DNA of 64,000 nt from Verrucomicrobiota bacterium (GTDB lineage Bacteria > Verrucomicrobiota > Verrucomicrobiia > Verrucomicrobiales > Akkermansiaceae): assembly GCA_004294095.1 (NCBI GenBank), contig RDZR01000025.1, positions 56,706 to 120,705 on the forward strand. Reading direction: 5' to 3'. Each line of letters starts with the position of its first letter. Within the stretch, counting starts at the first letter, position 1. Both the position numbers and the translations under genes were made by a program. The notes beneath the pieces were generated by a model, which was given only the letters and a program-made list of their open reading frames with translations, searched no databases and was not told the DNA's origin. Shown in pieces: positions 1 through 64,000 of this stretch.

Positions 1-1
1 C

Positions 2-781
2 ATCCGTGATGGTTGGGATGATGGACTGCGCTTGATTCAAAGGATGGCGGCCAATGCACGATATTTTACCGACAGTGCTTCTAAAATTCCGTTAGACGTT
101 GGCCAAGGCAACGCGGCGGCTGGCATGTGCATTGATTTTTATGGCCGCTCATTTTCTGAAGAACTCACCACGCGCAGCGGCAGGCCACGGCTGCTGTGGA
201 TGGCGCCGACTGGTGGCACGACGTTGAGCGCGGATCCCATCGCCATTTTGAAAGGTGCTCCGAATGAGGAGGTGGCTCAGGCATTTGTCACTTTTTGTCT
301 CACGCCCGAAGCACAGCGGCTGTGGTTTACTCGCGCCGGAAAAGAAATGGGGCCGAAGCATAAAGCGCTGCATCGCACGCCGATCCGCAAGGATATCTAT
401 CAGCCAGAAATTTTAGCCAACAGCACGATGCCCAATGCCATGCCGTATCAAGATCCTGGCAACATGACTTATCAAGCGGACCTCACTGGGAAATCATTCA
501 GCACCCTGCGACAGTTGGTGAAAATCATGTGCATCGATTCGCACCACGAGATGAAGCAAGCGTGGAAGGCGATTTGCGAAGCGGGCATGCCTGCCGACGC
601 TCTTGCAGTTTTCCATGATGTCTCCGTGATGCCATACGAAATCGGTGGCAAGGGAGATCCGATCCTCACCGGCCCGGATGCCCTCAAAGCCGCCGAAAGG
701 GCCACTGAAATCGGTGAAAAATTCCGCTCCAATTATCGGAAGGCCCAAGCTCTGGCCCAAGCGCACTCTCCAATCCCATGA
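2..781 (+). CDS. ABC transporter extracellular solute-binding protein, 5' truncated by window edge
   Basis: Frame is open to the window start (IRDGWDDGLRLIQRM...); ends 4 bp into a permease gene; solute-binding-protein-like C-terminus. Confidence 0.75.
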   Translation: MRDGWDDGLRLIQRMAANARYFTDSASKIPLDVGQGNAAAGMCIDFYGRSFSEELTTRSGRPRLLWMAPTGGTTLSADPIAILKGAPNEEVAQAFVTFCLTPEAQRLWFTRAGKEMGPKHKALHRTPIRKDIYQPEILANSTMPNAMPYQDPGNMTYQADLTGKSFSTLRQLVKIMCIDSHHEMKQAWKAICEAGMPADALAVFHDVSVMPYEIGGKGDPILTGPDALKAAERATEIGEKFRSNYRKAQALAQAHSPIP

Positions 782-2484
782 AACGCGGCCCTGCTCTCAT
801 CATCGCCAGCACGATCATCTTGCTGTTTCTCGTTTTCTTTTTTTATCCGGCAGGGATGGTCGTCAAACAAGCCTTCCAAGGCACCGCGGCAGATGGCTCG
901 ACGATTTGGACATTGGCGTTTTTTAACTCCGTTTTCTCAAACCCGATATACCGAGAAGGATTATGGAATGCCTTCGCACTTGGTATCGTCAGCACCGCGG
1001 CGACTTTGGCGATCTCTCTGCCGTTGGCGCTGATCGGGCATCGCTACGATTTTTTTGGCAAGCCGGTGCTCGGGGTGCTGGTGCTGGCTCCGCTGATTTT
1101 GCCGCCATTTGTCGGAGCGGTGGGCGTGAAGCAAATGCTGGGTGTGCACGGCGCGCTGAATGCGGGATTGATCGACCTTGGCTGGATGAATGCACAAGCT
1201 CCTATCGATTGGCTGGCGAATGGACGCTTTCTCGGCATCGTGCTGATGAACGCGCTGCATCTCTATCCGATTCTTTACATGAACATCGCCGCCGCCTTGG
1301 CGAATCTGGATCCGGCGATGGAACAAGCTGCGGAAAATCTTGGCTGCCCGCCGTGGAAACGGTTTTTACGCATCACCATGCCACTGGCCATGCCCGGGAT
1401 TTTTGCGGGTTCCTCATTGGTTTTTATTTGGTCGTTTACCGAACTTGGTGTGCCGCTGGTCTTCGATTATGCACGCGTTGCTCCGGTGCAAATTTTTGAT
1501 GGGTTAAAAAGTTTGGATAAAAATCCGATTCCCTACGCTCTAACAGCTATTTTGTTGATCGTCGCCACAGTGGTTTTTGCGCTGGCAAAATGCGTGATGG
1601 GGCGCTCGCCACTTGGCACGGCACCGCGCCCGCCGGCTCGTGCGAATACGCATCGCTTGCGTGGCTGGAAATCCTTTCTTTGCAGCGGATTTTTCATAGG
1701 GGTGTTTTTGATTGCGAGTATTCCACACATAGGCGTGGTGCTGCTTTCGCTTGCGAATCGTTGGTATGGCACGTTGATTCCTGATTCTCTGACGCTTCGC
1801 CATTACATCGAGGCTTTGGGCAACGGACTGGTCGTGCCGTCCATTCAAAATAGCCTGATGTATGCCGGCTGCGCGACGTTGATTGCGCTGTTCATCGGGC
1901 TTGGCGTCGCATGGGTCGTCGTCCGCTCGAATCTGAAATTTCGCAACGCGCTGGATGCGATGGTCATGCTGCCGCTCGCCGTGCCTGGCTTGGTGATGGC
2001 GTTTGGTTACCTCGCACTTTCGCAAGAAGGCAAAGCATTTCACTTTTTGTTAGGAGCGGATGGAAATCCATTTTTTCTCATCGTCATTGCTTATGCGGTG
2101 CGGCGCTTGCCCTACGTCGTGCGAGCGGCGGTGGCTGGTTTGCAGCAAAGCAATCCGATGCTGGAAGAGGCCGCGCGATCACTCGGGGCGAGCCAATTCC
2201 GCATGATGCGGCGTGTGGCCATTCCGCTGATTGGCGCAAATCTAGCAGCTGGCTCGATTCTGTCCTTTGCCTTCGCGATGCTGGAGGTGAGCGATAGTTT
2301 GATTCTCGCTCAACAAGCGGAGCATTACCCGATTACCAAAGCGATTTACACCTTGCTCAGCACGCTCGGCAACGGCACGGAATTGGCCGCGGCTCTCGGC
2401 GTGTGGGCGATGGTTTTCCTATCCGCTGCGATCATGGGCGCCGCCGTGCTGGGTGGCAAGCGCGGCGGGCTTTTTAAAGTCTGA
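778..2484 (+). CDS. ABC transporter permease, two fused permease modules (iron(III)-type)
   Basis: 568 aa, many TM segments, two EAA-like loops (MEQAAENLGCPPWKRFLRITMPLAMPG and LEEAARSLGASQFRMMRRVAIPL); ATGA overlap with upstream gene. Confidence 0.88.
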   Translation: MKRGPALIIASTIILLFLVFFFYPAGMVVKQAFQGTAADGSTIWTLAFFNSVFSNPIYREGLWNAFALGIVSTAATLAISLPLALIGHRYDFFGKPVLGVLVLAPLILPPFVGAVGVKQMLGVHGALNAGLIDLGWMNAQAPIDWLANGRFLGIVLMNALHLYPILYMNIAAALANLDPAMEQAAENLGCPPWKRFLRITMPLAMPGIFAGSSLVFIWSFTELGVPLVFDYARVAPVQIFDGLKSLDKNPIPYALTAILLIVATVVFALAKCVMGRSPLGTAPRPPARANTHRLRGWKSFLCSGFFIGVFLIASIPHIGVVLLSLANRWYGTLIPDSLTLRHYIEALGNGLVVPSIQNSLMYAGCATLIALFIGLGVAWVVVRSNLKFRNALDAMVMLPLAVPGLVMAFGYLALSQEGKAFHFLLGADGNPFFLIVIAYAVRRLPYVVRAAVAGLQQSNPMLEEAARSLGASQFRMMRRVAIPLIGANLAAGSILSFAFAMLEVSDSLILAQQAEHYPITKAIYTLLSTLGNGTELAAALGVWAMVFLSAAIMGAAVLGGKRGGLFKV

Positions 2485-2528
2485 TAGATCCGTAACTTTC
2501 TCAGAAAAATCGGGAAAATCTTTGCCTG

Positions 2529-4253
2529 TCACAAATCCAGATCGGTCACCGCGCCTTGGCTGGCCGTCGCGCAGAGTTTGGCGAATTTCGCCAGAACACC
2601 GTGGGTGTAGCGCGGCGCTGGTTGCACCCATTTTGCTTTGCGCTCGGCAATTTCACTATCTGTTAGATCGACATCGATGCGATTGTTCACCGCATCGATG
2701 ATGATGCGATCGCCCTCTTGAAGAATGGCAATGGTGCCTCCACAAAATGCTTCGGGCGTGATATGGCCGACGACGAATCCGTGGCTCCCGCCTGAGAAGC
2801 GTCCATCGGTAATGAGGGCCACGTCCTTGCCGAGGCCCATGCCCATGACGGCGCTGGTGGGGCCTAACATTTCTCGCATGCCCGGGCCGCCTTTTGGCCC
2901 TTCCATGCGGATGACGATGACATCGCCTGATTGAATTTGGCGTTTGAGGATCGCTTGCATCGCATCACCTTCGGAATCAAACACACGAGCGGTGCCAACA
3001 AATTTTTCGCCTTCTTTGCCAGAAATTTTAGCGACCGCGCCGCCTTTGGCCAAATTGCCGTAGAGGATGCGCAAGTGGCTGTCTTTTTTGATCGGTTGAT
3101 CGATCGGGCGGATGATTTCCTGGCCATCTGGATAGGGAGTGGCAAATTTTTCGATGTTTTCGCGCATCGTGCGGCCGGTCACGGTCATGCAATCGCCATG
3201 CAGCAAGCCCGCGTCTAACAGAATTTTAAGCAACGGCAAAGTGCCACCAATTTTCACTAGATCCGACATGAGAAATCTGCCGGACGGCTTGAGGTCCGCA
3301 AGCACGGGCACGCGTTTGCCGATGCGCTCGAAGTCATCAATCGAGAGAGCGATGCCGGCGGAATGGGCGATGGCTGGTAAGTGCAGCACCGCATTGGTCG
3401 AGCCGCCGAGGGCGATGAGCACCGTGATCGCATTTTCAAAAGCCTCTTTGGTTAGAATATCGCGAGGCCGAATGCCGAGGTTTATCATGTTCATGACCGC
3501 GGCTCCTGCATCAAAACAATCGCGCATTTTATCATCGGAAATCGCATTTTGCGAAGAGCTGTTAGGGAGTGACATGCCGAGAGCTTCGATCGCGCTCGCC
3601 ATCGTGTTCGCCGTATACATGCCGCCGCAGGATCCGGCGCCTGGGATGGCTTTGGATTCCACGAGTTCAAGTTCTTCGTCACTAAATTCGCCGTTGGCGT
3701 GTTTGCCCACTGCCTCGAAAACGGAGACAATATCGAGGTCTTTTTGCTCGCCTTTCACGATGGCGCAGCCGGGAAGAATCGTGCCGCCATAGACGAAAAC
3801 CGAGGGGCGATTCATGCGCGCCATGGCCATCAAACAGCCCGGCATATTTTTATCGCAGCCACCAATTGCAACGAAGCCATCCATGCCCTCGCAGCCGACG
3901 ACTGTCTCGATGGAATCCGCAATCACCTCGCGGGAAACGAGCGAGTATTTCATGCCCTCGGTGCCCATGGAAATCCCATCCGAAATGGTGATGGTATTAA
4001 AAATGATGGACTTGCCACCCGCCGCATCAGCACCTTTCGCGGACTCGATGGCGAGCTTATCGATGTGCATGTTGCATGGCGTCACTTGGCTCCATGTGGA
4101 GGCGATTCCAATCTGCGGTTTGGAAAAATCTTCTTTTTTAAAGCCAACGGCATACAGCATCGCACGGCTCGGCGCGCGGTCTGGACCATCAAGCATTGGG
4201 CTGGAAAATGGGCGTTTTGAATCTTGCATTGCGGAGTGATCTTCTCCCGCCAC
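2529..4253 (-). CDS. ilvD: Dihydroxy-acid dehydratase
   Basis: 574 aa; VGCEGMDGFVAIGGCDKNMPGC, PGAGSCGGMYTANTM and TDGRFSGGSHGFVVGH motifs. Confidence 0.97.
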   Translation of the reverse strand: MAGEDHSAMQDSKRPFSSPMLDGPDRAPSRAMLYAVGFKKEDFSKPQIGIASTWSQVTPCNMHIDKLAIESAKGADAAGGKSIIFNTITISDGISMGTEGMKYSLVSREVIADSIETVVGCEGMDGFVAIGGCDKNMPGCLMAMARMNRPSVFVYGGTILPGCAIVKGEQKDLDIVSVFEAVGKHANGEFSDEELELVESKAIPGAGSCGGMYTANTMASAIEALGMSLPNSSSQNAISDDKMRDCFDAGAAVMNMINLGIRPRDILTKEAFENAITVLIALGGSTNAVLHLPAIAHSAGIALSIDDFERIGKRVPVLADLKPSGRFLMSDLVKIGGTLPLLKILLDAGLLHGDCMTVTGRTMRENIEKFATPYPDGQEIIRPIDQPIKKDSHLRILYGNLAKGGAVAKISGKEGEKFVGTARVFDSEGDAMQAILKRQIQSGDVIVIRMEGPKGGPGMREMLGPTSAVMGMGLGKDVALITDGRFSGGSHGFVVGHITPEAFCGGTIAILQEGDRIIIDAVNNRIDVDLTDSEIAERKAKWVQPAPRYTHGVLAKFAKLCATASQGAVTDLDL

Positions 4254-4278
4254 CGCATGCTAGGTCAAGCGCACTCAA

Positions 4279-4381
4279 TCATCCTGCTTGCAAAATTGGA
4301 TGAAGTTTCGAGGTGTGAATCTCTAACAATTTTCTGCTGCGGCAAGCACTGGTAAGAAGTTCATTGCTCTTGTCTTGACTG
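4279..4381. repeat. 103-bp direct repeat, copy A, flanking the RM system
   Basis: tcatcctgcttgc...cttgactg; 4 mismatches over 103 bp to copy B at 7606-7708. Confidence 0.95.
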
Positions 4382-4439
4382 CAACGCCAGCGATATAAAT
4401 TTATCCAATCGCGTCGTATGAGACTTTAGAAAATTGCAA

Positions 4440-5648
4440 TCAAGTTACCAAGGTATAGTGTCTGGGTTCGCCTAGGAAAAGTTCAGGTAAACGCTGGCGC
4501 TCGACCTTAAATAGTGGCCCACGCTCGTGCGCGCCACCACTCGGCGTTCGCTTAATCAGGTGGTCAAGAGTCACTGTGCCATCCAAGAGTAAACGATCGA
4601 ACTGCTCCATGCTGGGCCGTGATGTGTGTGTGACTGATTGCAGTTCAAACCATTCGCTACCGCTTCTTTGAATCGATTTGGCCTTTACCCAAAACGTCTC
4701 GCGGTGTTTTTCCGTAAGCCGAGAATGTAAATTATCCATATTCCAGATGCATACATCCTCCTCCGGCTCGTGGGCATAATATTCATGCAAGCGGGCAAAT
4801 GCATCTTCGAGTCGTAAACGAAGTCCCTGTGAATTGGCTCGGCGCGTGGTGACGCTGCAGTAAAGCTTGAAGTTACCTTCGCGTTCGTAGCCAAACCGTT
4901 CTAGAAGCGCGCGGCTGCTCTTGAGTGCACTAAGGCTCCAATCAGGCACACAGGCAAATAATGTAGCGCGGGTTTCCTTACTCAAGATGGTGCTGCGGCC
5001 ACTTTTCAACTCGATACCTTTAAAATCTGGATTGCGACTTGAGTTGATTTGAATTCCAAGGGCCGTCTCAATGCTCCTGCCAATAGCCGTATCTCCCATG
5101 CAAACCGCTTTCAGCGGACCCGCAGCGGCAATTTCGGTGAGCAATAGTAGCAACTCCGTGGCATTTGCATTTGCCGCGGTTCCTGCATCGAGAAGAAAAC
5201 GGCTGACAGGTGTCTCGGTCCCGCTGGCAACTGCTTGTGCCGCCTTACTTCGAGATAAGTTCAAGACGTATATGATACCGCTTTGGACAAAAACAGCGCA
5301 GACCTCACCGGCAGACACGAATTTCTTGAAATCATAAAACCAAAACCTTGGATCCCCATTTTTTGTGCTTGGTCGATAGAGCGACACTTTAGCTGGGCTG
5401 TTCAATAAATCGCCCAAGATAACAGACTGCTTGAAGACTTTATTGCCTACGCCTTTACCCTGTGCTTGGTAATCGTGAATCCCTGCGATTTTCAAGAGAT
5501 TCCGCATTGGTTCCGTCGCATCCAGAATTGATTTATCGAGCGCCGTTGCGGTAACAAACAGTAAGACACTGTTGAATCCACTCGTGTTAAGTGCAGCAAG
5601 ATTTTTTGCTTCGCAATCTAGCAAAGGCCTCGTGTTCATGGCTTGCAA
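4440..5648 (-). CDS. Type II restriction endonuclease, MvaI/BcnI family
   Basis: 402 aa; GRSIETALGIQINSSRNPDFKGIELKSGR resembles the MvaI/BcnI catalytic region; adjacent to and overlapping a DNA methyltransferase. Confidence 0.8.
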   Translation of the reverse strand: MQAMNTRPLLDCEAKNLAALNTSGFNSVLLFVTATALDKSILDATEPMRNLLKIAGIHDYQAQGKGVGNKVFKQSVILGDLLNSPAKVSLYRPSTKNGDPRFWFYDFKKFVSAGEVCAVFVQSGIIYVLNLSRSKAAQAVASGTETPVSRFLLDAGTAANANATELLLLLTEIAAAGPLKAVCMGDTAIGRSIETALGIQINSSRNPDFKGIELKSGRSTILSKETRATLFACVPDWSLSALKSSRALLERFGYEREGNFKLYCSVTTRRANSQGLRLRLEDAFARLHEYYAHEPEEDVCIWNMDNLHSRLTEKHRETFWVKAKSIQRSGSEWFELQSVTHTSRPSMEQFDRLLLDGTVTLDHLIKRTPSGGAHERGPLFKVERQRLPELFLGEPRHYTLVT

Positions 5649-7018
5649 GAAAGTTCTCCGCGTAGAATTTTTGCGAGATGTTTGCCTATTTTCTCAGCTA
5701 GCAGGACCGGAACAGCATTTCCAATCTGAGTGTAGCGAGGCACGTCCCTCTCCCAAGCTCCGATACTGGGATCGCCAGCTCTCCTTCTTCCACCAGTCGT
5801 TCTCGGACCTTTGAAGACATACCAGTCGGGAAAGGTTTGCAGCCGCGCCCACTCACGCACCGTGGGTCCACGTGGCTGACGATAGTGGACATAATCTTCA
5901 GGTAACGATGTTGCAGTTAGATTCGGTCCGTTGGCTCCCCATGCCATTGGAAAAACGCGTTGCGCAAACTTTTTGGTTTTGAATTCGTCGGGAATCTCTC
6001 CGCCGTTAGCAATCATGTGAGCAAATTTCTCTCTAATATAAGGAGCATGATCCGAATATTCCTGCTCTGTTAGAGGTGCTCCCTTGCCAAGAATCTGACC
6101 GTTTCGGGTGGTGCGAAATGCTCTTTGAATTTCTGTTTTTGGCTCACTTGGATACTCGCTGGTCCGAGACGTTTTCAAATAATTCGGGTCTTCCAAGTCG
6201 GATAAGAGTTCTACCAGCGTCGGGGGAGCTCCTGAAGGCTGCGGCAGGAAGCCGGACTCCACTGCACTAGGGGCATCGAAAGAGGCTTCGAACAAATGCC
6301 CTTGCACCCAATGCGGGAGGATGTCCTCACGAATTCCAACCATGATGATGCGCGGGCGGTTTTGTGGCACACCATAGTTCTTGGCGTGCAGCAAATCCCA
6401 ACGGATGCGATAATCTTGAAGGTTCTTAAACTCTTTGAGGACGGCTTTGAATATTTCCCCGCTCTCGCCCTCCGGTGTCCATCGTGCATTAAGTAAGCCA
6501 CGGACATTTTCGAATAGAAAGATTTTGGGCCGCACGCAGCGGATGACGCGCACCATCTCTTGGAATAAGTGGTTCGACGGAATATCCTGCTTGTCCAATT
6601 TGAATGACCGCCGGTGTCCAATGCCAGAGTATCCTTGGCATGGAGGCCCCCCGCAAACAAGATCAATCTCCTCTACACCTTTGTAGCGCCAGTAAGTTTG
6701 AAGGAGTTCAAGATTGAGATCAGTAAGCTTGTAAATATCTCCTACTGGGATGATGTCGAGATCCGCCCGGTTTGCAATATACGTTTCTGCCGCCTGCGGG
6801 TTTATTTCGCTGAATAGTAGTGGTTTGAAGCCGGCCTCTTCCATGCCAAGTGACAGTCCGCCGCAGCCTGCAAAAAGGTCAATGCAATGAAGCTGCTTAA
6901 GTTGCGGAGGGCCTGGCGTTTGATAAAGAACCGAGTCTTCACGCAACGTCGTTGAACAAAATTGTTTAGTCTGTTTTAACGGAATCTTTGCTTTAGAAGC
7001 GTTCGTTATCTTTTTCAT
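5636..7018 (-). CDS. dcm: DNA (cytosine-5-)-methyltransferase
   Basis: 460 aa; C5-MTase motifs DLFAGCGGLSLGMEEAGF, GGPPCQGYSGIG, ENVRGL and GNAVPVLLAEKIG. Confidence 0.95.
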   Translation of the reverse strand: MKKITNASKAKIPLKQTKQFCSTTLREDSVLYQTPGPPQLKQLHCIDLFAGCGGLSLGMEEAGFKPLLFSEINPQAAETYIANRADLDIIPVGDIYKLTDLNLELLQTYWRYKGVEEIDLVCGGPPCQGYSGIGHRRSFKLDKQDIPSNHLFQEMVRVIRCVRPKIFLFENVRGLLNARWTPEGESGEIFKAVLKEFKNLQDYRIRWDLLHAKNYGVPQNRPRIIMVGIREDILPHWVQGHLFEASFDAPSAVESGFLPQPSGAPPTLVELLSDLEDPNYLKTSRTSEYPSEPKTEIQRAFRTTRNGQILGKGAPLTEQEYSDHAPYIREKFAHMIANGGEIPDEFKTKKFAQRVFPMAWGANGPNLTATSLPEDYVHYRQPRGPTVREWARLQTFPDWYVFKGPRTTGGRRRAGDPSIGAWERDVPRYTQIGNAVPVLLAEKIGKHLAKILRGELSCKP

Positions 7019-7605
7019 TTAAGGGAATTTTAATTGAAATTCGCATCAGCTATTGCTCGACGGTCGCGGGAGGAGCAGGCGTTTTTTTTGCAAGGAACTA
7101 GCGGCAGACTGAAAACAGCCTGAGGTATAATAGCTGACCGAAAAAGCAGATGATCCATGAAGGCCGAATTTCCAATCTCGAAGGCGAATGGAAAAAACTA
7201 TTGAAATCAGATTCATTACTCCACCTTTGCATGGATTGGGTAGATTATCTTCCAAATCGCTCACAATTTGAATCTGACTTCACTTTGAGCATAAGAGCAA
7301 GCACGTAGGGCAATGACCGAGTAAATGGTTGCTAGGAGCTAGTTTGGGGTGAAGGTAGTGGAATTGGTGATGACGAAGGTCATTTGAGGTGCTTGGTATT
7401 ACTCCGGAAGCAAAGGTTCGTTTTTGAGTGACGATAATTTTTTAGCTTTTGGACTAACTTCGGTTGCGACAGACGAAGAAACACGATGCATATGCGGTTT
7501 AGAAAAATTGTTAGATGATTTAAATCACAAATGCGGCAGAAAAAAACAATCGCTCCGAAATTTTAAAAGATTTTAATGCCTGTTCTTCAGCTACAAATTT
7601 TTTAG

Positions 7606-7708
7606 TCATCCTGCTTGCGAAATTGGATGAAGTTTCGAAGTGTGAATCTCTAACAATTTCCTGCTGCGGCAAGCACTGGGAAGAAGTTCATTGCTCTTGT
7701 CTTGACTG
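7606..7708. repeat. 103-bp direct repeat, copy B, flanking the RM system
   Basis: Second copy of 4279-4381; its right end covers the last 21 nt of the 7688-9790 gene. Confidence 0.95.
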
Positions 7709-9790
7709 TTCTTCGATGCGGCGTTGTTGCTCTTCTTGCTGCTGACGCTGCTGCTCTTCGATGCGGCGTTGCTGCTCTTCTTGCTGCTGACGCTGCTGCT
7801 CTTCGATGCGGCGTTGTTGCTCTTCTTGCTGCTGACGCTGCTGCTCTTCGACTTGGCGTTGTTGCTCTTCTTGTTGCTGACGCTGCTGCTCCTCGATTTG
7901 ACGTTGCTGCTCTTCTTGCTGCTGACGCTGCTGCTCCTCGATTTGACGTTGTTGCTCTTCTTGCTGCTGACGCTGTTGCTCTTCTTGTTGCTGACGCTGC
8001 TGCTCCTCGATTTGGCGTTGTTGCTCTTCTTGTTGCTGACGCTGCTGCTCTTCGACTTGGCGTTGCTGCTCTTCTTGTTGCTGACGTTGCTGCTCCTCGA
8101 CTTGGCGTTGTTGCTCTTCTTGTTGTTCGCGCTGTTGCTCTTCGATGCGGCGTTGTTGTTCTTCTTGCTGCTCGCGTTGCTTCTCTTCGACACCGCGTTG
8201 TTGTTCTTCTTGCTGCTCGCGTTGCTTTTCTTCGACACGGCGCTCTTGTTCTTGCTGTTGCTCGCGTTGTTTTTCTTCGACTAGGCGTTCTTCATTGCGT
8301 GCTTGTTCTTGTTGTTCAATCCGTTGCTCTTGCTGAGCTTGTTCTGATTGCTCTCTTGCGCTGCGTTCTTCGTCGCGACGTTCCTCGTTACGGCGATTTT
8401 CTTGTTCTTGTTCGTCTTGGCGTTGCCGTTCGAGGTCCATGCGTTCTGTATCGCGTTGACGTTCGCGATTCTCTTCAAGTTCCAGCAGGCGTTCTCTTTG
8501 AAACCTTTCGCGCCCACCTGCTTCTTGAATGTAGCGTTCGGCATCGCGCTGATTCCTGATTCGTTGCTCGCGGTATTGGCGCTCGAGATCGCGGTCGTAG
8601 GAATCTCTACGATCGATATCTAACGAATCGAAACGACCGCTGACATAGCGTGGCCTGAGGCCAGCATTCCAGTCCGTCTGGATGTTAGGTGCGTGATAAA
8701 ATAAGCGATTATTGCGGAAAAAATGACGTGAGCCGGAAGAGTCACGATCAAAATCTAACCGATAAAATGGAAGCCGGTGGCCTAAAATAAGGTTGAGATC
8801 TTCATAGCCAGGGCCACCGCAAATCACGTCGCGGTCCACCCAACGAATGCGGGTGATGTTGGTCGTCTGACGGATGATGGTGATATTTCTAGTGGTGGGT
8901 AGGCAGTAGCGATCGAGCGAATTTCCGAAGTGGCGAGTTTCGATAAATGTAAATGATGAGGGCGCGATGCCGAAGCGATCTTCAACGTCGCCATCCCAAG
9001 ATTGTCCATAAAATGCCATGGTTTCCGGTGGCAGTGGTGCCCAGCCGACATAGCTTTTGCTTTTTCTCCAAGAGACCCATGAAGGTGCCCATTGGCTGCC
9101 GGGGACCCAAATCCAACCTCTGCCCCGGAGCAATGCCCAGCGTCCATAGTGGTAAGCTGCCCAGCCGAAAGGTTCATCGGAAAGCCAAGCCCAGCCACGA
9201 TCGCTGCAAACCCAGCGGCCACGAGTGTAAGGCCGCCAATCGCGGCGGGAGGCGACGGTTGGTTGCCAGACGTAGCCGTAGTTGGGCGTCTGAAACCATG
9301 ATCCGTGAGAGGAAAGTGAGTCATAAAATGATGAGTAATCGCCAACGGCCACGGTTTTGCGCGTTGGCTTGAAGGATAAATTTTCACGCCCTGCGATCGA
9401 GCGCTCCCGGTCATTCAGCTCGGAGCTGAGATCATTGATTTGTTTCTGTTTTTCATCCAGCTCGTCTTGGGATGCATCGAGCTTTGATTGGCGGCGCTCA
9501 AGATCGGCTTCGAGGGATTGAATTTTTTGCTTTGCAGTGGCACTTTCTTGTTCGCGAAGCTCTTCAAGCTGTTGCTGAAGTTCATCGCGTTCTTTTTCGA
9601 GTGCCTCGCGTTCACGAGCGAGCTGCTGATCCTGGAGTTCTTGTTGAAGCTGGATCTGGCGCTCTTCGGCAGCTTGGTTTTGGCGTTCTAGTGCCTCGAT
9701 TTTTTTGCTGAGGTCTGGCTTTTCAGAATCGCATCCTGTTAGAAAAATGGCAATGACACTGCACGGAAAAAGGAACGATGGAATTTTCAT
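7688..9790 (-). CDS. Lipoprotein with coiled-coil, Trp/Tyr-rich DUF6600-like domain and long Q/E/R repeat tail
   Basis: 700 aa; lipobox-like IFLTGC; GYVWQPTVASRRDWRPYTRGRWVCSDRGWAWLSDEPFGWAAYHYGRW; C-terminal (Q[IV]EEQQRQQQEEQQR)n. Confidence 0.8.
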   Translation of the reverse strand: MKIPSFLFPCSVIAIFLTGCDSEKPDLSKKIEALERQNQAAEERQIQLQQELQDQQLAREREALEKERDELQQQLEELREQESATAKQKIQSLEADLERRQSKLDASQDELDEKQKQINDLSSELNDRERSIAGRENLSFKPTRKTVAVGDYSSFYDSLSSHGSWFQTPNYGYVWQPTVASRRDWRPYTRGRWVCSDRGWAWLSDEPFGWAAYHYGRWALLRGRGWIWVPGSQWAPSWVSWRKSKSYVGWAPLPPETMAFYGQSWDGDVEDRFGIAPSSFTFIETRHFGNSLDRYCLPTTRNITIIRQTTNITRIRWVDRDVICGGPGYEDLNLILGHRLPFYRLDFDRDSSGSRHFFRNNRLFYHAPNIQTDWNAGLRPRYVSGRFDSLDIDRRDSYDRDLERQYREQRIRNQRDAERYIQEAGGRERFQRERLLELEENRERQRDTERMDLERQRQDEQEQENRRNEERRDEERSAREQSEQAQQEQRIEQQEQARNEERLVEEKQREQQQEQERRVEEKQREQQEEQQRGVEEKQREQQEEQQRRIEEQQREQQEEQQRQVEEQQRQQQEEQQRQVEEQQRQQQEEQQRQIEEQQRQQQEEQQRQQQEEQQRQIEEQQRQQQEEQQRQIEEQQRQQQEEQQRQVEEQQRQQQEEQQRRIEEQQRQQQEEQQRRIEEQQRQQQEEQQRRIEEQSRQEQ
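7709..8280 (-). repeat. 45-bp (15-aa) in-frame tandem repeat within the lipoprotein gene
   Basis: Repeated ctgctcttc..tgacgctgctgct units encoding QVEEQQRQQQEEQQR and variants, about 12 units with indel variation. Confidence 0.85.
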
Positions 9791-9849
9791 AGATCAATGG
9801 GCTTGTGATTTATGACGCACCAATTCCCTCGGCCATTCAATCAAATCTC

Positions 9850-10515
9850 TCAGGGGACGAGAGAATCATTTATTTCGTAAATGATGGGGGCCACGGCGAG
9901 AGGACTGGAGGGTTCCTCAAAACGCATAATCGCAGTGCCTAACAGCTGCTCTAACATACGTTGCTCGATGAGAATGGCTCTCGGATAAGATTGGAAAAGG
10001 TCTCGCAGGGGCTGGTGATGCTCAATCATCCGCAGAGTATGGGTTGGCTCGTGGCGAACCACTTCGCAAGCGTGCCCATCTTTGAGGCGGAGTTGGCAGA
10101 GTTTTTTTAATTTCTCTTCGAGAGTATCGATCTTGCTGAGATGGATTATCCACTTAGCTCCAAGTTTTTCAAAATATTGGAAAATCAACTTATCGGGATA
10201 GCTATCTCCTTTAAGAATTTTGAGTTCACTCAAGAGGGCAAGACTGAATGCCATTCCTGCTTGCGGGAATAGATCTTGAGCCTTCTGGCTAAGATGGTAA
10301 AAAATTTCCGGCCGCCCTACTTCGCGCCGAGGCACGCGGCTTTTGGTGAGATATCCCAATCTACGAAGTTCTTCACATTGAATTTTGATGGCCATGTATG
10401 ATAGGCCGAGCCGGAGGGCAAGCTCGCTCGTGGTCAGAGAACGGCTACGTTTTAACTCAGCGAAAATTTTTCGCTGAGTCGGCTTTAGCAGGTCGTTGAA
10501 AACTGGGAGTAACAT
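9850..10515 (-). CDS. Winged-helix transcriptional regulator (COG2345/SufR-like)
   Basis: 221 aa; N-terminal HTH LTTSELALRLGLSYMAIKIQCEELRRLGYL followed by a GRPEIFYHLSQKA wing. Confidence 0.65.
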   Translation of the reverse strand: MLLPVFNDLLKPTQRKIFAELKRSRSLTTSELALRLGLSYMAIKIQCEELRRLGYLTKSRVPRREVGRPEIFYHLSQKAQDLFPQAGMAFSLALLSELKILKGDSYPDKLIFQYFEKLGAKWIIHLSKIDTLEEKLKKLCQLRLKDGHACEVVRHEPTHTLRMIEHHQPLRDLFQSYPRAILIEQRMLEQLLGTAIMRFEEPSSPLAVAPIIYEINDSLVP

Positions 10516-10590
10516 GGCATATACAACATGCCCTCGAATAGCCAGTTCTCAACTTGAATTTAATTATTCACGAAAAGTGCTTGATTTTCT

Positions 10591-11610
10591 TTATGCCTGA
10601 GCACTTGCAATGCCGGCCAGTGCACGCTCGATGTGCGGATTGACTTGGCTTTCGACCGATTCGAGTCCAACGCGTATCGCATTTCTGATGGCAAGAGAGG
10701 AAGATGAACCATGGGCGATGATCACCACCCCATTGACTCCTAACAGAGGGCTACCTCCATAAGTTTCGTAGCTGCTTTTTTCTTTAAGTGCTTTAAATGC
10801 GCCTTGGGCGAGCATTGCACCAGCGATGCGCAGCGGATTTTCTTTAATTTCCGTTTTGAGCCATTTGGAGACGGCTTTGGCGGTTGCTTCGATGGTTTTG
10901 AGCATCACATTGCCGACGAATCCGTCGCAGAGCACCACATCTAGCTCGGTTTCAAATAAATCGCTACCTTCGACATTGCCGACGAAGTGAATGCCGGGCG
11001 TATTTTTCAAAAGCTTGAAAGTTTCCTTCGTGAAAGCCGTGCCTTTTTCATCTTCTTCGCCATTCGACATGAGGCCGACTTTTGGGCGTTGCACGTTGAG
11101 CACTCCTTTCGCAAAAGCCGTGCCCATCACGGCATAAGCCACCAGATGCTCCGGTTTTGCTTCCGGATTTGCACCGGCATCCAGAATGTGGCAAAGGCCA
11201 AACTCGTTGGGCAATGCGGAGGCGATGCCCGCGCGGTCCACGCCAGGAATCGTGCGCAATTTGAGTGTTGCCGAAGCTACTACTGCTCCAGTATTTCCAG
11301 CTGAGACGAAGGCATCGGCTGTGCCTTCTTTGACCAAGTCCATCGCTAAGTTGATCGAAGATTGCTTTTTTTTGCGGACCGATTTCGCACCGGGCTCAGC
11401 CATGCCGATGGCTTCTGCCGCATGCACGATGCTGACGCGCGAGTCGCTCAAATTAAAGCCCTGCAGATTTGCTTCTGCCATGATTTGAGCCTGATCACCC
11501 ACTAGGAACAAATGCTTGAGCTTTGGATAGTAGCGCAACGCATCCATGGCTCCGAGGATATTGACGGATGGAGCGCGATCTCCACCCATGACATCAAGAG
11601 CGACTTTCAT
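10591..11610 (-). CDS. plsX: Phosphate acyltransferase PlsX
   Basis: MKVALDVMGGDRAP start; GAEAIGM-like and NTGAVVASA motifs; next to rpmF and a DUF177 gene. Confidence 0.96.
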   Translation of the reverse strand: MKVALDVMGGDRAPSVNILGAMDALRYYPKLKHLFLVGDQAQIMAEANLQGFNLSDSRVSIVHAAEAIGMAEPGAKSVRKKKQSSINLAMDLVKEGTADAFVSAGNTGAVVASATLKLRTIPGVDRAGIASALPNEFGLCHILDAGANPEAKPEHLVAYAVMGTAFAKGVLNVQRPKVGLMSNGEEDEKGTAFTKETFKLLKNTPGIHFVGNVEGSDLFETELDVVLCDGFVGNVMLKTIEATAKAVSKWLKTEIKENPLRIAGAMLAQGAFKALKEKSSYETYGGSPLLGVNGVVIIAHGSSSSLAIRNAIRVGLESVESQVNPHIERALAGIASAQA

Positions 11611-11713
11611 GCTGTTAGATCCATGCTAATGGGCAATAGTGAGAAAAATAAAATGAGCCCGCCTGGAATTTCTTCTGGCGGAATTTACCAAAGCTCGGCT
11701 GGCACGTCAGGCC

Positions 11714-11896
11714 TCAATGCGCTTCGACATTGAGCACTTGGCGGTCCCGGTAGTAGCCACAGGATGGGCATGCAATGTGCGATGGCACTTTGCTCCCACA
11801 TTCTGGACAGCTCTTGAAAATAGGTGCGCGCCAGCGAGTTGCGCCACGGCGCATTTTTTGACGGCTTTTGGATTGGCGGCGTTTTGGAACAGCCAT
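11714..11896 (-). CDS. rpmF: 50S ribosomal protein L32
   Basis: 60 aa; MAVPKRRQSKSRQKMRR, CPECG/CPSCGYYRDRQVL. Confidence 0.95.
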   Translation of the reverse strand: MAVPKRRQSKSRQKMRRGATRWRAPIFKSCPECGSKVPSHIACPSCGYYRDRQVLNVEAH

Positions 11897-11910
11897 GGTA
11901 GTATAGTGCT

Positions 11911-12414
11911 TTAGGGTTGATCTTTCAGGTCCTTAAGGGTGTCGAGAGCTGACCAACGGTCATCACTTTCAACGCGGGGCGGAGTTGCTAGCGTATCTTG
12001 TGTGGGTTTGTCCACTGATAAATATCGAGAATCGATTTCGCATGGAATTGGCACATCGGCATGATCACACCTCGGGTGAGCCGGAAACTGGAAAATAATC
12101 TCCTCACGCAGCGCCTCTGCGATGTCGATGAAGGATGATTGATTCAGCTCTAGGGAGATAGCAACGTCTTGCATGCGAATGGTTTGCACAAACGGCACGA
12201 GGGTGCGCACGCAGGTAAATTCAAAGGCCGCAGCAAGCTCACCCGTGATCAGCAATTCGTCGCCAAAGCGCTGCACCCAAAGATCATAATGCAGCGGGCC
12301 AGCGGGTGCCGCATCTCCGGCCGGTAAGTCAAAAATCTCGGAAGAAAGCTCACCGAGGTAAGATTTTCCCTCTTCAGGCAATTGGTTCACATCGATGCCG
12401 AATGACATTTTCAT
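11911..12414 (-). CDS. YceD/DUF177 family protein
   Basis: 167 aa; position upstream of rpmF; CVRTLVPF and CDHADVPI residues. Confidence 0.75.
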   Translation of the reverse strand: MKMSFGIDVNQLPEEGKSYLGELSSEIFDLPAGDAAPAGPLHYDLWVQRFGDELLITGELAAAFEFTCVRTLVPFVQTIRMQDVAISLELNQSSFIDIAEALREEIIFQFPAHPRCDHADVPIPCEIDSRYLSVDKPTQDTLATPPRVESDDRWSALDTLKDLKDQP

Positions 12415-12522
12415 GCGCGCAAGCTAGCCTGCAAATACCCGCTGCGCCAAGCCGCAATTTTTTTAACCCCCACCCAAGGATCTTGCCTTGCAGATGCAAT
12501 CAATGCCGCTAAAATAAAGACC

Positions 12523-12894
12523 ATGAGTTCCTCACCTATTCACATCACGGCCTATCTCAAAACATTCTGCGGCTGGAGCGAAGGCGTGCGCGCCATCATG
12601 CGCAAGTATCAACTTCCTTTCGATGAAAAAGACATCATCAAAAATCCTGCATTCCGTTGGGAAATGGAACAACGCAGCGGCCAATCGCTTTCCCCATGCG
12701 TGGAAATCAATGGCGAGATGCTTGCCGATGTCAGCGGTGAAGAAGTCGAGCGTTGGATGTTAGATCGCGGGCTCATTCATGCCAACGACCACACGCCAGA
12801 TGCCCCGACCAACTCGTCTTGCACCGATGAGCAGCACGCGGCAATGGCGATGGGGAAATTGCCCGTGCCGGGGAAAATTCGCTTTCTCGATTGA
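12523..12894 (+). CDS. Glutaredoxin-like domain protein
   Basis: 123 aa; ITAYLKTFCGWSEGVRAIMRKYQLPFDEKDIIKNPAFRWEMEQRSGQSLSPCVEINGEML. Confidence 0.75.
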   Translation: MSSSPIHITAYLKTFCGWSEGVRAIMRKYQLPFDEKDIIKNPAFRWEMEQRSGQSLSPCVEINGEMLADVSGEEVERWMLDRGLIHANDHTPDAPTNSSCTDEQHAAMAMGKLPVPGKIRFLD

Positions 12895-12983
12895 GCCGCA
12901 TTTTTTCTGACGCTGCCTCCTTCGAGCGGCAGAAAATAATTTACAGACAAATCAATTCATCGAAGGCATTGTTGTGGTAATCG

Positions 12984-13505
12984 ATGCAACACCCGTCACA
13001 AGTATGGAAGGAGTGGCTGAGCGAGCATAGCTCTCGTTTCTTGCTGTTCGCCCGCGGCTGGACGCAGAATCGCGCGGATGCCGAAGATCTCGTGCAGGAT
13101 GCCATTTTAAGAATGTGGCATTATCAAGCGGACCATGGCAACATCCCCCCAGACTTGCCATTGGTTTACTCGACCATTCGCTTTGCGGCATTGAATCACC
13201 TTCGCCGTGAATCACGCCGTAGGAAACGCGAGGAATCGATTTTATATTTCAACGACTTCTCCGACGCATGGCTCGATCCAGCCGCAGAAGACGATGAAGA
13301 CGCGCTGCTGCTGCGCGATGCCGTTCAGCAGCTCAGCGATAAATTACGTGAAGTGGTGGTGATGAAATTTTGGGGCGGGTTGACCTTTTTACAAATTTCC
13401 GAAGCACTCGCCATTTCCCCCAACACGGCCGCCTCACGCTACCGCTACGCGATGGAGCAACTCGCCCACCAGCTCAAATCTCTCAAAGCCCAACGTCATG
13501 CATAA
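12984..13505 (+). CDS. RNA polymerase sigma factor, ECF-like
   Basis: 173 aa; region 2 NRADAEDLVQDAILRMW; region 4 FLQISEALAISPNTAASRYRYAMEQL. Confidence 0.88.
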   Translation: MQHPSQVWKEWLSEHSSRFLLFARGWTQNRADAEDLVQDAILRMWHYQADHGNIPPDLPLVYSTIRFAALNHLRRESRRRKREESILYFNDFSDAWLDPAAEDDEDALLLRDAVQQLSDKLREVVVMKFWGGLTFLQISEALAISPNTAASRYRYAMEQLAHQLKSLKAQRHA

Positions 13506-13983
13506 GCCAGATCCTACCGCAGAAATTGAGGCATTGATGAGCCGTTTGATGCCACCATCGATCAGCAAATCATCCGAAGAATCCATGCATGCGATGATCG
13601 ATGGTCTCGCTAAAAATTTGCCCTCGCAGCCTGTTCCTCAGACATCCAATCGTAAAGTCCAAGTGGCTGGAATTTCTGCCGCCGCGGCCGCCGTCCTCGG
13701 GGTGCTTGGGTTGTCGATCTGGATGAATGGCCATGCTCCTGCGGGAAAAATCTTCCAAGCCCAAGCCGCCAAGCCGCCATCGATGACTCTTCTAGCAGAA
13801 TCGGATCACATACAATCGATGACAGATGATGGCCTCTATCAGGATGCAAATGGCAGCGTCATGCGAGCATTGCGCATGAATGTGTTAGAAGAAAATCGCC
13901 TGCAAGATCAACTTACCGGCATCATCGTGCACATTTCACAACCCCGAGAGGAAATTCTCTACATGCCCGTGAGTGCTTTTTGA
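13498..13983 (+). CDS. Single-pass membrane protein, putative anti-sigma factor
   Basis: 161 aa; overlaps sigma gene by 8 bp; one TM segment (VAGISAAAAAVLGVLGLSIWM). Confidence 0.55.
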   Translation: MHKPDPTAEIEALMSRLMPPSISKSSEESMHAMIDGLAKNLPSQPVPQTSNRKVQVAGISAAAAAVLGVLGLSIWMNGHAPAGKIFQAQAAKPPSMTLLAESDHIQSMTDDGLYQDANGSVMRALRMNVLEENRLQDQLTGIIVHISQPREEILYMPVSAF

Positions 13984-14714
13984 TCATGAGACGCGCGCTG
14001 ATCATATTTTTGCTTCTGATTCATCCTTGGGCACTCGCTCAAGAGCAGGCTGCACAACCTTGGCTTGGCCTGCATTTGCGCAAACCAGACCCCAGCGTAG
14101 GTGCTCAAATTTCCGCGCTACCACAAGGAGTTGGATTTCTCATCACCTCCATCGAGCCAGATGGCCCGGCAGACCGAGCAGGCATGCAAGAGCTGGATCT
14201 GCTCTGGAAACTGGATGACCAACTGCTCATCAATGAGGGCCAACTTGCAACGTTGCTCAATCTTTCAAAACCTGGTGATCCGATCGCCCTCTCCATTTTC
14301 CGCGCCGGTCAGCCGCTTCAAATCAATATTCAACTCGGGAAAAATCCATCTCCGCAACGCTCATTTCCAGACTCGATGATCGAGTCAGTCCTTTTTTCCT
14401 CGGAAGCATCCGGCCCAATGCGCGTCGTCAACGTGGCTGAAAAAGTCGCCAGCTTCACTCATCAGCAAGGCACTGCGAGCCTGCAGCGACTTGGAAATAT
14501 TGATCGCCTCATCATCCTCGGTCCGGATCAAAAACTCATCTATCAGACAGATTTGTCACAAGATGATTCACTCAAGGATGTGCCCGAGCCATGGAGCCAG
14601 CGCGTGCTCGCATTGCGCCGTGGCCTAGACCAAGCACTCAACGCCTCTGCAGTGCCGATCCGCCAGCCTCGCCCACGCATCATATTGCCTTCGGACACCA
14701 CTGCTCAGCCATAG
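13980..14714 (+). CDS. Secreted PDZ-domain protein
   Basis: 244 aa; signal peptide; PDZ-like GFLITSIEPDGPADRAGMQELDLLWKLDDQLL. Confidence 0.75.
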   Translation: MIMRRALIIFLLLIHPWALAQEQAAQPWLGLHLRKPDPSVGAQISALPQGVGFLITSIEPDGPADRAGMQELDLLWKLDDQLLINEGQLATLLNLSKPGDPIALSIFRAGQPLQINIQLGKNPSPQRSFPDSMIESVLFSSEASGPMRVVNVAEKVASFTHQQGTASLQRLGNIDRLIILGPDQKLIYQTDLSQDDSLKDVPEPWSQRVLALRRGLDQALNASAVPIRQPRPRIILPSDTTAQP

Positions 14715-14750
14715 TTTCTGGTGGGTCGATGATTTCTAAATGGGAATGCC

Positions 14751-17968
<3,218 letters not shown>

Positions 17969-17997
17969 AAAGTCACTCCACACGCATTTTTCAAATG

Positions 17998-18029
17998 AAA
18001 CGGCATCTCTAGTAGATGCCGTTTTTTTT
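17998..18029 (+). terminator. Rho-independent terminator of eno
   Basis: aacggcatct/agatgccgtt hairpin followed by a T run. Confidence 0.85.
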
Positions 18030-18105
18030 GCCTTATAGCCGCTAATGGGATAGATCCCAGCACCAAGTGACAGCGGATTGCATCAGCCATGCCCCTCAAA
18101 TAGTT

Positions 18106-18131
18106 GGCTTGGCGGATATAATCCGCCGCCA
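18106..18131. repeat. Palindromic interspersed repeat TGGCGGCGGATTnnnATCCGCC family
   Basis: ggcttggcggatataatccgccgcca; related copies at 30323, 59671 and 59712. Confidence 0.7.
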
Positions 18132-18166
18132 CAGCTAAAAGACCAGCGGCCTTGGGTGCCGCAGCA

Positions 18167-18853
18167 TTAACAAAGGCGGCGACGACGCAGAAGACCCAGC
18201 GCGCCGATTGCACCGAGAAGCGCACTCGATGGCTCGGGAATAGCGGTGAGGTCGATAGAGATATCATCGAAGCGTCCATTAATTGTGCTAGGAGCAGCAT
18301 TTCCAGCTCCGTCGAAGGCAAAAAGGCGAAAAGTAACCGATGCACCAGGCACAGTGGAATTGAAAGCTGTGAAAGTGTTATTTTTGAGGGTCCATAAACC
18401 GTTGTTTGCATTGCTGCCGGTGAAGATGTTTGCCGTATAGGCATCCGAGCTCGCTCTTAACGCATAGGACAGAGGGCCTGTTAATGTGCTCCGCATTCCA
18501 AAATCCATGTCCGAAAGAATGAAAGTGAAACCAGAAAAAGGAGTAACGGTAAATTCCAGATATCCGCTTTGACCGACCCCCGTGCCGAGTGGGCCGGTTC
18601 TAAAAGCGTTACCAATGTTATTTGTGCCGCTGGCACCGGTGTAGGTGCTTGGACTTGATGAGTTGATTGGAGTTGCAACTGTTCCGTTGCTGTTACCAAT
18701 GCTCATATCGCTGATCGCAAAATTGACAGGAGTTCCTGAGTCAACAGTGCTATTACCGTCTGTAAAATTCCAAACCATTATTGCAGCATGACTTGAAGCC
18801 GCCATCAGAGCGGAGAAGGCCAAAACGGCCAATGTGGATGATTTTCTTTTCAT
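18167..18853 (-). CDS. PEP-CTERM sorting domain protein
   Basis: MKRKSSTLAVLAFSALMAASSHAA signal peptide; C-terminal IPEPSSALLGAIGALGLLRRRRLC. Confidence 0.85.
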   Translation of the reverse strand: MKRKSSTLAVLAFSALMAASSHAAIMVWNFTDGNSTVDSGTPVNFAISDMSIGNSNGTVATPINSSSPSTYTGASGTNNIGNAFRTGPLGTGVGQSGYLEFTVTPFSGFTFILSDMDFGMRSTLTGPLSYALRASSDAYTANIFTGSNANNGLWTLKNNTFTAFNSTVPGASVTFRLFAFDGAGNAAPSTINGRFDDISIDLTAIPEPSSALLGAIGALGLLRRRRLC

Positions 18854-18913
18854 GATTTTTAAGTCGTGATCTTTTTGTGGAGGCATCCAGTGCAGGCTGC
18901 AATGCCAACGAGA

Positions 18914-19013
18914 CCAGATTATTGTAAAGCACTTGGTATGCCAGTTAGAAGAGGAGACAATTGCGTCACAATGGCTTCTGAAAACCGCCATGCCGAAGCA
19001 CCCAGCTCGTCAT
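18914..19013. repeat. 100-bp repeat upstream of PEP-CTERM gene 1
   Basis: 4 mismatches in 100 bp to 19964-20063. Confidence 0.92.
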
Positions 19014-19137
19014 GCGCGATGCCGCGAAAAGGTTACCCATGGGTTTGTTGATTGCAGTGATAGGCTGAGTGGCGACGATTTTTGGGTGCCGTGATAGGTT
19101 TTATATAAGAGAACGGCGACCGAAGATCGCCACCACC

Positions 19138-19172
19138 ACAAAAAACCGGCGGACTCCGTGGAGTCCGCCGGT
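19138..19172 (-). terminator. Rho-independent terminator downstream of PEP-CTERM gene 2
   Basis: Palindrome accggcggactcc-gt-ggagtccgccggt with a T tract on the minus strand. Confidence 0.8.
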
Positions 19173-19287
19173 CTTGGGATGGTGAAAAACAAAACGAATA
19201 TTGAAAGCCGTGCCTCGGTCTTAGGAAGCAGTAGTCAAAGAGACCTTGGGCGCCAACAATTTAGCGGTGGCCTTGGGTGCCGCAGCA

Positions 19288-19911
19288 TTAACCAAGGCGG
19301 CGACGACGCAGAAGACCCAACAAGCCAAGAGCACCGAGCAGCGCACCGGATGGCTCGGGGATGACTTCTCCGTTGAAAGTGAAATCATTTATGCTGAAAG
19401 TCCCTCCGACCTGAGTAGTTCCCCATCCATAAAAACGAAATTCGATAGGGGTAGAAACACCTTGGTAGCTAGGTGCACCTAGCACTATTGTGGCACCTGC
19501 GGCAGTGGGGGTTCCAATATTTGCTGCGAAAGAATCCACGCTTGATCTGAAAGCAAAGGACGTGGGCCCACTGCCGGATGCTTGTCCTGTATAAACAAAA
19601 TTTTCAAAATTAATCGTAAATCCAGGCGACGGTGTTAATGTGAATGTAAAATATGCCGTAGGATCGAGTGTTGCCGTGTTCCAACTCTCAGCGTTGTAAC
19701 GGTTACCTGCGTTTGCTCCCACAATACCTGCACCTCGGCCGATTCCACTTACGGTGATGTTGGGTATCACTGTTTGACCAGCGGTATAAGGATTGGCAGT
19801 GTTCGGGTTTGTCCCAGTAATGGGATTTGCCCAAAGCTCAGCTGCTTGAGAGGAAGATACGGCCATGACGGCGGAGAAGGCCATAACGGCCAGTGTTGAT
19901 TTTCTTTGCAT
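19288..19911 (-). CDS. PEP-CTERM sorting domain protein
   Basis: MQRKSTLAVMAFSAVMAVSSSQAA signal; C-terminal IPEPSGALLGALGLLGLLRRRRLG. Confidence 0.85.
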   Translation of the reverse strand: MQRKSTLAVMAFSAVMAVSSSQAAELWANPITGTNPNTANPYTAGQTVIPNITVSGIGRGAGIVGANAGNRYNAESWNTATLDPTAYFTFTLTPSPGFTINFENFVYTGQASGSGPTSFAFRSSVDSFAANIGTPTAAGATIVLGAPSYQGVSTPIEFRFYGWGTTQVGGTFSINDFTFNGEVIPEPSGALLGALGLLGLLRRRRLG

Positions 19912-19963
19912 GATGATTAAATGGTGATTTTTTGTATAGGCAGAATCTTGATGGTTGGCGAAT

Positions 19964-20063
19964 CCAGATTATTGTAAAGCACCTTGTGTGCCAATTAGAA
20001 GAGGAGACAATTGCGTCACAATGGCTTCTGAAAACCGCCATGCCGAAGCACCCAGCTCGTCAT
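19964..20063. repeat. 100-bp repeat upstream of PEP-CTERM gene 2
   Basis: 96% identical to 18914-19013. Confidence 0.92.
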
Positions 20064-20298
20064 CCCCATGAAGGTTATGGGGGTGAGGAGAAGGGATTTG
20101 AAACCCCTTTCTTACGCAAAAACATGGAGAAGATCCTTGCTAATCCAAAGGGTTGCAAACCCCTTCTCCATAGGCGTAGCCCTCTCAGTGGTTTGATTGC
20201 CAGTTTCATCCCCTTTCGAGTTGCGGATTTTAATTTCAAAAACCTTGCTTGGTGAATTGCTTGGAGTGGTTAGCGTTTCTCAAGATGAAGCCGTCACG

Positions 20299-21357
20299 AT
20301 GAAATTACACACCTGTGGTTCATGTTCCTCGCCGATTTATTTTGAGAACGATGTCTGCCTTTGTTGTGGCAGCGTGGTGGGCTATGATGCGATTTTAGGC
20401 AAGCTGAGGTCGTATCACCGGGCGGCGAATGGGGATTTGGCGCCGGAGGACGATCGAGATGCTGGCACCTGGGTGTATTGCTCAAATCATGACCGCTACG
20501 GTGTTTGCAATTGGGTGGTGCCGAAGGGAGATCCTACTGGGCTGTGCATCTCATGTAGGCTCAATCGAACGATTCCAGATCTTTCCAATGCGTCAAATCT
20601 CTTAAAGTGGTCAAAAATCGAGTTTGCAAAAAGCCGATTAGTCGCTGCGTTGCTGGAGTATGGTCTGCCGGTGATTTCAAAAAGTGAAGATGCACAGCGT
20701 GGCCTAGCATTTGATTTTTTGGAAAATCCCCCCGGCTCGCAAGTGGATCAGTCCAAACGAGTGCTGACCGGGCATGAAGACGGAGTGATCACTCTGAATA
20801 TTGAGGAGGCAGATGATGCGCTGCGCGAGGCAGCCCGCGAGCAAATGGGCGAGCCGTATCGCACGTTGCTTGGCCATTTCCGCCATGAATCCGGCCATTA
20901 TTACTGGGATTTGTTGATCCGTGACGACGCTGCGCGCTTGCATGCATTCCATCAGCTATTTGGCGATGAGCGAGTGGACTATGCCACCGCACTGCAACAC
21001 CACTATCAAAACGGACCCGGAGACGATTGGCAAGAAAAGCACGTCACGAGTTACGCAGCATCCCACCCATGGGAAGATTGGGCGGAAACGTGGGCGCACT
21101 ATTTCCACATTACCGATACGCTGGAAACAGCCGCCGCTCATGGGCTAAGCGTCGGCAATGAGGCTCATCGATTTTATGTGACGGGAAATCGCAGCATGCC
21201 GATCAAGGAAATTGGCATGGAATGGCACGAAGTCCGCACGCTTCTCAACAACATGAATCGTAGCATGGGCCTGCCAGACGCCTATCCATTCGTGCTTTCA
21301 GATACGATCCTCCAAAAGCTATCATTTGTCTCTGATGTGTGCCACGCAGCAGGTTGA
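20299..21357 (+). CDS. Putative zinc-binding metallopeptidase (COG4307-like)
   Basis: N-terminal CGSCSSPIYFENDVCLCCG zinc ribbon; GHFRHESGHYYWDLL metallopeptidase motif. Confidence 0.82.
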   Translation: MKLHTCGSCSSPIYFENDVCLCCGSVVGYDAILGKLRSYHRAANGDLAPEDDRDAGTWVYCSNHDRYGVCNWVVPKGDPTGLCISCRLNRTIPDLSNASNLLKWSKIEFAKSRLVAALLEYGLPVISKSEDAQRGLAFDFLENPPGSQVDQSKRVLTGHEDGVITLNIEEADDALREAAREQMGEPYRTLLGHFRHESGHYYWDLLIRDDAARLHAFHQLFGDERVDYATALQHHYQNGPGDDWQEKHVTSYAASHPWEDWAETWAHYFHITDTLETAAAHGLSVGNEAHRFYVTGNRSMPIKEIGMEWHEVRTLLNNMNRSMGLPDAYPFVLSDTILQKLSFVSDVCHAAG

Positions 21358-21365
21358 TTTGCTGT

Positions 21366-22025
21366 TCATTTCACCATCTCTGCGAGCTCAGGCAGCTTGC
21401 TTCTAAAGTTACCCAAGCTTTTTCCTGAAGGATCGCAGACGATGACGGATGGGATGCCTTTGACGCCGAAATTGAACTCTTTCTTGAATTTTTCAACCTC
21501 GCGGTATTCGAGTTGCGGCCATGGCATGTCGAATTCAGCGGCGTAGGACTCCATCGACTGCTCACCTTTGTCACTGGTGATCAGAATGATCTCGAAGTTG
21601 GCATTTTTGTTGGCCTTGTAAAACTCGACCAATTTGGGCGTGAATTCATGGCACGGCCCACACCACGAGGCGGTGTAATAGAACACGTAAAATTTCCCAG
21701 GCTTCTGCCAATCGTCGATTTTTTTGAGCGATCTGCCTTTTAGTATTTTTAGATTTCCCGTGAGCACCTCGTCAAAGACTGAAGGCGTCGGCGGCTTCCA
21801 CTCGGCTAAGCGCTTGGCATCGGCGGCGACCAAAGTCGATGCCTTGATGGAAAATTCTTGTCCATCCGCGTTTTTGAATTTTCCGGTGAGTTCATCGCCC
21901 GTGCCAGTGGCCTCGATGAGTTCTAGCTGGGCAGTTTTGCCGTCCGTGCGAGTCCATTGGCTCATCTCAGCGAAGGCATGGGAAACCATGAGCGCAGCAA
22001 ATGTGAGTGAAATACAAATTTTCAT
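21366..22025 (-). CDS. Thioredoxin/TlpA-like secreted protein
   Basis: 219 aa; signal peptide; YYTASWCGPCHEFTPKLVEFY; KGIPSVIVCD. Confidence 0.85.
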   Translation of the reverse strand: MKICISLTFAALMVSHAFAEMSQWTRTDGKTAQLELIEATGTGDELTGKFKNADGQEFSIKASTLVAADAKRLAEWKPPTPSVFDEVLTGNLKILKGRSLKKIDDWQKPGKFYVFYYTASWCGPCHEFTPKLVEFYKANKNANFEIILITSDKGEQSMESYAAEFDMPWPQLEYREVEKFKKEFNFGVKGIPSVIVCDPSGKSLGNFRSKLPELAEMVK

Positions 22026-22080
22026 GATGTGGATGATTTAGCACCTACAAGTGGTTTTGTCATCACAGAAGATGCCACAA

Positions 22081-22118
22081 AAAAACCACCCGATGCGCGG
22101 AATCGCACCGGATGGTTG
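22081..22118 (-). terminator. Putative terminator downstream of rpsD
   Basis: aaccacccgatgcg...cgcaccggatggtt stem-loop with poly-A on the + strand (T run on minus). Confidence 0.6.
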
Positions 22119-22170
22119 ATGTAGTTGATTTTTTAAAACGGCCTAGCAGTTAGTTGCTAACTGTTAGCGT

Positions 22171-22782
22171 TTAGCGGTTGTAAAGCTCAACGATCAATTG
22201 CTCGTTGACCAATGGATTAATGTCCTCACGGTCCGGCACTCGGGAGACGGTTGCCTCCAATTTATCCTGCTGGACTTCTAACCAATCCACATTGGCTGCG
22301 GCCTGGGTTAAATCACACATGCGGACGGCGAGTTGCTGGGATGATGGCTTGGCGACCACTTTAACGACATCGCCCGGCTTCACTTGGAAGCTCGGAATAT
22401 CCACCACACGGCCATTCACCTGGATGTGTCCGTGATTGACGATTTGGCGGGCGGATTGGCGAGTATTGCCAAAGCCTGCGCGGTAAACGACATTGTCCAA
22501 ACGCAATTCTAACAGTTGGAGAAGAATCACACCCGTCACCCCGCGGCGGCGAGCTGCTTCTTCGTAGTAGCCACGGAATTGTTTTTCGAGAACTCCATAT
22601 TGGAAGCGCAGCTTTTGCTTCTCTCCCAGAGCGGTGGAGTATTCACTTTTTTTCTTCCGCCCAGCGCGCACACCGTGCTGGCCAGGTGGAAAATTGCGGC
22701 GCTCAAACGCCTTCGATGGGCCAAAGAGTGAGATGCCAAAACGGCGGCTAATCTTTGCGCGTGGTCCGGTATAACGTGCCAT
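22171..22782 (-). CDS. rpsD: 30S ribosomal protein S4
   Basis: 203 aa; MARYTGPRAKISRRFG; LELRLDNVVYRAGF; HGHIQVNGRVVDIPSF. Confidence 0.97.
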   Translation of the reverse strand: MARYTGPRAKISRRFGISLFGPSKAFERRNFPPGQHGVRAGRKKKSEYSTALGEKQKLRFQYGVLEKQFRGYYEEAARRRGVTGVILLQLLELRLDNVVYRAGFGNTRQSARQIVNHGHIQVNGRVVDIPSFQVKPGDVVKVVAKPSSQQLAVRMCDLTQAAANVDWLEVQQDKLEATVSRVPDREDINPLVNEQLIVELYNR

Positions 22783-22807
22783 AAAATAAATTGATGATAG
22801 ATGAAAA

Positions 22808-23350
22808 TTAAACGCGACGGGCTTTCTTAGGACGGCAGCCGTTGTGAGGAATCGGCGTCACATCACGGATGGATAGAATTTCCAAACCGAGACCTTGCAC
22901 CGCACGAATCGCAGACTCACGGCCGGAACCCGGACCTTTCACGCGAACGTCAACCTCTTTGAGGCCGTGGCCCATGGCTTGGCGGCAGGCATCTTGCGAA
23001 ACCACTTGCGCGGCATACGCCGTGCTTTTCCGCGAGCCTTTGAAGCCCATTTTACCCGCACTCGACCAACCGATCGCGTTGCCATTGACATCCGTCACAC
23101 TGACGAGCGTGTTGTTAAAAGTGGCCGTCACATGGACGATGCCACGAATGACGTTCTTCGAGCCTTTGGCTTTGTGGATTTTGATTTCCTCTTCACCTCC
23201 GCCGATTTCGGCAAAGATGTCGCGTTTGGCTTCTTTCTTCGGTGCCGCTTCGTGAGAAGCATCGGCTACCGATGGTGCTGCGGGTGCTGGAGCTACTTGT
23301 GGCTCAACCGCCACTGCTTCGGCGGAATTTTTAGTGGTTTCTTCTGACAT
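22808..23350 (-). CDS. rpsK: 30S ribosomal protein S11 with about 50-aa N-terminal extension
   Basis: 180 aa; [52 protein letters not shown]-terminus. Confidence 0.95.
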
Positions 23351-23362
23351 AAATATGAAAAA

Positions 23363-23731
23363 TTATTTTTTCACGCCCACCGTCTTCTTCTTGCCCTTGC
23401 GGGTGCGAGCGTTGGTGCGTGTGCGCTGGCCGCGAACTGGCAAGCCGCGCTTGTGGCGGATCCCGCGGTAGCAATTGATGGAAGTGAGGCGCTTGAGCTG
23501 CGACTGACGCTCACGGCGCAAATCCCCCTCGACGATGATGTTCTCGGCTTGGATGACTTGTGCGATGCGGACCAATTGATCCTCACTGAGCTGCCCAGTG
23601 CGGATGTTTGGATCAATACCAGCATGCTCAAGAATTTTGGCTGCTGTGGGGCGGCCAATGCCAAACATGTAGGGCAAAGAAGCTTCGATGCGCTTCTCGT
23701 TGGGAATTTCGATACCTAAGATACGTGCCAT
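23363..23731 (-). CDS. rpsM: 30S ribosomal protein S13
   Basis: [34 protein letters not shown]...[21 protein letters not shown]-track start is too far upstream. Confidence 0.96.
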
Positions 23732-23986
23732 GATGTGCGGTAATTTCGCGTGGAATAGTTGCAGGATTTTGGCGGTGCCGAACGTCCTGCGGGGCGGGTG
23801 ATTTAGCAGACCTCTAGCGCGTGGCAAGCCGGAAATGGAAAAATTTTCACAAGAATTTCAAAATTTCTTTTGAGCAGTAGTGTCGCATCGACGTAAAAAA
23901 TCACACGATCTGATATTTTTGAGTTGCCATAGGGGGAAAATGCCCACATGTTCCGCGCCCCACGAACCATTTACCTTTTTTAAAAA

Positions 23987-24142
23987 ATGTCCAAACACAA
24001 CAGCCTCAAGTCCAACGCCACCGTCGGCGGCAAACGTTCGGTTTTAAAGCGCTTTGAGCGAGTGAAGCTGCTCAAGGAGCGAGGAGATTGGAAAACAGGC
24101 AGCTCTCCAGTGGGCTTGCCCAAGACCAAACACGAAGGCTAA
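23987..24142 (+). CDS. Small basic protein (resembles Verrucomicrobia/Chlamydiae TIGR04137-type)
   Basis: 51 aa read directly: MSKHNSLKSNATVGGKRSVLKRFERVKLLKERGDWKTGSSPVGLPKTKHEG; below the ORF-track cutoff. Confidence 0.75.
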   Translation: MSKHNSLKSNATVGGKRSVLKRFERVKLLKERGDWKTGSSPVGLPKTKHEG

Positions 24143-24227
24143 CCCGCCTCTAACACATTGGCTCGTCCATGTCTCATGAGCGCGAATTCCAGCGGAGTTC
24201 GCGCCTTTTTTATCGTCAATTAACGCT

Positions 24228-24995
24228 ATGGCATCCAGCACTCAAGGCACCCGGCTCAATAAATTTCTCGCATCCTGCGGAGTAGGCTCGCGCCGTGCGT
24301 GCGAAGCACTCATTTTAGAAGGGCGGGTCGAGATCAATGGCAGCCCGTGCATGCAATTGGCCACTCGCGTCCAGCCGAATGATCATGTGAAAGTGGATGG
24401 CAAGCGAGTGGTGCCCAACGAGCCATGGGTCGTCGCATTTCACAAACCGCGCGGTTGGGTCTGCACTCGCGAAGATGAGCTGGGCCGCGAGACGATTTAT
24501 TCATTACTCCCGGAGCCGATGCGTGCGCTGCACCATGTGGGTAGGCTGGATTTGGATTCCGAAGGGCTGCTGATTCTCACCAATGATGGAAATTTATCGC
24601 AGCAATTGATGCATCCTTCCAAAACCGTCGAGAAGGAATACTTGGTGACGGCCAATCAGGCATTTGAAAATTCACACCTCGATCAATTCCTCGAAGGTGT
24701 TTACACGCAAGAAGGAAAGCTCAAAGCAAAGTCGATCGATCGTCTATCTGCTAGAAGAATCAAAGTGGTATTGGACCACGGTGCCAAGCGCCAGATTCGC
24801 GTGATGTTTGACACACTCGGCTATCAAGTGACGAAGTTGATGCGCGTGCGCATCGGCGGCCTTTGGTTGGGTGATTTAGAACCAGGAAAATGGGCCACAC
24901 TCAATGCGCCCGAAATTGATATGCTGCTCGGCAAAACTGAGCCAGCTCCAAAACGCTCGACTCCTGCAAAAAAATCACCGCGCCGGCCAAGCTGA
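24228..24995 (+). CDS. rRNA pseudouridine synthase, RsuA/RluB family
   Basis: S4 domain RLNKFLASCGVGSRRACEALI; VGRLDLDSEGLLILTNDG catalytic motif. Confidence 0.92.
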   Translation: MASSTQGTRLNKFLASCGVGSRRACEALILEGRVEINGSPCMQLATRVQPNDHVKVDGKRVVPNEPWVVAFHKPRGWVCTREDELGRETIYSLLPEPMRALHHVGRLDLDSEGLLILTNDGNLSQQLMHPSKTVEKEYLVTANQAFENSHLDQFLEGVYTQEGKLKAKSIDRLSARRIKVVLDHGAKRQIRVMFDTLGYQVTKLMRVRIGGLWLGDLEPGKWATLNAPEIDMLLGKTEPAPKRSTPAKKSPRRPS

Positions 24996-25032
24996 TTTTT
25001 TGTTAGAAAATAAGCGACCTCATCCGCTTTCA

Positions 25033-25058
25033 CCTAACAGCTACTTAGAACTGTTAGG
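25033..25058. terminator. Inverted pair of the TGTTAGG motif at convergent gene ends, possible bidirectional terminator
   Basis: cctaacag-ctacttagaa-ctgttagg, perfect 8-bp arms between convergent genes. Confidence 0.5.
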
Positions 25059-25793
25059 AAAACGATAGTGCCCGATGATTGGATAATCTAACAAAACATT
25101 TTCCCACTTCGGTTTGCCGCCTAAATGATGAACGACCCAAACGTCCTTCAAACTACCTGCCGGCCCGGGCACGGCGATGCCGATGTGGCTTTCTCCATTG
25201 ACGAGTGACCACACGACTAAATCACCCGGTTTGAAATGGCTAGGCACGCGTTGGGGCGTGAGCGAAGTGGCGTGTCTTTCTAAAAAAGCATGCAAATTGG
25301 GCACGCGGCGGTGATCGATATTCGCATCCGGAGCGGTGGCGGACCAGAGCTGCGGATAACGTCTGAAGTCTCGCACCATGTCTTCGTGGATTTCTTTCTG
25401 CAAATCAATCCCTTGCTTGCGCAGGCAGCGCACCACCAAATCTGCAGCCCCACCATTACTTGCCGCCACATCACCCATCGGATAATCGATGGTCTGGTAG
25501 CTCGTTTGGTAATTTACATCTTGAGTTGCATAAGCCAATGCCGCCGCCGCCAATTGATCGCTAGGCGCGGACGATTGATTAAGCTCGAGAATTTGCAATG
25601 ACGCTTGCTCATTGGATGCGGGCACCATGGCAGCCTTCAAAAGTGGCATCAATGGACGGCCAAACCACGCAGCAATTCCAAGCGCGATGACTACAATAAA
25701 CCAGCCACCGAAATTGCTCGAACGCTTCGGCTTTTGCGGCCGTGGCCCGATGTATTCGATGGTGCTGTATAAATCTCGTTTTCGACGTGCCAT
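25041..25793 (-). CDS. DUF1287 domain protein
   Basis: 250 aa; IDYPMGDVAASNGGAADLVVRCLRKQGIDLQKEIHEDM, NIDHRRVPNLHAFL. Confidence 0.85.
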   Translation of the reverse strand: MARRKRDLYSTIEYIGPRPQKPKRSSNFGGWFIVVIALGIAAWFGRPLMPLLKAAMVPASNEQASLQILELNQSSAPSDQLAAAALAYATQDVNYQTSYQTIDYPMGDVAASNGGAADLVVRCLRKQGIDLQKEIHEDMVRDFRRYPQLWSATAPDANIDHRRVPNLHAFLERHATSLTPQRVPSHFKPGDLVVWSLVNGESHIGIAVPGPAGSLKDVWVVHHLGGKPKWENVLLDYPIIGHYRFPNSSK

Positions 25794-25901
25794 TGTCTCG
25801 CGCTAGGTGTATCACAAGAGCTGTTGGCGACCATCTTTTTTTTGAAAATTTTATTTCTTCTGGCTCGTCGCCCGCCGCCTACTCGGCAAATGCTGCTGCG
25901 G

Positions 25902-26495
25902 ATGACGCAATGGATTTCAGAAAATAACCTGGCTTGGGGTTCGCTCGATTTACCGCTACTTGGCATCAGCCACGATTGGTTTGGGGCACCGATCGCGCCG
26001 CTGCCGGGCTACGCGCTCGCCACGGATCAAACACACTTGTGGTTCATCGCCACTCGTCAGGCTCCAGCGCAGGTGCACCCGCAGGCAAAACCCGGGCAAT
26101 TTATCGAAGGCCTGTGGGAGGCGGATGTGGCCGAACTTTTTCTAACAGATTCTAACAGTGGCCGCTACCTTGAATTTAACCTCGCGCCTAACAGTGCGTG
26201 GTGGGGCTGTGAATTCACCTCACCCAGGCAACGAGCTTCTAACATATTTGAGCAAATGCCGGAGGTGCAAACTTATGCCGATCTCGCAGCGGATGGCTCG
26301 TGGCTCGCGGCGATGGCAATTCCGTTAGAAATTCTGCGTGCCCGCATCGATTTTGGTCCGAGCACTCGCGCCAATGTGGCCATGATTCTCGGCGCGCCCA
26401 AGCCACAGTATTTCAGCGTTTGCAAGATGCCTGAGCAACCACTCGATTTTCACCAACCGGCTTTTTTCTCTCAGTTAGATTCAAAAAATTGTTAG
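25902..26495 (+). CDS. Hypothetical protein, possibly CBM9/DOMON-like
   Basis: GLWEADVAELFLTDSNSGRYLEFNLAPNSAWW resembles the family-9 carbohydrate-binding fold core; start uncertain. Confidence 0.5.
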   Translation: MTQWISENNLAWGSLDLPLLGISHDWFGAPIAPLPGYALATDQTHLWFIATRQAPAQVHPQAKPGQFIEGLWEADVAELFLTDSNSGRYLEFNLAPNSAWWGCEFTSPRQRASNIFEQMPEVQTYADLAADGSWLAAMAIPLEILRARIDFGPSTRANVAMILGAPKPQYFSVCKMPEQPLDFHQPAFFSQLDSKNC

Positions 26496-27286
26496 ACCAC
26501 CAACCGCGGGATGGATCCTAACAGTTTTTGAGTGTAAGCATGCTTCGCCTGATAGAAAACATCATCCGCTGTGCCGCTCTCGACAATTTTCCCCTGATGC
26601 ATCACGGCGATGCGGTCCGCAATGTAATGCACCACGCTGAGATCGTGCGAAATAAAGATCATCGTCAGGCCGAGGTCTTTTTGCAGTTGCTTAATCAAGT
26701 TGAGGATCTGTGATTGGATCGAGACATCCAATGCGGAAACCGGCTCATCTGCTAGAATCAACTTCGGCTCGGGAGCAAGCGCGCGGGCGATGGCAATCCG
26801 TTGGCGCTGGCCACCAGAAAATTCGTGCGGATATTTCCGAATGGCTGCTGCATCAAGCCCCACCGTGGCCATCAGCTTTTCAACCCGCGTTTGCAACGCC
26901 GCGCCTTTGAGCGAGCGGTGGCGCTGGCGAACCGCCTCGGCCAAAGTGGAAAATATCGTCATCCGCGGGTTGAGTGAGGCGTAGGGATCTTGGAAAATCA
27001 TTTGGAAATCGAGCCGCCTTTGGCGCATCTGCCGACGGCCTAGCAGCGACAAATTTTCCCCATCCAGCCAGACTTCGCCCGACGTGGGCGGGATCAATTG
27101 CATGATCGTGCGGGAAAGCGTGGATTTGCCACAGCCCGATTCTCCGACGAGGCCGAGAATTTCGCCTTTTTCCAATGCCAATGAGACTCCATCGACGGCG
27201 CGGACCAACGATTTTCCACCGCCCACCCATGAGCCAGATCGCTGGACAAAATGCGTTTTCAGTTCGCGGATGCTCAAATAACTCAT
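26492..27286 (-). CDS. ABC transporter ATP-binding protein, peptide/nickel type (OppF/DppF-like)
   Basis: Walker A GESGCGKSTLSR; signature FSGGQRQRIAIARALAPEPKLILADEPVSALDVSIQSQILNL. Confidence 0.9.
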   Translation of the reverse strand: MSYLSIRELKTHFVQRSGSWVGGGKSLVRAVDGVSLALEKGEILGLVGESGCGKSTLSRTIMQLIPPTSGEVWLDGENLSLLGRRQMRQRRLDFQMIFQDPYASLNPRMTIFSTLAEAVRQRHRSLKGAALQTRVEKLMATVGLDAAAIRKYPHEFSGGQRQRIAIARALAPEPKLILADEPVSALDVSIQSQILNLIKQLQKDLGLTMIFISHDLSVVHYIADRIAVMHQGKIVESGTADDVFYQAKHAYTQKLLGSIPRLVV

Positions 27287-27465
27287 GGCCGGAATTTGCC
27301 TCATCCCAGCCGCCTTAGCACGCAATTTTATCGCACGACCTCGATCAATTTTTCAGAAAAATCACTCGTGCATCGACTCTAGGATTGCCAAATCCTGAGA
27401 GCATACTAGGAATGCGCCCCCGGCGCGCATTTCGTGCCGCTCACCACGAAGCACACCATACAGGC

Positions 27466-29556
27466 ATGAAGGACCTCTCGAAATATCGCAATATTGGCAT
27501 TTTCGCCCACGTTGACGCCGGCAAAACGACGACAACTGAGCGCATTTTAAAACTCACCGGAAAAATCCACAAAATCGGTGAAGTGCACGACGGCGCATCC
27601 ACCATGGACTTCATGGAGCAAGAAGCCGAGCGCGGCATCACCATTCAATCTGCCGCGACGACTTGCTTCTGGAACAACCACCAATTCAACGTGATCGACA
27701 CTCCTGGCCACGTCGATTTCACCATCGAAGTGTATCGCTCGCTCAAAGTGCTCGATGGCGGCGTCGGCGTCTTCTGCGGCTCCGGCGGCGTGGAACCTCA
27801 ATCCGAAACCAACTGGCGCTACGCCAACGACTCCGAAGTCGCCCGCGTCATCTACGTCAATAAACTCGATCGCATCGGCGCAGATTTCTACCGCGTCATC
27901 GCTCAAGTGAAAAAAATTCTTGGTGCCCACCCACTCGTCATGGTGCTGCCGATCGGCACTGAGTCGGAATTCGTCGGCGTGATCGATCTCTTGACGCGCA
28001 AAGCCCACATTTGGGACGAGTCTGGCCAGCCAGAAAATTTCAAAATCACCGACATCCCCGCAGACATGGCCGACAAGGTGGAAGAATACCGCGCCGCGCT
28101 GATCGAGACCGCCGTTGAGCAAGACGACGACGTGATGGAAAAATACCTCGAAGGCGTTGAGCCAGACATCGAGACCATCAAACGCTGCATCCGCAAAGGC
28201 ACCATCGCCCTCGATTTTTTCCCGACCTACTGCGGCTCATCTTTCAAAAACAAAGGCCTGCAACTCGTGCTCGATGCCGTCGTCGATTACCTTCCAAGCC
28301 CAACGGACGTCAAACCACTCCCGGAAGTGGATGCCGAGGGCAACGAGACTGGCAAGTTCGCCATCATCGATCCCGCCGCTCCATTTCGTGGCCTCGCGTT
28401 CAAAATCATGGACGATAAATTCGGCGCTCTCACCTTCACTCGTATCTATTCGGGCACGATTAAAAAAGGCGACACCGTTCTGAACTCATTCACCGGCAAA
28501 ACCGAGCGCATCAGCCGCATGGTCGAAATGCACGCCGATGACCGCAAGGAAATCGAATCCGCGCAAGCTGGGGACATCGTCGCCCTCGTCGGTCTCAAAA
28601 ATGTGCAGACCGGCCACACGCTCTGTGATGAGAAAAATCCTGCCACCTTGGAGCCGATGGTTTTCCCAGATCCCGTCATCTCCATCGCCGTCGCCCCCAA
28701 GGATAAGGCCAACGCCGAAAAACTTGCCAATGCGATCGGTAAAATGATCCAAGAAGATCCATCCTTCCGCGTTGAGACCGATGAGGAAACCAACGAAATG
28801 ATCCTCAAAGGCATGGGCGAGCTCCACCTCGATATTAAAATCGATATCCTCAAACGCACTCACAAAGTGGAAGTCACCGTCGGCGCACCTCAAGTCGCCT
28901 ACCGCGAGACAATCACCCGCGCCGTCAGCGATAGTTACACCCACAAAAAACAATCCGGCGGCTCCGGCCAATTTGCGAAAATCGATTACTCAATCGAGCC
29001 CGGCGAACCAGGCACCGGCTTCATTTTCGAATCCAAAGTCGTCGGTGGAAACGTGCCCAAAGAATTCATCCCCGCCGTGGACAAAGGCTTCAAAACCTCA
29101 ATCCACAAAGGCCCACTCGCTGGCTATCCTTGCTTGGACTTCAAAGTGACACTCACCGATGGTGGCTTCCACGCAGTGGACTCCTCATCCATCGCGTTCG
29201 AAATCGCCGCCAAAGCTGCCTATCGCCAAACGATGGTCAAATGCGCCCCGCAAGTTTTGGAGCCGATGATGAAACTCGACGTCTTCGCTCCCGAAGAAAA
29301 AGTCGGCGACGTGATTGGCGACCTCAACCGCCGCCGTGGCATGATCCAAGGCCAAGAGCCAACTCCGGGTGGTGTGCGCGTGAAGGCCGAGGCCCCGCTC
29401 TCCGCCATGTTCGGCTACATCGGGGACCTCCGCACGATGACATCTGGCCGCGGCCAGTTCTCGATGGAATTCAGCCACTACGCCCCATGTCCGAAGAACG
29501 TCTCTGACGACGTCATCGCCAAAGCCAAAGCTCGCGAAGAAGCACTCAGAAAATAA
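27466..29556 (+). CDS. fusA: Elongation factor G, EF-G2-like
   Basis: [41 protein letters not shown]; start at [13 protein letters not shown]. Confidence 0.93.
29481..29527 (+). repeat. fusA 3' segment, source copy of short duplication
   Basis: cgccccatgtccgaagaacgtctctgacgacgtcatcgccaaag; recurs at 30281-30324 with a 3-bp deletion. Confidence 0.9.
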
Positions 29557-29580
29557 TCTTCTAACAGCAAAATCATCCAA

Positions 29581-29614
29581 ACCCGCCGCTCCACATGGAC
29601 GGCGGGTTTTTTTG
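29581..29614 (+). terminator. Rho-independent terminator of fusA
   Basis: acccgccg...cggcgggt followed by a T run. Confidence 0.85.
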
Positions 29615-29655
29615 TTTACTACAAAACGCTGGAAACTGGCTGTGTCTGGGCAAGG

Positions 29656-30258
29656 GTGTCGTGGCGCACTCAAGGAGCGTGGGCATCTTGCCCACATCTA
29701 TTTGATGCATGGTGGGCAAGATGCCCACGCTCCTTGGATGACAAAGATATTCAATATGGGGCTATGTTAGGAGGAAGCCGATATACTGCGCTTACTTCTT
29801 CTTCTCGGCAATCTGGAGTTACAGCGATTCTCGTCTCGGGAGGTTCCGAGTTTTCGTTTAATGCGAACGTAGGCCCGGCTGGGCTATTAGGCAATCAAGG
29901 CGTTTTCTATTCGTTGTATAGTGTGCCTCTCGCTTCCCGTAATTTCACCAGCTACTCAGGATTCATGTTATCGATTCCCTCGGTGACGGGAGCAGGTATC
30001 GTTGAAGTGCAGCTTGGATCAGCTTCATTTTCGGTTCCGATCGACCAAGCGGGAGCGGTCTTTATCCCCATTAAAGAATCCGAAGTTATTTCTAGCATGC
30101 TAACATCCGTGAGCGAGATCAAGCTTCAGCTTACTGCTGTATCAAACGATTTTTCCGTTTCAATTAATCGTTTTAGTGCTATTCCTGAGCCTTCTACATG
30201 CATGCTAATTGTTGCAAGCATTGGGCTAGGTATGCGACGGTCCCGTAGAAGCCAATAA
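29656..30258 (+). pseudogene. PEP-CTERM protein remnant lacking a signal peptide
   Basis: ORF N-terminus is translated interspersed repeat; C-terminus IPEPSTCMLIVASIGLGMRRSRRSQ is PEP-CTERM-like. Confidence 0.6.
29671..29736. repeat. Inverted pair of interspersed repeat CAAGGAGCGTGGGCATCTTGCCCAC
   Basis: caaggagcgtgggcatcttgcccac at 29671 and its reverse complement at 29712; another copy at 30736 and a degenerate one at 33120. Confidence 0.85.
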
Positions 30259-30280
30259 GCGCATGCGAGGCATCCCCAAA

Positions 30281-30324
30281 CGCCCCATGTCCGAAGAACG
30301 TCTCTGACGATCATCGCCAAAGTG
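30281..30324 (+). repeat. Duplicated fragment of fusA 3' end
   Basis: cgccccatgtccgaagaacgtctctgacgatcatcgccaaag matches 29481-29527. Confidence 0.9.
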
Positions 30325-30348
30325 GCGGCGGATTCCATCCGCCTTGCC
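30323..30348. repeat. Palindromic interspersed repeat TGGCGGCGGATTnnnATCCGCC family
   Basis: tggcggcggattccatccgccttgcc. Confidence 0.8.
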
Positions 30349-30462
30349 AAGCAGACAAAAAGCTCGATGCTCGTTGCAATTCGCAGTCATTTAAATAACT
30401 CTGTTGCTGGAGTGCGTATTTATCCATCCTTCGGAATTCTTAAACGTTAGCTGCAGAGACTC

Positions 30463-30690
30463 ATGAGCAATCCTCCTCACGATCGCGCCGAATATTGGAT
30501 TCGATTTTGTTGCTCGTTTCTCTTTTTTGGATTCTTCATAGGAATCGGTGTCATTCGAGTAGGCGAATCTTGGGGATGGCCCATCATGATTACCGTTTGG
30601 TCCGTGGTGACCATCGCCGTTAGTATTTACACGGCCCGGATCGGCGATGAGGCGTGGCATAATCTTCTGAGTTTTTTTAACTGGCGGTAA
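30463..30690 (+). CDS. Small membrane protein, hypothetical
   Basis: 75 aa with two hydrophobic segments; start not independently supported. Confidence 0.45.
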   Translation: MSNPPHDRAEYWIRFCCSFLFFGFFIGIGVIRVGESWGWPIMITVWSVVTIAVSIYTARIGDEAWHNLLSFFNWR

Positions 30691-30735
30691 TAGAAAAATA
30701 AGATCGGTCGGTATTGATGAGTGGTTTGAATAAAT

Positions 30736-30760
30736 GTGGGCAAGATGCCCACGCTCCTTG
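30736..30760. repeat. Interspersed repeat copy GTGGGCAAGATGCCCACGCTCCTTG
   Basis: Exact match to 29712-29736. Confidence 0.9.
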
Positions 30761-30785
30761 AATTTATAATCTCGGACTGGGCGCG

Positions 30786-31502
30786 GTGGATGGAGACAAT
30801 ACGTTGAAATTTTCATCGCAGACTGGAAAAATCGCGGGTAAAGTTTCGCGCATGATGGATCCCATGGAGCCTATCGGAAGAAGGCCGCTGAAATCACGCT
30901 CGTCTGGGTGGGCGCAGGTTTTGTCGCGCGCACTTGTCCGCTCCGGGGTGACTGCGAACATGATCTCAGTTTTCAGCGTGGTCTTCTCTCTGGGCGCTGG
31001 GGCTGTGTTGATTTCGGTAGGAAGCGATGCGCTGCCGCCCATTTGGTTGGTTGGGGCCGCCGTGCTGATCCAATTGCGGCTTGTCTGCAATCTGATGGAC
31101 GGGATGGTGGCCATTGAGGGCGGGAAAAAGTCCGCAACGGGCGATCTTTTCAATGAGGTGCCGGATCGCATCGCGGATGTGACCATCCTCGCCAGCATGG
31201 GCTGGTGCGCGGTGCAGCAACCATGGGGAATGCACTTAGGCTGGCTGGCTGCCGCACTGGCGGTGATGACGGCCTACGTGCGAATGCAAGGCGCGAGCCT
31301 CACGGGGAAACACGACTTCCGCGGGCCGATGGCAAAGCCGCATCGGATGGCGCTGGCCACGGCGGTGTGCGTCATTGCCGCGTTTTTCCCAAGCTTCGCT
31401 GATTGGTTTTTCTGGGCACTCGCGGTGATGGCGCTGGGAGAAATCATCACCGTGTGGCGGAGGCTCCGCGGAATTGCTCTGATTTTAAAGACAAAATCAT
31501 GA
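30786..31502 (+). CDS. CDP-alcohol phosphatidyltransferase family protein
   Basis: 238 aa multi-TM; NLMDGMVAIEGGKKSATGDLFNEVPDRIAD fits the CDP-alcohol motif DG..A......G..LD...D. Confidence 0.82.
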   Translation: MDGDNTLKFSSQTGKIAGKVSRMMDPMEPIGRRPLKSRSSGWAQVLSRALVRSGVTANMISVFSVVFSLGAGAVLISVGSDALPPIWLVGAAVLIQLRLVCNLMDGMVAIEGGKKSATGDLFNEVPDRIADVTILASMGWCAVQQPWGMHLGWLAAALAVMTAYVRMQGASLTGKHDFRGPMAKPHRMALATAVCVIAAFFPSFADWFFWALAVMALGEIITVWRRLRGIALILKTKS

Positions 31503-32119
31503 TGGCAGATCTCCTAGCGATGCTGGTGCGTTTGGCGACTGGAGTGAGTGTGCGCGAAGTCGCTGGATGGACCGGTAAATCCTGCGTCTTTTTTGCGAAC
31601 CACGCGAGCAATCTCGACGCGTTGGTAATCTGGGCGGCTCTGCCGAAGGAAATTCGCGAGCAGACCTCGCCGGTGGCGGCGCGGGATTATTGGGCAAAAA
31701 ATGCGATCCGGCGCTGGATTTCAGGGAAAATTTTTAAGGCGATTCTACTCAACCGCAAAGGCAGGCCGGAGGACCGCTCGCATCCGCTGCAGGGAGTTTT
31801 TGACGCGCTAGAAAGCGGGCGTTCGATCATCATTTTCCCCGAAGGCACGCGCAATCCAGAAGGTGCTTTGCAAAATTTCAAGCCGGGCATTTTCCATGTT
31901 AGGCAAAGGTTCCCAGCCAGCGTGATGATTCCGATCAGCCTGCAGAATCTCAATCGGATTTTGCCAAAAGGCCAATGGCTGCCGGTGCCGCTGATCGGCA
32001 GAATCACGGTGCATCCGCCGTTGGAGGAGATCGCAGATGAAAACTGCGGAGAATTCCTTGTGCGAGCGAGGGCGGCAGTGGCGATGGGACTACAGAAAGA
32101 TAAATGCAATGAGTCATGA
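31499..32119 (+). CDS. 1-acyl-sn-glycerol-3-phosphate acyltransferase-like protein
   Basis: NHASNLD (HX4D-like) and FPEGTRNPEG motifs; 4-bp overlap with upstream gene. Confidence 0.85.
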   Translation: MMADLLAMLVRLATGVSVREVAGWTGKSCVFFANHASNLDALVIWAALPKEIREQTSPVAARDYWAKNAIRRWISGKIFKAILLNRKGRPEDRSHPLQGVFDALESGRSIIIFPEGTRNPEGALQNFKPGIFHVRQRFPASVMIPISLQNLNRILPKGQWLPVPLIGRITVHPPLEEIADENCGEFLVRARAAVAMGLQKDKCNES

Positions 32120-33092
32120 AATGATGTGGATGATGGTTGGGGTGCTGGCGCTATTGGTGGCGGCGAGCATCGCCGGAGCGGTGATGGCAAGGCGCGCTGG
32201 GCCAGAAAAAAAGGCGAGTGTCGCCAATTTCAACGCGCGGACGAAATCCTGGTGGGTGATGGTCGGCATTTTTGCGGTGACTCTCTATCTCGGCCACTGG
32301 ACGACGGTCGTGTTGTTCTGCCTGCTCTCGTTTTGTGCGCTGCGAGAATTCATCACACTCAATGAGACTCGCAACTGCGACCATGTGGTGTTGTTCTGGT
32401 GTTTTTTCGTAATACTACCTTTGCAGTATTTCCTCGTCGGCATCGAGTGGTATGGACTGGCGAGTATTTTTATTCCCGTTTATGCATTCATTTTCATCCC
32501 GATTCGCAAAGTGATGTCGGGTGAGACGAAGGACTTTCTTGCCACGACGGCGAAGATCCAGTGGGGCATGCTCACTTGCGTTTACTTCGTGAGCCACATG
32601 CCGATGATCATGACCCTGCCGATCAAAGATTGGAGCGGCGGCAACGGGCCGCTGTTGTTTTTTTTCGTCGCCACCGCACAGGCCAGCGATGTGTTCCAGT
32701 ATTGCTGGGGAAAACTGATGGGGAAACGTAAGATCGCACCAAAGCTCAGCCCGAACAAAACGGTGGAAGGCGCGCTCGGCGGCATCGCGACGACACTGCT
32801 GCTGGCGGTGGGGATGAGCTTCGTCACGCCTTTTAACCCGTGGCAAGCGGCGTTGATGGCGCTCGTGATTTGCCTCGCCGGATTTTTTGGAGGACTAGTG
32901 ATGTCCGCGATCAAGCGCGATCTCGGCGCGAAGGATTGGGGCAATTCGATTGCGGGACACGGCGGCGTGATGGACCGGATCGATTCGTTATGCTTCGCCG
33001 CTCCGCTGTTTTTTCATCTCACCAGCTTTTATTTCGGAACAGGCATGGATCCAAAGCCACCGGATTGGATTTTCAGCCTGTTCGGGAAATAG
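32109..33092 (+). CDS. cdsA: Phosphatidate cytidylyltransferase
   Basis: Multi-TM; C-terminal SAIKRDLGAKDWGNSIAGHGGVMDRIDSLCFAAPLFF signature. Confidence 0.88.
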   Translation: MSHEMMWMMVGVLALLVAASIAGAVMARRAGPEKKASVANFNARTKSWWVMVGIFAVTLYLGHWTTVVLFCLLSFCALREFITLNETRNCDHVVLFWCFFVILPLQYFLVGIEWYGLASIFIPVYAFIFIPIRKVMSGETKDFLATTAKIQWGMLTCVYFVSHMPMIMTLPIKDWSGGNGPLLFFFVATAQASDVFQYCWGKLMGKRKIAPKLSPNKTVEGALGGIATTLLLAVGMSFVTPFNPWQAALMALVICLAGFFGGLVMSAIKRDLGAKDWGNSIAGHGGVMDRIDSLCFAAPLFFHLTSFYFGTGMDPKPPDWIFSLFGK

Positions 33093-33119
33093 GGGGAAGG
33101 GGCGAATCTTACTTCTCCT

Positions 33120-33142
33120 CAAGGAGCGTGGGCAGCTTGCAC
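33120..33142. repeat. Degenerate interspersed repeat copy
   Basis: caaggagcgtgggcagcttgcac. Confidence 0.6.
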
Positions 33143-33157
33143 AAATCTTTTTTCAAA

Positions 33158-33538
33158 CTATCGACGAGACGCATCAGGGCCATCGAGCGTGGGACCGGCG
33201 AAGCAGTAATCTTCGACGATTTTCCCGCCGATCAAGTGCTCCTGGATGATTCGCTCCAGCACGTCTGGCGAGCAAGAATGATACCAGACACCTTCCGGAT
33301 AGATCACGGCGATCGGGCCGGAAATGCAGACTCGTAGGCAGCCAACTTTTGAACGCAAGATGCCGCATTCGCCGCTGCCATGCCCGAGCTGCTTGAGGCG
33401 TTTTTTAATAAATTCCCACGATGCCATGCCTGTTTCATAAGAGCAGCACTTCGGATCATCCGGGCCAGCGCACAGGAAAAGATGGCGGCGGCAGCGATTG
33501 AGGCCCAGTGATTCGGCAGTTTGTTGGAGTGTAGCCAT
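33158..33538 (-). CDS. (2Fe-2S) ferredoxin domain protein
   Basis: 126 aa; [14 protein letters not shown]...[24 protein letters not shown] thioredoxin-like ferredoxin pattern. Confidence 0.8.
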
Positions 33539-33760
33539 TTAGAAATCAGTTGCTGGCGATGAGTAACAGGCGGGTGGAACTGATGGCAATGCGAGAAAGA
33601 TTTTTCCCCACGTTGGAACAAATTATTTCATAAAAATGACGTCCAAAATACCGAGAAGTCGGCATTGGGGAGAAAAGTTTAAAAAATGTGCTCGTTTCGG
33701 CTTGACGCGATGAAATCCGCAGTCATTCTCCGCCTCCCGCAACTCTAACTTTATTGATTT

Positions 33761-34024
33761 ATGGCCCGTATCTGCTCCATCCGAGGAACCCGCGTCCGCT
33801 CAGGCGGCAAAATCCACCGTTCTGGTTTGGCCAAGAAAAAAGGCGGCATCGGCCGTCACGTGACCAAAGTCGTCAAGCGTAAATTTTCTCCCAACCTTCA
33901 GACCAAGCGCATTTGGGTGCCTGAGTTCGGCCAATTTCTTCGTTTGAAATTAAGTTGCCGCGCGTTGAAGACCATCAACAAAAATGGTGCTTACGTGACC
34001 TTGAAAAAGGCAGGCTTAGTCTAA
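33761..34024 (+). CDS. rpmB: 50S ribosomal protein L28
   Basis: 87 aa; MARICSIRGTRVRSGGKIHRSG; TKRIWVPEFGQFLRLKLSCRALKTINKNG. Confidence 0.9.
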   Translation: MARICSIRGTRVRSGGKIHRSGLAKKKGGIGRHVTKVVKRKFSPNLQTKRIWVPEFGQFLRLKLSCRALKTINKNGAYVTLKKAGLV

Positions 34025-34028
34025 TTTT

Positions 34029-35321
34029 CTAACCGGCCGATTCATCCAGCATGCATGGCACCAAAATGCCATCGCTCATGCCGTGAATTTTCTTCTTATC
34101 TGCAGGCACGATCGTTGCCATGCAGCCGCCGAGAATCGTTTGGCCTGCATCGTTGATAAAATAATACGGGCAAACTCGCGCACGGCCTTGCATCATTTCG
34201 ACCGATCCGTCCGGACGGAAAATCGGATGCTCGATGCGGCGCGCTTCGTGAAATTCTTGCAAAATCCACGGTTGCTCATCCGCTTGATCGAGCGCGGCAT
34301 TCAGTCGATTTTGCCATTCCGGCTGCGAAAGATCGTGGCCGATAAACACGCCCCGAGCACCCCAAGCCGTTTCGTGGAAACCACTGACTTTGAGCACAAG
34401 TTGGCGCTCTTTTTGGCTAAATTCTCCGACTTCTTGCCAGCTATGCGCATCCATCCGCGGCAATGCAGCATGCGGCGGCAATGGCTGAGGATCGAGAACC
34501 CATCCAAACGGGACAACTCCGTGAACGCGCTTTAGATGGCTGCCGCGCATCATTTGCCGCCATGTGGATTTCAGCGCGGGAGACCACAGCAGGGCGAGCC
34601 AGAGTTTATCTTCCAAGTGCGGCTTGAACGGCGGCGTCAGCGTGTGATGGCCGGATTTAACGGCGGCCACGAGCTGGCGAATTTCAGCGATGGATTCCCA
34701 ATCAAATAGTTCAAAAAATCGATAGAGATTTCCTGCCGAAGGCTGAAATTCTTCGGCGGAAACCACGCTCCACGCCTCACCTAATTGATTGCAAAGCCAA
34801 GCCATCTCCGGCCGGTAATCGCCTGATTCTTCAGAAACTAACACCTCACCACCATCTGGCATCAGTTGGCGGAATCCATCGAGCATGCCATCTTTGCCGC
34901 CAAGCACCTCGAAGCCCGCTTGCGTGTAAAGTTGCGAAAGCCACGCGCAGATGCCGATGCCGCCGGGCACGGAATCCAGCTCCGTCATCGAAAAGCCGCG
35001 CTCCGTGAGCAATAAATCTGGACGGATGACGCGCGGCAATTCATCGGCCAGCGCTGGATCGCGCTGCACGTCCACCAGCCACGTTGGCTTGCCGGCATCG
35101 AGCAGCTCGGCAATCCACGCAGGTTCTTTGCCCGCAGCGCTGCGACGGTAGAGTTGATTGCAGGATTTTTGAAATTGGGCCAATGGGTGGCCAAGACTGC
35201 TAATTTGCCGCACCTCCGCAGTGCTGAGCCGCAGCGGTTCTGGCGACCATTTCCACTCACCGCCGCCGAACAATCCATCAGGGGGTAACAGCGCGCGGAT
35301 GGCATCGAGCGTGAGTGGCAT
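34029..35321 (-). CDS. Hypothetical protein, ATP-grasp-like features possible
   Basis: 430 aa long ORF with typical codon use; C-terminal QPWILQEFHEARRIEHPIF...GRARVCPYYF; no confident family. Confidence 0.6.
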   Translation of the reverse strand: MPLTLDAIRALLPPDGLFGGGEWKWSPEPLRLSTAEVRQISSLGHPLAQFQKSCNQLYRRSAAGKEPAWIAELLDAGKPTWLVDVQRDPALADELPRVIRPDLLLTERGFSMTELDSVPGGIGICAWLSQLYTQAGFEVLGGKDGMLDGFRQLMPDGGEVLVSEESGDYRPEMAWLCNQLGEAWSVVSAEEFQPSAGNLYRFFELFDWESIAEIRQLVAAVKSGHHTLTPPFKPHLEDKLWLALLWSPALKSTWRQMMRGSHLKRVHGVVPFGWVLDPQPLPPHAALPRMDAHSWQEVGEFSQKERQLVLKVSGFHETAWGARGVFIGHDLSQPEWQNRLNAALDQADEQPWILQEFHEARRIEHPIFRPDGSVEMMQGRARVCPYYFINDAGQTILGGCMATIVPADKKKIHGMSDGILVPCMLDESAG

Positions 35322-35435
35322 GCGCAGTGATGGTTGCCATTTTCAACGCAAAGCCAAGTGATTCTTATTGCGAATTCAAGCGGCCATCCTTTGCGCCGCC
35401 ACTTGCATTTTTCCCACGGATGGCGAGATTCCACA

Positions 35436-37865
35436 ATGGCAAAGGTGAAGCTGCGCAAATGGTTCAAGCAACGCGGCTGGAAGCCATTTCCCTTTCAAGA
35501 AGAAACGTGGCAGGCGTTTTTTGAGGGTAAATCTGGTTTGCTGCACGCGCCGACGGGTGTCGGAAAAACGTGGGCCGCATATCTTGGCCCGCTGATGATG
35601 ACGGATCCTGCGGCGAGTGGTTTGCAAATTCTATGGATCACCCCGCTGCGAGCTCTTGCCGCCGATACGCTGCGAACGCTGAGGGAGCCGCTGCAGGATT
35701 TTTTCCCAAAATTCCAGGCCGAAGCGCGCACCGGCGATTCATCGGCATCGCTGCGTGCCCGCTTGCGCAAAAATCTGCCGCATACGTTGGTCACCACTCC
35801 AGAATCGCTCTCCTTGATGCTGACTCACGCGGATTTTCGGGAAAAAATAGCGAATCTGCGCGGCATCATCGTGGATGAATGGCACGAATTGCTTGGCACC
35901 AAGCGCGGCGTGCAGACCGAGCTTTGTCTGGCGAGGCTGAGGACGTGGCAGCCAAATGTGCGGATCTGGGGCCTCTCAGCCACGCTTGGCAATCTAACTG
36001 AAGCACGGCGCAGTTTGCTCGGCAGCGCATTTTCCGAATCTGTTGAAATTTCCGCAGATCTCAAGCGAACGATCTCGCTGGAAACCTGCATTCCTAAAGA
36101 AATGAGCCGATTTCCGTGGGCCGGCCACATCGGCACTCAGTTGGCAAGCCAAGTCGTCACCTGCATCGAGAAGGCCCAAGCGACGCTGCTTTTTACCAAC
36201 ACCCGCTCGCAAACGGAAATTTGGTTCCAGCAAATTTTGGCGATCCGCCCCGATTGGAAATCATTGATCGCGATGCATCATGGGTCGCTGGACCGCGCGG
36301 ATCGAGAGTTGGCTGAAGCGGGATTGCGCGATGGCTCGTTGAAATGCGTAGTCGCCACTTCCTCGCTGGACCTAGGCGTCGATTTTTCACCGGTGGATCA
36401 AGTCATCCAAATCGGCTCGCCCAAAGGCATTGCGCGGCTCATGCAGCGAGCGGGGCGCTCAGGCCACCAACCAAACCGGACATCCAGTATCTTATGCGTG
36501 CCGACTCATGCGTTGGAGTTGATCGAGTTCGCAGCGGCGCGGGATGCGATGAAAAGCGGCGAGATCGAGTCCCGGCGATTGATCAAATGCCCCTTGGATG
36601 TGTTGGTGCAGCATTTGGTGACGTGTGCGATTGGTGAGCCATTTGCCCCCGCGGAAATGCGCGCGGAGGTGCAATCAGCCTGGGCGTATGAAAATTTGAG
36701 CGATGCGGATTGGGCGTGGGCGATGGGTTTCATCACCGATGGCGGCCACGCGCTGAAGTCGTATCCCAAGTATCGAAAAGTGAGTGAAATGAATGGTCGC
36801 TACGGCGTCGAGGACAAGCGCTTAATCGCGCAGCACCGGATGAGCATCGGCACGATCGTGAGTGAGCCATCAGTGAGTGTTCAATTCGCCAGCGGCCGGA
36901 GTTTGGGGACCATTGAGGAATCATTTGTGGCCAAGTTGAAGCCTGGATCTCGGTTTATTTTTTCTGGCAAGGCATTGATTTTGGTGAGGCTGCATCAGCG
37001 CAAGGCCACTGTCAAAGTCGCGCCGAAAACGGGCACGGGCGCGGTGGCCATTTGGGGTGGCAGTCGCATGCCGTTGAGCACGGAGCTTGCGGATGCGATG
37101 GCACGGCGTCTTGGTGGATTGGAAGATCAGGACGGACCGGAAATGAGCGCAGTGCAGCCGCTGCTTGATGTGCAGCGCCAGTGGTCGCAAGTGCCCGGCA
37201 CCGAGCGATTGTTGATTGAGTTCACCCGCTCGCGCGAGGGTGAGCATTGGTTCATCTATCCGTTCGCCGGGCGCTTGGTCCACGAAGGGCTCTCGGCATT
37301 GTGCGCCTTTCGCCTCGCGCGAGAAATTGGCGAATCGATCCAAACGACACAAAATGATTACGGTTTTTCGCTCACTGCGCGGCGCGGATTATCGCTTAGT
37401 GAAGAATATGTGGCGCTGGCACTCACGGCGGAAAATTTTTATGAAGACCTCATCGAGTGCATGAATTCTGCGGAGCTCGCTCGGCGGCAATTTCGCGAAA
37501 TTGCGCGTGTTTCTGGCCTCGTTTTACAGCCACCGCCGAATCAACGCGATCGTGGGCAGCGCGATTTGCAGGTGAGTTCTTCGTTGTTGTTTGAAGTCCT
37601 CAATCGCTACGATCCCGAGAATCTTTTATTGGTTCAAGCACAGCGGGAAATTTTAGAAAAACAGTTAGAAATGACGCGTCTATCAGAAATCATCAAGCGA
37701 TGTGAGGCGATGCCCAAGGCTCTGATCGAAACAGAACATCTTACGCCATTTGCCTTTCCGTTGTGGGCGGAGCGACTCACCGCGCTGATGCCTGCGGGCG
37801 ATGCGGAATCACGGCTGGAGGCGATGTTGCGTGAATTGACCCGAGCCGCTACCAATCTTGCTTGA
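35436..37865 (+). CDS. Ligase-associated DNA damage response DEXH-box helicase (Lhr-like)
   Basis: HAPTGVGKTWAAYLG, DEWHELLGTKRGVQTELCLARL, QRAGRSGHQPNRTSSILCVPTHALELIEFAAARDAM. Confidence 0.9.
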   Translation: MAKVKLRKWFKQRGWKPFPFQEETWQAFFEGKSGLLHAPTGVGKTWAAYLGPLMMTDPAASGLQILWITPLRALAADTLRTLREPLQDFFPKFQAEARTGDSSASLRARLRKNLPHTLVTTPESLSLMLTHADFREKIANLRGIIVDEWHELLGTKRGVQTELCLARLRTWQPNVRIWGLSATLGNLTEARRSLLGSAFSESVEISADLKRTISLETCIPKEMSRFPWAGHIGTQLASQVVTCIEKAQATLLFTNTRSQTEIWFQQILAIRPDWKSLIAMHHGSLDRADRELAEAGLRDGSLKCVVATSSLDLGVDFSPVDQVIQIGSPKGIARLMQRAGRSGHQPNRTSSILCVPTHALELIEFAAARDAMKSGEIESRRLIKCPLDVLVQHLVTCAIGEPFAPAEMRAEVQSAWAYENLSDADWAWAMGFITDGGHALKSYPKYRKVSEMNGRYGVEDKRLIAQHRMSIGTIVSEPSVSVQFASGRSLGTIEESFVAKLKPGSRFIFSGKALILVRLHQRKATVKVAPKTGTGAVAIWGGSRMPLSTELADAMARRLGGLEDQDGPEMSAVQPLLDVQRQWSQVPGTERLLIEFTRSREGEHWFIYPFAGRLVHEGLSALCAFRLAREIGESIQTTQNDYGFSLTARRGLSLSEEYVALALTAENFYEDLIECMNSAELARRQFREIARVSGLVLQPPPNQRDRGQRDLQVSSSLLFEVLNRYDPENLLLVQAQREILEKQLEMTRLSEIIKRCEAMPKALIETEHLTPFAFPLWAERLTALMPAGDAESRLEAMLRELTRAATNLA

Positions 37866-37868
37866 GCC

Positions 37869-38534
37869 ATGAAGCCATTTTCTGAAAGACCAATGATCGA
37901 GCTAACAGCGCACGGGGTCGCATTTCTAACAAATACTAGAACCGTAGTCTTAGCGGATCTTCACTTGGGAAAATCCGCAGCTTTTCGCGCACACGGCATG
38001 CCAGTGCCGGAAGGTGATTGTGCGCGGGACTTAGGCCGCTTGAGCCAAATTTTGAATGAGCTGGATGCCCGCGAGTGCGTGATTGCGGGAGATTTTTTTC
38101 ACGCACCAGCGGGCATGACTGAGGAAATCATCGAGGCGGTGGAGAATTTCATCACAGAAGCGGCGATGCCGATTCACTTTGTGCTGGGCAATCACGATGG
38201 GCGCATTGGCCGGATGCCGCATGGCCTGAAGTGGATCAAAGCACACGATCTAACAGATGGAATCAGGATCGTGCATGATCCTGCGGATGCGGCTGGTGCT
38301 GGCTTTCACATCGCTGGGCACTTGCATCCGGTGGTCAAAATCCGCGATGGCAAGCGCACGAGCATCCGCATGCCATGTTTTTATTTTCGCAATGAGGTGC
38401 TGGTATTGCCCTCGTTCGGCAGCTTTACCGGCGGCGCGGTGGTGCATCCGCAAGCCGGGGATCGGGTATTTGTGGCGATGCGCGAGCAAGTGGTGGAAGT
38501 GCCGAGTGAGTTGTGGAAATCGTCGCTGACATAA
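37869..38534 (+). CDS. pdeM: Ligase-associated DNA damage response endonuclease PdeM
   Basis: LADLHLGKSAAFRAHGMPVPEGD, AGDFFHAPAG, LGNHDGRIG, AGHLHPVVKIRDGKRTSIRMPCFYF. Confidence 0.9.
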   Translation: MKPFSERPMIELTAHGVAFLTNTRTVVLADLHLGKSAAFRAHGMPVPEGDCARDLGRLSQILNELDARECVIAGDFFHAPAGMTEEIIEAVENFITEAAMPIHFVLGNHDGRIGRMPHGLKWIKAHDLTDGIRIVHDPADAAGAGFHIAGHLHPVVKIRDGKRTSIRMPCFYFRNEVLVLPSFGSFTGGAVVHPQAGDRVFVAMREQVVEVPSELWKSSLT

Positions 38535-38559
38535 GTAGGGATGCTCATATCATTGAGTC

Positions 38560-39750
38560 ATGGATGAGATTGAGGATGTGTGGGCAAAAATTGATCGCGC
38601 GGCGTTTTTGTTAGAATCAGAGCGAGTGCTGTTAGATCATGCGCATCGACGAGTGCTGGCAGAGACCGCGCTGGCGCGAGAAGACAATCCGCCATTTGAT
38701 CAAAGTGCCGTCGATGGCTACGCGCTATCGGCAATCGATGAAACGTCATTTTTATGTGAGGAAATCACGGCTCATGCGGGCGATGCGCCGCAGGCCGTTT
38801 TGCGCAGCGGCATGGCGCGTCGGGTCTTGACCGGCGGCGTGGTTCCAAGCGGCACGCAGGCCATCGTGATGCAAGAGCATTGCGAGCTGCGAGATGGCCG
38901 CGTTTTTCTGAATCAACCGTGCAAGCAAGGAAGTTTCCTGCGCCATGCGGGTGCCATTTGGAAAAAGCAGGATGTGATTTTAGAGCAAAATAATCAAATC
39001 GATGCCGCCGCAATCGGCTTGCTTGCGGCGGCTGGAGTGACGGCTCCCTCGGTGCGTTTACAACCGCGCGTGGTGCATTGGGTGACTGGAAATGAATTAT
39101 ACCGCGGCGATGGGCCGCTGCCAGCAGGCGCGATCCGCGATAGCAATGGGCCGCTGTTGCGTGCTCTGTTAGATGCGGCGGGAGCTCAGATCACACAATA
39201 CAGTTTGCGGGATGATGGCGCTGCGCTGACGGCATCGGTCACTCAAGCGCAGGCGGATATTTTGATCATTTCAGGCGGAGCTGGGCATAGTGAGCGCGAT
39301 CATGCGCGCGCGGCGCTGTTAGGAGCTAACTTTGAAATTTTGATCGATGGTGTCAACAGCCGGCCGGGAAAGCCGTTAATTTTCGGGCAAAAAGGATCTG
39401 CACTGGCGTTTGGCTTGCCGGGCAATCCGCTTTCGCAATGGGTTTGTTATCACGTTTTTGTGAAGCGGGCGTTGCATCGTCTGTTAGGTTTGCCGGTGCC
39501 CGAGCTGCGTGAGGCGCGTCTAGGATCTGCTTTGCGCGATCGTGGCGATGGCCGTAAATCTTGGCAACCGGCGCGCCTCACTTGCGGGCTCGATGGCTTG
39601 ATGGCGCATCCGTTGGCTTGGCAACATTCAGGCGACCTCACGCAATTGCCGCAGACGGACGCACTCATTCTTGCCGAAGGAAATGCAGAATGGGCGAGCG
39701 GCGAGCTTGTGAAAATTTTACCCATCTCCATGATCCCGTCCGCAAGATGA
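38560..39750 (+). CDS. moeA: Molybdopterin molybdotransferase MoeA
   Basis: DNPPFDQSAVDGYALS, RRVLTGGVVPSGTQAIVMQE, GNPLSQWVCYHVFVKRAL. Confidence 0.92.
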   Translation: MDEIEDVWAKIDRAAFLLESERVLLDHAHRRVLAETALAREDNPPFDQSAVDGYALSAIDETSFLCEEITAHAGDAPQAVLRSGMARRVLTGGVVPSGTQAIVMQEHCELRDGRVFLNQPCKQGSFLRHAGAIWKKQDVILEQNNQIDAAAIGLLAAAGVTAPSVRLQPRVVHWVTGNELYRGDGPLPAGAIRDSNGPLLRALLDAAGAQITQYSLRDDGAALTASVTQAQADILIISGGAGHSERDHARAALLGANFEILIDGVNSRPGKPLIFGQKGSALAFGLPGNPLSQWVCYHVFVKRALHRLLGLPVPELREARLGSALRDRGDGRKSWQPARLTCGLDGLMAHPLAWQHSGDLTQLPQTDALILAEGNAEWASGELVKILPISMIPSAR

Positions 39751-40211
39751 ATTCTCCACAGCAACCATTCAGCCATCTCGATGCAAGCGGCCAAGTGCGC
39801 ATGGTCGATGTCAGCGAGAAGCCGGTCATTTCCCGCATCGCCACGGCGGAGGCATATTTGCATTGTGAGCGGGCGACGATGGTGGCGCTGCGCGAGCATG
39901 CGTTGCCGAAGGGGGATGTCTTGGCCACAGCGCGGCTCGCAGGAATCATGGCGGCCAAACGCACGGCGGAACTCATTCCGCTTTGCCATGCCTTGCCACT
40001 CAATCAAGTGACGGTGGATTTTCTGTTAGATGAAGATCGCATTCACGTCCAGACATCCGCTCGCACCTCGGCGCGCACCGGGGTGGAAATGGAAGCACTC
40101 ACCGCGGCGGCCATCGCAGCGCTCACCTTGTATGACATGATGAAAGCGGTGGACAAATCAATGCGAGTGGAAGGAATCCGCGTGACGCTCAAGGAAAAAA
40201 TCGAGCCATGA
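39747..40211 (+). CDS. moaC: Cyclic pyranopterin monophosphate synthase MoaC
   Basis: HLDASGQVRMVDVSEKPVISRIATAEAYL, IPLCHALPLNQVTVDF, GVEMEALTAAAIAALTLYDMMKAVDKSM. Confidence 0.95.
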   Translation: MNSPQQPFSHLDASGQVRMVDVSEKPVISRIATAEAYLHCERATMVALREHALPKGDVLATARLAGIMAAKRTAELIPLCHALPLNQVTVDFLLDEDRIHVQTSARTSARTGVEMEALTAAAIAALTLYDMMKAVDKSMRVEGIRVTLKEKIEP

Positions 40212-40705
40212 AAATCGGCCGTATCACGATTAGCGATCGAGCCAGCCGCGGCGAGTATGAAGACCTCGGTGGGCCTGCGATCGAGCGCGAAGTCAACGCC
40301 TGCTTCGCTGAGACGATTGAGTGGCTGCCGAGATTGGTGGCGGATGAAATTCCAGAGATTTCCTCTGCGCTGTTAGAATTGATCGATCAGCAGGACTGCT
40401 GGATCGTCTTTACCACAGGCGGCACTGGACCTGCCTTGCGCGATGTCACGCCCGAAGCGACTAGAAATGTGTTAGAACGCGAGTTGCCCGGCTTGGCGGA
40501 GGCGATGCGCATGGGCACATTTGATCGCGTGCCGACATCGATTTTATCTCGTGCGGTGGCTGGAATTCGGCAGCGTGCGTTGGTGGTGAATTTCCCGGGC
40601 AATCCAAAAGCGATTGGCGAGTGCCTGCCATTGATTGCTCCGGCTCTGGCCGAGGCCGTCACCCATCTCCGCGGCGTGCGTCCGCGGCTTCATCCCCGCA
40701 AGTGA
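40208..40705 (+). CDS. mog: Molybdopterin adenylyltransferase (MogA/MoaB)
   Basis: ITISDRASRGEYEDLGGPAI, TTGGTGPALRDVTPEAT. Confidence 0.92.
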   Translation: MKIGRITISDRASRGEYEDLGGPAIEREVNACFAETIEWLPRLVADEIPEISSALLELIDQQDCWIVFTTGGTGPALRDVTPEATRNVLERELPGLAEAMRMGTFDRVPTSILSRAVAGIRQRALVVNFPGNPKAIGECLPLIAPALAEAVTHLRGVRPRLHPRK

Positions 40706-41298
40706 TGCATCGTGCGCTGTCCACGGCGGGTGTTGTTTTGGCCGGCGGCCGTTCCTCGCGTATGGGCACCGATAAGGCGGCGCTGGTTTGGAATGGGAAA
40801 ACTTTTTTAGAGCGGCAGATTGATTTGTTAGAATCGTTAGCGTGTGAAGAAATTTTTATTTCTGTTAGAAAAGATCAATCATTTCAAGTTTCACGCGGCC
40901 GCCTGTTAGAAGATCCGATCGCTGACGCAGGACCGATGGTCGGCATCGCCAGCGCGCTGGCAGAGACGCATTGTGATGCGCTGTGGGTGATTGCCGTGGA
41001 TCTTCCTTTGTTAGAAGCGAGTTGGATGCAGCTTCTGGAACAGGCGAGTTGTGCAGATAGCGGAGCCGTATTTCGCAGCGAAAAGGGCATTGAGCCGCTT
41101 ATCGGATATTACCCAAAATCTCTGTTAGACGTCCTCGATGCTGCGATTCGAGCAGGTAATTATTCGGTGCAGGACTTGCTTAAAAACGCCGAAATAGCGG
41201 GGAAGATGCATTGTATTGAGATGCCAAAAAGAATGTTAGATTCATGTCTCAACTGCAATTCGCCGGAAGATTTGGCGATGCTCCGCAAGCGCGAGTGA
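40705..41298 (+). CDS. mobA: Molybdenum cofactor guanylyltransferase
   Basis: VVLAGGRSSRMGTDKAALVWNGKTFLER; stop/start overlap with mog. Confidence 0.9.
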   Translation: MHRALSTAGVVLAGGRSSRMGTDKAALVWNGKTFLERQIDLLESLACEEIFISVRKDQSFQVSRGRLLEDPIADAGPMVGIASALAETHCDALWVIAVDLPLLEASWMQLLEQASCADSGAVFRSEKGIEPLIGYYPKSLLDVLDAAIRAGNYSVQDLLKNAEIAGKMHCIEMPKRMLDSCLNCNSPEDLAMLRKRE

Positions 41299-41302
41299 GC
41301 GA

Positions 41303-42406
41303 TTACTCTCTGGCTGGGAGAAGAGGAATTTCCGGATCAAAATCCAACGGCAAGTTTTCTTGAAATTCAGGCAAGAGGCCTTGGTTGAGCCCTTCTGTTG
41401 CGGCTTGAGGAATTCTGGCTGCGAGTTCGCGTGGCCATGCTTGCATATCGATCACTTCGCCCTGATAGAGCAACGAGACCACTTGGCCATGGTAAGATAA
41501 CTTTCCGAACAATTCGGCATTTGCGGCATCTCGGATCGGCACGTGATATGACATTCGGAGCGTTTCCTCGCCGCCCGCCCAGTCGAATGGTTCACTCACC
41601 CATTGTTCTTTCACTCGCGAGCTATCTTCTAATATCTCAATTTCACCGCGTTCATTTCGATTGAAAAAAGTGACGGAGATGGCGAGTTCTTTGAGATCGA
41701 TTTCCGCAGTGGGCGACTTCTGCACCGGAACGGTGAGGATGACGTGCTCCCCGAGTGGATCTTTAGGATTATGATAGATGCGGATTCTGGAGAGTGCGAG
41801 CTGGCCAGACATTTCATCGGTTTTGATGAAGCCATCGCGCAGCTTGTTAGCGGCTAACTGATAGAAAGATCCCGCGCGGCTAACGCCCATTTGAAATACT
41901 TTTTCGTAATGAGCTGCAGCTCGGTCATAGACTTCCATTTGCTCGTGCACCAAGGCCATTTCGTAGTGTGCCGTTGGATCTTCAGGCGTTTCTGCGAGAG
42001 CTTCTTCTAATTTCACAATCGCCTTCTGCATGTCTCCGGCGACGCGCGCAGTCTGAGCCTCTTTGATGAGTTTTTCCGCACGCGGATCATTGACGGGTGG
42101 CGGCGAAATGGGCCGCGGCGAAATGGGCCGCGGCGTGGCCGCAGGTGCCTGCGCTTCGAGGGGTATCGCGGCCAGCGGCGGTCTCGAAACGGTCGCGTGC
42201 CCGCTTACGTTCTGCTGCTCTGCCGCGGGTGCCGGCACGCGCACAATGATCGTTTGGGGTTTTTCTCTAGGGCTGCTCGCCGCTGTTCGCGAGGATTCGT
42301 AACGTGAAGCTAGCGCGAGGCCCGCAATCCACAACTGGCCGATCGTTAATAACGCGAATCCCCACATGCTGAGGGTGAATGCAAGTTTGCGATCTGCGAG
42401 TTTCAT
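41303..42406 (-). CDS. Tetratricopeptide repeat membrane-anchored protein
   Basis: AEKLIKEAQTARVAGDMQKAIVKLEEALAETPEDPTAHYEMALVHEQMEVYDRAAAHYEKVFQMG; N-terminal TM. Confidence 0.75.
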   Translation of the reverse strand: MKLADRKLAFTLSMWGFALLTIGQLWIAGLALASRYESSRTAASSPREKPQTIIVRVPAPAAEQQNVSGHATVSRPPLAAIPLEAQAPAATPRPISPRPISPPPVNDPRAEKLIKEAQTARVAGDMQKAIVKLEEALAETPEDPTAHYEMALVHEQMEVYDRAAAHYEKVFQMGVSRAGSFYQLAANKLRDGFIKTDEMSGQLALSRIRIYHNPKDPLGEHVILTVPVQKSPTAEIDLKELAISVTFFNRNERGEIEILEDSSRVKEQWVSEPFDWAGGEETLRMSYHVPIRDAANAELFGKLSYHGQVVSLLYQGEVIDMQAWPRELAARIPQAATEGLNQGLLPEFQENLPLDFDPEIPLLPARE

Positions 42407-42635
42407 TTTTTTTGAAAATCCGAAGGATGGCAAAGAATCAATTTCCCGCTGTTTGCCAAGTCAAGTGGATTATCAAAATCTACCATCCTCAGAAAACTGA
42501 GCTTCTATTAAAAAATTTCCTTTTGTCCCTTGTGCACGAGTTGTTTTTAATGAGGATGACTATCAATAGCGCGTCTTTTATTAAAATTAGAATAATTCTT
42601 GATTTTATTCAGGGTGAGTTTAACTTTTTGAAGTC

Positions 42636-43064
42636 ATGGTGAATCATCCCGAATCAACAGCAACGAATCAGGAATTTCCGGAAGAGATATCTGGTTTGAG
42701 AATGACGCGTCAGCGACTGGAAGTGTATCGTTGCTTGCACGATGAAAAAACTCACCCGACGGCGGTTGAAGTTTTCATGCGAGTGAAGGACCGCTTGCCG
42801 CACATTTCGCTGGCGACGGTGTATAATTGCCTCGAGGCATTGGTGCAGCACGGAGTGATTCGGCAGGTAAACTTTGAGCGGGAATCATCGCGCTACTGTG
42901 CGAACATGATCGATCACGGGCACTTTTTAGATGTCGAGACGGGGAAAATTTACGATCTCGAATTCAAGCCCGGCGTATGTGTGACGGATTTCATGAAATT
43001 GCCAGAGGGCATCATCACCGAAGACATCGACATCACGGTGCGCGGAAAATTTTCAAAAAATTAA
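42636..43064 (+). CDS. Fur family transcriptional regulator
   Basis: 142 aa; LRMTRQRLEVYRCLHDEKTHPTAVEVFMRVKDRLPHISLATVYNCLEALVQHGVI. Confidence 0.9.
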   Translation: MVNHPESTATNQEFPEEISGLRMTRQRLEVYRCLHDEKTHPTAVEVFMRVKDRLPHISLATVYNCLEALVQHGVIRQVNFERESSRYCANMIDHGHFLDVETGKIYDLEFKPGVCVTDFMKLPEGIITEDIDITVRGKFSKN

Positions 43065-43094
43065 CAAACTTTCATTCATTCAAAACACGCTAAT

Positions 43095-43847
43095 ATGAGT
43101 CTGCAAATTATCAACTTACACGCCACTTTAGAAGACGGAACGCCGATCTTGAAAGGGGTGAACTTGGAAATTCCCAAAGGGCAAGTCCACGCCATCATGG
43201 GCCCGAATGGATCTGGAAAATCGACATTGTCCAAAGTGATCGCAGGGCATGAAAGCTACGTCGTCACTGCAGGCTCGGTGTTACAAGATGGCGAAGAATT
43301 GTTAGAGAAATCAGTCGATGAGCGCTCGCGGGATGGAATTTTCTTAGCATTTCAATATCCATCGGAAGTTCCGGGCGTGTCGAATGCGAATTTCATTCGT
43401 GCGGCGTTGCAAGCGCGTTTGCCGAAGGGCGAGGAAATCGATGCAGTGGCCTATTACAAATCGCTCTACGAAAAAATGGATTTGTTAGAAATGGACCGTA
43501 AATTTACGGCGCGTGCAGTGAATGAAGGATTTTCTGGTGGTGAAAAAAAGCGCAATGAAATCCTGCAAATGATGATGTTAGATCCGCAGTATGGGATTCT
43601 TGATGAAACAGATTCAGGGCTTGATATCGATGCGCTTAAAATCGTTGCCAAAGGAGTCAATGCGATGCGCTCGCCGGACCGTGGCCTGCTCCTGATCACT
43701 CACTATCAACGTTTGTTAGATTACATCAAACCGGATGTCGTTCACGTGATGGCAGAAGGAAAGATCGTTCGCAGCGGCGGTGCAGAGCTTGCCCTCGAGC
43801 TCGAGGAAAATGGCTACGAATTTTTGAAAGAGCCAGCATTGGCGTAA
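43095..43847 (+). CDS. sufC: Fe-S cluster assembly ATPase SufC
   Basis: [54 protein letters not shown]. Confidence 0.97.
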
Positions 43848-43876
43848 ATTTTTTGAACACCAACTGTTGTTAGATT

Positions 43877-45313
43877 ATGTCATACGATACTTTAGAAGCA
43901 CTTGATCACGACACTCGCGAGGCGATTGATATCGATCGCACAAGGGGTGATTTTACCTTTCCCGAGCGCAATAAATTTGATGCCGGACGCGGCCTGACTT
44001 CCGCGACGGTGGATTATATTTCCAATGTTAAAAACGATCCCGACTGGGTTCGCGCATTTCGTCATAAAGCGTTGCAGGTTTTTCTTGAAAAGCCGATGCC
44101 GACGAATTGGGCGACGAAAGATTTGGAGAACATCGATTTTGATGTGATTCGCTATTATCTATCTGATGGAGAGAAGCCGAAACGTTCATGGGATGAAGTT
44201 CCAGCTGATGTGTTAGAAACGTTTGAGCGCTTAGGGATTCCTCAACAAGAGCGCGCATTTTTGGCAGGTGTGGAGGCGCAGTTTGATTCTGAAGCCGCCT
44301 ACTCCAACGTCAAAGAAGAGCTATCCAAGCAAGGCGTGATTTTTGTGAATTCGGCAGAAGGCTTGAAGGAACACGAAGAAATTTTCCGCCCATGGTTTGG
44401 TAAAGTGATTCCCACGGGAGACAATAAATTTTCCGCGTTAAACTCTGCGGTTTTCTCCGGTGGCTCATTCATTTACATTCCGAAAGGCCTTAAGCTCAAG
44501 CAACCGTTGCAGGCGTATTTCCGCATCAATTCCGAGAATTTTGGGCAATTTGAGCGCACGCTCATCATCGCGGATGAAGGCTCGGAAGTCATGTATATGG
44601 AAGGCTGCACCGCGCCGAAATTTGAGACGGCGACGCTGCACTCCGCCGTCGTCGAATTGGTCGCGCTGAAAGGCGCAAAAATCCAATACGTCACCGTGCA
44701 AAATTGGTCGTCGAATGTGTTCAACTTAGTGACCAAGCGCGGCATCGCCATGGAAGATGCCGAAGTGCGCTGGATTGATTGCAACATCGGATCGCGGCTC
44801 ACGATGAAATATCCAGGCGTGATCATGAAAGGCCGCCGTGCGCGTGGTGAGGTGATTTCCATCGCGTTGGCCAACAATGGCCAGCATCAAGACACCGGCG
44901 CAAAAATGATTCATGCGGCGGATGATACGACTTCCAATGTGGTTTCAAAATCGATTTCCGTCGGCGAAGGACGCTCGACCTACCGTGGCCAAGTATTGAT
45001 TCCCAAGCATCTGAAAGGCTGTAAAAACAACACGGAATGCGATGCGCTTTTGATCAATAGCAAAAGCCGCACAGATACTTATCCAGCAATTACCGTGAAG
45101 GGAAATCGCCATGCCACACAGCATGAAGCGTCGGTGAGCCAAGTATCGGAAGAAATGTTGTTTTACATGCAGCAGCGCGGAATTGACGAAGGCCATGCCA
45201 TGTCACTTGCCGTGAATGGATTCATCAACGACTTGGTGCGCGAATTCCCAATGGAATACTCGGTGGAGCTGAAGCGTTTGATCGATTTGGAAATGGAAGG
45301 CAGCGTCGGCTAA
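43877..45313 (+). CDS. sufB: Fe-S cluster assembly protein SufB
   Basis: 478 aa; [48 protein letters not shown]. Confidence 0.97.
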
Positions 45314-45349
45314 GCCATTTATCTAACACTTTCTAACATTTTCTAGCAA

Positions 45350-46603
45350 ATGATACTTTCTACGATTCCCACATGGTTTGCAGCGCGCCAATTCAGTGCT
45401 CGTGAGCGATATGAAAGCCTGCCGATGCCGAAGCGCGGCGACGAGATGTGGCGATTCTCTAACCTCAAGCAACTCGCATTTGATGAGGGCACTGCATCTT
45501 CTGCCACGATTGATCCGCTCGATTTACTGGCGCGTTCCGCAGGGCCAGAAAAATCAGCTGCGAAGCTGGTTTTTCATCGTGATGAATTGATTCATTCAGA
45601 AGCCAATCTTCCCGCCGGAGTGATTTGCATGCCGCTCGCGCAAGCCATCATCGAGCACAGCGGCCTAATAGAAGCCCATTTCATGAAACAAGAAACTCGC
45701 TTGGGCTCTGCTAAATATGCGGCGCTTCACGAAGCTTCTGTTAGAAATGGCGTATTTGTTTTTGTTCCGGATGGAATTGAAGTGGAGGGCACGATTGAAG
45801 TGCATCACTGGAATTCAGGCACGGCCGGATTATTCCCCCACACGCTCATCGTCACTGGTCGGCACGCGAAAGTGTGTGTTGTTGATCATTTTGCATCGGC
45901 AGATGAAGAAGCAGGCGTGGTCATCGCGCTCAATGATTTAGCGGCCGGTGAAGGCTCCAAGCTCGACTACATCGCGCTGCAAGAACTCAACGAACTAAGC
46001 CGGATGATTCAAATCAACCAAACTAAGGTTGCTCGTGACGCATCGACGATTGGTTTCACGCTCAATACGGGCGCAGCGTGGGCGCGCAACGAATCTCTCT
46101 CGCGGCTGGAAGGGCCAGGTGGGCGATCCGATATGCTTTCGGTGAGTTTACCCGACCATCAGCAAGAATACGATCAACGCACGTTCCAGCATCACGTTGC
46201 TCCGGGTGCCACTTCAGATTTGCTTTTCAAAAATGTGCTTTACGGCCATTCGCGCACGATTTTTTCCGGTCTCATCTTTGTCGATGAAGGTGCTCATCAT
46301 ACCGATGCGTATCAGACATGCCGCAATCTTTTAAAAACGGACACTTGCGAAGCAAACTCGATGCCCGGCCTAGAAATCAATGCGGATCAAGTCAAGTGCT
46401 CGCACGGAAGCACCACTTCACAAATCAGTGATGATGAAATTTTCTACCTCCGCGCGCGGGGGATTGATCCAGCAAATGCACGGCGTTTGATCGCCCGTGG
46501 CTTCTGCATCGAAGCCATCCAAAGGCTCAATCATCCCGAACTTGAGTCGTTCATCATTGATCGCCTTGAGCGAAAATTTTCGCGGATTGCGGTGACAAGC
46601 TGA
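45350..46603 (+). CDS. sufD: Fe-S cluster assembly protein SufD
   Basis: 417 aa; YGHSRTIFSGLIFVDEGAHHTDAYQTCRNLLKTDTCEANSMPGLEINADQVKCSHGSTTSQI. Confidence 0.95.
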   Translation: MILSTIPTWFAARQFSARERYESLPMPKRGDEMWRFSNLKQLAFDEGTASSATIDPLDLLARSAGPEKSAAKLVFHRDELIHSEANLPAGVICMPLAQAIIEHSGLIEAHFMKQETRLGSAKYAALHEASVRNGVFVFVPDGIEVEGTIEVHHWNSGTAGLFPHTLIVTGRHAKVCVVDHFASADEEAGVVIALNDLAAGEGSKLDYIALQELNELSRMIQINQTKVARDASTIGFTLNTGAAWARNESLSRLEGPGGRSDMLSVSLPDHQQEYDQRTFQHHVAPGATSDLLFKNVLYGHSRTIFSGLIFVDEGAHHTDAYQTCRNLLKTDTCEANSMPGLEINADQVKCSHGSTTSQISDDEIFYLRARGIDPANARRLIARGFCIEAIQRLNHPELESFIIDRLERKFSRIAVTS

Positions 46604-46610
46604 CCCAATA

Positions 46611-46645
46611 AAAAAAGAGGCGATGCTTTTACATCGCCTCTTTTG
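46611..46645. terminator. Bidirectional Rho-independent terminator after sufD
   Basis: gaggcgatg-ctttta-catcgcctc with A-run 5' and T-run 3', between convergent genes. Confidence 0.85.
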
Positions 46646-46668
46646 GTTAGAAAAATACTGCCCAAAAT

Positions 46669-47220
46669 TTATTCTTTATATGGCAAGGATGAGTGGTGAA
46701 GGAAAATGCGGAGTTTGCCCTCATCGTCCTTTTTGAAGCCCCAAGTTTTATCCACCACGGTCACGTTGTTCTTATCGTCGGTGAGTCGGACGTTGCCCAT
46801 GGTGATGGCGACGTCGCCAGAAATGTGCACGGCAGCATTTTCAAATTCATACTTCGTCCATGGCTTGATCGCGAATCCCTTGTCAGGGAAATTTGGATCG
46901 CCACCCACAAAATAGGCAAGAGCGCCTTCCTTGGTGGTGCGGAATGTCTGCGGAGCGACCGTAAGAGTCGGCTTGAAAAGAACCGCGCCTAAATTGTAAG
47001 CGTATGCCGCATCGAGCACGGCGTTGGCGGTGGTCTTCGCTTTTTCAAAGCCACCGTCTTTGAAGTCGGTGGAAATTTGAACGAGTGCCGCACCCCATGC
47101 TTTTTGCGCGGCCTCCACTTCTTCTTCGGTAATGTTCGAGTTGACGATTGGAAATTCCTTCGCGCTTAACATCATGGTGGATAAGGCGATGGTCATGCAG
47201 GTGATTGCTTTGCGGATCAT
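46669..47220 (-). CDS. Secreted hypothetical protein, NTF2/SnoaL-like
   Basis: Signal peptide; VHISGDVAITMGNVRLTDDKNNVTVVDKTWGFKKDDEGKLRIFLHHSSLPY. Confidence 0.6.
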   Translation of the reverse strand: MIRKAITCMTIALSTMMLSAKEFPIVNSNITEEEVEAAQKAWGAALVQISTDFKDGGFEKAKTTANAVLDAAYAYNLGAVLFKPTLTVAPQTFRTTKEGALAYFVGGDPNFPDKGFAIKPWTKYEFENAAVHISGDVAITMGNVRLTDDKNNVTVVDKTWGFKKDDEGKLRIFLHHSSLPYKE

Positions 47221-47338
47221 AAGATAGTTGGTCTGAATTTTCGTAATTGTTACTGATGTGCGTGAGATACTAACACACTTCAACCATCGCAGATGCTTGA
47301 AGATTACATCTTGGAAAAAGCTGACAAATTTCTAATGC

Positions 47339-48226
47339 TCATTTTTTGCTCCGGCTCTCTAATAATTCAATTACCAATGGATTCGGAAACTGGCGGGTTG
47401 GAGAAATGGCATAAAAGGTTTCCTGGATGTCGGCAAAGCGATGGTAAATGACGAGTTCGCCGCGCTTGAGTTCCGTTTCAACGACGACGGGTGGGACCAA
47501 TGCTAGGCCAGCACCCTCACGAGCCAGCAAGCGCAGCATGGCCATATCATCTACCTCCGCGGCGATGTTAGGGAAAATACCATGCATTTCTAACAAGAGA
47601 TCAAACGAAGCACGCAAACTACTGTCTAACGATGGCAAGACCAGTGGCACGTTTGCTAAATCACTCGGGAAGGACATCCGCTTTTTTTTGAAGAGCTGCT
47701 TGCGCCCAACGAGTGCCACTGGTTGCTGATCTAACAGGTGGCTGTGCCATTGCGTTTCCGCATCGCGGTGCACCGGTAAATTGGAGAGCACGAGATCTAA
47801 CTGGTGAATCCGCAACTGCGCTAACAGATCACGCAAATTTCCTGAACGAATCACTAATTCAACGTCGGGCCGGTTGATTAAGGACCGCAAAAAAACGAGT
47901 TGAAAATTGCGAGATAAAGTCGCCACAGACCCGACCCTGAGCAGGGTGCGCTTGCCGCCGGTGCGGTTTTCTAACATACTCATCATCTCCTCTCCAGCTC
48001 GAAAAATTCCTTCTGCGTATTGAAGTGCGATTCTTCCAGATTCTGTTAGAATGAGTGTTTTATGTTCACGGCTAAATAATGGCTGGCCGATGCTTTCCTC
48101 AAGTTGCTTGAGTTGCACACTGAGCGACGATTGCGAGATGCCCAATCGTTGAGCAGCACCAGTCAATGTCCCATGATTGGCAATCGCGCGAAAATAGCGC
48201 AAATGGTGGTAATTTAAGAACGACAT
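47339..48226 (-). CDS. LysR family transcriptional regulator (NhaR-like)
   Basis: 295 aa; LNYHHLRYFRAIANHGTLTGAAQRLGISQSSLSVQLKQLEESIGQPLFSR. Confidence 0.9.
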   Translation of the reverse strand: MSFLNYHHLRYFRAIANHGTLTGAAQRLGISQSSLSVQLKQLEESIGQPLFSREHKTLILTESGRIALQYAEGIFRAGEEMMSMLENRTGGKRTLLRVGSVATLSRNFQLVFLRSLINRPDVELVIRSGNLRDLLAQLRIHQLDLVLSNLPVHRDAETQWHSHLLDQQPVALVGRKQLFKKKRMSFPSDLANVPLVLPSLDSSLRASFDLLLEMHGIFPNIAAEVDDMAMLRLLAREGAGLALVPPVVVETELKRGELVIYHRFADIQETFYAISPTRQFPNPLVIELLESRSKK

Positions 48227-48346
48227 GAGCCATGACTATCGTTCGTTTTTACAGAACAAAAGATTATAAGACATCTATTGGGATGATTGCTCGGAGATCA
48301 GCATGAGTGCGTCGAGCATCGGCATTCCACTCTACAGGTGGGTGAT

Positions 48347-49396
48347 TCAAAATTGGCTGTGATCCGCCGTTTCTAACAATTCAGCAAAGCCGCAGAATAG
48401 TTTGGAATCATTCGGCGGCTGCGCTGGTAGAGGTGCATCATGATCAAGCTGATCACGGCAAATCGAGTGAAATTCATCAGGTGTTTTGGCCCGCCGCATT
48501 TCATATTCAAAGCGATCTGTTAGGCCGTGGCTGATGTAAGCGAGTGTCTTCTTCATGCGTTGCACATGGGCAAGCGGAATGAACTTGGGAGTCTCCATGG
48601 CAATTTCCTGATAGAGTTCCTCAATGTATTGCCATAAATCGCGGTAGCTTGGCACTGGCATCTCAGTTCCCAGAAAACTCGCGATGATTTGGCTGAAAAT
48701 CCATGGATTGCGAATCGCCCCGCGGCCAATCATTAGCCCGTTGGCACTTGTCTGCCGGTAGGTTGCTCGAGCCGTCGCAAGATCGACGATGTTGCCATTG
48801 GCGATGACGGGGCATTGCAATGTTTGAACTGCGCGATTCACCCATTCCGGATGCACGGGCGATTGGTAGCGCTCATGAACGGTGCGGCTGTGAATCGTCA
48901 ATCCATCAATTGCATGCCGTTGAAAAATGTTGAGAAGCTCAGAAAATTCATCGGGCGCGTAGTAGCCGAGGCGCGTCTTAACGGTGAAGCGGCCGTCAAT
49001 CACCTCGCGCAATCGGCCAATGATTTCGTCAATCACCGCAGGATGGCGCAGTAACCCGCCGCCTGCTTCTTTGCGGCAGACGATGGGTGCTGGACAGCCG
49101 AGATTGAGATCGATGCCAGCGATCGGGAAGCGTTGTAAATCCTGCGCCGTGCGGACCAAACACTCGACATCACGCCCAATCATTTGTGCAAAAATCGGGC
49201 GGCCCGTCTTATTTTCCGTAATCGAGCGCAGAATGTAGGGGTTCAGCTTCGAGTCCGGATGCACGCGAAAATATTCCGTTACGAACCAATCGGGTGCGCC
49301 ACGCCGCGCGAGCACACGCATGAATGGTAAATCCGTCACATCCTGCATTGGAGCCAAGACCAACGCCGGGCGATCATTGCGAAGAAAATCACGCAT
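48347..49396 (-). CDS. tRNA-dihydrouridine synthase family protein
   Basis: LAPMQDVTDLPFMRVLARRGAPDWFVTEYFR; IDLNLGCPAPIVCRKEAGGGLLRHP; ANGNIVD. Confidence 0.92.
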   Translation of the reverse strand: MRDFLRNDRPALVLAPMQDVTDLPFMRVLARRGAPDWFVTEYFRVHPDSKLNPYILRSITENKTGRPIFAQMIGRDVECLVRTAQDLQRFPIAGIDLNLGCPAPIVCRKEAGGGLLRHPAVIDEIIGRLREVIDGRFTVKTRLGYYAPDEFSELLNIFQRHAIDGLTIHSRTVHERYQSPVHPEWVNRAVQTLQCPVIANGNIVDLATARATYRQTSANGLMIGRGAIRNPWIFSQIIASFLGTEMPVPSYRDLWQYIEELYQEIAMETPKFIPLAHVQRMKKTLAYISHGLTDRFEYEMRRAKTPDEFHSICRDQLDHDAPLPAQPPNDSKLFCGFAELLETADHSQF

Positions 49397-49414
49397 CTTC
49401 TTGGATCATTTTTG

Positions 49415-51892
49415 TTAGGTAATTTCTGCCAGCGTGCCTTCGGTGACGCCAAGTTTTTCGATCACCTGCATTTCGTCTAACAAATCATCCGCAGTGCGAG
49501 CACCTCCTAACAATTCTTGATAGCCTCGGATGATGGATGATGCTTGGTGATCTTCATTAAGCAACTCAATGCGGAATCGGCGCAGGCCAGCTTGTTTCAA
49601 TGCGCGAAGGTATCGTGCACCCGATTGTGCTCTGCCGTTAAATAGCGTATTGCGACAGCCCACATCCGCTTGCAAGCGGTGGAGTTGGCCGACGCGGTCT
49701 CTCAAATGCACTTCGTGTTTTTCACATGGGCGGCCGCAGTCTTTATAAGTCGTGCCTTCGCTCAAGAAGGTGCAAAAAACGCAGTGCTCCATATGAAACA
49801 TTGGGATGTGTTGGTGAATCGTCAGCTCGAACCACTCGGGCGGCGCTCTGTGCAAAAGCTCAAGCACTTGGCCGATATTCAAGTCATACGATACCGTCAT
49901 GAAATCCAGCGCGGCATGTTGTTTTAATAACTTGGCGGAAATCGGATTTGCCACATTGAGTGAAAAATCTCCAATTTTAATCATCTCGCTACGGTTTTTA
50001 TAGTAGTGCAATGCGGATAGATTTCTCAAAAGCAGGCCATCCGGCTCCGCCTTTTCGATCAGCTTGAGATAACCAATCTCTCCGGGCTTAAGAATCCGCG
50101 GTGTGGCGAGAATGATTTTAGAAGCCGGATCTTTCGATTGGTTGCGGAACCACTGCACCGCATCGCGGTAGCGGCGAGGATCTTCATAATCGCAGATCAC
50201 TCTGGAAACGCCGGCATCGATCGCTGCTTCTAACTGAATCTGCGTGCGGCAAAGCACACTGAGCTGCATCGCCTCAGTCGGGGGAACTGATGATTTTTGT
50301 GGCAACAAATCTCGGTAATCAACGAGAGATGGGTTCCTAACATTTTTCTCCTGATGCATCGCATCGAGCCGCTCGACAAGATCTCGGCGCAATTGATTGA
50401 TGGCGGATAAGGGAAAATGGCATTCGCCAACTAACAGATTTTCCAACGTTTCTAACTGATAGCTCGTGCCCCCAAGTCTGCCGAGTTGAGCACTCAGCGT
50501 CGCCGCCGTTAGCGGGTGTTGAGTTGCTCGTTGGATGAGCTCTGTGGATGTGATTTGGATGCCGTTGCATTCGACGCGCAATGATTCTCCTGGAGCACCG
50601 CGAACTGTGAGATTCACTGGCGTGGTGCGTAGATTGAGCCGTGTGTTTTTCCAAAAACGTTTCAATTCAGAATCGAGCTGAGGATCCGAAGTTTTATACA
50701 ATATTTGCCCCGGACGGATGCGGGAAAAATCAAGGCCGCTGTGAACGGGGTGAAAAATCAAACGCTCACCCTCCACGCGCCAGATGCGTGCGCCTTGCTC
50801 GAAGTCGCGATTTTCTCCCGCATCGAAGACCACTCCATCGCCCGCTTGAATTGGCAGCTCGCTGGTTGCGGTGAGACGGACCCACGATGGCGCGCACTCG
50901 GCGATTTCTCCTAACAGAGGCCCGCGTTTTTTACCGAATTTGCCATGCGTGAGGTAGGGATGATTCGTGCCTGCGAGCCAGCCGGTGCTTAGGCCACGCG
51001 AGAACGTCATTTCGAGGGCATAGCGATCTTCACTCGTGATGGGCGATGGCCGCGCTGCCATCGCGGCATCGATCGCGCGGCGATACACGCGAGTGACTGC
51101 GGCGACATATTCAGGGGATTTGAGACGGCCTTCGATTTTAAACGACTTCACTCCAGCCTTGATGAGTTGTGGAATCAAATCCACGGCGGCAAGGTCTTGC
51201 GGGCTGAGCAAATAGCGCACGGCTCCGAGATCCCGCGTCACGCCATCGACGACGATTTCGTAAGGCATGCGGCATGCTTGCGCGCATTCTCCACGATTGG
51301 CGCTGCGCTGGCCGAGCGCTTCACTTGTGAGGCATTGGCCGGAATAAGCGACGCATAATGCACCGTGGACGAAGACTTCGAGCGGCGTTTTAATTTCTAA
51401 CACTTCGTTAGCCCGGCTTTGAAATCGTTCAATTTCCCGAACCGACAATTCGCGCGCGAGCACGGCTCTTTCTAACGGATAGATTGATTCGATGAAAGCA
51501 AGCCCCTCTGGCGAAGTGATCGTCATTTGAGTGGATGCATGAAGCTCAACTTCCGGAGCGATGCTGCGCGCCATTTCAGCGAGGCCGAGGTCTTGGATGA
51601 TCAAAGCGTCCACACCCGCCGCAGCAACCTTTTCAAGCTGCTGACTCGCTGCTTCCAACTCGCCAGAGAAGATCAGCGTGTTCATGGTCACAAATCCCTT
51701 CACGCCGTGGCGGTGAAGAAATTCCATGAGCTCTCCCAAATCGTCTGAGGTAAAATTTTCCGCCCGCAGCCTGGCATTGAAACTCGGCAGTCCGAAATAA
51801 ATCGCATCTGCTCCAGCGGCGACTGCAGCGCGCGCGCAATCCCAATTTCCTGCGGGAGAGAGCAGCTCTGGCTGATGTTGCAAGTGAGACAT
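49415..51892 (-). CDS. Peptidase U32 family protein
   Basis: HQPELLSPAGNWDCARAAVAAGADAIYFGLPSFNARLRAENF; EVFVHGALCVAYSGQCLTSEALGQRSANRGECAQACRMPY. Confidence 0.92.
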   Translation of the reverse strand: MSHLQHQPELLSPAGNWDCARAAVAAGADAIYFGLPSFNARLRAENFTSDDLGELMEFLHRHGVKGFVTMNTLIFSGELEAASQQLEKVAAAGVDALIIQDLGLAEMARSIAPEVELHASTQMTITSPEGLAFIESIYPLERAVLARELSVREIERFQSRANEVLEIKTPLEVFVHGALCVAYSGQCLTSEALGQRSANRGECAQACRMPYEIVVDGVTRDLGAVRYLLSPQDLAAVDLIPQLIKAGVKSFKIEGRLKSPEYVAAVTRVYRRAIDAAMAARPSPITSEDRYALEMTFSRGLSTGWLAGTNHPYLTHGKFGKKRGPLLGEIAECAPSWVRLTATSELPIQAGDGVVFDAGENRDFEQGARIWRVEGERLIFHPVHSGLDFSRIRPGQILYKTSDPQLDSELKRFWKNTRLNLRTTPVNLTVRGAPGESLRVECNGIQITSTELIQRATQHPLTAATLSAQLGRLGGTSYQLETLENLLVGECHFPLSAINQLRRDLVERLDAMHQEKNVRNPSLVDYRDLLPQKSSVPPTEAMQLSVLCRTQIQLEAAIDAGVSRVICDYEDPRRYRDAVQWFRNQSKDPASKIILATPRILKPGEIGYLKLIEKAEPDGLLLRNLSALHYYKNRSEMIKIGDFSLNVANPISAKLLKQHAALDFMTVSYDLNIGQVLELLHRAPPEWFELTIHQHIPMFHMEHCVFCTFLSEGTTYKDCGRPCEKHEVHLRDRVGQLHRLQADVGCRNTLFNGRAQSGARYLRALKQAGLRRFRIELLNEDHQASSIIRGYQELLGGARTADDLLDEMQVIEKLGVTEGTLAEIT

Positions 51893-51911
51893 GGCTGGTG
51901 ATTCGAGCAGC

Positions 51912-52649
51912 TTACGGGCTCCAAGCGCCGAGCGCAATCATCTCCCGCGTGGCAGCTTCCGCCCAGCCGCGATTGGCCGCCGGAGATGCGGGCGATGGGT
52001 GAATGATTTTACCTATTTTTGGCTTAAACCCGTCAAGTTGCTTGCAGGCACGGATGAATCGTTGCTCGGCGAAGCCACCGATGCCGATCAAAAATTCTGG
52101 AGCAAACCACTCGATGGCTTCGCGCAAATGAACATCACACGCGTGCTCGACTGGCTGCATTTCTACCGCGGAAATTTTATCGGGTGTTAGATTTGCGCCG
52201 CTCTCTGTCATCCAAACAAGCGGGCAATAATTCAGCACAAAGTGGTCGCGAAAAAAAGCGTCTGAGGTGACGAAGCGTTCTTTCATCAGGCCCCAGAGCC
52301 GCTTGCCGCTAACTTCGGAGCGTTGGCAAGCAAAGCCATGGATCGGGCGCTTCGGATGTTCCAAGGCGGGTTTATCAATCGGTTCGTGAATGCCTAACCA
52401 ATCTCGCACCATCGAGACTTCGCCAAATGGCACGCCAGTTTGGGCCATGCCAAATGGGCCGGGATTCATACCTAACAGAAGAATGCGCCGCGATTTTTTT
52501 CCATAGCATTCCACGTAGCGAGCGTGGGCCTGCCATGCGTAATCTAACGGATGGTAGGTGAAGGCCACTGGCGCGGAAAATTCCAGATGCCTGAGCGTAT
52601 CTGCCAAGTGTTGCGAGGATGTGAGCAGCGAATTCATCAATGCTTCCAT
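51912..52649 (-). CDS. SMUG1-like uracil-DNA glycosylase
   Basis: LLLGMNPGPFGMAQTGVPFGEVSMVRDWLGI; NYCPLVWM; C-terminal HPSPASPAANRGW. Confidence 0.92.
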   Translation of the reverse strand: MEALMNSLLTSSQHLADTLRHLEFSAPVAFTYHPLDYAWQAHARYVECYGKKSRRILLLGMNPGPFGMAQTGVPFGEVSMVRDWLGIHEPIDKPALEHPKRPIHGFACQRSEVSGKRLWGLMKERFVTSDAFFRDHFVLNYCPLVWMTESGANLTPDKISAVEMQPVEHACDVHLREAIEWFAPEFLIGIGGFAEQRFIRACKQLDGFKPKIGKIIHPSPASPAANRGWAEAATREMIALGAWSP

Positions 52650-53557
52650 GCAAGCAGCAAGATCACCAATGCGACTGGTAAATAAATCAACGTGAAGAAA
52701 AACAATTGCCTAGCAGAAGTGCGCTGCCCATCGGCCGCGAAGCGCAGTGCGAGTGCCGTCATGAAAAGTGCTAACAGAGGCCCGAAAATCGTCCACAACA
52801 ACGAGGCATGGCCAAGCACGGAAGGCATGATTGAGACGGCGCCTAACAGCAACGCGCAAAATGCCGCAATCCAGCCACTTTTTCGTCCGCTCACATCGCC
52901 GTTGGACCACATTTTGTAGCCAGCTGCTTCGTATTCTTCGCGGCACAGCCAGTTGATGGCGACGAAGTGCGGCAGTTGCCAAAAAAATAGCAACGCAAAT
53001 AAAAACCACGCTTCAGAACCTAGTTGGCCACCAGCGCCGACCCACCCGATCATCGGCGGGATCGCGCCTGGAATCGCACCGATTAAGGTGTTGATTGAGC
53101 TCAAGCGTTTAATCGGGGTGTAAACAAAAACGTAAATGGCCAAGGTGGCGGCTGTTAGATAAGCGGCGAGATCGCCAACTTTTGCTGCTAGATGAATAAT
53201 ACCGACCGCCGAAAGCACCCAACCGATGCCAAATGCGACGAGCGGATCCATGCGCCGCGAAGGCAGTGGACGATTGGCCGTGCGCTTCATCCGCGCATCG
53301 AGATCGACTTCCATCAATTGATTGATCGCGGCTGAGCCGAAGGCTGCCGCTGCGGTGCCGAAGAGCGTGTGCAGTAATTTCCACCAATCAAATGTGGCCC
53401 ATGATGAAGCTAAAATGTAGCCAAAGAAGGTGGTGATGAGCACAAAAAAATTGAGCCGCACCTTCATGAGCACGACCAAGTCTTGCTTCAACTTCGGGCT
53501 TGCTTGCTCGGGAATCGTGAGTGGCTGCTCGTCGGTCACGCAGCGATCATGCAGCAT
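52637..53557 (-). CDS. ctaB: Protoheme IX farnesyltransferase
   Basis: INQLMEVDLDARMKRTANRPLP; multi-TM UbiA family. Confidence 0.93.
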   Translation of the reverse strand: MLHDRCVTDEQPLTIPEQASPKLKQDLVVLMKVRLNFFVLITTFFGYILASSWATFDWWKLLHTLFGTAAAAFGSAAINQLMEVDLDARMKRTANRPLPSRRMDPLVAFGIGWVLSAVGIIHLAAKVGDLAAYLTAATLAIYVFVYTPIKRLSSINTLIGAIPGAIPPMIGWVGAGGQLGSEAWFLFALLFFWQLPHFVAINWLCREEYEAAGYKMWSNGDVSGRKSGWIAAFCALLLGAVSIMPSVLGHASLLWTIFGPLLALFMTALALRFAADGQRTSARQLFFFTLIYLPVALVILLLAWKH

Positions 53558-53604
53558 GATGCGTGATCATCCAAGACGTGAGTTTTCTAAAGTTTACCAG
53601 CGGC

Positions 53605-54540
53605 TCAAGGACGCGCGAGGCTGTCTGATTTTTGTAAATTACTTGGATTGGGAATAATTTGCCGGAGTAAATTATTTCCTCTCTCGATCTCGCCATAGAC
53701 GATGCCTATCTGAGCGGGTGTGAGAACTCCCTCAAAACATTTTAGCAGAGCTTCTTTTTCGGCCTGGTGGCGGCGAAAGCTATCGTCCTGCGCCACCTGC
53801 GGATCCATCGTTCCCGAGCTTCGGCTCATTTCTTTCATGGTGAAAAAACCATCCACGGTAATTTCGCTGGTGCGCAGTGGCAGAACCGAGCTGCCGATGA
53901 GCGAGAGTGATTGTTTGGGAAAAACTTGCAGCTCATTGCGCGCGTGCATTCTCAAGCGGTCATGTAATTGTGCGCGTTGTTCGCTCGAGAGATCGACACT
54001 TTCAATCGTTGGCGTCAGGCGTTGCATGGCTCGGGTTTCGACGAGGTTTTCAAATGCTCTTTCACGCATTTTTTCAAAGTTGGCGAGTTGTTCGGGCGAT
54101 AAGAGTTTTTTGAGTCCTTTTTCCAACGCTTCGCTGCGCGCCATGAGGTCATCAAATGGAGATAGATTCGGATCGTGAATCGCTTGCACTTCGTCTAACA
54201 GCCGCATCAAGTCCGCTTCTTGATCGAAGGAAAGGCCGAGCTCCTCAGCCAGCCTGCGCATTTTTGCTTCCCGTTCGCCAAGTGGGCCTTTGGCCAACAG
54301 CTCACTCAGCGGAAATTGACTCGATGGATCGACGGCGAGCTCGGTCGATGAACTGTTAGAGGACGATGCGCTGCGATCTGAAGACGTGCGATCGACATCT
54401 TGAGTTGAGTGGCGTTGGGAAGATTTTCCCTCGGGGGTGGCAACAGTTTCCTCACTCGCTGGCGGAGCTGGCTTGAGCACCCATGCGATGCTAAAGCCAA
54501 TGAGAAGGGTGACGACGGATAAAAGATGATGGGATTTCAT
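53605..54540 (-). CDS. Hypothetical secreted/membrane-anchored helical protein
   Basis: 311 aa; N-terminal TM; helix-rich; 4-bp overlap with rpe. Confidence 0.65.
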   Translation of the reverse strand: MKSHHLLSVVTLLIGFSIAWVLKPAPPASEETVATPEGKSSQRHSTQDVDRTSSDRSASSSNSSSTELAVDPSSQFPLSELLAKGPLGEREAKMRRLAEELGLSFDQEADLMRLLDEVQAIHDPNLSPFDDLMARSEALEKGLKKLLSPEQLANFEKMRERAFENLVETRAMQRLTPTIESVDLSSEQRAQLHDRLRMHARNELQVFPKQSLSLIGSSVLPLRTSEITVDGFFTMKEMSRSSGTMDPQVAQDDSFRRHQAEKEALLKCFEGVLTPAQIGIVYGEIERGNNLLRQIIPNPSNLQKSDSLARP

Positions 54541-55241
54541 GGGTTGCGAATGGAATGAATGGCCGCAGACATATCAATGGCTTGGAACGTTGAAGATCCG
54601 GCGACCATGACGTTGGCTCCAGCAGTGTAGCATAATTTTGCGGTTTGCGCATGAATTCCTCCATCGACTTCGATGTGGAAAGATGCACCATATTTTTCAC
54701 GTAGCGTCACCGCGTGGGAAATTTTTTCTAACACTTCTGGCATGAATGCTTGGCCGCCGAAGCCCGGCACCACCGTCATGCACAATAGAAGATCAATATC
54801 TCGCAAATACGGCTCCGCGGCGGAGAGCGGCGTGGCGGGGTTGAGCACCAATCCGGCGAGCAAGCCAGCGCGGCGGATGCGCTTGAGTGTCTCGGCCACA
54901 TCGTGATCGGCCTCGACGTGGACTGAGATTAAATCCGAGCCGGCGGCGATGAAGCGCTCCAAGTAATGATCCGGTTTGGAAATCATCAGATGGACATCGA
55001 GAAAAATATCATTGCACTCATGCACCGTTTTGACCATCGCCGGGCCAAACGAGATATTATCCACGAAGTGCCCATCCATGACATCAAGATGCAGCCAATC
55101 TGCCCCAGCATGAATCGCGCGGCTCACTTCGCTGCCAATTTTTGAGAAATCAGCCGCAAGCAGTGAGGGCGCAACCACTCGATCCCGAAATGTTCTTGCG
55201 ATCATACGGCGATTGGAATCAGGAACTTCCTTTCTTGGCAC
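54537..55241 (-). CDS. rpe: Ribulose-phosphate 3-epimerase
   Basis: VAPSLLAADFSKIGSEV, WLHLDVMDGHFVDNISFGPAMV, MTVVPGFGGQAFM. Confidence 0.95.
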   Translation of the reverse strand: MPRKEVPDSNRRMIARTFRDRVVAPSLLAADFSKIGSEVSRAIHAGADWLHLDVMDGHFVDNISFGPAMVKTVHECNDIFLDVHLMISKPDHYLERFIAAGSDLISVHVEADHDVAETLKRIRRAGLLAGLVLNPATPLSAAEPYLRDIDLLLCMTVVPGFGGQAFMPEVLEKISHAVTLREKYGASFHIEVDGGIHAQTAKLCYTAGANVMVAGSSTFQAIDMSAAIHSIRNP

Positions 55242-55253
55242 GTAAATTTTTTC

Positions 55254-56144
55254 TCATCCAATCGCCAGCTCACGGCTGGGCGGCGGCGTCATGACCACTC
55301 GCCAGGTTGCGAGCATGGTGATGCCCGCGCCGATGAGCTGAATGCTTTGCAGCGTCTCACCCAGCAGCAAATAAGCGCCCAGTGTGGTCATGATCGGCGC
55401 CAACATTTGCAGCGATGCTCCTTGCGCGACGGGCAAGTCTTGGTAAGCGCGCGTCATCAGCAGTTGGGCAATGGTGACGAGTGCCGCGGCTGCGCTCAAC
55501 ACCCCGCAAATCCAAAGCGGCACCGTGCCGAGATTCACCGTCGCCGGTGCAGAAAAAAGCAAGCCGAAGACCGAGAGCGAGGCAAAAATCGTCGCCGGAT
55601 GCTCTGCATGGCGAAGTTTACGGATCATCACCACCACCCAACCCGAGCCAACGGCGCCTGCCAATGCCAGCCAATCGTAGCCGGAAATTCCTTTCCACGT
55701 CCCATTGTCTGATAGAAATAGCCACAAACCGAGCAGGGAAATTCCCATCCACACCGCAGCCGAGCGGCGGATTTTTTCACCCAGCCAAATCATCGCAATC
55801 ACGCTCGCAAATGCCGGATATGTGAGATTCAGCACAATCGCCCGCGCCGCACCCAACTCGATGACCGTGATGTAAAACGCGATCGTCGTCAGCCCGCCGA
55901 TGATGCCACGGACCAAAACCAATCTGTTAGAAAATAGGTTTTTCCAAACCAGGCCACGTTGGAACCCAAAAACGGAGGCTACGATTCCAAGCCCGACGGC
56001 CGAGCGGAACCAAATGGCAATCCAGCCATTCGCTTCTGGCGCATAGATCGATGCAGCTCGCACCAATAGCGTGTTGCTGGAAAATAAAATGACTGAGCCT
56101 AGCATCATGGCTAGGCCGCTTGGCCGCGTGCGGAATGGATTCAT
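55254..56144 (-). CDS. DMT superfamily (EamA) transporter
   Basis: 10-TM-like hydrophobic protein with two EamA repeats (ILFSSNTLLVRAA; LGAYLLLGETLQSIQLIGAGITMLATW). Confidence 0.85.
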   Translation of the reverse strand: MNPFRTRPSGLAMMLGSVILFSSNTLLVRAASIYAPEANGWIAIWFRSAVGLGIVASVFGFQRGLVWKNLFSNRLVLVRGIIGGLTTIAFYITVIELGAARAIVLNLTYPAFASVIAMIWLGEKIRRSAAVWMGISLLGLWLFLSDNGTWKGISGYDWLALAGAVGSGWVVVMIRKLRHAEHPATIFASLSVFGLLFSAPATVNLGTVPLWICGVLSAAAALVTIAQLLMTRAYQDLPVAQGASLQMLAPIMTTLGAYLLLGETLQSIQLIGAGITMLATWRVVMTPPPSRELAIG

Positions 56145-56538
56145 CGGTGGTGGGTTCCTAATCGGAATTTCCCGGAGAAGATCGCCGCATCGTCTCGCTA
56201 CCATGGAACCCGCGGAAGCAGCAGATGAGGCGGCTTCCGGAGTGAGTAATACGAGTCAATGTGCCTAGATGATCACTCCAAATGCCGCTGGCCACTTGAC
56301 CATAAGCCAAGCGGCGCGCGAAATGAGTTTGGAGTGTTTGCACGTCGGCACGCCAAAAAATTGCCAGCTTTCGACCAGAATAGCAACTGAGATCTGCCAA
56401 AAAAATACGAATGATGGCACTGCTTTTGCTCACTTAAGGATTCATAAGCAAAATGGATGGCATCCGCACTGGGGCACACGCGGCGATGAGTATTGCATTT
56501 TTAAAAAAATCATTTTACGAGGTGCAGCACTAAACGAA

Positions 56539-57189
56539 ATGATGATCACTCAGAAATACCTAGCTCCCATTTTCATGGCCACTCTGGCTTGTTTTTTTGC
56601 GAGCTGTGCAAGCCAGAAGCCAGAACCTGCCATCGCGGCTGATGGCAAGCCAGTCTTTGTCAATCCGCACCCGCCGGGCACTCACGAGCATTTCATGGCC
56701 GAGCCTAACTATCGCAAGACATACGATGTTTGGAAGAATGAGCCACTACTCGATGCGACCAATCCATCCAATTCGTGGGTCAAGATAATCCTCAAAGACC
56801 AACGCGCCTTTCTCATGAATGGCGAGCAAGTGGCCATGGATTATCCCATTTGCTCGGGCACACCTAGCCACCCAACACCGAAGGGAACCTTCTTCATTTT
56901 AGAAAAAATCGTCGATAAACACTCTAACAAGTATGGCAAAATCCTTGATGCGGCAGGCGATGTCGTCAATAGCGATGCTGATTCGACTGAAGATACCATT
57001 CCCGAAGGTGGAAAATTTGTCGGTGCGCAGATGCGTTATTGGATGCGCCTCACCAACGATGGCGTTGGCCACCACATCGGCAATGTGCGCCGCCGCCCAG
57101 CATCGCACGCTTGCATTCGTGGCCCGTCGAAAATCATGCCTGTGGTTTATTCTAAAGTGAAAGTGGGCAGCCGCTTCATCGTCGAATAA
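56539..57189 (+). CDS. L,D-transpeptidase (YkuD) lipoprotein
   Basis: Lipobox-like CFFASC; IILKDQRAFLMNGEQVAMDYPICSGTPSHPTPKGTFFI; HIGNVRRRPASHACIRGPSKI. Confidence 0.88.
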   Translation: MMITQKYLAPIFMATLACFFASCASQKPEPAIAADGKPVFVNPHPPGTHEHFMAEPNYRKTYDVWKNEPLLDATNPSNSWVKIILKDQRAFLMNGEQVAMDYPICSGTPSHPTPKGTFFILEKIVDKHSNKYGKILDAAGDVVNSDADSTEDTIPEGGKFVGAQMRYWMRLTNDGVGHHIGNVRRRPASHACIRGPSKIMPVVYSKVKVGSRFIVE

Positions 57190-57224
57190 CAAGCTCGCAA
57201 GTTCACCCAATCACCCACCACCCA

Positions 57225-57668
57225 ATGCCTAACAAGAAATTTCAATTCATCCTTCTGGTAATCGGCCTCATCGGGATACTTATGGCCTTCGATTCCCTGA
57301 GCAAAGCAACCCCAGCGGAGAAGAGTGATCCGCTCCATGAACAAATGGAAGCTCTCGATGATGCCTACAAAGCGATGCGCAAAGAACAAGATCCAAAAAC
57401 GGGTGCCGCTCTGGCGCGCGACGCTCAGCGTGCCATCGCTCAGGCATCGTTATTGATTCCCAAATTGGTCGCTGCGATGCCTGATGGCCCAGAAAAATCG
57501 CTGGCGAGTGCCGAGTATCGTTTGCAAACAGCGCAACTACTCGTCGTTTTTTGCGAAGCGGAAAAAGACTTCCTCGCTGGCAAAATCGATGCCATCGCCG
57601 GCCATGTCGATCGTATCAAGGCCATGAAAAAATCCGGCCACGATCAATTCATGGAGGACGAGGAATAA
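57225..57668 (+). CDS. Hypothetical membrane-anchored protein
   Basis: 147 aa; N-terminal TM; helical. Confidence 0.6.
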   Translation: MPNKKFQFILLVIGLIGILMAFDSLSKATPAEKSDPLHEQMEALDDAYKAMRKEQDPKTGAALARDAQRAIAQASLLIPKLVAAMPDGPEKSLASAEYRLQTAQLLVVFCEAEKDFLAGKIDAIAGHVDRIKAMKKSGHDQFMEDEE

Positions 57669-57790
57669 GTTCCTCCCCACTGCCCATGCTTCCGGCTTGA
57701 CGCTGATCGCACCCGTCAGCAATCTTACTCAGCCGAGGCATATGCCATGCGTTGCCTCGCTTTTTTTAACAACATTAATACTCACTTATT

Positions 57791-58249
57791 GTGGACCTCC
57801 AGGAAATCCGCCGCATTGTCGAATTGATGAATGAGCACGGCTTGACTCATTTTGATCTCACCAAAAAAGACTTCCATCTTAAGTTGAAAAAAGGTGCCGA
57901 TCTCGACGATCTCAAGTCCTTAATGGCATCTGTTTCCCTCGCCGCTCCCGCGCCTCAAGTGGCTGCCGCAGCTCCGATTGCCGCCACCACACCCGCCGCT
58001 GCCGCTGCGCCTGAGGGAGTGGAAATTACCTCGCCGATGGTTGGCACATTCTATCAGAAACCCGCGCCCGATGCCGAGAACTTCGTCAGCATTGGCTCCG
58101 CAGTTTCCGTCGGCCAAACGCTCTGCATCATCGAGGCGATGAAGGTGATGAACGAAATCAAAGCCGAGCGGGCTGGCACGATTTGCGCGATCATTGCCGA
58201 GGATTCAAAAGCCGTGCAATATGGCGATGTGCTCTTCCGCATCAAGTGA
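57791..58249 (+). CDS. accB: Acetyl-CoA carboxylase biotin carboxyl carrier protein
   Basis: GTG start; ITSPMVGTFYQKPAPDAENFVSIGSAVSVGQTLCIIEAMKVMNEIKAE. Confidence 0.96.
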   Translation: MDLQEIRRIVELMNEHGLTHFDLTKKDFHLKLKKGADLDDLKSLMASVSLAAPAPQVAAAAPIAATTPAAAAAPEGVEITSPMVGTFYQKPAPDAENFVSIGSAVSVGQTLCIIEAMKVMNEIKAERAGTICAIIAEDSKAVQYGDVLFRIK

Positions 58250-58304
58250 TCGGGCGCGTGCTGCTAGAAATATCTAACAACCCTGCTTTAGAAATTTTTT
58301 CCCA

Positions 58305-59663
58305 ATGTTCAAGCGAGTTTTGGTAGCCAATCGTGGCGAGATTGCCCTGCGCATCATTCGCGCCTGCCGTGAATTAGACATCGAGTCCATCGCCGTTTAT
58401 TCCGAGGCGGATGTCGATTCCATGCACGTGCAGCTCGCGGATCAAGCAGTCTGCATCGGCCCGGCAGCGAGTAAAGAATCGTATTTGAAAATGGACCGCA
58501 TCATCGCAGCTGCTGAGATTGCCGATGCCGATGCGATTCACCCCGGATATGGATTTCTCTCAGAAAATGCCCGCTTCGCTGAAATTTGCGAATCATCCGG
58601 CATCACCTTCATAGGTCCGTCCGCACAAGTGATTTCCATGATGGGTGATAAGGCCACGGCCCGCGCCACAGCCATCGCCAATGGAGTTCCGATCACGCCG
58701 GGCACAGATGTCATCAAAGATCCCAACGCGGCACTCGCGGAAGCCAAACGCATCGGCTTACCAGTGATGATCAAGGCCACTGCCGGCGGCGGCGGGCGTG
58801 GCATGCGCCCGTGTTTCCAAGAAGCGGATTTTCTCAGCCTTTTTGCTGCGGCATCCAATGAGGCGATGGCATGCTTTGGCAATGGCGATTGTTATTTGGA
58901 AAAATTGGTGCTCAATCCGCACCACATCGAGTTCCAAATCATTGCGGACTCTCATGGAAATTTCATCCACCTCGGCGAGCGCGATTGCTCGATGCAGCGT
59001 CGTAATCAAAAGATCATCGAGGAGTGCCCATCGCCACTTCTGAGTCCGGAAATGCGGGCGCGCATGGGCGAGGCATCGGTCAATCTCATCCGCAACATCG
59101 GCTACCTCAATGCCGGAACCATCGAATATCTCGTCGATGAGGCCGCGGAAAATTTCTATTTCATGGAAATGAATACTCGCATCCAAGTGGAGCATCCAGT
59201 GACGGAAGAGGTCATGGGCTGCGAGTTGATCAAAGAGCAAATCCGCGTGGCAGCGGGTGAGCCGCTCTCTCGTCACGTCTTGCAGGCGGTGGCGCGTGGC
59301 CATGCGATCGAGTGCCGCATCAATGCGGAAGATCCATTTAACCAATTCATGCCCAGCCCGGGCACCATCGATTTGTGGTATGCCCCGGGTGGCAAAGGAG
59401 TGCGTGTGGATACCCACGTTTACTCAGGCTACACGGTGCCCTCGAATTATGACTCGATGATCGCAAAATTGATCGTCACCGGAGCGACGCGTGAGATCGC
59501 GATCGCACGCATGAAGCGAGCACTTGGCGAGTTCATGATCCGCGGGATCAAAACGACGATTCCATTCCAGCAGGAAATCATCGATCATCCGGATTTCAAA
59601 AACGGCACTTACGACATCGGTTGGGTCTCGCGCTACCTCGAGGAGCGCAAGCCATCCGCTTGA
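58305..59663 (+). CDS. accC: Acetyl-CoA carboxylase biotin carboxylase subunit
   Basis: MFKRVLVANRGEIALRIIRACRELDIESIAVYSEAD; KATAGGGGRGMR; FMEMNTRIQVEHPVTE. Confidence 0.97.
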   Translation: MFKRVLVANRGEIALRIIRACRELDIESIAVYSEADVDSMHVQLADQAVCIGPAASKESYLKMDRIIAAAEIADADAIHPGYGFLSENARFAEICESSGITFIGPSAQVISMMGDKATARATAIANGVPITPGTDVIKDPNAALAEAKRIGLPVMIKATAGGGGRGMRPCFQEADFLSLFAAASNEAMACFGNGDCYLEKLVLNPHHIEFQIIADSHGNFIHLGERDCSMQRRNQKIIEECPSPLLSPEMRARMGEASVNLIRNIGYLNAGTIEYLVDEAAENFYFMEMNTRIQVEHPVTEEVMGCELIKEQIRVAAGEPLSRHVLQAVARGHAIECRINAEDPFNQFMPSPGTIDLWYAPGGKGVRVDTHVYSGYTVPSNYDSMIAKLIVTGATREIAIARMKRALGEFMIRGIKTTIPFQQEIIDHPDFKNGTYDIGWVSRYLEERKPSA

Positions 59664-59670
59664 TGACACA

Positions 59671-59737
59671 TGGCGGCGGATTGCATCCGCCTTGCCGTTG
59701 TTTGATTATTTGGCATGGCGGATTCAATCCGCCGCCA
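59671..59737. repeat. Inverted pair of palindromic repeat TGGCGGCGGATTnnATCCGCCWTGCC
   Basis: tggcggcggattgcatccgccttgcc (59671) facing ggcatggcggattcaatccgccgcca (59712), between accC and ilvN convergent ends. Confidence 0.88.
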
Positions 59738-59757
59738 CCTCAATTCTAACAGCTTTC

Positions 59758-60300
59758 TCAAGTCGGCTGCTCGCCGCGAGCCATGACGACCTTGCCAGTG
59801 CGCACCGTCTCGATGATGGAGAATTGCGAGAACATCGCCACCGCAGCATCCACTTTTGGCGAATCTCCGGTGATCATGATGATCATCGAGGTCGGTGTGA
59901 GATCCACGGTTTTTCCAGAAAAATGCTCGGTAATTTGTAGGGCCATCGAGCGTTCATCCGGTGAGCAAAGTAGTTTAATGAGCACCATTTCTTTGCTCAC
60001 AGAATGATCGGAGGTGTGCTCGGAGCAGTGAATCACATCCACCAATTTATTCACCTGCATGATGATTTGATGCAAGCCCTCTGGATCCCCGGAAATACCG
60101 ATCGTCATCCGCGAGAAATCCGCATTGCGGCCTTCGGAAACGACGAGCGAATCGATATTGAATGCACGGCGCGAGAAAACTTGGCAAATCCGCATCAAGA
60201 TTCCCGGCACGTTATTGACCATGATCGAGAGCGTGTGAGAGGGCCCGCGGGCGGCTTTGCTGATGGGCACAGGAGTATCGGTGGTGATGATTGAAGGCAT
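59758..60300 (-). CDS. ilvN: Acetolactate synthase small subunit
   Basis: HTLSIMVNNVPGILMRICQVFSRRAFNIDSLVVSEG. Confidence 0.95.
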   Translation of the reverse strand: MPSIITTDTPVPISKAARGPSHTLSIMVNNVPGILMRICQVFSRRAFNIDSLVVSEGRNADFSRMTIGISGDPEGLHQIIMQVNKLVDVIHCSEHTSDHSVSKEMVLIKLLCSPDERSMALQITEHFSGKTVDLTPTSMIIMITGDSPKVDAAVAMFSQFSIIETVRTGKVVMARGEQPT

Positions 60301-60335
60301 AAAATCGTTAGATGTTAGATGTTAGAAAATGCGGC

Positions 60336-62063
60336 TTACGTGGAACCGATCGGTTTCGCCATCCGCGTTTTAGGCGCTTCGATGATCATGTCTTCCAGTG
60401 CGGCACCGGCAGGGATCATCGGGAACACGTTGTCGGTTTTGACGCACTCTGCGTGGATTAAAATTGGGCCATCTTGGTAGTCCAACGCCTTCTGCAATTG
60501 TTTGGTCACATCCGCTGGGCGTTTGATGTGCACGGATGGAATGCCGTAGGCCGCCGCAAGTTTGCAGAAATCAGGATTGCCGATTAAATCAACGCCCGAG
60601 GTGCGATCCTCGTAGAACAATTCTTGCCACTGTCTGACCATGCCGAGGTAGTGATTATTGAGCACCACAATTTTAACCGGCAATTTGTGAATCTGCGCGG
60701 TGGCCAATTCAAACAACGTCATCTGGAAGCCGCCATCGCCGCAAATGGCGATGACCATTTTCTCCGGACAAGCGAGCTGTGCACCAATCGCGGCGGGAAA
60801 GCCGAAGCCCATCGTCCCAGCACCGCCGGACGATAGCCAATGGTATGACTCATCGTTTTTGTAAAACTGGGCAGCCCACATTTGGTGCTGGCCCACGTCA
60901 GTGGTGACGATCGCTTTGCCTTGGGTGAGTTCATACAACTCATCGATGACTTGCTGCATGCGCAAGCCGCCCTGTTTTTTGTAATGGAGCGGGTATTTTT
61001 TCTTGTAGCCATCGAGCTTGCTCAACCATTCACTCGTTTCCAAAGGGCCGATCTTTTCATTGATCTCGGCGAGGGCGGCTTTGGCATCACCGACGATCAT
61101 CACATCCGGCACGATCATTTTGCCATGCTCTGCGGGATCGATATCGATGTGAATGATCTTCGCATCCTTGCAGAATTTTGATGGCTGGCCGATGATCCGA
61201 TCGTCAAAGCGCGAGCCAACGTTGATCAAAAGATCGCACTCGACCATGGCTTTATTGGCGTAGGCGGTGCCGTGCATGCCGAGCATGCCGAGCGCGAGTG
61301 GATGAGTTTCTGGGAAAACTCCTTTTCCTAACAACGTGCTCGTCACCGGTGCGCCGAGCGTTTCTGCGAGATAGCGCAATTCCTTATCGGCACGAGAAAT
61401 CATGCACCCTTGCCCAGCTAAAATCACCGGACGCTTGGCTTTGGAAATTAAATCCGCAGCGCGCTTTATCTGCTCGGAATCAATTTGGAAATCCCCACTC
61501 GGATCGTAGCCAGGAAGATTGAATGGTGGATTCATCTCTCCTGAGAATGGGCCTTGGGAAATATCTTTCGGAATATCGATCAACACTGGACCCGGCCGGC
61601 CGGTGGTGGCGATGTGATACGCTTCGCGAGCGATGCGTGGCAGCGAGTTGGTTTCCTTGACCAAATAGTTATGCTTCACCACGGGGATTGTAATGCCAAA
61701 AATATCGGCTTCTTGGAACGCGTCTTTGCCGAGCATCCAAGTCACCGTCTGGCCGCAAATGACCAACATCGGCACGGAGTCCATCATCGCCGTCATCAAT
61801 CCGGTCACGGTATTTCCCGCGCCGGGTCCGGATGTCACTAGCACCGCTGCTGGCCGGCCCGTCGCCCGCGCGTAGCCATCGGCCATGTGCACGGCTCCTT
61901 GCTCGTGCCGCACCAGAATGAACTTCATCTTGGTCTTGACCGTCTCCAGCGCATCGAAGATCGGAATCGCGGCACCGCCGGAGTATCCAAAAATGTATTC
62001 AATGCCCAACTCATCGAGAGTTTTAATTAAGGCTTGCGCTCCATCCATTGTTTCTTTGGCCAT
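60336..62063 (-). CDS. ilvB: Acetolactate synthase large subunit
   Basis: [55 protein letters not shown]. Confidence 0.96.
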
Positions 62064-62244
62064 AAAATTGAGGTTTCGGACTCAAAGTTGAGCAATTTCG
62101 GGTTTTTTGCAATCGAAAATTTAGGAATTTCAAACAAATAAGATTTTTTAATGGGGCGAGTTGCTTGAAAATAACGATTTTTCGGTAAAAGTGGACCTAA
62201 TGAGCCATAAATTCCCAAGAAACCGCCTAACGGATCTGAGGAAT

Positions 62245-62862
62245 TTAAGCGCTGTGTCGCTTATGATCTGGGCTGGGGTTGAGGAAATACTCCCAAGATT
62301 GGTCGGCAAGTCCATTTTCATGCAGCCCAAAGAGCGGCCGCCAACGCGGCGCAAACGGCGAGGTGACCGGATGCATGTTGACTTCATGAGGGAGTTTGTT
62401 TGCTTTGCGCGTATTGCAGCGGAAGCAGGAGGTGACGATGTTTTCCCAAGTCGTCTTGCCACCTTTGTCACGCGGGATGACGTGGTCTAAATTCAGTTGG
62501 TATTCTGGGAAAATTTTCTGGCAATACTGACAGGTGAATTGATCGCGTAAAAAAATATTGCGCCTAGTGAATTTCACATCCAATCGCGGCAAACGATCAT
62601 AGACCATCAAGACGATGACTTTTGGAATCCTCAATGCGATGCGAGCGGCATGGATTAAATTTTCCTCGGCCAGCGCGGTTTGGCGGGAATACCCAACCCA
62701 TGATAAAATATCGTGAGTCTGGAATTTTTCCTCGCCCTCCACCTGCACCACATGGGCATGGCCTAGGCACAGCAAGTGGAGCGATCTGCGCACGGAGCAA
62801 GTATGAATCGGCTGCCAAAATCGATTCAATACCAGCACCGGTTGTTCGAGCAAAGCATTCAT
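62245..62862 (-). CDS. HNH endonuclease family protein
   Basis: FLRDQFTCQYCQKIFPEYQLNLDHVIPRDKGGKTTWENIVTSCFRCNTRKANK. Confidence 0.92.
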   Translation of the reverse strand: MNALLEQPVLVLNRFWQPIHTCSVRRSLHLLCLGHAHVVQVEGEEKFQTHDILSWVGYSRQTALAEENLIHAARIALRIPKVIVLMVYDRLPRLDVKFTRRNIFLRDQFTCQYCQKIFPEYQLNLDHVIPRDKGGKTTWENIVTSCFRCNTRKANKLPHEVNMHPVTSPFAPRWRPLFGLHENGLADQSWEYFLNPSPDHKRHSA

Positions 62863-63322
62863 CCAAAATTTTCCAACGAATTACTCGCAACCTAGCAGAG
62901 AGTATGTCCTCGGCAATGCAAAAAAACGTGCAAAAATTGTGCGAAAGGGGCAATTCATAGGACGTTTGGCTTGATCCAAGCAACCTCTTTTCACGACAAG
63001 ATTTGAATTTGCTCTAAACAAAAAAGCCTGGTTTCGCCTCGTCAATTAAGTGCGCAAGAACATAGCATCATAACTTATCAGTAGGCAGATTTTTTTGCAT
63101 TATGCGCATTTTAATGAGTTTTTCCCATACAAGCATTAGCATGGTAAATATTAACGCAAATACTAAACTTTCATAAAGTAAATCAACGAGTCGCTCGCGC
63201 TCGGTTAATAACCGCTAATCGTTATATGTAACATGAAAGTAAATAGGAATAAAAAAATTTCTGTTTTCATAAGACGAAGCCCGCATGGTGAAGAAATAAA
63301 ACACTTACCCTGGCGGAGAAAA

Positions 63323-63360
63323 TAAAAAACGGGGCTACTCCATTCAGAGCAGCCCCGCTG
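63323..63360 (-). terminator. Putative Rho-independent terminator downstream of PEP-CTERM gene
   Basis: cggggct...agccccg stem; A run on + strand (T run on minus). Confidence 0.75.
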
Positions 63361-63404
63361 GTTTTAACTTAAAAATGTTGATTTGTTAAAAACAAACTGA
63401 TTGG

Positions 63405-64000
63405 TTAAATCTTTGTCTGACGGCGGCGTGAAAAGATGCCCGCTGTAGAACCAAGAGCTAACAGTAGGGATGAGGAGGGTTCGGGGATTACAGTGATATC
63501 AAAGCTAAAGCCAATAATCTCGTTGAAGGAGGATGTGACGATTCCGTTTGCTCCTTGTCCCATATTGCCGCTGTAGGTAATAGTGTTTCCGGAGGCTGTT
63601 GGCATTTTAACATGCCAGTTTACATCTGCCTGCGCCCAGTCTCCAGCAGGTTGCCCAGATGCTAACCAGTTTAGCGTGCCACCTGAGGCAAACGTGTCAC
63701 CAGTATTCTGGACGAGATTGCCACCTGCATCATTCACTTCAGCCAGACCCGAAAACCCACTCAAAGTCAGGGTATTTGTATTGGGCTGTGTCGCCTGAAC
63801 TGGGGGGATCGATGATCCAAATGCCCCAACTGTTTGAGCCGGCCCCACAAAGCCGAAGAGAGGTGTCGGAACGGCCGCGCGGCCGCTGACATATGAATTA
63901 TTTAAGATGTAGCCAGGGTTAGTGACTGTGGCCGAAAATTGGAGATTAAATGTTAAAACGCCTGGGGTAAGGCCACCTAAAAATAGCTGCATCCGTATGC
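63405..64000 (-). CDS. PEP-CTERM sorting domain protein, 5' end beyond window
   Basis: Frame open to the window edge; C-terminus VIPEPSSSLLLALGSTAGIFSRRRQTKI. Confidence 0.8.
   Translation of the reverse strand, partial: IRMQLFLGGLTPGVLTFNLQFSATVTNPGYILNNSYVSGRAAVPTPLFGFVGPAQTVGAFGSSIPPVQATQPNTNTLTLSGFSGLAEVNDAGGNLVQNTGDTFASGGTLNWLASGQPAGDWAQADVNWHVKMPTASGNTITYSGNMGQGANGIVTSSFNEIIGFSFDITVIPEPSSSLLLALGSTAGIFSRRRQTKI

Follow-up and report, generated by a model that had tools for sequence, protein, structure and literature searches.

How do two neighbouring PEP-CTERM genes come to have near-identical outer edges beside strongly diverged interiors? The question is raised by a locus in the window, by which we mean the whole 64,000-nucleotide stretch analysed here, situated on contig C66 of a draft genome (3.0 Mb, 113 contigs, 97% complete) of an Akkermansiaceae verrucomicrobium. 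Gene A (18167..18853, minus strand; 228 aa; signal peptide at about residues 1-24, a middle domain and IPEPSSALLGAIGALGLLRRRRLC) and gene B (19288..19911, minus strand; 207 aa; IPEPSGALLGALGLLGLLRRRRLG) are arranged head to tail between an enolase gene (16670-17968, plus strand) and an ORF at 20197-21357 (plus strand). As a first-pass annotation of this DNA had proposed, both encode PEP-CTERM proteins, with a signal peptide that is clear by eye (MKRKSSTLAVLAFSALMAASSHA), a middle with many T, S, N and G residues, and a PEP-CTERM tail in which the PEP motif, a hydrophobic stretch and a basic cluster at the extreme end are all present. Using PF07589, A scored 20.9 bits (cut-off 20.7), and B scored 16.6 bits alone in the protein scan and passed in the six-frame genome search, with 20.9 bits when its neighbours in frame were included; with TIGR02595 both score under the cut-off. 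The genome carries one Exosortase_EpsH gene (E 3.3e-47). Since a hairpin resembling an intrinsic terminator lies between B and A (19138..19175, minus strand; CCGGCGGACTCCACGGAGTCCGCCGGTTTTTT), A and B each appear to be transcribed as a separate unit; hairpins with a similar stem (GACCGGCG...CGCCGGT) are found 3' of the related genes of two congeneric genomes discussed below, G112 and G090, and in all these cases the hairpin was read from the sequence. No RNA families were found in the window.

Identity measured along the A/B alignment in 50-site steps showed where the two genes are alike. The upstream blocks (18914..19013 for A and 19964..20063 for B, minus strand) are 96% identical over 100 bp, confirming what had first been reported, and their far end is a run of 69 identical nucleotides (18945-19013), the longest run in the pair, compared to a maximum of 30 in 5,000 shuffles. 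Identity is 98 and 92% in the block and 62% in the 5' UTR, which from the block to the start codon is just 55-63% identical. It is 88% at the start of the signal peptide and 34-64% across the middle, then climbs to 80% in the early tail and 94% in the final patch. This tail patch (18148..18198 in A and 19269..19319 in B, minus strand) spans about 50 nt over the final RRRRL codons, the stop codon and the first 23 nt of the 3' UTR, where the similarity stops; it contains identical runs of 26 and 24 nt, and the shared C-terminal block noted earlier is thus also borne out. Near-identity is therefore limited to the two outermost patches and is not spread over the ends of the genes as a whole. The bases conserved after both stop codons (18144-18166 and 19265-19287) read NAAAPKA in the +1 frame, and the same place in the G112 gene reads KAMTAKAAAA; they possibly represent a conserved element of the 3' UTR, or may be fortuitous. 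The upstream block begins with a 15-codon ORF (MTSWVLRHGGFQKPL), which was considered as a leader peptide and set aside; the A and B copies do not differ there, and it lies upstream of the promoter.

One origin for such a pair is plain tandem duplication, after which the middles diverged fast and purifying selection kept promoter, signal peptide and sorting tail in place, with no recombination involved. We regard this as possible but unlikely. In its favour, the middles are homologous: they had been described as unrelated, but after removal of both ends they align with a BLOSUM62 score of 116, compared to a mean of 47 (SD 8.3) and a maximum of 86 among 2,000 shuffles, are 27% identical and have the motif GP.S[YF]A.R.S.D.[YF].ANI in common, and so belong to one domain family. 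In addition, PEP-CTERM proteins have been described as ranking with the most rapidly evolving protein sets in their genomes (PMC1569441). The phylogeny of the middles, on the other hand, speaks against a simple duplication. For both middles, matches in other species are better than the match to the neighbouring gene. In trees of 22 and 28 domains, the A middle grouped with one domain from a large multidomain protein encoded by G110 (bootstrap 97-100%, identity 39-42%), and in the larger tree the closest neighbours of the B middle were domains of G129 and G157, a placement lacking firm support. A sister relationship of A and B was rejected in both trees (AU p 0.0006 and 0.006), as was monophyly of A, B and the G112 gene (p 0.0002 and 0.001), and a grouping of B with G112 was not rejected (p 0.19); these AU tests lean on model fit, since the family is fast-evolving and most inner branches are weak. 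An AlphaFold model of A built from three sequences (pLDDT 42.6) was too poor for fold comparison, and a search with the middle profile found no relatives of solved structure (best E 0.085). Two further PEP-CTERM genes in the window, at 29656-30258 (plus strand) and about 63420-63488 (minus strand), were not found as relatives of the A and B middles.

The age of the shared edges could be judged from other species. A search of 73 congeneric genomes for the signal peptide type of A and B recovered four genes only: besides A and B, G112 and G090 contribute one each (E 6e-13 or better; next match 0.02). At the start of the signal peptide, A and B are identical at 38 of 42 sites and the G112 and G090 genes at 41 of 45 (p 1.0), and the first 15 codons of B match those of the G112 gene at 39 of 42 sites; the resemblance of the two signal peptides noted earlier is therefore real, but it is not special to the pair, being equalled between species. 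In contrast, the far half of the upstream block is identical at 45 of 46 sites between A and B and at 13 of 46 between the G112 and G090 species (Fisher p 5e-13), and the tail end at 31 of 33 sites between A and B compared to 17 of 33 or fewer between either gene and the other species (Fisher p 2e-4). Among the four genes, only A and B are alike in these two parts. Since the trees reject A and B as sisters and the edges differ in this way across species, the interiors are older and of separate lineages, and the outer edges are young and shared. Selection also holds the promoter core and the signal peptide, since both recur in other species, which agrees with plain duplication; the far half of the block, where A and B are most alike, shows no conservation between species, and where the tails share a residue 15 of 20 codons are identical against an expected fraction of 0.28, neither of which fits plain duplication.

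We therefore favour, as the probable explanation, a mosaic in which old paralogous interiors recently came to share their outer edges by recombination between neighbours. The interiors (5' UTR, signal peptide and middle) would derive from two lineages of one domain family, and the outer edges, that is the 100 bp with promoter and box and the roughly 50 nt with RRRRL codons, stop codon and start of the 3' UTR, would recently have been made alike. Two routes would end in this same pattern: gene conversion could have acted on both edges of a pair of old paralogs, or one gene could have been duplicated and its interior replaced afterwards. Lineage-specific selection acting on the whole 100 bp could, as an argument against the mosaic, keep the identity without recombination. 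The juxtaposition of near-identical and strongly diverged stretches in neighbours resembles concerted evolution or gene conversion of tandem paralogs, but differs from concerted evolution in general in that here it is the outer non-coding edges and the sorting tail that are alike and the interiors that are of separate lineages. Our literature search found no paper combining PEP-CTERM with gene conversion. The pair thus offers a clean natural case of outer-edge homogenisation between diverged sorted-protein genes, a process that would help explain common expression and sorting signals in fast-evolving surface proteins.

Both upstream blocks contain a putative sigma-54 promoter of the type TGGCAY-N6-GTGCT with -24/-12 elements in GG-N10-GC spacing (TGGCATACCAAGTGCT at 18928..18943 for A; TGGCACACAAGGTGCT at 19978..19993 for B, minus strand), and 13 nt upstream of the -24 element a GTGACGCAATTGT box that is a candidate activator site (18957..18969 and 20007..20019, minus strand). 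The same composite, with a consensus box RTGRCGNAAYYGT exactly 13 nt upstream of the sigma-54-like promoter, precedes the sole two other congeneric genes with this signal peptide, where the box reads GTGACGGAATTGT (G112) and ATGGCGAAACCGT (G090) and the 13-nt distance is kept. A sigma-70 reading (TTGGCA...TAATCT) was discarded, as its -35 hexamer is disrupted in copy A and other species have the GG-N10-GC spacing as well. When 84,980 species genomes were scanned with RTGRCGNAAYYGT-N13-TGGCAY-N6-TGCT, four stretches were returned (L154, L155, L156 and L157). L154 is the G112 locus, where, besides the site that contributed to the definition of the pattern, a second one lies 1,366 bp downstream and precedes a further secreted gene whose signal peptide is related; since this second site played no part in defining the pattern, it is the best independent support for the composite. 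The gene behind it (L154:5997-6700) has no PEP-CTERM tail in frame or just beyond and is possibly truncated. None of the sites in L155, L156 and L157 precedes a PEP-CTERM gene, so the composite is not exclusive to such genes; those in L155 and L157 may belong to genuine promoters of other genes, and that in L156 is probably chance. As composites before non-PEP-CTERM genes, the sites at L155:6972-7013 and L157:7217-7258 (both minus strand) hint at a wider regulon in Verrucomicrobiota.

We additionally asked whether the pair belongs to a wider diversification system, since the first-pass annotation had interpreted it as cassette-style, with the ends as a fixed chassis into which different middles are repeatedly swapped. 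This reading, which we consider improbable, draws some support from G090, where the same promoter composite and signal peptide type stand before a middle of another subclass, and from G112, where two neighbouring genes with the composite have unlike products, though the second of these is the gene that lacks the PEP-CTERM tail. Genome searches, from which all genome-wide counts derive, gave a different picture. Further copies of the upstream block, each preceding a PEP-CTERM gene, had been suggested as a check, but the block occurs twice in the whole genome and is absent from 96 other genomes of the family; the tail block is likewise present in two copies. Among the roughly 30 PEP-CTERM genes of the genome, the others depart from A and B in upstream region and tail codons. 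Since the blocks have no further copies and these upstream regions differ, there is no cassette system in the genome, and a general mechanism that keeps ends and swaps middles is not demonstrated; the signal peptide type is confined to four genes across the 73 congeneric genomes, the ends are alike between species at the motif level only, and the genome holds no donor of the A or the B middle. Peptide-pattern searches for the family in the genome and in viral contigs gave no matches. As a control, a second PEP-CTERM tandem pair on contig C95 (L025/L031) has conserved middles with unlike upstream regions and signal peptides; since its pattern is the opposite, homogenised edges are no rule in this genome, and the A/B mosaic is a local two-gene event. 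The annotation had named an absence of further copies, together with simple divergence after one duplication, as the outcome that would count against it; the absence of copies was found, but simple divergence is contradicted by the rejection of A and B as sisters, beside outer edges with 93-98% identity.

The outer limits of similarity are sharp on both sides, as they would be if the shared block belonged to a mobile element or to the boundary of an integron-like cassette. We nevertheless consider this origin very improbable, given that the block has two copies only and none in the 96 other family genomes, that no recombinase-like ORF was noticed between the enolase gene and the gene at 20197, and that precisely one gene lies between the edges, which is what a duplication would give. 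A further proposal is that a genus-level chassis of box, sigma-54 promoter, signal peptide type and sorting tail is kept and spread by recombination while the displayed domain is exchanged. We consider this improbable; if true, it would point to surface-protein variation under signal control.

Under the favoured mosaic, A and B would be separately transcribed from sigma-54-type promoters, and the signal peptide would direct the export of each protein, on whose C-terminus the exosortase of the genome would act, yielding an envelope or matrix protein. Consistent with use of sigma-54, the genome contains 16 sigma-54-like sites, compared to 3 for the reversed pattern, including sites before glnA-like and PII-like genes (identities read from the sequences), and encodes an NtrC-type activator with the GAFTGA loop. 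The box at the 13-nt position is absent from all other sigma-54-like sites of the genome. Against it, no match to rpoN was obtained in the 97%-complete draft assembly, although 11 of 12 congeners sampled have the gene; we read this as a probable gap in the draft, the alternative being true loss.

Finally, we compared the locus with known systems. In proteobacterial PEP-CTERM/exosortase genomes with PrsK-PrsR, a sigma-54 motif and an upstream activator motif precede 99 of 167 PEP-CTERM genes; among the species discussed, Proteobacteria alone share these motifs, and for Verrucomicrobium spinosum no PrsK/R/T is listed (Haft 2006, PMC1569441). The A/B locus resembles that system in its single-gene units, signal peptide, PEP-CTERM tail and long upstream region, in the -24(GG)/-12(GC) elements, which lie about 70 nt before the start there and 55-74 nt here, and in the NtrC-type activators of the genome (PMC1569441). 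It differs in that the proteobacterial activator motif ends in TTTACA and averages 63 nt upstream of the sigma-54 motif, as opposed to RTGRCGNAAYYGT at 13 nt here; that motif is absent from the block, where the sole TTTACA sits at the -12 element. In addition, the best PrsR match scored 406.1 bits, under the TIGR02915 cut-off of 502.6. Since neither the PrsR cut-off nor the activator motif is matched, we do not assign the pair to a Prs-type regulon and regard it merely as working alike. The hexamers of A and B are nearly the same as those of pepA of Aquincola tertiaricarbonis (TGGCAC/CTGCTT as -24/-12), which is RpoN-dependent with a mapped start site (PMC9850573); dependence was tested experimentally in that species, which belongs to another phylum, and is proposed by analogy here. 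Sigma-54 control of PEP-CTERM genes was described in 2006 as a proteobacterial trait. What is new here is a predicted sigma-54 -24/-12-like promoter with a box 13 nt upstream before verrucomicrobial PEP-CTERM genes, a concrete composite open to testing in Verrucomicrobiota, in which both the box and its spacing differ from the proteobacterial ones. A further PEP-CTERM gene of the genome (L018/L056, contig C66:22714) has a box-less, full-consensus sigma-54-like site, TGGCACAGCACTTGCT, 55 nt before its start.
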